Positions 1-42,995 of a DNA stretch of 42,995 nucleotides are shown in pieces. Within the stretch, counting starts at the first letter, position 1. The number at the start of each line of letters is the position of its first letter. This stretch comes from Paraglaciecola sp. (GTDB lineage: Bacteria; Pseudomonadota; Gammaproteobacteria; Enterobacterales; Alteromonadaceae), in NCBI RefSeq assembly GCF_030730205.1, contig NZ_JANQVQ010000186.1, positions 1 to 42,995 on the forward strand, read 5' to 3'. The position numbers and the translations under genes are program-made. Under the pieces are notes generated by a model. That model saw nothing but the letters and a program-made list of their open reading frames with translations. It was not told the DNA's origin and did no database searches.

Positions 1-2
1 TG

Positions 3-359
3 TGCGTTAAATTGCGCGGTGTTTGGACTAAGAATACTGTGAGAGAAGTCTTGGCTGATTGCCAAAATCAGGTACAAGAGATCAAACATCTTCCTTGGGC
101 TGCTTATGTAGATATTCGTGATTGGGTTATGCCTTCATTAGAGGCGATGGAAGGGTTTCAGCAAATATACGACTGGTGCTGGGCTAACGGCCAAACGCAT
201 GAAGCAACGGTTTGTCGCTTTGAACTGCAAAAAAGCATCATTGGGGATGTATCAAATTATAGTGAAGAATATCATTTCTTTACTCAAGAATCGGCAGCGG
301 CCTGTAATTGGCTTGAGGAAAAAGGTTTTCCTGTCTTACTTCCTAAAAGCATCGAATAG
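3..359 (+). CDS. Uncharacterised protein, 5'-truncated by the window edge
   Basis: The frame is open to the left edge, so the gene probably begins upstream. A TTG at 12 is the first possible start inside the window but has no ribosome-binding site in view. The visible part is about 118 residues, soluble, with no signal peptide or membrane segment. The pattern of a W-A-x-x-V-D-I-R-D-W stretch, a middle helix rich in Trp, and a C-terminal F-F-T-x-E-S-A-A-A-x-x-W-L segment resembles small SpoIIAA/STAS-like single-domain proteins of marine bacteria. I do not recognise a named family with confidence and no function should be assumed. It ends 276 bases before the next gene and looks like a separate transcription unit. 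Confidence 0.6.
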   Translation, partial: CVKLRGVWTKNTVREVLADCQNQVQEIKHLPWAAYVDIRDWVMPSLEAMEGFQQIYDWCWANGQTHEATVCRFELQKSIIGDVSNYSEEYHFFTQESAAACNWLEEKGFPVLLPKSIE

Positions 360-635
360 ATTTACCCCACACTGTAACTCTCTCCTCATTAAATGCATTT
401 TGTTTGTTTTACAGCCCTGTAATATTTACCTGCCATCCGTACAATTTACCTATGACATAAACTTTAGCCATTCGAATCTGACCTTAAGTTACTGAATTTA
501 ATTAATTTTATTTTATGGCTTAGCTCTTGCTGCAGTTACATCAAGAGGAACAATGATGATACCAAGGGTGCTATCTGAGTTGCTTCCTAATTGCAGTTAA
601 CTTTTTAAATAATTGTCATCAAAAGGAGATTTACT

Positions 636-941
636 ATGGCTACAGCAACTATGAATACGACTACAACTCACGCTAAATCAGCTTCACCTGTTACTGAGAA
701 AACCACTGAGGCTTTGCACAAAGCAGTGGATTCACTTTCAGAAAAAGCCTCTGGAGGAGAGGAGAAACTGCGTGAAACGCTATCTCAGTCAGCAGAATCA
801 ATGGCCAAACAGCAAAAAATGATAGAGGAAAAGTGGCAATCCTCGAAGGTTCGCAGCTTTGCTCTAGAAAATCCTCTCGCCACTGCGGGTATTGCTTTCG
901 CTGCTGGTGCACTGCTAACTTCCTTGCTCCGTAATAAATAG
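636..941 (+). CDS. YqjD/ElaB-like (DUF883) membrane-anchored protein
   Basis: A 101-residue protein with a Thr/Ser-rich N-terminus, a long charged helical middle (about 20-75) and one C-terminal hydrophobic segment (about 79-96) ending in Arg-Asn-Lys. This is the architecture of the ElaB/YqjD/YgaM family of C-tail-anchored inner-membrane proteins, which in E. coli bind ribosomes in stationary phase. An AAAGGAG ribosome-binding site sits 8 bases before the ATG. Two further small membrane-type genes follow closely at 951 and 1373, mirroring the enterobacterial yqjD-yqjE-yqjK order. The family call rests on architecture and context rather than on a diagnostic motif. Ribosome binding is known only for the E. 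coli family members and is not shown here. Confidence 0.7.
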   Translation: MATATMNTTTTHAKSASPVTEKTTEALHKAVDSLSEKASGGEEKLRETLSQSAESMAKQQKMIEEKWQSSKVRSFALENPLATAGIAFAAGALLTSLLRNK

Positions 942-950
942 TAGCCACTG

Positions 951-1355
951 ATGTCTGACTCGGATAATACATCAATCCCACAAGGCCCCCAACCATCCAT
1001 GGGGGCTGATGTGAAACAGTTGCTGGATTCAGCTGACTTGTTAATTGATGGCTACAAGGATAAGTATTCCGCTCAGGTCAATTTAGCAAGCAAAGAGTGG
1101 AAACTATCTAAACAATCCCTCTCCATGCTATTAATGCTTACCATGTTCATGTCTGCAGTATTAGCAAGTTTATGGATATTGTTTAACGTAGCATTGGGCT
1201 CGGTGATGCACAATGCGGGTTGGCCACTGTACCTACTAAGTTCAGTCTTAATCGTACTGAATCTGCTACTACTATTTGTGTTATGGCGAACCATTAACTC
1301 GCTGGCAGACCGGGTAGGCTTTTCACGCAGCATCTCCGCCTTATTTAGTAAATAA
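951..1355 (+). CDS. YqjE-like inner-membrane protein (two TM segments)
   Basis: A 134-residue protein. Residues 1-55 are polar and contain a predicted amphipathic helix. Two hydrophobic segments follow (about 57-82 and 92-114), and a short basic tail ends the protein. This matches the phage-holin-III/YqjE superfamily layout. It starts 9 bases after the DUF883-like gene stops, so the two are almost certainly co-transcribed. There is no strong ribosome-binding site in the 9-base gap, which suggests translational coupling. YqjE function is not established even in E. coli. A lineage-specific two-TM protein that only occupies the yqjE position is also possible. Confidence 0.65.
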   Translation: MSDSDNTSIPQGPQPSMGADVKQLLDSADLLIDGYKDKYSAQVNLASKEWKLSKQSLSMLLMLTMFMSAVLASLWILFNVALGSVMHNAGWPLYLLSSVLIVLNLLLLFVLWRTINSLADRVGFSRSISALFSK

Positions 1356-1372
1356 TCATGAGGATATAAGGT

Positions 1373-1660
1373 ATGTTAGCGAATTGGTTAGTATCTGCAG
1401 ATATGCGGGCCGTCAAACAAGCTGAACTTGAGTTATTCAAGACGCAGCAGCAAGTCGTAGCACAGAAGTGGTTATTGAAAAAACAAACGCAGTCTTTTTT
1501 CAGACGTAAGGACACCCTATTATGTGTGTTTCTCGCAGGGTGCTTGAAAGGCTTTAAAGGAGGAGAAAGTCAATCATCGAGCAGCAGCTTAATTGGCACT
1601 GCCTTCACCCTATTTAGAATCGCTTCACCGCTTTTGGCGGGTTCAGGGTCTGATCAATAA
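1373..1660 (+). CDS. Small YqjK-position protein, unknown function
   Basis: A 95-residue basic protein in third position of the operon, 17 bases after the previous stop, with a GAGG-like site before the ATG. The N-terminal half is a charged helix (Lys/Gln/Glu-rich). The middle has a short hydrophobic stretch (about 49-57), and the C-terminal third is Ser-rich and then hydrophobic (about 74-90). I do not recognise the sequence itself. By position and size it corresponds to yqjK in the enterobacterial yqjCDEK cluster. It probably works with the two upstream membrane proteins at the inner membrane, but no activity can be inferred. Confidence 0.55.
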   Translation: MLANWLVSADMRAVKQAELELFKTQQQVVAQKWLLKKQTQSFFRRKDTLLCVFLAGCLKGFKGGESQSSSSSLIGTAFTLFRIASPLLAGSGSDQ

Positions 1661-1713
1661 GCGATAAATCCGATTGCCCTATTTCATCACCTGCACTGTT
1701 TAACATCTCGCTT

Positions 1714-1755
1714 ACATTAAGTATTACTCAGTGAAGCTTGAGTAGTACGTAATGT
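1714..1755. terminator. Long imperfect hairpin between convergent genes
   Basis: Arms GTATTACTCA (1721-1730) and TGAGTAGTAC (1739-1748) pair with one G-T wobble. They extend through ACATTA/TAATGT after one A-G mismatch, giving about 17 paired positions around an 8-base loop. It lies between the convergent ends of the YqjK-position gene and rraB. There is no T-run, so it is more likely an mRNA 3'-end stabiliser or weak bidirectional terminator than a classic intrinsic one. Confidence 0.45.
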
Positions 1756-1809
1756 GTCTAGGGCCATATTGTTAAATGAACGAGCGACGCTATATGACGC
1801 AAACCAACA

Positions 1810-2169
1810 TTAGCTCTCCTCTATCTCTATAAAATACGTACCCCAACCATCGTAATGCACCTTGTGTTTAGTCGCAATTGCCAACAATTTTTCAGTATCG
1901 GTATTAATTAAATCAAGTTCTAGCATGCGCTCTACAACGGCATCGAAGCAGAATACTTCTCCACCATCGTCTAATTCCAGTTCTTCAGCGTCACCCACTT
2001 CAAATCCGGCCTTGAACGCATCAACTGCTGCTTTCTCGAGTGCTTCGAAATTAGCGCTAGCAAAATGATACTCGATGGTATGTGCTTGTTTGCTGTCACT
2101 GCCATCTTCAATTAACGCTTCTATGGTTTCTTGGTTAAAATCGTACCACTCTTGTAATTCGGTGCTCAT
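1810..2169 (-). CDS. rraB: RraB, ribonuclease E activity regulator B
   Basis: A 119-residue acidic protein recognisable as RraB. It has the IEALIEDGSDSKQAHTIEYH block, the FEALEKAAVDAFKAGFEV block, an E-E-L-E-L-D-D-G-G patch, and the diagnostic H-Y-D-G-W-G-T-Y-F C-terminus. In E. coli RraB binds the C-terminal scaffold of RNase E in the cytoplasm and changes degradosome composition and mRNA turnover. This copy is slightly shorter than E. coli RraB (138 aa) because it ends right after the conserved core and lacks the acidic tail. It is followed on the same strand, 36 bases upstream, by plsC, and the two may share a transcript. No membrane segment is present. Confidence 0.92.
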   Translation of the reverse strand: MSTELQEWYDFNQETIEALIEDGSDSKQAHTIEYHFASANFEALEKAAVDAFKAGFEVGDAEELELDDGGEVFCFDAVVERMLELDLINTDTEKLLAIATKHKVHYDGWGTYFIEIEES

Positions 2170-2205
2170 AGTTATTCCTGTCGATAGGGGGTGGGTAGTT
2201 AGCGC

Positions 2206-2952
2206 TTACAGATGTTCAGCCAATTCGCCATCTAGTTTTTCAATTTGTTGAGTCATTTGTTGATGAAAATAACCGACCCATGCTTTAGTACCTTTTGAAC
2301 TATCCATCAATTGAGGCTCGCTCACTTCAATAATTAATGTGCCGTTATCCCAACGATTGAGTTTCACCTTGTTATGCAGATTACTCGCTGCAATCGTTAC
2401 CACTGGTGCGTTTGCCACTTTAGCTAATCGAAAAGCACCTGACTTAAAAGGCAATAAACCTCGGCCATAACTTCTGGTGCCTTCTGGAAAAAACCACACT
2501 GATAGCTTTCTATTCTGAATTTTATTGGCCGCTGTGGTTAAGGTATCTTGGGCTTTACCTGAATTATCTCGGTCAATCATAATGTTGCCTGACAACCAAT
2601 AAACCTGACCGAATATCGGGATCCACTTCAAGCTTTTCTTACCTACTGTCACCGTTCCCTGCTGAGCTGCAGCACATATAGTGAGTAAATCATAACTGTT
2701 TTGATGGTTGGCTATAAAAACAAATGGCCCACCTTGCTTAACACTATCAGGAACTCGAACATCTAATTTTAAACCCAGAAAAAATGACACACTGCTATAC
2801 AGTTTTCCTGCGACATAAACGTTATTGCGGTGGAATGGACGCAGCAGGCACACTAGAATCAACACAAGATTGATCAATAAAAAATAGAAAAAGATGATAA
2901 CAATGCGAAGTAAGGCTAACACGGTGTATCCGAAAGATAAAAACATCGGCAT
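2206..2952 (-). CDS. plsC: 1-acyl-sn-glycerol-3-phosphate acyltransferase
   Basis: A 248-residue inner-membrane enzyme that acylates lysophosphatidic acid to phosphatidic acid, the second step of phospholipid synthesis. It has an N-terminal membrane segment (about 8-38) and acyltransferase motif I N-H-x4-D as NHQNSYD, with H83 and D88 as the catalytic pair. Motif III FPEGTRS (E157-R160) binds the phosphate. Length fits the PlsC family (about 240-260). The ATG at 2952 has no obvious ribosome-binding site. A second in-frame ATG two codons later (2946) is an equal alternative. It lies 36 bases upstream of rraB on the same strand. Confidence 0.92.
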   Translation of the reverse strand: MPMFLSFGYTVLALLRIVIIFFYFLLINLVLILVCLLRPFHRNNVYVAGKLYSSVSFFLGLKLDVRVPDSVKQGGPFVFIANHQNSYDLLTICAAAQQGTVTVGKKSLKWIPIFGQVYWLSGNIMIDRDNSGKAQDTLTTAANKIQNRKLSVWFFPEGTRSYGRGLLPFKSGAFRLAKVANAPVVTIAASNLHNKVKLNRWDNGTLIIEVSEPQLMDSSKGTKAWVGYFHQQMTQQIEKLDGELAEHL

Positions 2953-3124
2953 AGTATACCGACTTTTAATGTTCGCCTAAACTCCTACCACTTATAGTTT
3001 TTATTTTGTTTGGTACAAGATATCTCATTAAGGTGTAAGTAATTTGTGAATTATTGGCCAAATTGGCCGATACTCTTTTAACTTTCTATCGCTCAATCAT
3101 GCTGACCCCAAAAGGCCAATAATA

Positions 3125-4264
3125 ATGAAGACATTTCAACATGAAGATCTTGATGAAGACATCTTGACGGATTTACTCGAAGAAATTAACGAACTCTACG
3201 AAGCCAGCGAACAAACGCTTATTGAACTTGAATTAAAGCCCCACGATAACGAAATGCAACGTGCCTTATTTCGTTCCATACACACGATAAAAGGTGATTT
3301 AGGCTTAGTGAGTTTCACGCCTTTAATTCCCTTATTACAACATGTTGAAGATCTTCTAGACTTTTTGCGTAAAGGTCAGATTGAATACACCAGTAATATG
3401 AGTGACTTAGTGCTGTTGACTATGGATAGGGTCAAAGGTTTCGTGCAAAGTTGTATTAGTGAAGGGCGCGCAGAATATGATGACGTACTCTATTCTCAAC
3501 TCGTCACCCAAATAATGCGTATTTCACCGGAAAACAGTGAGCAACATGAAAAGCTCCTCGCCGAGGCTGTATTGCTGCTAGACCCCAGTTTAGATTTACA
3601 TCCTGGCGACAATAATACTGCCAGTGAAACCACTACCAATTCTCCGATTAGCATAGCCACCACGGGTATACCAAAATCCATTAGTAACGAAAAACGAACG
3701 GATATTTTGTTTTTTCGAGAGCTGATGAAACCCATTGAAAAACGCTCTATGTATTGGGAAGGCCGGGGTGATCGCATTGCAAAATTAGCCGCTTACATCA
3801 ATAAAATTGCAGGATCCCCCATTGACGAAGACCAGCTAGCCGTTGCTTGTTACATGCATGACTTTGGTATGGCTTTTATGCCAATTCACCTCTTGCATAA
3901 ACAAGGTACATTAGAGGATCAAGAATTTAATTTGATGCGGTCGCATGTGTATAAAAGTGCCCGTTTGCTGGAATATTTAACTCAATGGAACGATGCGCGT
4001 AAAATTGTTATGCAACATCATGAACGCATTGACGGATCAGGTTATCCTTTAGGCTTAAAAGAGAACGATATTTGTGATGGTGCTTTGCTCCTTGGGATAC
4101 TGGATACTTTTGATGCCATTACCCATGCTCGAGCTCACGAAGCCCACTTACAACGACCCAAGAAAAAAGCCGTTATTGAAATAAACCGTATTGCCAAAGG
4201 GCAATTTAGTACCAAGTGGATGCAAGCCTTTAACTACGGTATGGCAGCTTTACTTACAAAATAA
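3125..4264 (+). CDS. Hpt domain fused to HD-GYP phosphodiesterase-like domain
   Basis: A 379-residue cytoplasmic protein. Residues about 10-110 form a histidine phosphotransfer domain with the phospho-acceptor H53 in F-R-S-I-H-T-I-K-G. A variable linker (about 150-190) leads to an HD-GYP domain (about 205-375). The HD pair is H245-D246 and the GYP signature is HHERIDGSGYP at 298-308. HD-GYP proteins hydrolyse cyclic-di-GMP, and Hpt domains pass phosphate between kinases and receivers, so this is likely a phosphorelay-controlled cyclic-di-GMP enzyme. The usual HDxGK reads HDFGM, so the conserved Lys is replaced by Met at 249. No kinase gene is adjacent. A plain Hpt adaptor with an inactive HD-GYP domain is the alternative. 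Confidence 0.85.
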   Translation: MKTFQHEDLDEDILTDLLEEINELYEASEQTLIELELKPHDNEMQRALFRSIHTIKGDLGLVSFTPLIPLLQHVEDLLDFLRKGQIEYTSNMSDLVLLTMDRVKGFVQSCISEGRAEYDDVLYSQLVTQIMRISPENSEQHEKLLAEAVLLLDPSLDLHPGDNNTASETTTNSPISIATTGIPKSISNEKRTDILFFRELMKPIEKRSMYWEGRGDRIAKLAAYINKIAGSPIDEDQLAVACYMHDFGMAFMPIHLLHKQGTLEDQEFNLMRSHVYKSARLLEYLTQWNDARKIVMQHHERIDGSGYPLGLKENDICDGALLLGILDTFDAITHARAHEAHLQRPKKKAVIEINRIAKGQFSTKWMQAFNYGMAALLTK

Positions 4265-4355
4265 CGACCTGAACTTCCACACAAGGGAATGTCTGAGTTC
4301 TTAGTTTGCAATAGGTAGCATTATGGCAAATAGCCGCCTATATTTTATAAACAGT

Positions 4356-4397
4356 AAAGGGGTTACAACCAAAAGTAGGTTACCTTTGAACCCCTCT
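4356..4397. repeat. Nested inverted repeat in the 4265-4497 gap
   Basis: Outer arms GGGGTT (4359-4364) and AACCCC (4389-4394) enclose inner arms AACC (4367-4370) and GGTT (4378-4381). It lies about 95 bases after the Hpt/HD-GYP stop and 100 bases before the next start. It could be a transcription terminator without a T-run or a leader hairpin. Nothing else recognisable was seen in the gap. Confidence 0.35.
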
Positions 4398-4497
4398 TAT
4401 GTATTAGCATACCAATTAGTTAGTGGCTCGCCCATTAGTGTAACGCACTCCTGTTAAAGGCAGTCCTCCTCTCAATTACAATACGGCTCACAGTAAT

Positions 4498-5190
4498 ATG
4501 ACAGAATGCAATCGTCGAATTAGCCTAAAGTCACTCATAGCGGGCACTCTGTTCACCCTACTAAGCCACCTTGACTATGCCCATGCCGAAGCCAATACAA
4601 ACTTTTCGGTTTCATATATGGACTATCCACAAAATGAACCTTACCTAAGCCTTATTACTGACGTCTATAAGGAGCTAGGAATTACTATTTCGTTAATACC
4701 CACGCCTGCCACTCGTGGATTAAAACTAGCAAATGAAGGCAAAGTAGACGCTGATATAATGCGTCTTAGCAAGTCAGCAAGAGAGTACCCTAATCTAATC
4801 GTAGTTGAACCACCGTTAAAGATCGTCAAATTAGTCCTTTTGTGTACGCAAAACGTAGTATGTGACTCTACGGTTTTGGAAGATAAAAAAGAAGTGTTGC
4901 TGACTACTGAGGGAATATTAAATTATTTAGATAAGTACAACGTTCAAGCCACGTTAGAAACCATTCAAATCGTCGAGAACATCGCTAAAATGCTAAGTTT
5001 AAAACGTACAAATTATGCCATATTTGTTGGCGATGACAGTATTGAGATTTTTAAACCCTTCAAACAATTCACCTTACAAGACATTTCTTTGTATCACGTC
5101 ATACATAAAAAGCATGCTGAGCTATTACCCAAAATAGAACAAAAACTACGTGAAAAATTACTTTTGCGTGACGCTAGCACCAAGCCTTAA
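4498..5190 (+). CDS. Orphan periplasmic solute-binding-like protein (SBP family 3 type)
   Basis: A 230-residue exported protein. Residues 1-31 look like a signal peptide: basic N-region with Arg-Arg, hydrophobic core, and A-H-A before Glu. The mature part has the order typical of family 3 binding proteins in marine gammaproteobacteria. There is an early Y-x-x-Y/L-I-T-D-V-Y-K-E-L-G segment, the T-P-A-T-R-G-L-K-L-A-N-E-G-K-V-D-A-D block, and a C-terminal helix ending in Lys-rich sequence. No permease or ATPase gene is near, so transport is doubtful. Such orphans often act as sensors or are of unknown use. It is convergent with ntrC, with a hairpin between them. Confidence 0.75.
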   Translation: MTECNRRISLKSLIAGTLFTLLSHLDYAHAEANTNFSVSYMDYPQNEPYLSLITDVYKELGITISLIPTPATRGLKLANEGKVDADIMRLSKSAREYPNLIVVEPPLKIVKLVLLCTQNVVCDSTVLEDKKEVLLTTEGILNYLDKYNVQATLETIQIVENIAKMLSLKRTNYAIFVGDDSIEIFKPFKQFTLQDISLYHVIHKKHAELLPKIEQKLREKLLLRDASTKP

Positions 5191-5223
5191 CTCAGAATCT
5201 GAAGCGAATACAGCAGTTCAGAA

Positions 5224-5257
5224 TGATAGAAAAACACTGTAGTAAGGCTTTCTATCA
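5224..5257. terminator. Bidirectional hairpin between convergent genes
   Basis: Arms TGATAGAAA (5224-5232) and TTTCTATCA (5249-5257) pair perfectly over 9 bases around a 16-base loop, between the plus-strand binding-like gene and the minus-strand ntrC. The stem is AT-rich and T-runs are short, so termination strength is uncertain. Confidence 0.5.
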
Positions 5258-5272
5258 CTCTTTACATTTGGT

Positions 5273-6691
5273 TTATTCGTATTGTTTTAAATTAAGCTCT
5301 TTGAGTTTTCTAGTCAGGGTATTTCTGCCCCATCCTAAACGCTTGGCGGCTTCCTGTTTATGACCATGGGTGTAATGAAGCGCACGTTCCAGCAAAATAC
5401 GTTCAAAGTTTAATACTGCCTCATCTAAAATATTACTCTGCCCTGATTGCAGTTGCACGTCAGCCCAACTGGCAAGCAAAGTCTGCCAATCATTACCTTT
5501 TGCAGAGTGCTCGGTCACTATAGGTTGTTGATGGATTTCTGGTGGCAAATCATGCGGCAATACCTCCTGACCGCTTGCCATAACTGTCAGCCAGCGACAC
5601 ATATTTTCGAGTTGACGAACATTTCCAGGCCATGGGAGCTGTTGTAAAATTTTCTTGGTATCTTTGCTAAGGGATTTACTTTCAACCCCCAGCTCAGCTG
5701 CCGCTTTTTGTAAAAAGTGGCCGGCTAACAAAGGAATATCTTCTCGTCTTTCGCTGAGTTTTGGTATATGGATACGGATGACGTTCAAACGATGATATAA
5801 GTCTTCCCTAAATTTCCCCTCAGCAACGCTTTGTTCCAAATTTTGGTGAGTCGCAGCAATGATCCTGACATCCACAGATACAGGGTTGTGACCGCCAACC
5901 CGATAAAACTGACCATCAGCCAAAACACGTAACAAGCGGGTTTGCACCCCAACAGGCATATCCCCAATTTCATCCAAAAACAAGGTGCCGCCATTGGCTT
6001 GTTCAAAGCGACCTTGGCGAGCATTTTGTGCCCCTGTAAAAGCCCCTTTCTCATGGCCAAATAACTCTGATTCAATTAAATCTGCCGGAATAGCCGCCAT
6101 ATTGAGTGCGATAAAGGTTTGTTTTGAACGTGGGCTGTGTCTATGTAATGCCTGTGCCACCAACTCTTTACCTGTACCTGATTGCCCATTAATTAACACA
6201 CTAATACTAGAGCGAGATAAGCGTCCAACAGCTCTAAACACCTCTTGCATGGCTGGTGCTTCACCAATGATTTCAGTGGCTTTAATCAATTCAGGAGATT
6301 GATATTGTTTAGTTTGTTCTCTGGCATGGGTTAACGCACGGCGGACTAATCCAACGGCTTCATCAATATCAAAGGGTTTGGGTAAATATTCAAACGCACC
6401 GCTTTGATAGGCATTAACCGCACTGTCTAAGTCTGAATGAGCGGTCATAATAATCACCGGAATATTGGGGTACAGTTTATGGACTTTGCCAAGCAAGGTC
6501 ATACCGTCCATTTGCGGCATACGAATATCTGACACGATAACTTCGGGGGCTTGTCCTGTCTCTAACTGCAGCAATAAGTCTTGGGGGTTTTCGAAACTAA
6601 CACAACCGAGATTGGCAGTTTGTAGAGCTTTTTGAAGCACCCAGCGAATTGAACTATCGTCATCCACTATCCATACGGGTTCTGAACTCAT
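5273..6691 (-). CDS. glnG (ntrC): NtrC, nitrogen regulation response regulator
   Basis: A 472-residue sigma-54 activator. It has a receiver domain (about 5-120) with phospho-acceptor D55 in V-S-D-I-R-M-P. The AAA+ domain (about 140-370) has Walker A GQSGTGK (169-175), the sigma-54 contact loop GAFTGA (216-221) and Walker B L-F-L-D-E. A Fis-type helix-turn-helix lies at the C-terminus (about 440-466). Phosphorylated NtrC drives transcription of nitrogen-starvation genes such as glnA. The start ATG overlaps the end of ntrB by 4 bases, indicating coupled translation from one operon. All functional residues are intact and length matches E. coli NtrC (469). Confidence 0.97.
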   Translation of the reverse strand: MSSEPVWIVDDDSSIRWVLQKALQTANLGCVSFENPQDLLLQLETGQAPEVIVSDIRMPQMDGMTLLGKVHKLYPNIPVIIMTAHSDLDSAVNAYQSGAFEYLPKPFDIDEAVGLVRRALTHAREQTKQYQSPELIKATEIIGEAPAMQEVFRAVGRLSRSSISVLINGQSGTGKELVAQALHRHSPRSKQTFIALNMAAIPADLIESELFGHEKGAFTGAQNARQGRFEQANGGTLFLDEIGDMPVGVQTRLLRVLADGQFYRVGGHNPVSVDVRIIAATHQNLEQSVAEGKFREDLYHRLNVIRIHIPKLSERREDIPLLAGHFLQKAAAELGVESKSLSKDTKKILQQLPWPGNVRQLENMCRWLTVMASGQEVLPHDLPPEIHQQPIVTEHSAKGNDWQTLLASWADVQLQSGQSNILDEAVLNFERILLERALHYTHGHKQEAAKRLGWGRNTLTRKLKELNLKQYE

Positions 6692-7770
6692 TTATCTGCT
6701 TCCTTCTTATCAATGGGTAAATATAGGGTAAATTCTGTGTGGCCAGGCCAACTATCAACTTCAATTTTTCCGCGATGATGGCCAATCAATGTTTGTGAAA
6801 TAGATAAGCCCAGCCCAGTTCCGTCTTTTTTGCTGGTTACCATGGGGTAGAAAAGTGTGTCTTTTAATTCATTTGGTACGCCTGGACCATTATCGATTAT
6901 TTGGATCTTTAAACATAAGGGAAAGGTGGTACCGTGAATGATCACATGCCTTTCTATTCGTGTTACTAAAGTAATTTGTGAATCATCAATATGGATATTG
7001 TCAGTGAGCACCTGAACGCTGTTTCTGACAATATTGAGTACTGCTTGTTGCAGCATATCTTGATCGATATATAAATCAGGAATACTGGGATCGTAATCCC
7101 TCACAATTTTAATATTGTGACTTAAATCTAGACTGACCAAAGTACATATTTTTTCTAATACTTGATGAATGTTTTGCCAAGTAAAGTTAGGTCTCACATT
7201 GGGGCCCAGTAAACGGTCAACCAAATTTCTTAAGCGGTCTGACTGCTCAATAATGACAGCGGTGAACTCTTTTTGATCAGGGGACGCCAGTTCCTTTTCA
7301 AGTAACTGCGCTGCGCCACGGATCCCGCCCAACGGGTTTTTAATTTCGTGAGCTAAACCACGGACTAATTCCCTGGCCGCTTGTTGCTGCGCCCATTGAT
7401 GGGTTTCTTGGCTAATTCGTTTTTGTTGCTGTACTAAGCGAATTTCAAGCAAGATCTGCTGAACATTATTTTCAAGCATATTTGTGACTGAGACATCCGC
7501 CAAGATATGACGACCATCAGCGAAGGAAATTTGCACCTCACCATCCGAAAATGCTTCACCATGTTGTGTACTATGATCAAAGCGATTTAGGTCTAAGCTG
7601 CTGTGCACAATATATTGAAAGACCGAACAACCTACTAACAAGTTTAAACCTCGGTCAAAAACCGATTGGGCAGCATGATTGGCGTAGATTATTTGTAAGC
7701 TATCGTCGAGCAACAATACCGCCGTCGAGAGGTTATCTAATAAATTGTCCAAGTTGGGAAATGTTGACAT
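6688..7770 (-). CDS. glnL (ntrB): NtrB, nitrogen regulation sensor kinase/phosphatase
   Basis: A 360-residue cytoplasmic histidine kinase that phosphorylates or dephosphorylates NtrC under PII control. An N-terminal PAS domain (about 8-115) leads to the phospho-acceptor His in R-G-L-A-H-E-I-K-N-P-L. An HATPase domain follows with an N box (VLNIVRNSVQ) and the G boxes DNGPGVP and GTGLGLSIS. There are no membrane segments, as expected for NtrB. I chose the ATG at 7770 because it puts the active His at 141, close to residue 139 in E. coli. An in-frame GTG at 7791 would add seven residues. It overlaps ntrC by 4 bases and follows the DUF4124 gene. Confidence 0.96.
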   Translation of the reverse strand: MSTFPNLDNLLDNLSTAVLLLDDSLQIIYANHAAQSVFDRGLNLLVGCSVFQYIVHSSLDLNRFDHSTQHGEAFSDGEVQISFADGRHILADVSVTNMLENNVQQILLEIRLVQQQKRISQETHQWAQQQAARELVRGLAHEIKNPLGGIRGAAQLLEKELASPDQKEFTAVIIEQSDRLRNLVDRLLGPNVRPNFTWQNIHQVLEKICTLVSLDLSHNIKIVRDYDPSIPDLYIDQDMLQQAVLNIVRNSVQVLTDNIHIDDSQITLVTRIERHVIIHGTTFPLCLKIQIIDNGPGVPNELKDTLFYPMVTSKKDGTGLGLSISQTLIGHHRGKIEVDSWPGHTEFTLYLPIDKKEADK

Positions 7771-7852
7771 AGACTCATTTTCATCAAGCACTGTTTCGGT
7801 GCAGTATGGTTTAGTTTTGCCGAGACTTTAGTACTAACTTTATAATTTATAG

Positions 7853-8383
7853 CTAATTAGCATTAATAAGTGCCGAGGCTTTGTGCAGAAAGAAGGTCTG
7901 CTGTCCTGATGATGCAAAGATCTTGCCTGAGTTGTCACGTAATTGAACTTCGATTGAATGGGTGCCACGTTCGACATTATTTAATTTTAATTGTTTTTTC
8001 CCGCCCGTATTAACTAATTGATTATCAAGCAATAAATATATTATCCCAACAAACTCAGGTTGGATTTCGAAGCGAATATTAACTTCTCCCAGATTATTTC
8101 TAATGGTTTCATTTGGGGCAGGAGACAGAATCGCGATTTGATATTGTTGACGAAGGATTTGTGTTTTTTTGTTTACGTTTTGCTGGACCTGTGGACTGGC
8201 CAAACTGGGAATAACAACATTCTTGTCTTGCACTATATCAACTTCCACCGAGCCAGGACTTGGCACGTCACTGAAGACTATCGTGCCGTCAGGCTTGACA
8301 GTCTTATAAATAGTATTGGCGCATAGTAACGCAGCAAACAATAGCGAGAATACACCAAGTAATAGCCTTACTTTTTTCATCAT
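7853..8383 (-). CDS. Exported DUF4124-domain protein of the gln cluster
   Basis: A 176-residue exported protein. Residues 1-22 are a signal peptide (Met-Met-Lys-Lys start, Leu-rich core, cleavage near A-L-L-C-A-N). The DUF4124 signature follows directly, with I-Y-K-T-V-K-P-D-G-T-I-V-F-S-D-V-P at about 25-41. The second half (about 80-170) looks like a small beta-sandwich, with A-P-N-E-T-I-R-N-N-L-G-E-V-N-I and R-G-T-H-S-I-E-V-Q-L-R-D. Related genes commonly sit between glnA and ntrB in gammaproteobacteria, as here, but the role is unknown. It may be co-transcribed with ntrB (82-base gap) and is separated from glnA by a strong terminator. Confidence 0.85.
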   Translation of the reverse strand: MMKKVRLLLGVFSLLFAALLCANTIYKTVKPDGTIVFSDVPSPGSVEVDIVQDKNVVIPSLASPQVQQNVNKKTQILRQQYQIAILSPAPNETIRNNLGEVNIRFEIQPEFVGIIYLLLDNQLVNTGGKKQLKLNNVERGTHSIEVQLRDNSGKIFASSGQQTFFLHKASALINAN

Positions 8384-8440
8384 TCCCCCGAATTTGCTGC
8401 GAACAGAGATTAGCTTTATAACAGTGTAACCTTAAATATG

Positions 8441-8469
8441 GCAAAAAAAAGCCCGCAATTGCGGGCTTG
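8441..8469 (-). terminator. Rho-independent terminator of glnA
   Basis: Perfect hairpin AAGCCCGCAA/TTGCGGGCTT at 8449-8468. On the minus strand it is followed by a run of eight T (plus-strand A-run 8443-8450). It starts about 20 bases after the glnA stop, so it should separate glnA from the DUF4124-ntrB-ntrC genes, at least in part. Confidence 0.92.
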
Positions 8470-8488
8470 TTATGCATTTATATATGTA

Positions 8489-9898
8489 TTAGCAGCTGTA
8501 GTACATATCAAACTCAACTGGGTGAGTTGTTGTATTCAATTTCTGCACTTCTTTGGTTTTCAGTTCGATGTAAGCGTCAATCATATCATCAGACATAACG
8601 CCACCGGCCGTTAAGAAGTCACGATCATTGTCTAGCGCATTTAAGGCCATTTCTAATGAGGTACAAACTTGTGGGATTTCTGCCGCTTCTTCAGCAGGTA
8701 AATCATACAAATCTTTGTCCATCGCATCGCCTGGGTGGATTTTGTTTTTGATACCGTCAAGACCAGCCATTAATAACGCAACGAAAGCTAAGTAAGGGTT
8801 AGCAGATGGATCAGGGAAACGCACTTCGATACGACGCGCTCTTTCACTTGTAACATAAGGAATACGTATAGACGCCGAACGGTTACGTGCTGAATAAGCT
8901 AACATTACCGGTGCTTCAAAGTGCGGAACTAAACGCTTATAAGAGTTGGTACCGGGGTTAGTGAAAGCATTAATCGCTTTAGCATGCTTGATAATTCCAC
9001 CAATGTAGAACAAGGCTTCTTCAGACAAACCAGCATACTTATCACCAGCAAATACGTTTTTACCATTTTTGCTAATTGATTGGTGAACGTGCATACCAGA
9101 ACCGTTATCACCAACAATTGGCTTAGGCATAAAGGTAGCAGTTAAACCATAAGCATGAGCCACGTTGTGCACTACATATTTGTAGATTTGCACTTCATCA
9201 GCTTTTTTAACCATGGTGTTAAACAAACACGCGATTTCATTTTGACCCGCTGTAGCAACTTCGTGGTGATGTGCTTCAACTGTTAAGCCCATTTCTTCCA
9301 TGACTAAACACATCGCTGCGCGGATATCATGAGCTGAATCGACTGGAGGAACTGGGAAATAACCACCTTTAACGCCAGGACGGTGACCCATATTGCCTTC
9401 TTCGTATTCAGTACCAGAATTCCATTTAGCTTCAACTGCATCAATTTTATACATTGAACCCGACATATCGGTATGGAAACGGATGTCGTTAAACATGAAG
9501 AATTCAGGCTCTGGCCCCATTAATACTTTGTCGCCGATACCAGTAGAGATTAGGTACTGCTCAGCACGCTCAGCGATAGAACGCGGGTCACGGTCGTAAC
9601 CTTGCATGGTGTGTGGCTCAAGGATAGTACAACGAATGTTAACTTGAGTTTCTTCAGCAAACGGATCAACTACCGCAGTGTCTCCATCAGGCATTAATAC
9701 CATGTCAGATTCTTGGATGCCCTTCCAACCAGCAATCGAAGAGCCGTCAAACATTTTGCCATCTTCAAAAAAGCTGTCATTTACTTGATGAGCAGGAATT
9801 GAAACGTGTTGTTCCTTACCAATAGTATCGGTAAAGCGTAAATCAACGAATTTTGCTTCGCTTGATTTGATAAGGTCTAAGGCCTTTTGTGCTGACAT
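8489..9898 (-). CDS. glnA: Glutamine synthetase, type I-beta
   Basis: A 469-residue cytoplasmic enzyme that makes glutamine from glutamate, ammonia and ATP. It forms a dodecamer in the GSI family, and its length matches E. coli (469). Visible signatures include the N-terminal D-G-S-S-I-A-G-W block, M-G-P-E-P-E-F-F with metal-binding Glu, and [13 protein letters not shown]. The ATP site [16 protein letters not shown] and the N-R-S-A-S-I-R-I-P segment are also present. The adenylylation tyrosine is Y398 in D-L-Y-D-L-P, so activity is probably tuned by GlnE. An excellent GGAGG-type site precedes the ATG, and a sigma-54-type promoter lies about 70 bases upstream. Confidence 0.98.
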
Positions 9899-9964
9899 TG
9901 TATCCTCCGGATTAGTATATAAGAATAGGTCACTAACTTAAGATTTAAGCTATGGAGATAGTGA

Positions 9965-9980
9965 AGCTATTATCATGCCA
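9965..9980 (-). promoter_or_regulatory. Sigma-54 promoter of glnA
   Basis: On the minus strand the 16-mer TGGCATGATAATAGCT has the -24 GG and -12 GC dinucleotides exactly 12 bases apart, as in the TGGCAC-N5-TTGCA consensus. It should start transcription near 9954, leaving a leader of about 55 bases before glnA. The -12 element is imperfect (TAGCT instead of TTGCA). The presence of ntrC nearby and the role of glnA make the call natural. Confidence 0.75.
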
Positions 9981-10051
9981 CATACTAAAAAGAATGGAAT
10001 GCCCGTTATTACAGTATTTTTTTGAAATTCATGCTGCTTTGTTATTAGAAA

Positions 10052-10110
10052 GCGCACCAAAAACAATCAAACATGCACCAATAAGATCCACCACCTCTTT
10101 TTATGCACCA
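10052..10110 (-). promoter_or_regulatory. Candidate NtrC-binding half-sites upstream of glnA
   Basis: GCACCA occurs three times as a direct repeat on the plus strand, at 10054, 10075 and 10105. Spacings of 21 and 30 bases are near two and three helical turns. GCACCA is one half of the NtrC operator GCACCA-N5-TGGTGC, and the group lies 75-145 bases upstream of the sigma-54 promoter, where enhancers are expected. The opposite half-sites are poorly conserved. The rest of the 379-base gap between glnA and typA holds an ACAAAT-ATT-ATTTGT inverted repeat (10160-10174) and no gene. Confidence 0.5.
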
Positions 10111-10277
10111 CAATAATCCCACCGCGGAAAAATAATTCAGCTTAAAAACTTAATTTTTAACAAATATTATTTGTCATTCGCTATATTGCTGATAAGCCTG
10201 TACAATCCGCGCCCAGTAAATTTCAGTTAATCGGTGAAGCACAACGTTTAGTGTGTCACCCCTATAGAGATAATATA

Positions 10278-12116
10278 ATGAGCGCATCGCAAACCTCAAT
10301 CGACAATTTGAGGAACATAGCAATAATAGCCCACGTTGACCACGGTAAAACTACTTTGGTTGATAAGCTTTTACAACAGTCAGGTACGTTAGAAAGCCGT
10401 GGTGCAGCCACTGAGCGCGTCATGGACTCCAATGACATTGAAAAAGAACGTGGTATCACCATTCTTGCCAAGAACACCGCGATTCGTTGGAACAATTACC
10501 GTATTAACATCGTCGACACCCCTGGACACGCTGATTTCGGTGGTGAAGTAGAACGCGTAATGTCTATGGCCGATTCAGTTTTACTACTGGTTGATGCGCA
10601 AGAAGGCCCTATGCCTCAAACACGTTTTGTTACTCAAAAAGCGTTTGCGCAAGGTTTAAAGCCAATTGTGGTTATCAACAAAATTGACAAGCCTGGTGCT
10701 CGTCCAAGTTGGGTAATTGACCAAGTATTTGATTTATTCGATAACCTTGGTGCAACCGATGACCAATTAGATTTCCAAGTTGTTTATGCTTCTGCATTAA
10801 ATGGTTGGGCTTCGTTAGACGCTGACACTAAAACAGAAGACATGACTCCTCTGTTTGAAACCATCGTAAAACACGTTAACGCACCAGACGCAGATGCAGT
10901 TGGTCCATTCCAAATGCAAATTTCGCAATTAGACTACAACTCTTATGTTGGCGTAATCGGTGTAGGCCGTATTACTCGTGGTTCTGCTAAAACGGGTAAA
11001 CCGGTGACTATTATTGGTGCTGATGGTAAAACTCGTACTGGTAAAGTTGGTCAAGTACTTGGTTATATGGGACTTGAGCGTACGGAAGTAGACGTTGTTA
11101 ATGCAGGCGACATCGTTGCTATCACAGGTTTAGGAGAACTTAAAATCTCTGATACGATTTGTGATCCATCGAAGGTTGAAGCGCTTAAACCACTATCAGT
11201 TGATGAACCAACTGTAACCATGACTTTCCAAGTGAATAACTCTCCTTTCGCAGGTAAAGAAGGAAAGTATGTTACTTCACGTAACATTCTTGAGCGTTTG
11301 AATGACGAACTGATTCATAACGTTGCCTTGCGAGTTGAAGAAATGCCAGATCCCGACAAATTCCGTGTATCGGGTCGTGGTGAATTACACTTAGGTATTT
11401 TGATTGAAAACATGCGTCGTGAAGGCTACGAGTTAGCGGTATCACGCCCAGAAGTAATTTTGCGCACCGTTGATGGCGTATTAGAAGAACCCTTTGAGAC
11501 AGTAACGATTGACTGTGAAGAGCAACACCAAGGTTCTATCATGGAGCAAATCGGCTTACGTAAAGGTGAGCTTACTAACATGACTACCGATGGTAAAGGT
11601 CGTGTGCGTTTAGATTTCATCATTCCAAGCCGTGGTTTGATTGGTTTCCAAACAGACTTCATGACTATGACCTCTGGTTCTGGCTTGTTGTATCATACGT
11701 TTGATCATTATGGTCCGCACAAAGGTGGCACTATCGGTCAGCGTAAAAACGGCGTATTGATTGCCAACGCAACAGGTAAAGCCTTAACTAACGCCTTATT
11801 TAATTTACAAGAGCGTGGCCGTTTGTTTATCGGCCATGGTGTTGAAGTTTACGAAGGTATGGTCATCGGTATTCATAGCCGCGACAACGACTTAACAGTT
11901 AATGCCCTGAAAGGTAAACAGTTAACCAACGTACGTGCTTCTGGTACTGACGAAGCTCAATCTCTAGTCCCGCCAGTCATATTGGCACTGGAGCAAGCGT
12001 TAGAATTTATTGATAACGATGAATTGGTTGAAGTAACACCAAAGAGCATTCGTATCCGTAAAAAGCTACTAACGGAAAACGACCGTAAACGCGCGGGTCG
12101 AGGTCCAAAAGATTAA
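10278..12116 (+). CDS. typA (bipA): BipA/TypA ribosome-associated GTPase
   Basis: A 612-residue translational GTPase that binds the ribosome and supports 50S assembly and growth under stress or cold. GTP-binding motifs are G1 [10 protein letters not shown]2 R-G-I-T-I, G3 D-T-P-G-H-A-D-F, G4 N-K-I-D-K and G5 S-A-L. EF-G-like domains II, III and V follow, then the BipA-specific C-terminus with [12 protein letters not shown] and a basic tail. I chose the ATG at 10278, which gives the family N-terminus M-S-A-S-Q-T. An in-frame GTG at 10251 would add nine unlikely residues. The gene is divergent from glnA and ends with a clear terminator. Confidence 0.97.
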
Positions 12117-12143
12117 GTTCAGTTTTAAGCTGAATACAAAAAG

Positions 12144-12165
12144 ACCGGCGCTTGCCGGTTTTTTT
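12144..12165 (+). terminator. Rho-independent terminator of typA
   Basis: Hairpin ACCGGC-GCTT-GCCGGT (12144-12159) followed by a seven-T run, 28 bases after the typA stop. It lies between typA and the convergent lspA-type gene. Confidence 0.95.
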
Positions 12166-12214
12166 ATGTCTACTATTGGCGATTACGAGTGAGTAAAAGC
12201 TACGAGCTTGTTAT

Positions 12215-12715
12215 TTAAGCTTGTTTATCTGTTGAACCGTTGTCGGTTTTAGCGAATAACAACATAAATACCCCTAGCATAATAGCCACATCGGCAATAT
12301 TGAAAATACCTGTTCTCAGGGACCCAATACCAATATTTAAAAAGTCGATCACTGCGCCATTATTCATTGCCCGATCATAAAAATTGCTGATCCCACCAGA
12401 AAATATCAACGATAAACACACCAGACTATAGACATTTTGCTGCTGGCTTTTGAACATATAAACCAATAAAGCGCCGAGGACCACCCCCACCGCTACCACA
12501 AATATCCAAAAGCGTAAGCCTTCAGATAAGCCACTACCTAAACCTAAAAAAGCCCCGTGATTTTCTACATATCCAATCCTGACCGTATCAGACAAATAAC
12601 TATTCATCGCAAAATGAGTGAGATAGCGGTCGGCCCACACTTTACTCAATTGATCGAGCACCACACTGATAAAACTAATAATAAAAACAAGACGAAATCT
12701 AAGCCAAGCAGACAT
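12215..12715 (-). CDS. lspA-like: Lipoprotein signal peptidase (signal peptidase II) family
   Basis: A 166-residue inner-membrane aspartic protease that removes signal peptides from diacylglyceryl-modified prolipoproteins. Four hydrophobic segments are visible (about 8-24, 63-85, 92-112 and 135-155). Family motifs are present: V-x-L-D-Q-L-S-K, V-E-N-H-G-A-F-L-G-L, G-G-I-S-N-F-Y-D-R and F-N-I-A-D-V-A-I-M-L-G. The Asp residues in the last two are the catalytic pair. A good AGGAAA site precedes the ATG. It stands alone, convergent with typA, and not in the usual ileS-lspA-fkpB operon, so it may be a second, accessory copy. No lipoprotein gene is adjacent to suggest a dedicated substrate. Confidence 0.92.
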   Translation of the reverse strand: MSAWLRFRLVFIISFISVVLDQLSKVWADRYLTHFAMNSYLSDTVRIGYVENHGAFLGLGSGLSEGLRFWIFVVAVGVVLGALLVYMFKSQQQNVYSLVCLSLIFSGGISNFYDRAMNNGAVIDFLNIGIGSLRTGIFNIADVAIMLGVFMLLFAKTDNGSTDKQA

Positions 12716-12922
12716 ATGGTTTCCTAAACGTTAAAAAGACAAATACCGCATACAATGGCAAGATTATGCCAATTAAAAAAACCTTGGCTACCACTAAACA
12801 CAATATTTAGGCAGCCCCACCACCAACTGCTTTTATTTAAAGCAATCAGCCTTCATGATGTTAATGAAATGTAATTTCATATCCTTTTTAGTTATAGCTT
12901 TGTTCGACCTTAAATTTACTAA

Positions 12923-13306
<384 letters not shown>

Positions 13307-13367
13307 GCGATCCATTTATACTCAGCTTTAATTCACCAACGTTCTTATTTGTATTCAGGAAACCCCC

Positions 13368-14576
13368 ATGCTAGATATCAATAATGCTATCGCTACCCTC
13401 GTCCAAAGCTCAAATACGTATTTTTTATTGATGGGCGCCATTATGGTGTTTGCCATGCACGCTGGCTTCGCTTTTTTGGAGGTCGGTACCGTCAGACACA
13501 AAAATCAAGTGAACGCCCTTGTGAAAATCATCACTGACTTTGCCGTGTCGTGCCTCGCCTATTTTTTTATTGGCTATTGGATAGCCTACGACGTTACGTT
13601 TTTAAGTCCCGCGTCAGAGTTAAGCACCAATAATGGTTATGATTTAGTAAAATTTTTCTTTTTAGTCACCTTCGCCGCTGCGATTCCAGCGATTATTTCT
13701 GGTGGTATTGCTGAACGTGCGAAGTTTTATCCCTTTTTAATTGCTTCAGCATTGATTGTTGCCCTTGTTTATCCATTTTTCGAAGGCATCGTGTGGAATG
13801 GAAATTACGGATTGCAAACATGGCTTGAACAAACAACTGGCGCGAGCTTTCATGATTTTGCTGGTTCAGTGGTGGTGCATGCCATGGGTGGGTGGTTAGC
13901 GCTTGTAGCGGTATTTTTCTTAGGTTTACGACATGGCCGCGTGAAAGACCAAAAATTAGTAGCCTTTGCCCCCTCAAACATTCCTTTCTTAGCGTTAGGC
14001 ACATGGGTACTGTGTATTGGATGGTTTGGCTTCAATGTCATGTCAGCTCAAACACTCGATGGTATTAGTGGCTTGGTAGCGGTTAATTCATTAATGGCCA
14101 TGGTTGGCGGCATTATTGCGGCCCTGTTTTTCGGTAAAAACGATCCGGGTTTTATTCATAACGGGCCACTAGCAGGCTTAGTCGCGGTGTGCGCGGGTTC
14201 AGATATCATGCACCCGATAGGGGCTTTAGTCGTGGGTATTGTGGCAGGCTGGTTGTTTGTTAAGTTATTTACCATCATGCAACAGACCCAAAAAATAGAT
14301 GATGTGCTAGGTGTGTGGCCCTTGCATGGTGTGTGTGGCGCTTGGGGGGGGCTAGCAGCAGGTATTTTTGGTTTAGAAGCACTCGGCGGTTTAGGTGGCG
14401 TTAGCTTTATGGCACAGCTTCTGGGCACTCTAGCGGGTATACTTGTTGCACTGCTTGGCGGTGCAATCATTTATGGTATCGTCAACATGCTTAGTGGTTT
14501 ACGCCTGAGTCAGGAAGATGAATTTCATGGTGCAGACTTAAGCATCCATAAAATTGGCTCAACTAATCACGACTAA
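13368..14576 (+). CDS. amtB: Ammonium transporter Amt
   Basis: A 402-residue inner-membrane channel/transporter for ammonium with eleven hydrophobic segments. The early A-F-L-E-V-G-T-V-R-H-K-N block, the twin pore histidines H171 (in V-V-V-H-A-M-G-G-W) and H320 (in W-P-L-H-G-V-C-G-A-W-G-G), and the structural Asp D163 before the first His are all intact. It lacks the cleavable signal peptide of E. coli AmtB, beginning directly with a short polar N-terminus, and is about 25 residues shorter. An AGGAAA ribosome-binding site precedes the ATG. GlnK encoded upstream should block the pore when nitrogen is plentiful. A strong hairpin follows the stop. Confidence 0.96.
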   Translation: MLDINNAIATLVQSSNTYFLLMGAIMVFAMHAGFAFLEVGTVRHKNQVNALVKIITDFAVSCLAYFFIGYWIAYDVTFLSPASELSTNNGYDLVKFFFLVTFAAAIPAIISGGIAERAKFYPFLIASALIVALVYPFFEGIVWNGNYGLQTWLEQTTGASFHDFAGSVVVHAMGGWLALVAVFFLGLRHGRVKDQKLVAFAPSNIPFLALGTWVLCIGWFGFNVMSAQTLDGISGLVAVNSLMAMVGGIIAALFFGKNDPGFIHNGPLAGLVAVCAGSDIMHPIGALVVGIVAGWLFVKLFTIMQQTQKIDDVLGVWPLHGVCGAWGGLAAGIFGLEALGGLGGVSFMAQLLGTLAGILVALLGGAIIYGIVNMLSGLRLSQEDEFHGADLSIHKIGSTNHD

Positions 14577-14584
14577 GAACGTAC

Positions 14585-14618
14585 AAGCACTGCCGATCAT
14601 TTGCTTACGGCAGTGCTT
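14585..14618 (+). terminator. Hairpin after amtB
   Basis: Perfect 11-base arms AAGCACTGCCG (14585-14595) and CGGCAGTGCTT (14608-14618) around a 12-base loop, 9 bases after the amtB stop. Only a short T-stretch follows, but stem strength and position make it the likely end of the glnK-amtB transcript. Confidence 0.8.
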
Positions 14619-14756
14619 TGCTCTGTATCCTTCACTGTTTTAATCCCCCTGCCAAACTAGTTTTTCTATTTTAATTTTTGTTATCGCGCTTAATGTTTGA
14701 TCAAAACAGCGATATGCCCGATGATCCTATTAAGCTAAAATAAAACGGAAAAAGCC

Positions 14757-15131
14757 ATGAAGCCCTTGTATTGCTGGAAGTGTCATTCATTATTAACAAA
14801 CGTAATTCTACCAATGTCTCGGCGAGAAGAATGTGCAAACTGTGGTGCAGACCAGCATGTATGTAAGATGTGTACGTATTTTGACTCAAAAAAAGGTTGT
14901 GATGAGGAACGCGCAGAAGAGGTCAGCGATCTTGAAAAAGCCAATTTTTGCGATTACTTTAAACCTTCATTTGTTATTTTTGAGCGTCCTGTTGAGGATA
15001 AGTCACAAGCTGCCAAAGCCAAATTAGCAGCACTCTTTGGCGACCCTGTGCCGGTAACAGACCAAACAGATCAACCATTGACTCCAAAAGAGTTGGCCGA
15101 AAAGAAACTCAGAGAACTTTTAGGTGGTTAA
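14757..15131 (+). CDS. Cysteine-rich zinc-ribbon-like protein, unknown function
   Basis: A 124-residue soluble protein. The first 62 residues hold nine Cys arranged as C-W-K-C-H, C-A-N-C, C-K-M-C, a Cys in K-K-G-C-D-E-E-R and one in F-C-D-Y-F. This looks like one or two zinc-binding ribbons. The remainder (about 75-124) is a charged helix with L-T-P-K-E-L-A-E-K-K-L-R-E-L-L. Similar short proteins occur widely in proteobacteria but I know no assigned function. It lies 101 bases before the CaCA antiporter gene and could share its transcript. Metal binding is inferred from cysteine spacing only. Confidence 0.75.
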   Translation: MKPLYCWKCHSLLTNVILPMSRREECANCGADQHVCKMCTYFDSKKGCDEERAEEVSDLEKANFCDYFKPSFVIFERPVEDKSQAAKAKLAALFGDPVPVTDQTDQPLTPKELAEKKLRELLGG

Positions 15132-15132
15132 T

Positions 15133-15151
15133 TAAGTAAGTAAGTAAGTAA
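15133..15151. repeat. Short tandem repeat (TAAG)4-TAA
   Basis: Four copies of the tetramer TAAG plus TAA directly after the stop of the Cys-rich gene. The copies supply stops in all frames. Possibly a slippage-prone microsatellite with no evident function. Confidence 0.9.
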
Positions 15152-15190
15152 TACTGAGCTTTAGAATTACAGCAGCTGGTTGCATAATTC

Positions 15191-15199
15191 TGCTAATAT
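15191..15199 (+). promoter_or_regulatory. Candidate extended -10 promoter for the CaCA gene
   Basis: TGCTAATAT matches the extended -10 form TGN-TATAAT with one mismatch, 33 bases before the chosen start. No good -35 box is visible at the standard spacing. Confidence 0.35.
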
Positions 15200-15231
15200 A
15201 CGGGCCTTTAGTTTTTCAAATGGAGATGTAT

Positions 15232-16197
15232 ATGATTTTGGCTAGCCTTGCCATTTTGCTTGGCCTACCCCTGCTTATTTGGAGTGCCGAGAGATTCATC
15301 CACGGTGCCTCATTCACTGCAGGTTATTTTGGTGTTTCGCCCTTATTTATCGGTATGTTTATCATTGGTTTTGGTACCTCAGCGCCCGAGATAATTGTTT
15401 CGGTTTTTGCGGCATTACAAGGTAATGGTGGTCTAGCATTAGGTAATGCCTATGGCTCTAATATTACAAATATCACCTTGGTGGCAGGCCTAACAGCCCT
15501 GATCAGCCCCATAGCGGTTCAATCGGGCATCATTCGTAAAGAGCTTCCTCTGCTACTCGCCATCTCATTTTTCTCTGTGTGGCAATTAATGGACCTTGAG
15601 TTGTCCCACGACGATGCCATTTCTTTACTCGGTATTTTTGTTCTGCTTTTGGCTTGGAGTGCATGGCACGCCAAAAATGACAAAGGCGACAAACTAGCCG
15701 ATGAAGTGACAGAATCGATTAAAGGTGACAAAACCCAATTAAAACCCCATGTACTGTGGCTTATTCTTGGTTTGGTGGTATTAATTGCCAGCTCACGTTT
15801 GTTGGTTTGGGGCGCAGTCGAAGTGGCCACCTATTTTGGTGTGAGTGATGTGATCATTGGCTTAACCATTATTGGTATTGGTACATCATTACCTGAGTTA
15901 ATCTCATCCTTAGTCGCAGTAAAAAAAGGCGAACATGAGATGGCAATTGGTAACGTGGTTGGTTCAAACATGTTTAATACCCTTGCTGTTGTTGGTTTAG
16001 CTGGCGTGATTCAACCAGTGGCAGTAGATGCAGCCTTTTTCTATCGTGATGCCTTGTTAATGCTCGGCGTAACCGTGGCACTGTTGATCTTTTGTTTAGG
16101 TATTAATAAGCAAGGCCGTTTAAATAGACTTGAAGGTGGGGCCTTACTCGCTTGTTTTGTGGTATATAACTTCTATCTAATTAGCACTAATTTTTAG
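15232..16197 (+). CDS. CaCA-family cation antiporter (YrbG-like Na+/Ca2+ exchanger)
   Basis: A 321-residue inner-membrane protein with about ten hydrophobic segments in two homologous halves. Each half carries the family alpha-repeat: G-F-G-T-S-A-P-E-I-I-V-S with G-N-A-Y-G-S-N-I-T-N, and G-I-G-T-S-L-P-E-L-I-S-S with G-N-V-V-G-S-N-M-F-N. The acidic residue after Pro in each repeat binds the cation. I chose the third of three clustered ATGs (15232). A GGAG site lies 7 bases upstream of it, and it gives the N-terminus seen in E. coli YrbG. The exchanged ions are not shown by the sequence. A palindromic terminator follows. Confidence 0.92.
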   Translation: MILASLAILLGLPLLIWSAERFIHGASFTAGYFGVSPLFIGMFIIGFGTSAPEIIVSVFAALQGNGGLALGNAYGSNITNITLVAGLTALISPIAVQSGIIRKELPLLLAISFFSVWQLMDLELSHDDAISLLGIFVLLLAWSAWHAKNDKGDKLADEVTESIKGDKTQLKPHVLWLILGLVVLIASSRLLVWGAVEVATYFGVSDVIIGLTIIGIGTSLPELISSLVAVKKGEHEMAIGNVVGSNMFNTLAVVGLAGVIQPVAVDAAFFYRDALLMLGVTVALLIFCLGINKQGRLNRLEGGALLACFVVYNFYLISTNF

Positions 16198-16210
16198 GTA
16201 ACACTTAGCC

Positions 16211-16240
16211 GTGCGATGAAGCGCGCTTCATCGCACTTTG
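16211..16240. terminator. Perfect 26-base palindrome, terminator
   Basis: The 13-base arm GTGCGATGAAGCG (16211-16223) is followed immediately by its exact reverse complement (16224-16236), then TTT. It lies 14 bases after the CaCA stop and 18 bases before the next start. A cruciform or strong terminator hairpin is expected. Confidence 0.85.
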
Positions 16241-16253
16241 GGGGGTGAGTTAC

Positions 16254-17054
16254 ATGTATCAGCAGAAATTTATTTGGCGGTATTGCACTCTTTTGTTACT
16301 TTTCACTTTGGGCCAAGTGCCCATTACGGTTGTCGCCCAAGGGCAACATCCCCACCCTGTTTTGTTAAAATATGATCTTGGCCAACAAGGAGGCTGGATC
16401 CCTTACCAGCAAAGCGCACAAATTGGCCGTCCTGGTATATTTGAAGAAATCACCACACTTATTCAAGCGGCTACAGACCTTGAATTTGAAGCAGTCCACT
16501 TTCCCCCAAAACGAGCCGAGAAAGCCTTACTAGACGGCTTAGTTGATTTTGACTTTGTATGCTTAGAATGGCTTAAAGATGAACGCCAACCCGGCTTTGT
16601 TTACAGTGCCCCCCTATTTGATGTGTCTGAATATGTCGTCACCTTGAGTAAAAATGCAGCATTAGTGCCTCAACGAAGCGCTATTTACGGTCACCCTGTA
16701 GGTACCATTTCTGGCTATTTTTATTTTGATGATAAGCACTTTACTAGAATGGATTTTCTGAATGAAAAACTATTGCTGCTTGGCCTGCAACACGAAAGAT
16801 TTACTTCCATCATTATGGAAAAAGAGACAGCCAAGTACTGGGCAAATTTATTAGAGATTGATATCGCCTTTACTGCTTTACACACCCATGGTTCAATGTT
16901 GATTCGCCTCAGGGATGAAAAACGTGAACTGATGCCGCAGATTAATCAGGCGATAGCACAAATAAAAGCATCGGGAAAACTAAAGAGCCTGCTTGAAAAA
17001 CAAGGCGTAGAGGCAGTTATTCCCGCCACGCCCAGTTCAGTGCATGCAAACTAG
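16254..17054 (+). CDS. Orphan periplasmic solute-binding-like protein (SBP family 3 type)
   Basis: A 266-residue exported protein. Residues 1-27 form a signal peptide with a Leu-rich core and cleavage near T-V-V-A-Q-G. The mature part has the split-lobe pattern of family 3 binding proteins: G-I-F-E-E-I-T-T-L-I early, P-P-K-R-A-E-K-A-L-L-D-G-L-V-D-F-D in the middle, and I-N-Q-A-I-A-Q-I-K-A-S-G-K-L at the end. I chose the ATG at 16254 because a GGTGAG-type site precedes it. A GTG at 16245 is possible. No transporter genes adjoin. Its TAG stop abuts the stop codon of the convergent reductase gene with no base between. Confidence 0.78.
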   Translation: MYQQKFIWRYCTLLLLFTLGQVPITVVAQGQHPHPVLLKYDLGQQGGWIPYQQSAQIGRPGIFEEITTLIQAATDLEFEAVHFPPKRAEKALLDGLVDFDFVCLEWLKDERQPGFVYSAPLFDVSEYVVTLSKNAALVPQRSAIYGHPVGTISGYFYFDDKHFTRMDFLNEKLLLLGLQHERFTSIIMEKETAKYWANLLEIDIAFTALHTHGSMLIRLRDEKRELMPQINQAIAQIKASGKLKSLLEKQGVEAVIPATPSSVHAN

Positions 17055-18119
17055 CTATTTGCTACAAGGGTAATCACTGTATCCTCGCGCATCATGGGTA
17101 TACAAGGTTGTTGTATCGGCCTGAGCCAATGCAATCCCCTTTTCAAAACGAGTAACTAAATCAGGGTTAGCAATAAAGGGCATACCAAATGCCACGGCAT
17201 CTACCTGCCCGTCTTCGATAGCTTGAGTCGCCTCGGCAAAGCTATAAGCCATATTGCCAATTAGATTTCCATCATAACTATCCAAAGCGGTTTGTATGAC
17301 ATCGCCCTCTTGTTTTTGCTCAAAATCCCCTCTCATCAAGTGTAAATAGGCCAGATCATATTCGCTCAGTCTTTCTAAGACATATTCTAATAAGCCAAGA
17401 GGATCACTGTCTTTCATGCTATTAAAACTGTTTAATGGCGATAAACGCAGGCCTACGTGCCCTCGACCCCACACGTTAACCACCTCATCAATGACCTCAA
17501 ACAGCAAGCGAGCACGATTTTCCATGTCGCCGCCATATTCACCATCGCGATGGTTTGACCCATCACGTAAAAATTGATCAATCAAATAACCATTTGCACC
17601 GTGAATTTCTACTCCGTCAAAACCCGCTTCTTTAGCGTTTTTAGCGGCTTTGGTAAAATGCTCCAGAATATCAGGCATGTCAGAATCTTTTAATACTTTG
17701 GGCACAACATAAGGCATTTTACCTTCTGGGGTATGCACTTCACCCTGAATGGCAATTGCACTAGGGCCAACAGGCACACTGCCGTTATTTAACGCCGGAT
17801 GGCATGCCCTGCCTCCGTGCCACAGTTGCAAAAATATTTTGCCCCCTTTAGCGTGTACGGCGTCCGTTACCTTACGCCACCCTTCGACCTGTTCTTCTGA
17901 GTAAATACCGGGTTCATGAAAAAATGCACTATTGCCTTTGGCCACCATAGTCGCTTCCGCGATAATTAATCCAGCACTCGCTCGCTGGCTATAGTAGCTA
18001 ACCATTAAATCGGTCGGCACATGATCAACCGTCGCCCTGCAACGGGTTAAGGGTGCCATGATAATTCGGTTTGCAAGGTCTACTTTACCTAAGGTAATAG
18101 GGGTAAAAAGATCAGTCAT
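17055..18119 (-). CDS. Old Yellow Enzyme family flavin reductase (NemA-like)
   Basis: A 354-residue FMN-dependent alkene reductase with a TIM-barrel fold. NADPH-dependent enzymes of this class reduce activated double bonds such as N-ethylmaleimide and enones, and sometimes nitro esters. The N-terminal L-F-T-P-I-T-L-G block, A-P-L-T-R-C-R and H-G-G-R-A-C-H-P are typical. The active-site trio H173, N176 and Y178 sits in I-H-G-A-N-G-Y-L. Length is close to E. coli NemA (365). The gene is convergent with the binding-like gene and lies upstream of nothing else on its strand. The LysR regulator encoded 110 bases upstream on the same strand is a possible but unproven controller. Confidence 0.93.
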   Translation of the reverse strand: MTDLFTPITLGKVDLANRIIMAPLTRCRATVDHVPTDLMVSYYSQRASAGLIIAEATMVAKGNSAFFHEPGIYSEEQVEGWRKVTDAVHAKGGKIFLQLWHGGRACHPALNNGSVPVGPSAIAIQGEVHTPEGKMPYVVPKVLKDSDMPDILEHFTKAAKNAKEAGFDGVEIHGANGYLIDQFLRDGSNHRDGEYGGDMENRARLLFEVIDEVVNVWGRGHVGLRLSPLNSFNSMKDSDPLGLLEYVLERLSEYDLAYLHLMRGDFEQKQEGDVIQTALDSYDGNLIGNMAYSFAEATQAIEDGQVDAVAFGMPFIANPDLVTRFEKGIALAQADTTTLYTHDARGYSDYPCSK

Positions 18120-18229
18120 AGGGTCTACATTCCAATTTTTATCATCAATTTAAGCGTTCACTCAGTTACGCGCCAATAAAAAGTAATTCGTTTTCGATTT
18201 ATATCACTACTGTAGAAACTGTTTTCAAA

Positions 18230-19150
18230 TCAATCAAATAAATGATTCATTTGCTGTCTAAACCAACTTAACGCTTCATCTTGTTCAGTTTGAGCATGCC
18301 AATAGAGATGCGTCTCTATGCCCGTAAGCACAAGAGGCAACTCATGTAAAACCACATCATTTTTTGCGGCAAATTGGGTAAGCATTTGTGTCGCTAAACG
18401 TCTTGGCATTGTCAGCAAATAGTCTGACTCAGCAACGATAACAATAGCGGCATAATAATTCTGACATCGAATGCCAATTTGCCTAGCAAACCCCTGCTGC
18501 TGCAGCAGTATGTCTTCTACAGCAGCCCCACTTGGACGATTGGATACGCCAATATGTTTAGCCGCTAAGTAGCTCTGCTCTGTCATCGATTGCGCAAGAG
18601 GATGATTGGCTTTCATCATCACACAAAATTCGTCAATTAATAGTTTTTTATGCAACACCGGAGGTTTTATTGGCAAGGCCACATCAAAAGCCACATCGAT
18701 GTGCCCTGCAGCTAAGGCTCGAGTTAGATTCGCGCGTTCAACTTTAATGCTAGCAAAGGTGGTATTAGGGGCAACAGCAGCCAACATTCGCGCCAATAAA
18801 GGCAAAATAGAAGGCTCGAGTGCGTAATGCATACCGAGCCTGAAATGATGGGCGCTCGTTTGCGGATTAAATACGCCCCAATGTTGCAGTATTTGGCGCA
18901 AGCGACTTAAGTTATCAATAATCATCGGTGCCATTCGCTGACACACTGACGTTGGCAGCATTTGATTATTGCTGCGCACAAATAAAGGGTCGTCCAAGGC
19001 TTCACGCAAACGTTTTAACGCATGACTTACCGCAGATGGGGTGATATGCAATAACTCAGCGGTACGCGACATATTTTGTTCTTGGTAAATGCTTTCAAAC
19101 ACCTTAAGCAGATTGAGATCTAGTTTACCGATTTGGTTATTGTCTGCCAT
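18230..19150 (-). CDS. LysR-family transcriptional regulator
   Basis: A 306-residue regulator. It has an N-terminal winged helix-turn-helix (about 10-70) with D-L-N-L-L-K-V-F-E-S-I-Y-Q-E-Q-N-M-S-R-T-A and the S-A-V-S-H-A-L-K-R-L-R recognition segment. A LysR substrate-binding domain (about 95-300) follows. The N-terminal D-L-N-L-L opening belongs to the NodD/NahR/SyrM-type group. It is divergent from an acyl-CoA dehydrogenase/SDR pair across a 112-base AT-rich gap, the usual arrangement for a regulator and its target. The Old Yellow Enzyme gene downstream is the other candidate target. The inducer cannot be read from the sequence. Confidence 0.93.
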   Translation of the reverse strand: MADNNQIGKLDLNLLKVFESIYQEQNMSRTAELLHITPSAVSHALKRLREALDDPLFVRSNNQMLPTSVCQRMAPMIIDNLSRLRQILQHWGVFNPQTSAHHFRLGMHYALEPSILPLLARMLAAVAPNTTFASIKVERANLTRALAAGHIDVAFDVALPIKPPVLHKKLLIDEFCVMMKANHPLAQSMTEQSYLAAKHIGVSNRPSGAAVEDILLQQQGFARQIGIRCQNYYAAIVIVAESDYLLTMPRRLATQMLTQFAAKNDVVLHELPLVLTGIETHLYWHAQTEQDEALSWFRQQMNHLFD

Positions 19151-19262
19151 CGTCCAGCCTATGAATAAAATTCACAGTACTTATATACTATTTTTCATTT
19201 CATTCAATCAATTATTAGCAGTATGCTCTTAGCACTCAGTGCTGTCCGCTCAAGGAAATAAC

Positions 19263-20489
19263 ATGAATTTTACCCATAACGAACGAACTCAAGACTATTT
19301 AACTAGGCTCTGCGCCTTTTTAGATGAACATGTGTATCCAGTAGAAAATATAATTTACGCTGAAACTCACGAGCTAAACCCTGATGGCAATTGGCGTAAC
19401 TGGAAGAGTCACCCTTTAATTGACCCACTCAAGCAAAAAGCCAAAGCCGCAGGATTATGGAACTTATTTTTACCCAGCACTGAATTAGGTCAAGGCCTAA
19501 GCTGCTTAGAATACGCTCCACTAGCCGAACAGATGGGTCGCTGTGTCTTTGCCTCTGAGATCTTCAACTGTAACGCCCCGGATACCGGAAATATGGAAGT
19601 GCTTTATCATTTTGGTAATCAAGAACAGCAAGACAAGTGGCTGAAACCATTGTTAGCCGGTGATATTCGTTCTGTGTTTGGTATGACGGAGCCTGATGTA
19701 GCCAGTTCTGATGCCACCAACATGCAAGCGACTGTTGAGTTAGACGGTGACGAACTGGTACTCAATGGTAAAAAGTGGTGGACCACTGGTTTGGGACATC
19801 CCAATGCAAAAATCGCTATCTTTATGGCTCTTTCAAACCCAGAAAATGAAAAACACAGTCAACACTCCATGGTCATTGTGCCTCTTGATGCGCCAGGAGT
19901 TGAAATAAAACGCATGCTACAAGCTTACGGTGATTATGATGCCCCCTTTGGTCACGGTGAAATGCACTTTACAAATGTACGCGTGCCCAAAGAAAACTTG
20001 CTCGTCGGTTTAGGTAAAGGCTTTGCTATCGCCCAAGGTCGCTTAGGGCCGGGGCGTATTCATCATTGTATGCGGTCGATCGGTATGGCTGAAAAAGCGT
20101 TAGAGCTTGCCATGCAACGCAGCTTAAGTCGCACTGCATTTGGCCAGCCCTTAATTAAGCTCGGCGGCAACACAGAACGTATTGCTGATGCCCGGATAGC
20201 TATTGACCAGGCACGTTTACTCACCTTACATGCAGCATGGAAAATCGATTCTGTGGGCGTAAAACATGCCATGACCGAGATATCAGCCATTAAAGTGGCA
20301 GTACCCAGAATGTTAGAACAAGTGGTCGACATGGCCGTGCAAATCCACGGAGGTGCGGGTATGTGTGGCGATTTCCCGCTCGCACGTTTTGCTGCTGCAG
20401 CCAGAGCTTTGCGCTTAGCGGATGGCCCTGATGAAGTGCACAAAGGCATGGTCACTCGCTTAGAACTACGTAAATATCAGGCCCGTTAA
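19263..20489 (+). CDS. Acyl-CoA dehydrogenase family protein (ACAD11-like)
   Basis: A 408-residue FAD flavoprotein that introduces a double bond into an acyl-CoA. The three ACAD domains are visible: helical N-terminus, a beta-barrel with F-G-M-T-E-P-D-V-A-S-S-D-A, W-W-T-T-G and M-V-I-V-P, and a helical C-terminus with R-T-A-F-G-Q-P-L and Q-I-H-G-G-A-G. The E-P-D-V-A-S-S-D-A-T-N block and the R-L-A-D-G-P-D-E-V-H-K-G end are typical of the ACAD10/11-like group acting on long or unusual acyl chains. I chose ATG 19263, which has an AAGGA site 7 bases upstream. The GTG at 19239 is less likely. An SDR gene follows within 3 bases. Confidence 0.93.
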   Translation: MNFTHNERTQDYLTRLCAFLDEHVYPVENIIYAETHELNPDGNWRNWKSHPLIDPLKQKAKAAGLWNLFLPSTELGQGLSCLEYAPLAEQMGRCVFASEIFNCNAPDTGNMEVLYHFGNQEQQDKWLKPLLAGDIRSVFGMTEPDVASSDATNMQATVELDGDELVLNGKKWWTTGLGHPNAKIAIFMALSNPENEKHSQHSMVIVPLDAPGVEIKRMLQAYGDYDAPFGHGEMHFTNVRVPKENLLVGLGKGFAIAQGRLGPGRIHHCMRSIGMAEKALELAMQRSLSRTAFGQPLIKLGGNTERIADARIAIDQARLLTLHAAWKIDSVGVKHAMTEISAIKVAVPRMLEQVVDMAVQIHGGAGMCGDFPLARFAAAARALRLADGPDEVHKGMVTRLELRKYQAR

Positions 20490-20492
20490 GTG

Positions 20493-21302
20493 ATGACTCT
20501 CCACGTCATCATTACTGGCGGCGCCTCTGGTTTAGGCGCCGCCTTAGTCAAACAGTATGCCAAACGCGGCGCTAAAATCTGCATTGCAGATCTTAATGAG
20601 CAGCGTGCAAATGTTGTTATTGCAGACAATGCAGCCCAAGCCAGTGATATATTTTTTCAGCACTGCGATATTACCAATGACGCAGATATTGAGACCTTAC
20701 ATGAAGCCGTGGTCTCTCGCTGGGGTAAATTAGATGTCCTCATCAATAATGCAGGTGTCGCCACAGGCGGTGCACTTGAATATGAAGACATTGAACAATG
20801 GCAATGGGTATTAAATATTAATTTGCTGGGCCTGGTACGTATGACACAAACCTTCAGCCCTTTACTGGCTCAACAGCAACAGAGCCAAATAATTAATATT
20901 GCCTCACAAGCAGGTATTACACCTATTCCTTACATGGGCAGTTACAATGCCAGTAAAGCGGCAGTCGTGAGTTTTTCAGAAACCATGCATTTAGAGATGG
21001 CAAAACGTGGGATAAAGGTCAGTGTGGTTTGTCCCTCCTTTTTTGACACCAATCTCGATGAATCAATACGCAGCAAACAACCGGGTGTTGATGGACTCAT
21101 TAAAAAGCTGCTAACTCGTTCTACTATTACCGCAGACGACGTCGCCACAATCATCATAAACAAGGCCAATAAGGGAAAGTTTATGATACTGAGTCACCAA
21201 GAAGGTCGAAGCGCTTATCGGCTTAAACGCTATCTACCCACTGATTACTACTTAAAAATGATGATTAAAAAATTACAGGGTTTTGGTCCGAGAACAAAGT
21301 GA
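20493..21302 (+). CDS. Short-chain dehydrogenase/reductase
   Basis: A 269-residue NAD(P)-dependent oxidoreductase with a Rossmann fold. It has cofactor motif T-G-G-A-S-G-L-G, an Asp after strand 2 (C-I-A-D-L-N) suggesting NAD preference, N-N-A-G, catalytic Ser in N-I-A-S-Q-A-G, and Y-N-A-S-K. The tail after residue 210 is hydrophobic and basic, like SDRs that act on lipid substrates. It begins 3 bases after the acyl-CoA dehydrogenase stop, so both belong to one operon under the divergent LysR regulator. GTG 20490 is directly followed by ATG 20493, and I prefer the ATG. The substrate is unknown. A hydroxyacyl or ketone intermediate from the dehydrogenase pathway is a guess. Confidence 0.93.
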   Translation: MTLHVIITGGASGLGAALVKQYAKRGAKICIADLNEQRANVVIADNAAQASDIFFQHCDITNDADIETLHEAVVSRWGKLDVLINNAGVATGGALEYEDIEQWQWVLNINLLGLVRMTQTFSPLLAQQQQSQIINIASQAGITPIPYMGSYNASKAAVVSFSETMHLEMAKRGIKVSVVCPSFFDTNLDESIRSKQPGVDGLIKKLLTRSTITADDVATIIINKANKGKFMILSHQEGRSAYRLKRYLPTDYYLKMMIKKLQGFGPRTK

Positions 21303-21609
21303 GTAATAGCTAACTCGATATAGCAGGTATAAGAGAATTTTGCGTAGTTAAGGATCTGATTTTGGCGTTTCGCCCCCAAGGTTAATATGCCATTTTATCT
21401 GCACAATCGTCAGCTTGATGTTGCGGTGCGCCAAGCCATACACGGTCATACTCAATCTGCCGAGCCATGCTTGCTAGGCCTACAATCCGCTAAAATCAAA
21501 CATAGTGGAATGGTTATGACCACCCAGTTATATTCACTTTCTTCTATCAATACTCGGAGCGTATTTTCAAATTCGCTTCGTTTTCAAACGCTAAAATAAC
21601 GAGAACACT
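21303..21609. other. 307-base stretch without a convincing gene
   Basis: Between two SDR genes. One small frame at 21387-21599 (70 codons, AAGG site upstream) gives a protein I cannot recognise and which has no domain-like pattern. The stretch ends 11 bases before the next SDR start. It contains no clear terminator and no tRNA. A decayed insertion or interspersed repeat is possible, but no terminal repeats or target duplication were found. Confidence 0.5.
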
Positions 21610-22359
21610 ATGCTTCGACAAAATATAATCATAACCGGTGCTAGCTCAGGACTAGGTAAAGGGATGGCCATTAAATTTGCTCAAATGGGGCGCAACTTGG
21701 CCTTATGCGCTCGGCGTATCGATCGCCTTGAAGAGCTTAAAATCGAGCTGCTGAGTATCAATCCTACTATTAAGATCAGTATTTTGCCTTTGGATGTGGA
21801 CAAGCATGAACAAGTGTTCGAAGTATTTAAACGTTTTGCTGATGAGTTTGGTCAAATAGACCGAGTTATTGTTAATGCGGGAATGGGTAAAGGTGCGGCG
21901 ATCGGCACCGGGTATTTTTATGCCAACAAACAAACTGCCATCACTAACTTTGTTTCGGCACTCGCCCAATGCGAAGCCGCCATGCAGATATTCAGAGCGC
22001 AAAATGCAGGGCACCTTGTCACCATATCCTCAGTCAGTGCGGTGCGTGGTGCAAGAAGAGCGATGACTGTTTATGCCGCCACCAAAGCAGGCCTAAGCTC
22101 CATGACAGAAGGTATTCGCATTGATGTCATGAATACTCCCATTAAGGTAACCACTATTCACCCTGGATTTATTCGTAGCGAAATAAATGAAAAGGTAAAA
22201 AAGGTACCGTTTATTGTTGATACAGAAGTAGGTTGTAACGCTATGGTAAAAGCCATAGAAAAAGAAGTGGCAAGTAGTTTTGTACCAACGTGGCCTTGGG
22301 CACTGTTTCGTTATATTGCTCGAATTGCTCCCTTAAGTTGGCTCGCTAAAATGAGTTAA
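21610..22359 (+). CDS. Short-chain dehydrogenase/reductase
   Basis: A 249-residue classical SDR. The cofactor motif is T-G-A-S-S-G-L-G, followed by C-A-R-R after strand 2, which favours NADP(H). N-A-G stands at V-N-A-G-M-G, the catalytic Ser at T-I-S-S-V-S and the catalytic Tyr/Lys at Y-A-A-T-K. The C-terminus (about 225-249) has a hydrophobic, Trp-rich segment that may touch the membrane. It is a separate unit from the upstream SDR, 307 bases away, and convergent with the 1032-residue kinase gene, with only 9 bases between stops. It is not closely similar to the other SDR here. Substrate unknown. Confidence 0.92.
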   Translation: MLRQNIIITGASSGLGKGMAIKFAQMGRNLALCARRIDRLEELKIELLSINPTIKISILPLDVDKHEQVFEVFKRFADEFGQIDRVIVNAGMGKGAAIGTGYFYANKQTAITNFVSALAQCEAAMQIFRAQNAGHLVTISSVSAVRGARRAMTVYAATKAGLSSMTEGIRIDVMNTPIKVTTIHPGFIRSEINEKVKKVPFIVDTEVGCNAMVKAIEKEVASSFVPTWPWALFRYIARIAPLSWLAKMS

Positions 22360-22368
22360 CTAACGCTG

Positions 22369-25300
22369 CTAAGTGCCCAAATTTGCAGGTGTTCTTTGCT
22401 GCAGATACGCTAGTACTAAATGCTCAAATTGAGGCGCATCGAGGGGCTTGGATACAAAATCATTCATACCCGCCTGTAAACACGCGTCCCTATCGCCCGC
22501 CATGGCTCCAGCAGTCATCGCAATAATCGTGACATCTTGTACTTGATCACCGGCGTCTCCTCGACGAATTGCTTGCGTTGCCTCAAATCCATTTAATATA
22601 GGCATTTGGCAGTCCATTAATATCAGATCGATATGGTGTTCTGAAGGTAAACTCTGCAAGCATTCAATGGCTTCTGCCCCGTTGGTCGCGGTATAAAACT
22701 GAATAGGCAAACGTTCTAGCATGCCCTGCGCAACGTAGCGATTTATTTCGTTATCATCAACAATCAGTACAGTGTAACTTTGCTCTGTGTGCACCGCTAA
22801 AGGGGCTATTTTATTCACTAGCTGGCGGTGACTGAATTTTTGCTCGGGATGACGTAAGCCTTGATACGCCATCAAAAAAGCCGCAGGTAAAATGGGTTTG
22901 ATGAGGTGTTGGCAATCATCACTTTCCTTGAAAGTGATTGGCGCATCTGCAGAAGGCAACAACAACATCAACTTACATCGATGGCTTGCCTTCATTAAAT
23001 CAAACCAGCGTTCAAAAGCACCATCTACCAAGGATGAATCTACGATAATTAAATCGGGTAAAGACTCAGGGTCAATCGTATACAAATCCTCAATTGAATC
23101 ACTCGCAAGGGCCAGTGCGCCCCAAGCATGCAATTGCCTAATTAGCGTATCACTTTCATCTTGTTCAGCCATGACCAACAAACATCGACGGCCACTTAAT
23201 AATGAGCCAATCGTTTTATTTTTAACCTGCTGCTCTAGGGGCGCGGTTAGCATGAAGGTAAACGTTGTACCTCGACCAATTTCACTTGAAACGGCGATTT
23301 CACCGCCTAATAATTTGGCTAGCTCTTTAGAAATAGACAAACCGAGCCCTGTACCGCCAAAATCTTTTTCAATGGACGAATTGGCCTGACTGAAAGGTTG
23401 AAATAATCTTGTTTGTTGCTCTTCGGTAATGCCTATCCCCGTATCTTTGACTGCTATTTCGATAAAAACATGTTCATTATCAGGTGCTAATCGTGTTGAT
23501 AAACTCACGACTATCTGACCTTTCTCAGTAAATTTGATGGCATTAGCCAATAAATTTACTAAGATCTGTTTAATCCTGTAACCATCACTAATAATATTCT
23601 CATGCCTGACCTCGGCCCAATCGAGCATTAAATTTAAGCCTTTCTCGTGAGCCTTGAGCGCCAAACTCGATATCACAACACTGCTTGTTTCAAGCAAGTT
23701 AAAAGAAGCAGGCTCAATATCTAATTTACCTGATTCCATTTTACTCAGATCGAGCAAATCGTTAATGAGCACTGTCAAGGTTGCAACACTATTCTTGGCC
23801 ATTTTCAGGTAAGCCTCTTGTTTTGCTGATAGAGGCTCACGTGTCAGTAACTCAAGCATGCCGCCGATGCCATTCAGCGGAGTACGGATCTCATGGCTAA
23901 TGTTCGCAACAAAATGACTTTTGGTTTGATTCGCTTTTTTCGCTTCAATCGACACCGCTTCCAATTGTTTGGTTCTGTCTTGTACTTGCTGTTCTAGCGA
24001 TGCATTTAAGCCAACAATTTGCAGTTGATTTACGCGCTTCTCGGTAATGTCTCGAATGATGGCGGATACATGGGCCGTCATACCTTTATTTTTCGGAATA
24101 ACCGGAGACAGACTGACTACGAGGTAGTTGGTATTTGAGGCGAAATTAGTGGTTTTTATTTCAAGAGAAGTCGGCGTCTTTTTATCAATGACTTCAGCCA
24201 AGGTTTCAACACTGAACATTTCACTGGCATCTTCGGCAACGAGTAATTCGAATAAACTCCGGTCTTTTGCCTGCGTATCATCCATTCCAAACAAAAAAGC
24301 CGCGGCTTCATTCCATTCTTGTATGAAACCCAAACGGTCAAGCACCACAATTGCGTCTGATGAACCTGCAATAACCGCTTCATAGCGAGACTGATCATTG
24401 TACAAGTTGAGTATTTTATTGGCGTAACGCTGATACGCATAAATAACCAGTATGACAACACTAAATAAGAATATTAGAAGCATCACAAACACAAGGCGTT
24501 GTTGTAACCACAACTCAGATAAGGTGGTTTCTGGTAAAACTGTAACGACATAAAGGGCGCGTTCTTCTGGCGTTGAAAGCGTTATTTTGTGACTCGATAC
24601 GTGACCTTGCCCCCCCGCAATTGACACGGGTGCGACGGTATCGCTTCTAGGCAGTAAGCTATTGTCTGTTAAGGTTTGCCAAGTAGCCTGTGGCTGATCC
24701 AAATCAAAGCCGAATAATAACGAAGTATCAGGTGCACTGATGAAAAAGCCCTGGCTATTTAGTAGGTAAAAATCAAGTCCGGACTGCACAAGCTCTTGTT
24801 GCACCATGCGAATTAACTCAGACACATCAACATTGAGTATCAACATGCCAAAAAACACATTACTCTCACCATACACCGGCTGGGCAACCCGATAGGTGGG
24901 CCACACCGGCGTATCGATAACGCCAAACTCCCGATTGAGGGTAATATCAGAAGTATAATTTTGATTCGCCTCTAGATTTGCTACCGCCTGAAAGTAGCCC
25001 TCCCGCCCTTTTTCTTGCAATAAGCCCTCTGGTGTAACAACAACTTGATTGTTTAATTTTTCAACCCTGACTAATTCCTTACCATTATCAGCCTGACCAA
25101 TCAGTCGTATTTGCCTAATTTCAGGATTAGTTTTAATGAACGCTTTTAATATGGTGTGGAGCCGAACTTTCCACTGCTCACTCGTTGTGCCATCCAGCGG
25201 GTCAATATCCCCATTATTTATGGCTCGGGCAATGCCTGCTATCGGCGGAGTTGAAAACAAAAATTGTAACTTATTTTGGCTTTGGGCAATGTGCGATTCA

Positions 25301-25467
25301 ATTAAGCCGACCGCTTTTTTGTTCATGTTAGCGAGCTTGACTCGCTCTTGTGTGAGGATTTGTTGTTGCAAAAAGTACTGGCCAAGCCCGTAAAACATCA
25401 CACCCATTAAGATTACCGCCAAGGAGATCAGAACGGGGATAGATCCTTTTTTCTTTCTACTTTTCAA
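22369..25467 (-). CDS. Hybrid sensor histidine kinase (dCache-PAS-HK-pseudoREC-REC)
   Basis: A 1032-residue inner-membrane sensor kinase. TM1 is at about 12-31, followed by a large periplasmic dCache-type sensor (about 35-320) and TM2 (about 326-350). A PAS domain (about 362-480) leads to a HisKA domain with the phospho-acceptor H525 in N-I-S-H-E-I-R-T-P-L. The ATPase domain has D-T-G-I-G-I and G-G-T-G-L-G-L-S-I-S. Next comes a degenerate receiver (about 757-870) whose acidic pocket reads M-A-E-Q-D, then a full receiver with D952 in L-M-D-C-Q-M-P. No Hpt domain ends the chain, so a separate Hpt protein is needed for a relay. The next gene upstream on the same strand encodes a REC-GGDEF-EAL protein. 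Confidence 0.93.
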   Translation of the reverse strand: MKSRKKKGSIPVLISLAVILMGVMFYGLGQYFLQQQILTQERVKLANMNKKAVGLIESHIAQSQNKLQFLFSTPPIAGIARAINNGDIDPLDGTTSEQWKVRLHTILKAFIKTNPEIRQIRLIGQADNGKELVRVEKLNNQVVVTPEGLLQEKGREGYFQAVANLEANQNYTSDITLNREFGVIDTPVWPTYRVAQPVYGESNVFFGMLILNVDVSELIRMVQQELVQSGLDFYLLNSQGFFISAPDTSLLFGFDLDQPQATWQTLTDNSLLPRSDTVAPVSIAGGQGHVSSHKITLSTPEERALYVVTVLPETTLSELWLQQRLVFVMLLIFLFSVVILVIYAYQRYANKILNLYNDQSRYEAVIAGSSDAIVVLDRLGFIQEWNEAAAFLFGMDDTQAKDRSLFELLVAEDASEMFSVETLAEVIDKKTPTSLEIKTTNFASNTNYLVVSLSPVIPKNKGMTAHVSAIIRDITEKRVNQLQIVGLNASLEQQVQDRTKQLEAVSIEAKKANQTKSHFVANISHEIRTPLNGIGGMLELLTREPLSAKQEAYLKMAKNSVATLTVLINDLLDLSKMESGKLDIEPASFNLLETSSVVISSLALKAHEKGLNLMLDWAEVRHENIISDGYRIKQILVNLLANAIKFTEKGQIVVSLSTRLAPDNEHVFIEIAVKDTGIGITEEQQTRLFQPFSQANSSIEKDFGGTGLGLSISKELAKLLGGEIAVSSEIGRGTTFTFMLTAPLEQQVKNKTIGSLLSGRRCLLVMAEQDESDTLIRQLHAWGALALASDSIEDLYTIDPESLPDLIIVDSSLVDGAFERWFDLMKASHRCKLMLLLPSADAPITFKESDDCQHLIKPILPAAFLMAYQGLRHPEQKFSHRQLVNKIAPLAVHTEQSYTVLIVDDNEINRYVAQGMLERLPIQFYTATNGAEAIECLQSLPSEHHIDLILMDCQMPILNGFEATQAIRRGDAGDQVQDVTIIAMTAGAMAGDRDACLQAGMNDFVSKPLDAPQFEHLVLAYLQQRTPANLGT

Positions 25468-25511
25468 TATTCATTTCCTGCATGTACGGCAAAATCCATC
25501 ACAAAAAGCAA

Positions 25512-27965
25512 CTACGACTTTAAAAAAGTCAAAAATGGCTCAACGGCAATGGGTTTACTAAATAAATATCCCTGCCCTGTTTCACACCCAAGTTCAAGTA
25601 GTGCCTTCTGCTGCTCTTTGGTTTCAACCCCCTCTGCCACTAACTTTAGCCCCATCGACTGACCAAGTGAAATAATCGTTTTAACAATTTCAAAATCATG
25701 ATGGTTGATCAGCATATCTCGCACAAATGACATATCAATTTTCATGATATCGACATTGAATTTTTTTAGATAAGACAAGCTAGAATACCCCGTACCAAAA
25801 TCATCAATTGAAATAGCAATCCCCAAGGCTTTTAGCTGGGCCAGTTTATTTTGCGTATTAAGCACATCAACCATCAAAGCAGTTTCGGTAATTTCAAGTT
25901 CTAAAAGCTCTGCTGGCAACTCGTTTACCGTCAACGCTTCCTGAATATGCAATTCTAGTTCGGCTGAACTAAATTGTGCAGCAGCCACATTAACCGATAT
26001 CGGCACCCGTAAACCTTGGTCTAATAATAGTTTGATGTATGCACAAGCCTTAAACAGGACTTGGCGGCCCAATTCGATAATTAAACCAGACTCTTCCGCT
26101 AGGGGGATAAACTCGGCAGGTGAGATAAAACTGCCATTACCATCAGGTAGTCTTACCAGCGCTTCAGCACCTACAACCTGATGATTGTGCATATTAATTT
26201 TAGGTTGGTAAAGCACCACCAGCTCATCGTGTTTCAGCGCATGGCGCAAGGTTTTTTCAAGTTGATGGCGTTGCAGTAAGGCCTCTTCTAGTTCGTCCGA
26301 GAAAAAACAAAAACGGTTTCGGCCCTCTTGCTTTGCCCGATACATTGCAGCATCCGCGTGACGCATCAATTGCTCCGCATCTTGCGCATCATCAGGGTAA
26401 AGACTTATCCCAGTGCTGACTGAGGCATTGTGTAAATTACCTGCCAACATAAAAGGTTCGTGCATCGCATCCAACAACCTACGCGCTAATTGCGACGCTG
26501 CATCTACCGTTACAATACCGCTCATTAATACAACAAACTCGTCGCCCCCTAAGCGTGACAAAGTATAAGCAGGTGGTAACAACGCTTTAAGTCGTTTAGA
26601 GACCTGAATGATGAGTTCATCTCCGTATTGGTGCCCAAGCGTGTCATTCAAATACTTAAAGTGATCGATATCAATTAATAAAATACACGCTTTTTGATTA
26701 TTTGTGGTGGCAGACGCACACGCGACATCCAGTCTGTCTCGTAATAATAAACGATTAGGCAAATCAGTCAGTTGATCGTGATTGGCAAGGTGACTCATTT
26801 TCACCGACATCGCCATCGTTTCACTGACATCATGAAACACCATAATTGCGCCGATCATTTCTCCATTTTTATTGCGAATGGGTGCGGCCGAATCTTCAAC
26901 TAAGTAGCTTGCCCCATAGCGACTTATCAGCTGGCTATTTAAGGCCATCGATACAATTCGCTGCTCGCTAAGTGCAATATAAAGTGGATTTTTCAATTCA
27001 TGTTTGCTGTGGGCATCGCGCAATGGCATCACGTTTTCTATTTTTAAATTGCGCGCGTCGCGAAACCGCCATCCGGTCAACCGTTCAGCAACAGGATTCA
27101 TGAACGTAATGAGGCCTTCTATGTCGGTAGCCACCACCGCATCGCCAATAGAACTCAGTGTCACTCTGAGTCGTTCTTTTTCTGAGTAAAGCGCATCTTT
27201 GGCTAATTTAACCTCTGAAATATCAACAATGGTGACTAAATACCCCTTGTCCTCATTCCTGCTGGTTAAAGCGGTTTGAAATACTTGGTAGTAAAACTTT
27301 GTTTTGCCTTCATTCACTTCGACAACAAATTGTTTTTCATTACCATCGATACGTTCATAATGCTGGATAGCTGAACTTAATGCTTCAGGAAAGAACTGCT
27401 TTAAATGCTTGTTATTCTGCCGCTCACTTGGGTCTTGCACGGCAAACCATGAACCACTGAAGTCATTTGAAAACTCCAGTTGCCAGTCTTTATTCCAGTA
27501 AGTAATCAGTACGGGAACCTGTTTAACTAAATGCTGAATTTGCTCTCTAGCCTGAATAATTTGCCGTGTTTGCTGTTGTAGTTTGAGTTGATTTCGCACC
27601 CTCAACTTACAAATACCGGCATCAAAAGGCTTGGTAATAAAATCAACGGCACCTAACTCTAATGAAAGTTGCTCAAAGCTTGGTTGATTGTGCCCGGTAA
27701 TAAATATGATAGGGATGTCGGCAAAACGGGCTTGTTGTTTTAGGGTACGGCATACCTGCCAACCATCCATCGAAGGCATTTCGATATCCAGCAAAATCAA
27801 ATCAGGATTGACTTTAGGGATCAAGTCCAAGGCATCGGCCCCAGAGCTCGAAAAAAAAACTTGCCCAAATTCAGCAATGACTTCTTTTAGTATCATTACG
27901 TTTTGCAAGTTATCGTCAACAATTAGGATTTTACTGTTTTGTAATTTTATGTCCGGTAAAAACAT
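25512..27965 (-). CDS. REC-PAS-PAS-GGDEF-EAL cyclic-di-GMP protein
   Basis: An 817-residue cytoplasmic response regulator. The receiver (about 12-130) has acceptor D60 in L-L-D-I-E-M-P. Two PAS-like domains follow (about 145-260 and 265-390). The diguanylate cyclase domain has an intact GGDEF at 473-477, and the phosphodiesterase domain has E601-A-L, the D-D-F-G-T-G-Y-S-S loop and E-G-V-E-T. Both catalytic centres look complete, so it may make or break cyclic-di-GMP depending on input. The RxxD inhibitory site before GGDEF is absent. It lies 44 bases upstream of the hybrid kinase gene on the same strand, likely an operon, and is divergent from the 1479-residue kinase gene. Confidence 0.95.
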   Translation of the reverse strand: MFLPDIKLQNSKILIVDDNLQNVMILKEVIAEFGQVFFSSSGADALDLIPKVNPDLILLDIEMPSMDGWQVCRTLKQQARFADIPIIFITGHNQPSFEQLSLELGAVDFITKPFDAGICKLRVRNQLKLQQQTRQIIQAREQIQHLVKQVPVLITYWNKDWQLEFSNDFSGSWFAVQDPSERQNNKHLKQFFPEALSSAIQHYERIDGNEKQFVVEVNEGKTKFYYQVFQTALTSRNEDKGYLVTIVDISEVKLAKDALYSEKERLRVTLSSIGDAVVATDIEGLITFMNPVAERLTGWRFRDARNLKIENVMPLRDAHSKHELKNPLYIALSEQRIVSMALNSQLISRYGASYLVEDSAAPIRNKNGEMIGAIMVFHDVSETMAMSVKMSHLANHDQLTDLPNRLLLRDRLDVACASATTNNQKACILLIDIDHFKYLNDTLGHQYGDELIIQVSKRLKALLPPAYTLSRLGGDEFVVLMSGIVTVDAASQLARRLLDAMHEPFMLAGNLHNASVSTGISLYPDDAQDAEQLMRHADAAMYRAKQEGRNRFCFFSDELEEALLQRHQLEKTLRHALKHDELVVLYQPKINMHNHQVVGAEALVRLPDGNGSFISPAEFIPLAEESGLIIELGRQVLFKACAYIKLLLDQGLRVPISVNVAAAQFSSAELELHIQEALTVNELPAELLELEITETALMVDVLNTQNKLAQLKALGIAISIDDFGTGYSSLSYLKKFNVDIMKIDMSFVRDMLINHHDFEIVKTIISLGQSMGLKLVAEGVETKEQQKALLELGCETGQGYLFSKPIAVEPFLTFLKS

Positions 27966-28074
27966 GTCACTCCTTTGAATTTTCGCTATAAATTAACAGC
28001 CGTTTAGCTTATAAAAATAGAGTAAGACTAAATAATACGCACTAGTTTTGAAATTTACCTACAAGAATATAAAA

Positions 28075-28099
28075 ATTAACCTAAATTCATAGGGTTAAT
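28075..28099. promoter_or_regulatory. Inverted repeat in the divergent signalling promoter region
   Basis: ATTAACCTA (28075-28083) and TAGGGTTAAT (28090-28099) pair with one bulged base. It sits in the 187-base AT-rich gap between the divergent 817- and 1479-residue genes, 54 bases before the plus-strand start. A candidate regulator site shared by both directions. Confidence 0.35.
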
Positions 28100-28152
28100 T
28101 ATAGTTACTTTGTAAGCTTTAATTAATAGAACTATAAGGTTTAACGCCGTTC

Positions 28153-31100
28153 ATGAAAAAAACAGTTATTTGGTTGATACTCTGCGTCCTTTTACTATCT
28201 AGTATTTTTCTTGCAAAGCAGGTTAAAGATGCCATTCATCAAGAAAATGACACACTAATCAAAGCGGCAATGGCAGAGCAACTCGATAAAATAAGCCATG
28301 ACATCGTTAGCGCAATGACCCAATACAACTCTGGATTACATGGTTTATTGGCAGCGGTTAAAACCAATGGCTTTGACCAATTTACTTACGAAAAACAGCT
28401 GACTTACTTTAACAGTAGAGATTATCCCACAGAGTTTCCTGGTGCTCGCGGTTTTGGAATAATCAAATACGTTGAGCAAGAGCAGTTGTCTCAATTTTTA
28501 GCATCAGCGGCAGAAGAACGCCATGGAGCCTTTGAACTCAAACAGCTGAGCGCACCTAAAAATCCTTTATTCATCATCCAGTACATTGAGCCTGAGTCGG
28601 ATAATGTTGCTGCTTTAGGCTTAGACATCGGTTCAGAACCAATTCGCCGAGTTGCCGCGCTAAAAGCAGCAAGTACTGAAAAGTCGCAATTAACAGGACC
28701 AATTACCCTAGTACAAGCAGATGAAAGGATTAAACATGGCTTTTTGTTACTGTTAGCGGTGTATGAAAAAAATGCAAATCAGACTGAAAAAAAATTGCAA
28801 GGGTGGGTATTTGCCCCCTTGCTTATTTCTGAAATAGTCGACGCTGTATCTGCGGTGAATGATGACTTGAAGATTGAGATAGCTGATGCCACCACCCAAA
28901 GCCACATCAATTTTTACACTTCATTAGTTAAAGAGTCAGAGCAGGATCCATTAAATACGCTTTACCAAGTTCAAACCTTGACTGAAGTATTTGGTCGTAA
29001 TTGGCAAATTACAATCACGCCAAGTAAGGACTTTATCGCATCACTTTACCTAGACGACGCTGAACGCATTTTTTGGTTAATTGTAGTGTCTGTCTGTTTA
29101 ATCATGCTGATTATTTACCTTGTATTGGAGTTCACTGCCGCTCGTTTACAAAAACTCAGAGAACAAGCTGCTTTTGCTAACGTGGTCAATAATGCTTCGG
29201 ATGGCATTATTGGGGTCGACAGAAATTTTGCCATCGTACATTGGAATGCTGCAGCCAACAGTCTATTTGGTTTTACCGAGGCCAATGCCCGTGGTAAACC
29301 ATTGTCAGCGTGGCTCACTGCTGGAATTTCAGCGGATAAACTCATTAATTATTTTAAAAAGGTGGCACAAGGCGAGTCTGTCAGACAAATCCATTTTGTT
29401 TATCAGTCACCCATCAGTCAGCGTGATAAAAAGCTCATTTTTAATATTTCTCCTTTGTTTCAAAAAAGAGAATTTTGGGGAGCCACCATCAACATCAATG
29501 ACGTGACAGAAATCAATGAACTACAAAGTAAGTTAGAACTGACCAACAAAGAATTGAATCAAAAAGTTATCCACGCAACCGCGCAAATCAATAAACAATT
29601 GAGTTTTCAACACAGTATTATTGAAAGTGATAACTCTGCAATTATTGCCTTTGACAGTAAAGGCACCATATCGCTGGTCAATAACAGTGCCATTAAATTG
29701 CTGTCTTACACCGGCGAAGAACTTATTGGTAAAGAAAGTATCTTGCGACTTTTTAACCGTGATACTGTCATTGAAGCCTTTTCCGTCAACGTTTTGTCTG
29801 AACTTCAGTTTGAAGAAGCGATGAAAATCGCCATCGACAAACGACGCATTCCTCAGGTTAGTTTATTACGGCGAAAAAACGGCGAACAAGTCAAAGTCAA
29901 ATTAACCATAGCGAGTTTAAACGAATCTGAAGGCTTCGTTTTAGTCGCCCATGACCTAAGCGAAAAACAATACCTTGAAAATAACATCGCTATTGTCAAT
30001 GCCGCCATCGACAATGCTAAAGAGTTATTGTTGTGGATTAATATTGACGGCTCTATTTACAAAGCAAACCCTTATGCGCTTCAACGTCTAAATTACTCTG
30101 ACCTCGCTTTCAAGCACCTTAAAATAAGTGATGTCGTCAACTTTAAAGCCTCGGGCTCTTGGGAGCGAGTGGTAAATGAAATATTAGATAAGCAGCAGTA
30201 CACTTTTGAAGTTAATTTTAGAAATGCCAAAGGCGGCTGGTTACAAACACTGGTATCAGGCTGTGTTATTAACGTTGACGATCAACAATTAATTTATCTT
30301 GCAGCCAAAGATATTGCACAGCGAGTAAAGGAAGAAAACGAGCTTAAAACAGCATTAACCAAAGCAGATACCGCAAATAAAGCCAAAACCGAGTTTATCG
30401 CCAACATGAGTCATGAACTTAGAACCCCTTTAAATGCCGCCAATGGATTTCTGCAGTTGCTACAACAAAGTCAATTAGACGAGATTCAACATAAGCACAT
30501 CAAACAAACTAAAATGGCTATTTCCTCTTTAACGCAAACCGTTGATGAAATTTTAGAAGTCACTTTTGCGGAGCAAAATCAGCTAAGACTGGAGCAAAGT
30601 GACTTTGTTTTGGATGAACTTTTAGCCGAAGTTGGCTTATTTTTATATGAAATGGCTGGCAACAAAGCATTAGAAATTCATTTTAAAGTGGCTCCAGATT
30701 TACCTATCGCCTTACACGGGGACAAAAATAAACTTAAGCGGATCTTACTCAATTTAGGTAGTAACGCCGTTAAGTTTTCTGATACTGGCGAAGTACTCAT
30801 AGAACTTTCCGTCCCCAAAAATAACGGCTCTCATATTACCCTAGCGGTAAAAGTAAAAGATAGCGGCATTGGTATTAGCCAAAATAAACTCAATAATATT
30901 TTTGAAATGTTTACTCAAGCAGACAATTCATCAAATAGGCAATATGGCGGTTTAGGCATTGGATTGACGATTGCCAACCAATACGTCAATTTCTTGGGCG
31001 GTAAAATTGACGTTGCTAGCGAATTAGGCAAAGGCTCAGAGTTTCGTTTTAGCATTTTGGTTCAAGCCGCGACTCAAACAGAAAATGCCAAGTTGTCTTT

Positions 31101-32592
31101 TACCTCACAAGCGCCTATCAACGTGCTACTAGTGGATGACAATCAAACTAGCCTAAGTATATTAGGCGGCACAATGTCACAACTAGGTTGGCAGGTAACT
31201 AAGGCGCAAAATGCGGATGAAGCCTTAGCCGAGTTTCAATCAGCTATGGTACAACAGCGCACGTTCGATTTAGCCCTAATTGATTGGAAGATGCCGGGTG
31301 TGGATGGATGGAAACTAGCTGAACTGATTAGAAAAATGGCCCCCGTTGACAAGCTGCCTCTGCTGGTGATGGTCACCGCACACAGCAATGAAATGTTTAC
31401 CCAAAATCACAGTAAAAATCCGAAGTTGCTGAACGGTTTTATTACCAAACCGGTTACCCGCGCTCAACTCATCAATGCGTTTTATGATGCAGTGGCCTCG
31501 AATAAGCAAACTGAGCAAGCGCCAAGCCATTCAACTAATCACAAACCGCTACTTAAAATGCGCATTTTAATTGTAGAGGATAATCCTACCAATCAGAATA
31601 TAGCCAAAGCGCTTATTGAAAGTCAGGGAGCCACTACCACCCTTTGTAGTAGTGGCTTTGATGCCTTAACAGAATTAGAAAATAGTTTACTGCCCTTTGA
31701 TGTGGTGCTGATGGATATACAAATGCCTGGGATTGATGGCTATGAAACCACCAAACGCATCCGAGATATGAATAAATTTTCCCTCTTGCCTATATTGGCA
31801 ATGACTGCCAACGTCATGCCTTCAGATAAAGAAAAGTGTTTTGCTGTAGGCATGAATGGTCATATAGGCAAACCTTTTGAATTAAATGATGTCGTTAAAC
31901 AAATTTTATTGACTACTAACCGATTTGAAAACACCCAGCAAGAAACTCCTAAGGGAAGCCCTGCATCCCCCCTTGTAAATCCTAAGGCCTGTCAATTTTG
32001 TGTGACCAAAAACATCAACATACAAGAAGCCTTAACACGTTTTAATCAGCAAGAATCTATCTATCTCAAATCACTTGAACTGTTTTTTACTGATCTTAAA
32101 AATTACTCACTGCAGTTTACTGACAGCAACGCCACCTTTGAGCAAACCAAACTTACCTTACACACGCTTAAAAGCACAGCTGGCGCTCTAGGATTCACCT
32201 CATTGACGGAACAAGCTAAACACCATGAACAACAACTGTTAAGTGATGGGCTTGAAAACTTTGTTATTGCAACATATTTTGAATTTTCAGCAGTGTGTGA
32301 AGAAGCAGCACAAACCACTGCACAACTGATGACATTGTTAAAGAGCGAACAGGAGCTGTTTTACTCCCCTCAAGATGAAGCAGAAGATTTCAAGGCCACC
32401 TACCAACAACTTAAAAAAGAGGTTGAATGCTTTAATATGCGGGCCATAGATACTTTTCAGAGCATATCAGGTACATTGTCCTCTCAATCATTGGACCTTG
32501 CTAGCGAGCTTATTGCCGTACTCAATAAACTCAATTTCAAAGAGGCTAAAACAATTCTGATGCGTTTCGATTCGATTTTAAATAAGGAATAG
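28153..32592 (+). CDS. CHASE-PAS hybrid histidine kinase with two receivers and Hpt
   Basis: A 1479-residue inner-membrane phosphorelay protein. TM1 is at about 5-21. A periplasmic CHASE domain (about 45-270) has F-P-G-A-R-G-F-G-I, and TM2 is at about 307-327. Three PAS-type domains (about 335-725) lead to HisKA with H754 in N-M-S-H-E-L-R-T-P-L. The ATPase domain has D-S-G-I-G-I and G-G-L-G-I-G-L. Receiver 1 has D1044 in L-I-D-W-K-M-P and receiver 2 has D1188 in L-M-D-I-Q-M-P. An Hpt domain carries H1337 in L-H-T-L-K-S-T-A-G. The relay is therefore complete in one chain. The REC-GGDEF gene begins one base after the stop, making it the likely output. The CHASE ligand is unknown. Confidence 0.95.
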   Translation: MKKTVIWLILCVLLLSSIFLAKQVKDAIHQENDTLIKAAMAEQLDKISHDIVSAMTQYNSGLHGLLAAVKTNGFDQFTYEKQLTYFNSRDYPTEFPGARGFGIIKYVEQEQLSQFLASAAEERHGAFELKQLSAPKNPLFIIQYIEPESDNVAALGLDIGSEPIRRVAALKAASTEKSQLTGPITLVQADERIKHGFLLLLAVYEKNANQTEKKLQGWVFAPLLISEIVDAVSAVNDDLKIEIADATTQSHINFYTSLVKESEQDPLNTLYQVQTLTEVFGRNWQITITPSKDFIASLYLDDAERIFWLIVVSVCLIMLIIYLVLEFTAARLQKLREQAAFANVVNNASDGIIGVDRNFAIVHWNAAANSLFGFTEANARGKPLSAWLTAGISADKLINYFKKVAQGESVRQIHFVYQSPISQRDKKLIFNISPLFQKREFWGATININDVTEINELQSKLELTNKELNQKVIHATAQINKQLSFQHSIIESDNSAIIAFDSKGTISLVNNSAIKLLSYTGEELIGKESILRLFNRDTVIEAFSVNVLSELQFEEAMKIAIDKRRIPQVSLLRRKNGEQVKVKLTIASLNESEGFVLVAHDLSEKQYLENNIAIVNAAIDNAKELLLWINIDGSIYKANPYALQRLNYSDLAFKHLKISDVVNFKASGSWERVVNEILDKQQYTFEVNFRNAKGGWLQTLVSGCVINVDDQQLIYLAAKDIAQRVKEENELKTALTKADTANKAKTEFIANMSHELRTPLNAANGFLQLLQQSQLDEIQHKHIKQTKMAISSLTQTVDEILEVTFAEQNQLRLEQSDFVLDELLAEVGLFLYEMAGNKALEIHFKVAPDLPIALHGDKNKLKRILLNLGSNAVKFSDTGEVLIELSVPKNNGSHITLAVKVKDSGIGISQNKLNNIFEMFTQADNSSNRQYGGLGIGLTIANQYVNFLGGKIDVASELGKGSEFRFSILVQAATQTENAKLSFTSQAPINVLLVDDNQTSLSILGGTMSQLGWQVTKAQNADEALAEFQSAMVQQRTFDLALIDWKMPGVDGWKLAELIRKMAPVDKLPLLVMVTAHSNEMFTQNHSKNPKLLNGFITKPVTRAQLINAFYDAVASNKQTEQAPSHSTNHKPLLKMRILIVEDNPTNQNIAKALIESQGATTTLCSSGFDALTELENSLLPFDVVLMDIQMPGIDGYETTKRIRDMNKFSLLPILAMTANVMPSDKEKCFAVGMNGHIGKPFELNDVVKQILLTTNRFENTQQETPKGSPASPLVNPKACQFCVTKNINIQEALTRFNQQESIYLKSLELFFTDLKNYSLQFTDSNATFEQTKLTLHTLKSTAGALGFTSLTEQAKHHEQQLLSDGLENFVIATYFEFSAVCEEAAQTTAQLMTLLKSEQELFYSPQDEAEDFKATYQQLKKEVECFNMRAIDTFQSISGTLSSQSLDLASELIAVLNKLNFKEAKTILMRFDSILNKE

Positions 32593-32593
32593 C

Positions 32594-33532
32594 ATGCCTT
32601 TAGGAAAATTTAATGAGGATGCAGAAGTTGACTTAAGCCACAGTAAAATATTGGTGGTTGACGATCAACCGATCAATATTCAAACCGTTTACAACATCTT
32701 AGCTGAAGACTATGAGGTGTTAGCGGCCACCAGTGCTATCGATGCATTAGAAGTGTGCCAAGCCAATCCACCTGATCTCATATTGCTTGATGTATTAATG
32801 CCGGGAATGACAGGCTTAGAACTGTGCCAAATGTTAAAACAAAAGGTTGATACCAGAGATATCCCGGTAATATTCGTGACGTCCTTTAACGAACAAGAAG
32901 AAGAAGACGAATGCTGGCGCAGTGGCGGCATTGATTTTATTACTAAACCCGTCAACCCTATGACGGTAAAAAACCGAGTAAAAGCCCATTTAACCCTTAA
33001 ATTTCAAAAAGACATCTTGTTAAAATTGGTTTACGTGGACGGCTTAACTTCTATTTTCAATCGGCGCTATTTCGATAAACATTTTGAAAAAATACGCAGC
33101 GAGGTCAAGCGTTCTCAGCGTGATACCGCACTATTGATGATAGACATCGATTATTTCAAACTGTTTAACGACAACTATGGCCATGTTGCCGGTGACGACA
33201 CTTTAAAAAAAGTGGCATTAATTATTCAACGTTCGCTCAGCCGCCCCGCCGACTTTGTTAGTCGCTATGGCGGTGAAGAGTTTATTGCTGTTTTACCCGA
33301 TACCGATATTGAAGGCGCAACAATAGTCGCTGAGCGAATTCGACAAAACGTCTTTAATGAAAAAATTGAAAATGCTCATTCACCGCAGCATTGTGTGAGT
33401 GTCAGTATCGGCATATCAACTATTTTAAACAGCGCAAAACATAACTGCGATGCCACAGAAGACGCAGATAAACACTTATACCTTGCAAAAAAATCAGGCC
33501 GCAATCAAATTCACTATCCAGCCACGGAATAA
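32594..33532 (+). CDS. REC-GGDEF response regulator diguanylate cyclase
   Basis: A 312-residue cytoplasmic cyclase that makes cyclic-di-GMP from two GTP when its receiver is phosphorylated. The receiver (about 17-130) has acceptor D66 in L-L-D-V-L-M-P. The cyclase domain (about 145-305) has the active loop GGEEF at 226-230. The inhibitory I-site RPAD at 217-220 is correctly five residues upstream, so product inhibition is expected. The order resembles WspR-type regulators. It starts one base after the big CHASE kinase stop, with AAGGAA as its ribosome-binding site, so it is almost certainly the kinase's dedicated output. Confidence 0.95.
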   Translation: MPLGKFNEDAEVDLSHSKILVVDDQPINIQTVYNILAEDYEVLAATSAIDALEVCQANPPDLILLDVLMPGMTGLELCQMLKQKVDTRDIPVIFVTSFNEQEEEDECWRSGGIDFITKPVNPMTVKNRVKAHLTLKFQKDILLKLVYVDGLTSIFNRRYFDKHFEKIRSEVKRSQRDTALLMIDIDYFKLFNDNYGHVAGDDTLKKVALIIQRSLSRPADFVSRYGGEEFIAVLPDTDIEGATIVAERIRQNVFNEKIENAHSPQHCVSVSIGISTILNSAKHNCDATEDADKHLYLAKKSGRNQIHYPATE

Positions 33533-33598
33533 TCACATTGGTAAATGCAACGCGCTTCAACGTTGCGTCTCGCATTAAACAATAGCGTCCACCGCAAA

Positions 33599-33630
33599 TT
33601 TTGTATACATTTATCAATATGTATACAAAA
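33599..33630. promoter_or_regulatory. Paired GTATAC operator upstream of benE
   Basis: Perfect 12-base arms TTTTGTATACAT (33599-33610) and ATGTATACAAAA (33619-33630) around an 8-base centre. Each arm itself contains the palindrome TGTATACA, so it can be read as two operators 18 bases apart centre to centre. TTGTATACAA-like sites are typical for GntR/FCD regulators, and one is encoded directly downstream of benE. It lies 11 bases before the benE ATG, a repressing position. Confidence 0.75.
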
Positions 33631-33641
33631 AATCGATAACC

Positions 33642-34820
33642 ATGTTTAAGAAATTGCTATCTGATGTAAGTCTACCCGCCATTAGCGCCGGCTTTATTGC
33701 GGTATTAGTAGGGTTTGCTAGTGCGATGGCCATTGTCTTTCAAGCCGCACAAGCTGCAGGTGCGAGTCAAGCAATGATTGTATCTTGGGTATGGGCCTTA
33801 GGCTGGGGTATGGGGATAGCCTGTATTGGTTTTTCACTGTATTACAAGCGTCCCATTATTATTGCTTGGTCAACCCCAGGGGCTGCGCTTTTAGCCACCA
33901 GTTTGACCAACATCAATATCGAACAAGCCATTGGTGTCTTTGTGTTTGTGGCCTGTCTGATGCTTATTACTGGCCTATCAGGTTTATTCGATACCTTGAC
34001 GAAGCGCCTCCCTCTACCTATTGCTGGAGCCATGTTAGCAGGCATTTTATTGCAGTTTGGCTTGGGCATTTTCAGTGCATTAACAGCCAGCCCGTTGTTG
34101 GTTGGTATCATGTTTTTGGTGTTTATTGTGAGTAAACGGCTGCTGCCCCGATATGCCATTATGCTAGTACTATTAGCTGGGGTGGTTACCGCTTATTGGC
34201 AAAAAAGCTTACTTTTTGAGGTACTTGAACTGTCGTTAGCCAGCCCCATTTGGGTTACCCCTACTTTTAGCCTGAGTCATATTATTGGTATTGGCATTCC
34301 TTTGTATATTGTCACCATGACCTCACAAAATATTCCAGGTGTCGCCATATTAAAGTCCAATGGTTATGGTGCGCAGCCCATCTCACCACTGTTGAGTGGC
34401 ACAGGTTTGATTAACCTAGTCTTTGCCCCCTTTGGTGGTTTTACCTTTAACCTTGCTGCAATCACTGCGGCAATTTGCACCAGCGAAGAAGCGCATCCTG
34501 ACCCGCATAAACGCTACATCGCAGGCGTGTCGACTGGTTTTTTTAATATATTAGCTGGCATTGGCGGGGCAACCGTCGTCAGTTTGTTTGCCGCTTTTCC
34601 ACAAGCCCTTATCGCTGCACTGGCCGGTTTAGCGTTGCTGAGCACCATTGGAAATAGTTTGGTGACAGCCACCGAGCAACCTCAATATCGAGACTCAGCG
34701 ATGGTGACCTTCTTGGTGACGGCTTCTGGCGTGTCGTTTCTAGGTATCGCCTCAGCATTTTGGGGGCTGATTTTTGGTTTGTGCACCCATTTTGCCTTAC
34801 GACAGTACAAGCGAGTTTAA
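33642..34820 (+). CDS. benE-like: BenE-family transporter (benzoate/H+ symporter type)
   Basis: A 392-residue inner-membrane protein with about twelve hydrophobic segments. It is recognisable as BenE/YdcO by the N-terminal S-A-G-F-I-A-V-L-V-G-F-A-S, the A-W-S-T-P-G-A-A-L-L block, and M-T-S-Q-N-I-P-G and P-F-G-G-F-T-F-N-L-A-A-I-T-A-A-I. The family is named for benzoate uptake in Acinetobacter, but most members are uncharacterised and no benzoate-degradation gene lies in the window. So the substrate is open. Translation starts just inside a strong palindromic operator region and no clear ribosome-binding site is visible. The regulator gene follows 1 base after the stop. Confidence 0.9.
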   Translation: MFKKLLSDVSLPAISAGFIAVLVGFASAMAIVFQAAQAAGASQAMIVSWVWALGWGMGIACIGFSLYYKRPIIIAWSTPGAALLATSLTNINIEQAIGVFVFVACLMLITGLSGLFDTLTKRLPLPIAGAMLAGILLQFGLGIFSALTASPLLVGIMFLVFIVSKRLLPRYAIMLVLLAGVVTAYWQKSLLFEVLELSLASPIWVTPTFSLSHIIGIGIPLYIVTMTSQNIPGVAILKSNGYGAQPISPLLSGTGLINLVFAPFGGFTFNLAAITAAICTSEEAHPDPHKRYIAGVSTGFFNILAGIGGATVVSLFAAFPQALIAALAGLALLSTIGNSLVTATEQPQYRDSAMVTFLVTASGVSFLGIASAFWGLIFGLCTHFALRQYKRV

Positions 34821-34821
34821 T

Positions 34822-35469
34822 ATGCCTGACACCTCTATTATACAAAGCCTATACGCCAGACTTAAACAAGATATTCGGGAGCATAAATTACCTGTGGGGG
34901 TAGCACTCAAACAAGAAACCTTGGCGGGTCAATATGGAGTGAGCCGCATCCCCGTTCGTGATGTACTACAACAACTAAAACGAGAGGGTTGGCTGACTCA
35001 GTGTGGAAAAAGAGGGGTGATGGTTCAACCTTTAAGTATAGAAGAAGTGCAAGATCTGAGTTTGATGCGAGAATATTTAGAGCCATTAATATTAGAATAT
35101 GCATTGCCCAATCTAACCAATCAACGTCTCGGTATGGCGGAAGACATAATGGTTTTACTTGATAGCCCTCACTTGAGCGTGGCTGAATATGGCGAGCTAA
35201 ATTGGCAATTTCATGCCAGTTTATATCAGCCAGCTCAACGCCCTACCCTTTTTACCGTCATTGAAAATTTACATCAGCTTTGTTCACGCTATATTGGTTA
35301 TCACGCCATAGAGCTGAAATACACCAGTACCAGCCAAGAAGAGCACCGCCAACTGCTTGCTGCTATTAAAAAATGCGACACCCTAAAGGCACAACATCTT
35401 TTGAAGTCGCATATTGCCAAGGCAAGTAAGCAACTAGTTGATTATTTAGATAAGGTCAAAGAGGTTTAA
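34822..35469 (+). CDS. GntR/FCD-family transcriptional regulator
   Basis: A 215-residue regulator. The N-terminal GntR winged helix (about 5-70) has L-K-Q-E-T-L-A-G-Q-Y-G-V-S-R-I-P-V-R-D-V-L. The C-terminal FCD ligand domain (about 75-210) has the expected metal-site positions, including W-Q-F-H-A-S-L-Y, E-E-H-R-Q-L-L and L-K-S-H-I. I chose ATG 34822, one base after benE, over an in-frame start inside benE. Co-transcription with benE and the paired GTATAC site upstream suggest it represses the operon until an organic-acid-type ligand binds. Its last 14 bases overlap the convergent small exported-protein gene. Confidence 0.92.
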   Translation: MPDTSIIQSLYARLKQDIREHKLPVGVALKQETLAGQYGVSRIPVRDVLQQLKREGWLTQCGKRGVMVQPLSIEEVQDLSLMREYLEPLILEYALPNLTNQRLGMAEDIMVLLDSPHLSVAEYGELNWQFHASLYQPAQRPTLFTVIENLHQLCSRYIGYHAIELKYTSTSQEEHRQLLAAIKKCDTLKAQHLLKSHIAKASKQLVDYLDKVKEV

Positions 35470-35983
35470 TATTAGGAATGTAGTGGTTGTGACTGTGCCG
35501 AAAAAACACATTGCATTGTTCTAGCACCAGCTTGTCTTGTGTCTCGCTCACATAAGGATTCAACTCTATCGCCACAGGCAGTTGCCCTTTATTTTGTTCA
35601 GAGACCCTGAGAATCGCTAAGTAAAGCTGATATTTTTCACTCACATCTACTTTTGATGCAACCCACGGCATGCGTAAAATAATATCGCTTTTACACTTTG
35701 GTGCAGCAATCGGAAAGGCATTCTTGTCAATGGTGAGTGAAAACTGGCCGCCATTTTGACGAAATTCCGCTTCGCTGCTGTGCTCAATACCAGTCACATT
35801 TTTAGCCGTTAAGTTAAACATCAAGTGATAATAAGGCTTGCCATTTGCACCTAGGTTGATCACGAAAGGCTTAGCTGCTTGCGTTAAGACGACTGCCGTT
35901 TCAGGCTCAGTTATCGCAGAGCTACAAGCAAGTGCGCATAAGGATACAAAGCATGAACCCAGCAGTATTCTCAATTTAATCAT
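35456..35983 (-). CDS. Small exported protein, putative lipoprotein, unknown function
   Basis: A 175-residue exported protein. Residues 1-20 form a signal peptide (M-I-K-L-R start, Leu-rich core) ending in C-A-L-A-C-S-S. The Cys could be lipidated, though the -3 residue is Ala rather than Leu, so lipoprotein status is uncertain. The mature part looks beta-rich and is not recognised. The start ATG shares its A with the TAA of the upstream lysozyme-like gene (TAATG), which points to coupled translation and fixes this start over a longer form from 36016. Its 3' end overlaps the convergent GntR gene by 14 bases. Confidence 0.75.
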   Translation of the reverse strand: MIKLRILLGSCFVSLCALACSSAITEPETAVVLTQAAKPFVINLGANGKPYYHLMFNLTAKNVTGIEHSSEAEFRQNGGQFSLTIDKNAFPIAAPKCKSDIILRMPWVASKVDVSEKYQLYLAILRVSEQNKGQLPVAIELNPYVSETQDKLVLEQCNVFFRHSHNHYIPNIKPL

Positions 35984-36468
35984 TAGTCCTCGCTGCCCAG
36001 CACATAATGATGCCATTTTTCGATGTATTCGCTAGGCTTGCCTTTACCTAGAGGAGTATTGTAATACTGCTTCCAATAGTTGGCTTGCCCCTCAATATCA
36101 CCCTGTTTAGGTAAGGCTTCAGATACACGCATATAATGTACTCTTGCCATGGCGGTGGCGTACTGATCATTGTTTTCTAGCTCATCATGTTTATCGGCAT
36201 CAGGCGAGGATAAAAATGATGTCACCAGAGCGGCACGTCTTGCATTGTATTTTAAATAGTTATTCCAAATATCGTCATGGGTGGCTGGCTCCATTTGAAA
36301 ATAACTGCGAGCGGGACCGTTGCCCATTTGGCGACGATATTTAAAATTAAGGCTCTCTTGCACAGCAGTACCGAGCAAAAGCTCTTCCGCAGCTAGGTTA
36401 CTTGCATGCATTTTTTCCAGTACCGGTCTGATGACCTCGTGTTGAAATTTTATCGCTTTATTCATCAT
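35983..36468 (-). CDS. Phage-type lysozyme-like protein, putative
   Basis: A 161-residue protein without signal peptide or membrane segment. The pattern L-L-L-G-T-A-V-Q-E-S-L followed by N-G-P-A-R-S-Y-F-Q-M-E-P-A-T-H-D-D-I-W resembles the catalytic Glu and G-x-x-Q-M/I motifs of lysozyme/transglycosylase-like phage proteins. The later H-Y-M-R-V and N-Y-W-K-Q-Y-Y-N-T-P-L-G segments also recur in phage structural proteins as I remember them. The Glu in Q-E-S would be the catalytic residue. No other phage gene is near. It is coupled to a small exported-protein gene. The lysozyme call is by pattern only and could be wrong. Confidence 0.6.
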   Translation of the reverse strand: MMNKAIKFQHEVIRPVLEKMHASNLAAEELLLGTAVQESLNFKYRRQMGNGPARSYFQMEPATHDDIWNNYLKYNARRAALVTSFLSSPDADKHDELENNDQYATAMARVHYMRVSEALPKQGDIEGQANYWKQYYNTPLGKGKPSEYIEKWHHYVLGSED

Positions 36469-36578
36469 TATGCCCTGTTAAATTGGCTGACGTTAAATCC
36501 GATAACTTTCGTTACTGCTACTCAACAACAAGTGATTAAACTCAAAACTTAGAATAAAACAAAGTTACAGAATCATGA

Positions 36579-36604
36579 TTGAGGCGGCATGACAAGTGCC
36601 TCAA
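36579..36604 (-). terminator. Hairpin downstream of the aminotransferase gene
   Basis: Arms TTGAGGC (36579-36585) and GCCTCAA (36598-36604) around a 12-base loop, about 70 bases after the aminotransferase stop on the minus strand. It lacks a T-run, so it is only a candidate terminator. The rest of the 207-base gap shows nothing recognisable. Confidence 0.4.
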
Positions 36605-36675
36605 AGTGATTAAATAATGAACTACAAGCGTCGCACTGCCTAGTACTATTTTTAATCACCTGTTGTACCAATAGT

Positions 36676-37887
36676 TTACAAGCCTTCACTGAACTGAAAT
36701 TTATTTAGTGCGCTTTCAAGGGCGGCCATACCTGCTGGTAAATCGAGTTTTTGACCCAGTAAATTAAAACTGGCACCAAAGGCGTGCAAGGTTCTAAATA
36801 AATTATGTGCGCGGCACTGCTCGCCCATTTGTCCAATACGAACAATGTTCGGTCCAAATGAGCCGGATATTTCAACTTTAAATCGTTTGGACATGGTGCT
36901 GAGTAAGGCTTTAGACTCCACACCCCGTGGCATCGTAATACCCACAACGGAATTTAAACGCGCTTGAGGTTTAACATATAAGCTCAAACCCATGGCCTCT
37001 ATCCCCGCTTGCAGAGCCTGTGAACAACGCAAATGACGATCGAACCGTACTGACAGTGTTTCGCTGCACACTAAGCGTAAAGCCTCATGAATAGCCAAGA
37101 TGCCCGAGACAGGTGCGGTATAGTGATAAGACTTTTTGTACCAAAACTGATCGGCTAATTTAGCATCCAAACACCAATGTTTAAGTTGATCCTTGCGCTC
37201 CTCAATGTGCTGCCACGCCTTTGCAGAAAAACCGACCAAGGAGATACCGGGAATACACGACAAGCCTTTTTGTCCACCAGTAATCACTGCATCAACGCCC
37301 CACTCGTCCATATCAAATGCCATAGTACTTAAGGTACACACAGCATCAACAATCACTAAGCAATCATGTTGTTTGGCTATGGCGGCAATGGCGGCAAGCT
37401 CGTTGTTACACACCGTATTTGACGTCTCACCTTGCACGATGGTCAGTACCTGAGGTTGATGTTGAATAATGTATTGCTCAACACGTTGTGCGTCGGCACC
37501 TTCACCATCTTCTATGGCTAACTGTACAACTTCAGCGCCGACTCTTTGAGCCATTTGCGCCAAACGATGACTAAAAAAACCATTACAAATACTGAGTACT
37601 TTACTGCCAGGTAACACTAAGTTAACCACCGCCATTTCCATGGCCGCTGAGCCTGGGCCTGCAACACCTAAGATGCGCCCATCTTGGGTTTGAAACACAT
37701 AGCGCGACATCACTTTAACCTGCTCGATGATATGTGCCATCGTATCACCCAGATGATTAATAACAATACCGTTAGCGGCCGCTACTTTGGCTGGAATAGG
37801 CACAGGGCCTGCTCCCATCATCAGTAGAGGTTCGTCTGGTAAAATATTATCTAAGGCTAAGATGTTGTTTGGCACCGCTATGCGCAC
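36676..37887 (-). CDS. Class V PLP aminotransferase (alanine/serine-glyoxylate type)
   Basis: A 403-residue cytoplasmic enzyme of the alanine-glyoxylate / serine-glyoxylate / pyridoxamine-pyruvate aminotransferase group. The PLP-binding Lys is K207 in T-G-G-Q-K-G-L-S, D181 (I-V-D-A-V) contacts the pyridine nitrogen, and G-A-G-P-V-P-I-P-A-K opens the fold. The C-terminal R-I-G-Q-M-G fits the carboxylate-binding Arg region. The exact amino donor cannot be read. It lies downstream of the ACT-domain and SMR exporter genes on the same strand. The 131-base gap to the ACT gene contains a TTCACT/AGTGAA inverted repeat, so it may have its own promoter. Confidence 0.9.
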   Translation of the reverse strand: MRIAVPNNILALDNILPDEPLLMMGAGPVPIPAKVAAANGIVINHLGDTMAHIIEQVKVMSRYVFQTQDGRILGVAGPGSAAMEMAVVNLVLPGSKVLSICNGFFSHRLAQMAQRVGAEVVQLAIEDGEGADAQRVEQYIIQHQPQVLTIVQGETSNTVCNNELAAIAAIAKQHDCLVIVDAVCTLSTMAFDMDEWGVDAVITGGQKGLSCIPGISLVGFSAKAWQHIEERKDQLKHWCLDAKLADQFWYKKSYHYTAPVSGILAIHEALRLVCSETLSVRFDRHLRCSQALQAGIEAMGLSLYVKPQARLNSVVGITMPRGVESKALLSTMSKRFKVEISGSFGPNIVRIGQMGEQCRAHNLFRTLHAFGASFNLLGQKLDLPAGMAALESALNKFQFSEGL

Positions 37888-37941
37888 AATGTTTCCTTTG
37901 GTGTTGATGGTATTTGCTCACCATCATAAGCCATTAGAAAA

Positions 37942-37957
37942 TTCACTTACTAGTGAA
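37942..37957. promoter_or_regulatory. Short palindrome upstream of the aminotransferase gene
   Basis: TTCACT (37942-37947) and AGTGAA (37952-37957) around 4 bases, 55-70 bases upstream of the minus-strand aminotransferase start. A candidate operator with no known regulator. Confidence 0.35.
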
Positions 37958-38018
37958 GTGCCCCCACTCTTTATGCATAAGATATGCTTTGCTTCATTTT
38001 GCCCCATTGGGCATTGGC

Positions 38019-38426
38019 TTAATGCCTAGCTTGAGTCAGATCATTCAGAGCAGAAATGGCCTCTTGGGCTTGCTCACTCGGCACAAAAATATGATCGTGA
38101 TAATAAGCGGCGACCACATTGGCACTGATGTTTGCATCCGCTAATGCCTTTGATACTGCTGCGGTTAAACCCACCGCTTCAAGGCTAGAATGCACGTTCA
38201 AAGTAATACAGCGGTAGATGCCCGAATAGTGTAATTGCGCAGCCTCTGCTTGTGATCTTTGCAAAATTAAGGTTGTCCCTTCTGACTCCTCAAACAGACC
38301 TTTAGGTGAGACGCCCAAACTCGATACCGTTTGAGCGTGAGCGACTGTACAAAACACAAACTCTTCGACTCCTAAGCTTGGTGCCATTGACGTCAATAAC
38401 ACCTTTAACTCTTTTTCGCCTGACAT
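38019..38426 (-). CDS. ACT-domain protein
   Basis: A 135-residue soluble protein made of two ACT-like halves. The second half is the clearest, with H-S-S-L-E-A-V-G-L-T-A-A-V-S-K-A-L-A-D-A-N-I-S-A-N-V-V. ACT domains bind amino acids or small ligands and usually regulate enzymes. Stand-alone copies of this type are widespread and uncharacterised. I chose ATG 38426, which has an AGGAG site 6 bases upstream, over GTG 38432. It begins 13 bases after the SMR exporter gene stops, so it is in the riboswitch-controlled transcript. Whether it senses guanidine-related metabolites is an open guess. Confidence 0.88.
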   Translation of the reverse strand: MSGEKELKVLLTSMAPSLGVEEFVFCTVAHAQTVSSLGVSPKGLFEESEGTTLILQRSQAEAAQLHYSGIYRCITLNVHSSLEAVGLTAAVSKALADANISANVVAAYYHDHIFVPSEQAQEAISALNDLTQARH

Positions 38427-38439
38427 ACTCACTCCTACT

Positions 38440-38751
38440 TTACAAAAATTTAAGACCCACTACGCCTGCTAATATCAAACCATAAAACACATAATGCTGT
38501 TTTAAGATAGGCTCTGAAAAAAAGCAGGAATTAAGAACAGATATACTGATCACGCCCACGCCCACCCATATGATATAAGCATGCCCGATGGCGATATCTC
38601 GCAGTGCTAGGGTAAATAAATAGAGACTTAACACCATACTAATGACGGCCAGCGCCACGTAAGGCGTTTTACTTAGTGAGTCAGATTGTTTCAAACCCAG
38701 CACCCAACCAGCTTCACATACACCAGCTAATAATAGAATAAACCAAGACAT
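38440..38751 (-). CDS. gdx (sugE): SMR-family exporter, Gdx/SugE guanidinium type
   Basis: A 103-residue inner-membrane protein with four transmembrane helices, the standard small multidrug resistance size. The essential proton/substrate Glu is in A-G-V-C-E-A-G-W-V-L-G-L-K. The helix-3 segment G-H-A-Y-I-I-W-V-G-V-G matches the Gdx/SugE subtype (G-T-A-Y-A-V-W-T-G-I-G in E. coli) rather than EmrE. Gdx proteins are dual-topology dimers that export guanidinium in exchange for protons. The guanidine-II riboswitch directly upstream strongly supports this specificity. The AAGGGG ribosome-binding site lies 6 bases from the ATG, within reach of the second riboswitch hairpin. Confidence 0.93.
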   Translation of the reverse strand: MSWFILLLAGVCEAGWVLGLKQSDSLSKTPYVALAVISMVLSLYLFTLALRDIAIGHAYIIWVGVGVISISVLNSCFFSEPILKQHYVFYGLILAGVVGLKFL

Positions 38752-38763
38752 AGCTTGCCCCTT

Positions 38764-38848
38764 AGTTGATGGGGTCGTCCCCAGAAATTAAGGTTGTGTG
38801 GCCTGTGTACATACAACCAAAGGCCACTTGATGAGGTCGTCCTCACCA
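38764..38848 (-). promoter_or_regulatory. Guanidine-II (mini-ykkC) riboswitch
   Basis: On the minus strand two short hairpins each show an ACGA loop. P1 is TGAGG-ACGA-CCTCA (38832-38845) and P2 is TGGGG-ACGA-CCCCA (38770-38783), both followed by TC. Two small stems with ACGR loops joined by a linker define the guanidine-II class, where each loop binds guanidinium. The linker here is 48 bases and contains GTGGCCT/AGGCCAC arms. After P2 comes AACTAAGGGGC, the exporter's ribosome-binding site. The CCCC of P2 can pair with that GGGG when P2 is open, giving a simple on-switch by guanidine. Confidence 0.93.
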
Positions 38849-38865
38849 CAACAAACTACCAGTCG

Positions 38866-38874
38866 AAGATAGCA
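38866..38874 (-). promoter_or_regulatory. Candidate extended -10 promoter for the gdx transcript
   Basis: On the minus strand TGCTATCTT resembles an extended -10 element, 18 bases upstream of the first riboswitch hairpin. No clear -35 box is seen. Read-through from the methyltransferase gene is the alternative. Confidence 0.3.
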
Positions 38875-38907
38875 AAAACTGGCCTTAAAAGCATGAAAAA
38901 TTTGGGT

Positions 38908-39561
38908 TTATTCCACTCGCCTGTAAGCCAAGATTTGCCCAGTAAATGGGCTCAATTCGCCCTTGTTACCACAGGCTTTACGTTGGCTATGGCTAAAACC
39001 TAAGGCCACCATGGCTTTGCTAAAAGGAGCATGCATTTTACGGCCAGGGTCGACCAAAATAATCTCGCAGCTAGGCTTGGTGTGTAGGCTTATAAAATGG
39101 GTTAATAACGCGATATGTTGATGTTCGTATAAAACATCTGAACCAATAATGACATCAAACAGGCCTAAGCCTTTACGGTTTTCATCCCAAGCCGTACGCA
39201 AAAAAGGAATAGGCCGACCGCGATTTAAGCGTACATTGCTTGATAAAAACTCCCCTGCTAATGGATGAATATCCGTTGCGGTAATATCCGCGTGGCGAGA
39301 ATTTAATAACAAGCTGGCTAGACCGATCCCACAACCCAGTTCAAGAATACGTTTGTTCTTAATATCAAAGTGTTGCATCTCGGTGGCTAATACCTCGCTC
39401 GACTCCCATACCACGCCAAACAGCGACCACTGGGCAGAAGAAATCCCCATGGATTCGGCTTCACCGAGATGATCACTGAACTGTTGTTTGTCGCGAAGCG
39501 TGCATAAATGAATATCCACCGAATCAAATTCAATGGTTTGATAGCGTACACGTAAAGGCAT
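38908..39561 (-). CDS. SAM-dependent methyltransferase, METTL21/METTL23-like
   Basis: A 217-residue class I methyltransferase. The SAM motif I is R-I-L-E-L-G-C-G-I-G-L-A-S (about 71-83), with an acidic post-I residue in T-A-T-D-I-H-P. The motif after strand 4 reads I-I-G-S-D-V-L-Y-E, typical of the lysine-methyltransferase-like group (METTL21/EFM/nicotinamide methyltransferase-like). These usually methylate protein lysines, but bacterial members are uncharacterised. It lies 57 bases upstream of the gdx promoter candidate on the same strand and may add to gdx transcription. The N-terminal 45 residues are less typical. Confidence 0.85.
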   Translation of the reverse strand: MPLRVRYQTIEFDSVDIHLCTLRDKQQFSDHLGEAESMGISSAQWSLFGVVWESSEVLATEMQHFDIKNKRILELGCGIGLASLLLNSRHADITATDIHPLAGEFLSSNVRLNRGRPIPFLRTAWDENRKGLGLFDVIIGSDVLYEHQHIALLTHFISLHTKPSCEIILVDPGRKMHAPFSKAMVALGFSHSQRKACGNKGELSPFTGQILAYRRVE

Positions 39562-39906
39562 AAGTTTGGCTCGGTTAAAAAACGCAACTCGCCAGATTCA
39601 AGTAAGATCCGCTACGTAGGGAGGAACACTATAAAGCGTTTATCGCAATACCACTAATAAAGCGCGCAACTAAAAGCCAAAGCCCGTTGGCGTGATTAGG
39701 GGAATACCCCTTTGCTCGGTGCAATATACCCGTATTCACCACTGACGATAGCGACTTACTGCTCACGTTTGCCCCTCCTCTCACCTTTACCCGCATTTAA
39801 CGCAATGGGCTGTAAAAGGAAGAATAAATGTAATAGGCTCAAGTTCATAAAAAAGCGAGCATAAGCCCGATAACAACAACGATTCTTTGACAGGAAAATC
39901 ACTTAC
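39562..39906. other. 345-base intergenic region with tandem hairpins
   Basis: Between the divergent methyltransferase and M24 peptidase genes. It holds hairpin GCCAA-AGCCCG-TTGGC (39676-39691) and, 6 bases on, AGGGG-AATA-CCCCT (39698-39711). No ORF or tRNA cloverleaf was seen. An ACAGGAAAA ribosome-binding site ends it. The hairpins could be part of a leader RNA or a small RNA, but no family is recognised. Confidence 0.5.
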
Positions 39907-41211
39907 ATGAACATCAATAAACGACAGTTTTTAAAAGTCAGTGGTGCAGCTATCGCATCCCTATCAATTCGCCCCGTGATGGCAAGTGGCGAAACTCAGA
40001 CTCTACAAAATCAACGTGAGAATGTACTGAGATCCATCACAGATACAGTGAAACCCATCACGGTGGCCGAGCGTCAGAAAAGAATCGCCAAAGCTCAGTC
40101 ACTCATGGTGAAACATAATATTGCCGCGTTGATATTAGAGCCAGGCGCAGCTATGGATTACTTTACGGGAATTCAATGGTGGCGCAGTGAAAGACTCACT
40201 GCGGTGGTGCTACCTCGTGAAGGTGACATTGCCGTGGTTTGCCCGTTTTTTGAAGAGCCCAGTATTCGTGAATCACTCAAAGTAGGTAAAGACGTCAGAG
40301 TGTGGCAAGAACACGAGAGTCCCTTTGCCTTAGTGAAACAAATTTTAGTCGACCGGGGTGTGGCCAAAGCCAATGGCAGTATCGCCTTCGAGCACAGCGT
40401 GCGCTATTTTGTGTTAAAAGGGGTCATGGAACTGGCCAACGATATGGTTGATGTTCGGGCCGAGCCGGTTACGTTGGGCTGTCGTATGTACAAATCGGCA
40501 CATGAACTGGCGCTGATGCATAAAGCCAATGAAATTACCCTTGAGGCATATGCCCATGTATGGTCAAAACTTGAGTTGGGTATGAGTCAAGACGATGTCA
40601 AATCGTTAATGTCGGCGGCCCAATCGCAATTAGGCGGCAGTAGCGTATGGAATATGGCCCTGTTTAATGAAGCCAGTGCTTATCCGCATGGTACACGTCA
40701 GAGTCAAACGATCCGCGAAGGCTCAATTGTATTGATGGACTGTGGCTGCGCGGTAGAAGGTTATCAATCTGATATCAGCCGTACTTTTGTTGTTGGTGAG
40801 CCCAGTAAGCAACAAACAAAAATTTGGAACACCGTACGCCAAGGGCAAACCATCGCTTTTGAAACCGCACAACTTGGAGTGGCTGCCGGCAAAGTAGACG
40901 ATGCTGTGCGCCAGTATTATGTATCTCAAGGTTTGGGGCCTGAATATAAACTCCCCGGATTGTCGCATCGCACAGGGCACGGTATCGGTATGGAAGGCCA
41001 TGAAAGCGTGAACTTCGTGCACGGCGAAACCGCCTTACTCAAAGCAGGTATGTGCTTTTCTAACGAGCCTGGTATTTATCTTCCAGGCGACTTTGGCGTG
41101 CGCTTAGAAGACTGCATTTACATGACCGAAAAAGGCCCGCAGTGGTTTACCGTACCACCTGAATCACTGACCTCGCCCATCGGTAAACTTGCCGCCTTAG
41201 TCAACGAATAA
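39907..41211 (+). CDS. Exported M24 metallopeptidase (Xaa-Pro aminopeptidase-like)
   Basis: A 434-residue exported peptidase. Residues 1-26 are a signal peptide: N-K-R-Q-F-L-K-V-S-G-A-A with A-S-L-S-I-R-P-V-M-A. The K-R-Q-F-L-K segment resembles a Tat motif in which the first Arg is Lys, so Tat or Sec export are both possible. The creatinase-type N-domain (about 60-190) precedes the pita-bread catalytic domain (about 200-420). All five dinuclear metal ligands are present: D278, D289, H358, E387 and E401. It should remove N-terminal residues next to proline, or act as a related dipeptidase. A DUF885 peptidase gene follows after 12 bases, suggesting joint peptide digestion in the periplasm. Confidence 0.93.
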   Translation: MNINKRQFLKVSGAAIASLSIRPVMASGETQTLQNQRENVLRSITDTVKPITVAERQKRIAKAQSLMVKHNIAALILEPGAAMDYFTGIQWWRSERLTAVVLPREGDIAVVCPFFEEPSIRESLKVGKDVRVWQEHESPFALVKQILVDRGVAKANGSIAFEHSVRYFVLKGVMELANDMVDVRAEPVTLGCRMYKSAHELALMHKANEITLEAYAHVWSKLELGMSQDDVKSLMSAAQSQLGGSSVWNMALFNEASAYPHGTRQSQTIREGSIVLMDCGCAVEGYQSDISRTFVVGEPSKQQTKIWNTVRQGQTIAFETAQLGVAAGKVDDAVRQYYVSQGLGPEYKLPGLSHRTGHGIGMEGHESVNFVHGETALLKAGMCFSNEPGIYLPGDFGVRLEDCIYMTEKGPQWFTVPPESLTSPIGKLAALVNE

Positions 41212-41223
41212 CACGAGTCCATC

Positions 41224-42957
41224 ATGAACATAAAAACCTGCAGCTTACTTGGCGTATTAGCCCTTACAAGTAGCCAAACCTTGGCTGATGCTAATCGCGA
41301 TTTTAGCGCTTTATTGGCGAAACATTGGCAAAACGCCCAACAAGAAAAAGTCTTTTTTCGCACGGATCCAGACGCTTGGAAACCCGAGGGTAAACTTGCC
41401 CAGTGGTCTCCTCAAGCCATGGCGAGGCGTGATGCCTACAACAACGATATACTCAAGGCGCTAAAGACGATACCCAAGGGAGAGTTAGACGCTGACAATC
41501 AAATGAGTTACCGCTTATTTTTGTATGAGCGCGAAACCGAAAAGGCCAGTTACACTTACCAAGACAAATACTTTCCCATCAATTTTTTAAGTGGCTGGCA
41601 CACCTATTTTGCTGAAGCACCTGCCAACATGGCTTTTTTAAACGCCGCTGATTACGACAACTTTTTGATCAGCCTGACTGACTATCCGCGCTTTAATCAA
41701 GAGAATATCGACTTGCTCAAAGCTGGGGCATTAACGGGTTTTGTGCACTACTGCGAAAGCTTTAAAGACTATGGCGACAGCATCAAGCTGCATATTGTGG
41801 ATAGACCACAAGACAGCGCGTTATTTGAGCCTTTTACTCGTATGCCAGCCAACTTCAGTGAGCAACAGAAACAAGCTTATATTGCTCAAGCAAAAAAAGT
41901 CATCAACGATGCAGTTGTACCTGCTTATCAGCAGTTTTATGACTATTTTCAAGATGAATACATGCCGCAGTGCCGACCACAAGCGGGTATTGGCAGCGTT
42001 AAAGGTGGTGATGAGTATTACGCATACACCGCCAATTACTACACCACTACAACTCTCAGTCCTAAAGAAATTCATGAGCTGGGTGTAAATGAAGTAGGAC
42101 GTATTCAGCAAGAAATGGATGCCATCATTCAACAAGTGAAATTTGCAGGAAGCTATGCCCAATTTTTACAATTTTTAGCTACAGATCCGCAATTTTATGC
42201 CAGTGACCGCCAAGACGTGCTTGAAAAAACCGCCTTTATCACACAAAAGATGTACGGTAAATTACCCGCCTTTTTTGGTCACTTACCGCGCAACACTTTT
42301 ACCATCAAAGGCTCTGCTTCCAGAGGTGCGTTTTATATGCCGCCACCGGATAACCGAAGCCCTGGCACCTATTTTTTGAGCGCTGATCCCAAGCAACAAC
42401 CCTTGTACAATCTCGAAGCCTTAAGTTTGCACGAGGCGGTTCCTGGCCATCATTTACAAAACGCCATCGCCCAAGAATTAAACGTGCCTGAGTTTCGCCG
42501 TACCTTAAATCATTCCGCCTTTTCTGAAGGTTGGGGCCTGTATTCAGAACGTTTGGGTAAAGAAGCGGGCTTTTATCAAAACCCTTACAGCGACTTTGGC
42601 AGGCTCGGTTATGAAATGTGGCGCGCAGTCAGATTAGTGGTTGATACGGGTATTCATGCTTTTGGCTGGACTCGTCAGCAGGCGGTTGATTATTTAGCGG
42701 CTCGCACCGCACTGACTGAAAAATCGGTTAATGATCAAATCGACCGGTACATCAGTTGGCCAGGCCAAGCACTGGCCTACAAAATTGGTGAAATTAAGAT
42801 ACGCCAGTTGCGCGCCAAAGCAGAAAAAGCACTAGGTAATCAATTCGACTTACGGGCATTTCATGACACTGTGATAGGTCAAGGCTCTTTGCCTATGGAT
42901 GTATTAGATGACGTGATTGATGAATGGATAACGAAGGAATTAAAACAAGCTAAATAA
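41224..42957 (+). CDS. Exported DUF885-family metallopeptidase
   Basis: A 577-residue protein with a signal peptide (about 1-22, ending T-L-A-D). It belongs to the DUF885 family, zinc peptidases distantly related to M3/M32 carboxypeptidases. The zinc-binding motif is H403-E-A-V-P-G-H409, a variant H-E-x4-H arrangement typical of this family. It is followed by S-E-G-W-G-L-Y-S-E, which supplies the third ligand. It starts 12 bases after the M24 peptidase gene stops, so one operon is likely, with both enzymes exported. Its length fits the family (about 570-610). Peptide substrate unknown. Confidence 0.93.
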   Translation: MNIKTCSLLGVLALTSSQTLADANRDFSALLAKHWQNAQQEKVFFRTDPDAWKPEGKLAQWSPQAMARRDAYNNDILKALKTIPKGELDADNQMSYRLFLYERETEKASYTYQDKYFPINFLSGWHTYFAEAPANMAFLNAADYDNFLISLTDYPRFNQENIDLLKAGALTGFVHYCESFKDYGDSIKLHIVDRPQDSALFEPFTRMPANFSEQQKQAYIAQAKKVINDAVVPAYQQFYDYFQDEYMPQCRPQAGIGSVKGGDEYYAYTANYYTTTTLSPKEIHELGVNEVGRIQQEMDAIIQQVKFAGSYAQFLQFLATDPQFYASDRQDVLEKTAFITQKMYGKLPAFFGHLPRNTFTIKGSASRGAFYMPPPDNRSPGTYFLSADPKQQPLYNLEALSLHEAVPGHHLQNAIAQELNVPEFRRTLNHSAFSEGWGLYSERLGKEAGFYQNPYSDFGRLGYEMWRAVRLVVDTGIHAFGWTRQQAVDYLAARTALTEKSVNDQIDRYISWPGQALAYKIGEIKIRQLRAKAEKALGNQFDLRAFHDTVIGQGSLPMDVLDDVIDEWITKELKQAK

Positions 42958-42962
42958 AAACA

Positions 42963-42988
42963 GCGCCTAGGCTTACCTACCTAGGCGC
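42963..42988 (+). terminator. Terminator hairpin after the peptidase operon
   Basis: Perfect 9-base arms GCGCCTAGG (42963-42971) and CCTAGGCGC (42980-42988) around an 8-base loop, 5 bases after the DUF885 stop. The window ends before any T-run can be confirmed. Confidence 0.85.
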
Positions 42989-42995
42989 AACTATA

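Follow-up and report, generated by a model that had tools for sequence, protein, structure and literature searches.

The stretch analysed here, a window of 42,995 nucleotides, raises the question of whether a pair of short hairpins in front of a small exporter gene forms a guanidine-responsive riboswitch, although the RNA scores below the cut-off of the corresponding Rfam model, and of which pairing would then hide the ribosome binding site. RNA and gene lie on the minus strand, as do all features given below, and the hairpins sit between a methyltransferase gene on the other flank of the RNA (39561-38908) and the SMR-family gene gdx (38440..38751, start codon at 38751). The upstream hairpin, P1 (TGGTGAGG-ACGA-CCTCATCA, 38829..38848), has 8 bp including one G-U pair; a 45 nt linker (38784..38828) separates it from P2 (TGGGG-ACGA-CCCCA, 38770..38783), which is apparent from the sequence, from the extraction of arrangements described below and from a permissive Rfam search. 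The Shine–Dalgarno (SD) sequence AAGGGG (38758..38763) was read from the sequence 6 nt 5′ of the ATG, and the distance of the hairpin pair to the gdx ATG is 18 nt. A simple scan of the minus strand between 38400 and 39100 found no promoter. The first-pass annotation had reported two ACGA hairpins upstream of an SMR gene, and the pair is indeed present at 38848-38770: counting GGACGRCC hairpins whose stem has 5 bp or more and requiring two of them within 100 nt, we found one pair in the window versus none in 300 dinucleotide shuffles, in which single hairpins of this kind occur with a mean of 0.027 per shuffle.

The 103 aa product of the ORF 38751-38440 matches the Pfam SMR family (PF00893) with 64.3 bits. 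Of 20 NCBIfam families SugE comes out on top, with a score of 62.9 bits that stays below its cut-off of 126. Its best relative of solved structure is the sequence of PDB entries 6wk5, 6wk8 and 6wk9, named Gdx-Clo (PMC9574504), and a genome-wide protein scan found no relative. The residues E13, W16, S42, Y59 and W62, counted in the translation, are all present and occupy the same positions in a gap-free alignment with Gdx-Clo and the E. coli Gdx/SugE protein, with which the window protein shares the SMR family while differing in its SugE score below the cut-off. A stack of W16, S42 and W62 holds the central glutamates (PMC9574504), and W16 is conserved in Gdx while Qac proteins carry Gly or Ala at this position (PMC7695847). 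Assignment to the Gdx subtype is supported by these residues as read from the translation, and export of guanidinium is predicted. The gene directly behind gdx (38019..38432) encodes an ACT-domain protein (Pfam ACT_3 and ACT_7) and is probably on the same transcript. A relative of this ACT gene follows gdx in three other loci (L002, L003 and L004) among the 30 searched, our own included, and for this reason the ACT gene may belong to a guanidine-controlled operon.

Both hairpins of the window RNA are GC-rich stem-loops with ACGR loops, and they are placed immediately 5′ of the SD sequence of a Gdx-type SMR gene. This is the arrangement of the guanidine-II (mini-ykkC, RF01068) RNAs, with two GC-rich ACGA hairpins just before the SD sequence of a guanidine exporter or carboxylase gene; the linker of the class is complementary to the SD sequence, and the window linker has a candidate segment of this kind. 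Such an RNA precedes the SMR gene in 18 of the 30 related loci compared, the window counted among them. Taken together, architecture and context make the identity as a guanidine-II-type riboswitch near certain, as far as the sequence can tell, and the class and the Gdx-type exporter named in the first-pass annotation are borne out by the ACGA hairpins, by the RNAs of related SMR genes and by the Gdx residues including W16. Guanidinium binding and kissing of the two loops are established for the class and are predicted for the window RNA.

The first-pass annotation had named a significant covariance match as a check, and this check fails at Rfam's gathering score. At this score, which is an operational test and no structural feature, RF01068 has no match in the whole window, and a permissive search of 601 bases returned it twice, the stronger match with 22.9 bits (E = 0.021), the weaker with 15.7 bits (E = 1.1), compared to a cut-off of 32. 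The weaker match is P1 alone while the stronger one joins P2 to a linker hairpin that is taken for P1. The RNA thus stays below the cut-off because its 45 nt linker folds a hairpin which the model reads as P1. The earlier description was accurate concerning the two hairpins and their place but missed this third one and with it the reason for the low score. The linker hairpin (GTGGCCT...AGGCCAC, 38798..38827) has a 7 bp outer stem starting 1 nt behind P1, and it is this insertion that makes the window linker longer than those of its relatives. The linker folds with −14.1 kcal mol−1 (z = −2.24), a stability equalled in 2.7% of 300 dinucleotide shuffles, and the 14 nt that remain up to P2 (38784..38797) are unpaired when the linker is folded alone. 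With the hairpin formed the linker keeps 15 unpaired nucleotides, as compared to whole linkers of 12–18 nt in 83 of the 94 arrangements described below, and the switch should therefore still work. A close comparison is L002 from the same genus (68% protein identity), which shares P1, P2, the SD sequence, gdx and the ACT gene behind it, and whose linker end CAACCTTATAT is by eye similar to that of the window, CAACCTTAATTTC; it differs by a 15 nt linker devoid of a hairpin. The linker hairpin is not a degenerate P1, as the Rfam alignment would have it, since its loop does not read ACGR and just upstream of it there is a perfect P1. Neither is it a repeat element: the surrounding 66 bases have no second copy in the genome, and the arms GTGGCCT/AGGCCAC occur one further time, with a different loop.

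How unusual is such a linker? RF01068 is detected in 13 of the 22 genomes of the genus (E up to 0.1, the weak match of the own genome included), 11 of them above the cut-off, and in 108 of 395 genomes of the family (E up to 0.01), a stricter filter under which the own genome has no match; 91 of the 108 score above the cut-off and 17 have no match above it. From 150 loci we extracted 94 distinct P1-linker-P2-ORF arrangements, window included; the loci that gave none had a stem shorter than 4 bp, no nearby ORF start, a duplicate sequence or no such RNA. Behind these RNAs we find 77 SMR genes (phmmer), 11 biotin-carboxylase-like genes (assigned by reading the N-terminus by eye), one PACE-type gene and five unrecognised frames. 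The linker measures 12–27 nt in 92 of the 94 arrangements, the exceptions being L193 with 39 nt and the window with 45 nt; most of this set was found with the covariance model, which biases it towards short linkers. The spacer of guanidine-II RNAs has been described as variable in length (PMC5486947) with a reported range of 7–40 nt (PMC7544219), and the window linker lies outside this range. An updated consensus was built from 1977 bacterial examples, and the word linker is absent from the main text of that paper (PMC12335538). Another study found no tandems of guanidine-II with other riboswitches (PMC9481103). A literature search for guanidine-II linker length or an extra hairpin, whose scope lay outside the founding papers (PMC5340285, PMC5558903), yielded nothing on linker hairpins among the matches listed. 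A guanidine-II riboswitch in front of gdx is ordinary, the class being known; the unusual variant is the long, hairpin-bearing linker.

Two hairpins spaced 38–68 nt apart, the pattern used to search for the long-linker form, occur in 3 of 393 related genomes, within the genus only in the genome studied here (22 genomes), and in at least 120 stretches of a public genome collection. Among the matches listed, 190 were found again, and 17 of these (16 distinct linkers, window included) precede relatives of genes associated with guanidine-II RNAs: 10 SMR, three carboxylase-type and three PACE-type genes follow the 16 linkers. In one of these RNAs, that of L171, the stem of P2 comprises no more than 3 bp. 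All 16 of these linkers have a hairpin in their minimum free energy (MFE) structure that begins 0–5 nt behind P1 and whose last pair lies 5–20 nt before P2, two hairpins being present in L113 and L164. Shuffled linkers would be expected to give 4.7 such cases (P = 2e-9 if the 16 listed are independent); retaining one member for each of 11 groups, which we delimited by the names of the organisms or the similarity of the sequences, the P value is 1e-6, or 4e-6 when the window is left out. The folding z score is negative for each of the 16 listed linkers, with a mean of −1.75, though below −2 in only five. Outside the hairpins they retain 6–22 unpaired nucleotides (mean 12.9), but since shuffled linkers leave a mean of 10.6, unpaired length by itself is no evidence of selection. 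The RNAs from Azospirillum (L152, L104, L101) and from an Afipia and a Hyphomicrobiales genome (L107, L115) resemble that of the window in having a linker hairpin no more than 5 nt behind P1, followed by P2, an SD sequence and a gdx-type gene, while their hairpin sequences are unrelated to it. The Azospirillum RNAs differ further by a CCTCC at the end of P2 that is placed opposite a GGAGG SD sequence; the same CCTCC faces GGAGG before gdx in L272, L281-L289 and L297-L299 of this family, and, judged from these motifs, would suit a switch in that lineage in which P2 and the ribosome compete for the SD sequence.

In a follow-up in the families of the A. brasilense genome (82 genomes) and of the Afipia genome (391 genomes) we found 28 further loci in which the RNA is followed by a related gene; they are not independent of the 16 long-linker RNAs, and 19 of them obey the same hairpin rule. 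With linkers of at least 30 nt 16 of 19 pass, with linkers of 20–25 nt three of nine. The three longer linkers that fail also have a hairpin near P1: in L308 the P1 stem is short and the hairpin begins at 8 nt, and in L292 and L313 a second hairpin extends to P2. Covariation did not support the hairpin in either family. For the Azospirillum family (10 equal-length sequences of 29 matches) 92.5% of cells were paired versus 90.9% after shuffling, with 52 of 500 shuffles as high, and the covariation score was equalled in 139 of 500; for the family of the Afipia genome (six of nine matches) the values were 79.6% versus 80.8%, the score being equalled in 397 of 500 shuffles. The recurrence of the long, hairpin-bearing linker before related genes hints at a recurring architecture. 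We would propose only tentatively, and with more doubt than conviction, that long-linker guanidine-II RNAs are a distinct and repeatedly evolved form, in which the P1-proximal hairpin might hold the single-stranded part of the linker close to its usual length, orient P1 towards P2 in advance and tune affinity or cooperativity, and which models trained on short linkers would undercount. In the set of 94, five RNAs with linkers of 19–20 nt (L251, L256, L264, L269 and L270) carry a mini-hairpin of 3–4 bp located 0–1 nt behind P1, which may be the linker hairpin in miniature.

Which pairing would hide the ribosome binding site? In a published model the linker itself carries the anti-SD sequence (PMC9094411, PMC9300104), and in the kissing form it has to span 49 Å (PMC5486947). 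For Gloeobacter violaceus, a stem-loop that overlaps with P2 as well as with the ribosome site was suggested (PMC5486947), while a P0 helix was described with mutants in Pseudomonas aeruginosa (PMC9561414), and a 20 bp deletion at P2 gave constitutive gdx expression in E. coli (PMC13064478). We compared, across the 94 arrangements, the pairing of each region with its own partner to that with partners permuted between arrangements, permutations that ignore relatedness; the partner was always the 24 bases behind P2, and the regions compared were the final 20 nt of the linker, the six bases of the 3′ strand of P2 and 30 upstream bases. Complementarity of linker and SD region gives the stronger signal, with a mean of −7.14 versus −5.53 kcal mol−1 for permuted partners (z = −7.6); 28 of the 94 rank within the best 10% of their cross-pairs. 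It is weak for the P2 3′ strand (z = −3.1; 12 of 94 in the best 10%). Upstream bases show no enrichment (z = +0.8; 8 of 94), which discards P0 as a common mechanism. The possible P0 pairing of the window itself (AGUUUGUU, 38850..38857, with GGCAAGCU, 38759-38752) is strong, −12.8 kcal mol−1, a value reached by four of 93 foreign regions.

The MFE structure of the window RNA has −52.7 kcal mol−1. In it P1, P2 and the linker hairpin are intact, the candidate anti-SD segment CCUUA (38789..38793) pairs with UAAGG (38764-38760) around P2, and the P0 helix is added. The unpaired probabilities along AAGGGG are 0.02, 0.00, 0.00, 0.01, 0.28 and 0.04. We consider it likely that this RNA acts as a translational ON switch of the guanidine-II type for the Gdx-subtype exporter gene that follows, operating by an anti-SD segment in the linker. 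Without ligand, the single-stranded CCUUA would pair with the SD sequence UAAGG around the folded P2 and keep the ribosome off, possibly helped by the P0 helix. Guanidinium would cause the ACGA loops of P1 and P2 to kiss and the stems to align end to end, and the linker, thus pulled straight, would let go of the SD sequence so that Gdx can be made. Both this release step and the part played by the linker hairpin are inferred. When the linker is kept open during folding, the A that begins the SD sequence is unpaired with a probability of 0.94 and the second A with 0.40, while the G residues, at 0.06–0.23, are mostly paired upstream; the ON state is therefore not reproduced by folding alone.

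The first-pass annotation had favoured a different switch, in which the 3′ strand of P2 opens in the absence of ligand and its CCCC (38774-38771) pairs with the GGGG (38761-38758) of the SD sequence, the ligand restoring P2 and freeing the ribosome site. The gap of 9 nt that it gave between the two is correct, and the complement of four C-G pairs is perfect. When duplexes are considered in isolation, those of the window even favour this pairing: CCCC/GGGG has −7.7 kcal mol−1, with eight of 93 foreign regions as good, compared to −5.6 kcal mol−1 (26 of 93) for CCUUA/UAAGG within the free 14 nt, and the linker/SD duplex, unexceptional in the window, also reaches −7.7 kcal mol−1 (21 of 93) when bases of the linker hairpin are drawn upon. 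The suggestion for G. violaceus is similar in kind (PMC5486947), the weak enrichment in the 94 arrangements goes in the same direction, and the CCTCC of the Azospirillum family offers a parallel. However, the best fold containing the CCCC/GGGG pairs has −47.8 kcal mol−1, 4.9 kcal mol−1 worse than the MFE structure, the enrichment is below that of the linker, and relatives such as L003, L005 and L010 lack a GGGG before gdx, the region pairing with the linker instead. A P2/SD switch in the window is possible in principle and has a precedent in print, but in our view rather unlikely.

The linker hairpin could also be taken as a sign that the RNA is a broken, non-switching remnant, the insertion uncoupling P1 from P2 so that gdx is no longer under guanidine control. 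The score under the Rfam cut-off and the restriction of the long linker, by pattern, to one of 22 genomes of the genus would fit such decay, but neither hairpin nor its loop shows a defect, the unpaired stretch of the linker is of a usual length, the gdx gene is intact, and elsewhere long linkers with a hairpin are again found before gdx-type genes, all of which makes decay highly improbable. More improbable still is a guanidine-II switch whose linker hairpin acts as an expression element of its own and takes part in switching through pairing of the loop GGUUGU with an ACAACC that overlaps the anti-SD segment. These 6 bp are complementary and, once formed, leave the two A residues of the SD sequence unpaired with probabilities of 0.78 and 0.43. 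On the other hand, the corresponding fold has −46.1 kcal mol−1, 6.6 kcal mol−1 less stable than the MFE structure, and the complement is found in a single sequence and lacks covariation. Formed as a pseudoknot on top of the 7 bp stem, moreover, it would leave no nucleotide to cross the stem, hence loop pairing and stem are probably exclusive.

The window switch would represent one more guanidine-controlled exporter, as predicted from its class. What may be of wider importance is its linker: going by this example, guanidine-II RNAs would tolerate a third hairpin and perhaps make use of it, the standard model misses this RNA, and the influence of linker geometry on kissing-loop switching could be examined on a natural case. 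Beside the SMR genes, guanidine-II-like hairpin pairs were also seen before PACE-type transporter genes (L113, L164, L151 and L269), assigned by the Pfam BTP domain on fragments of L151, L113 and L269, and by tblastn to L269 in the case of L164; a literature search for guanidine-II together with a PACE transporter found none. Finally, in L086, L128 and similar loci matching the pattern, records of Actinomycetota type, GGGGACGACCCC hairpins are repeated; tblastn finds no related gene behind these hairpins, which are probably unrelated GC-rich repeats.
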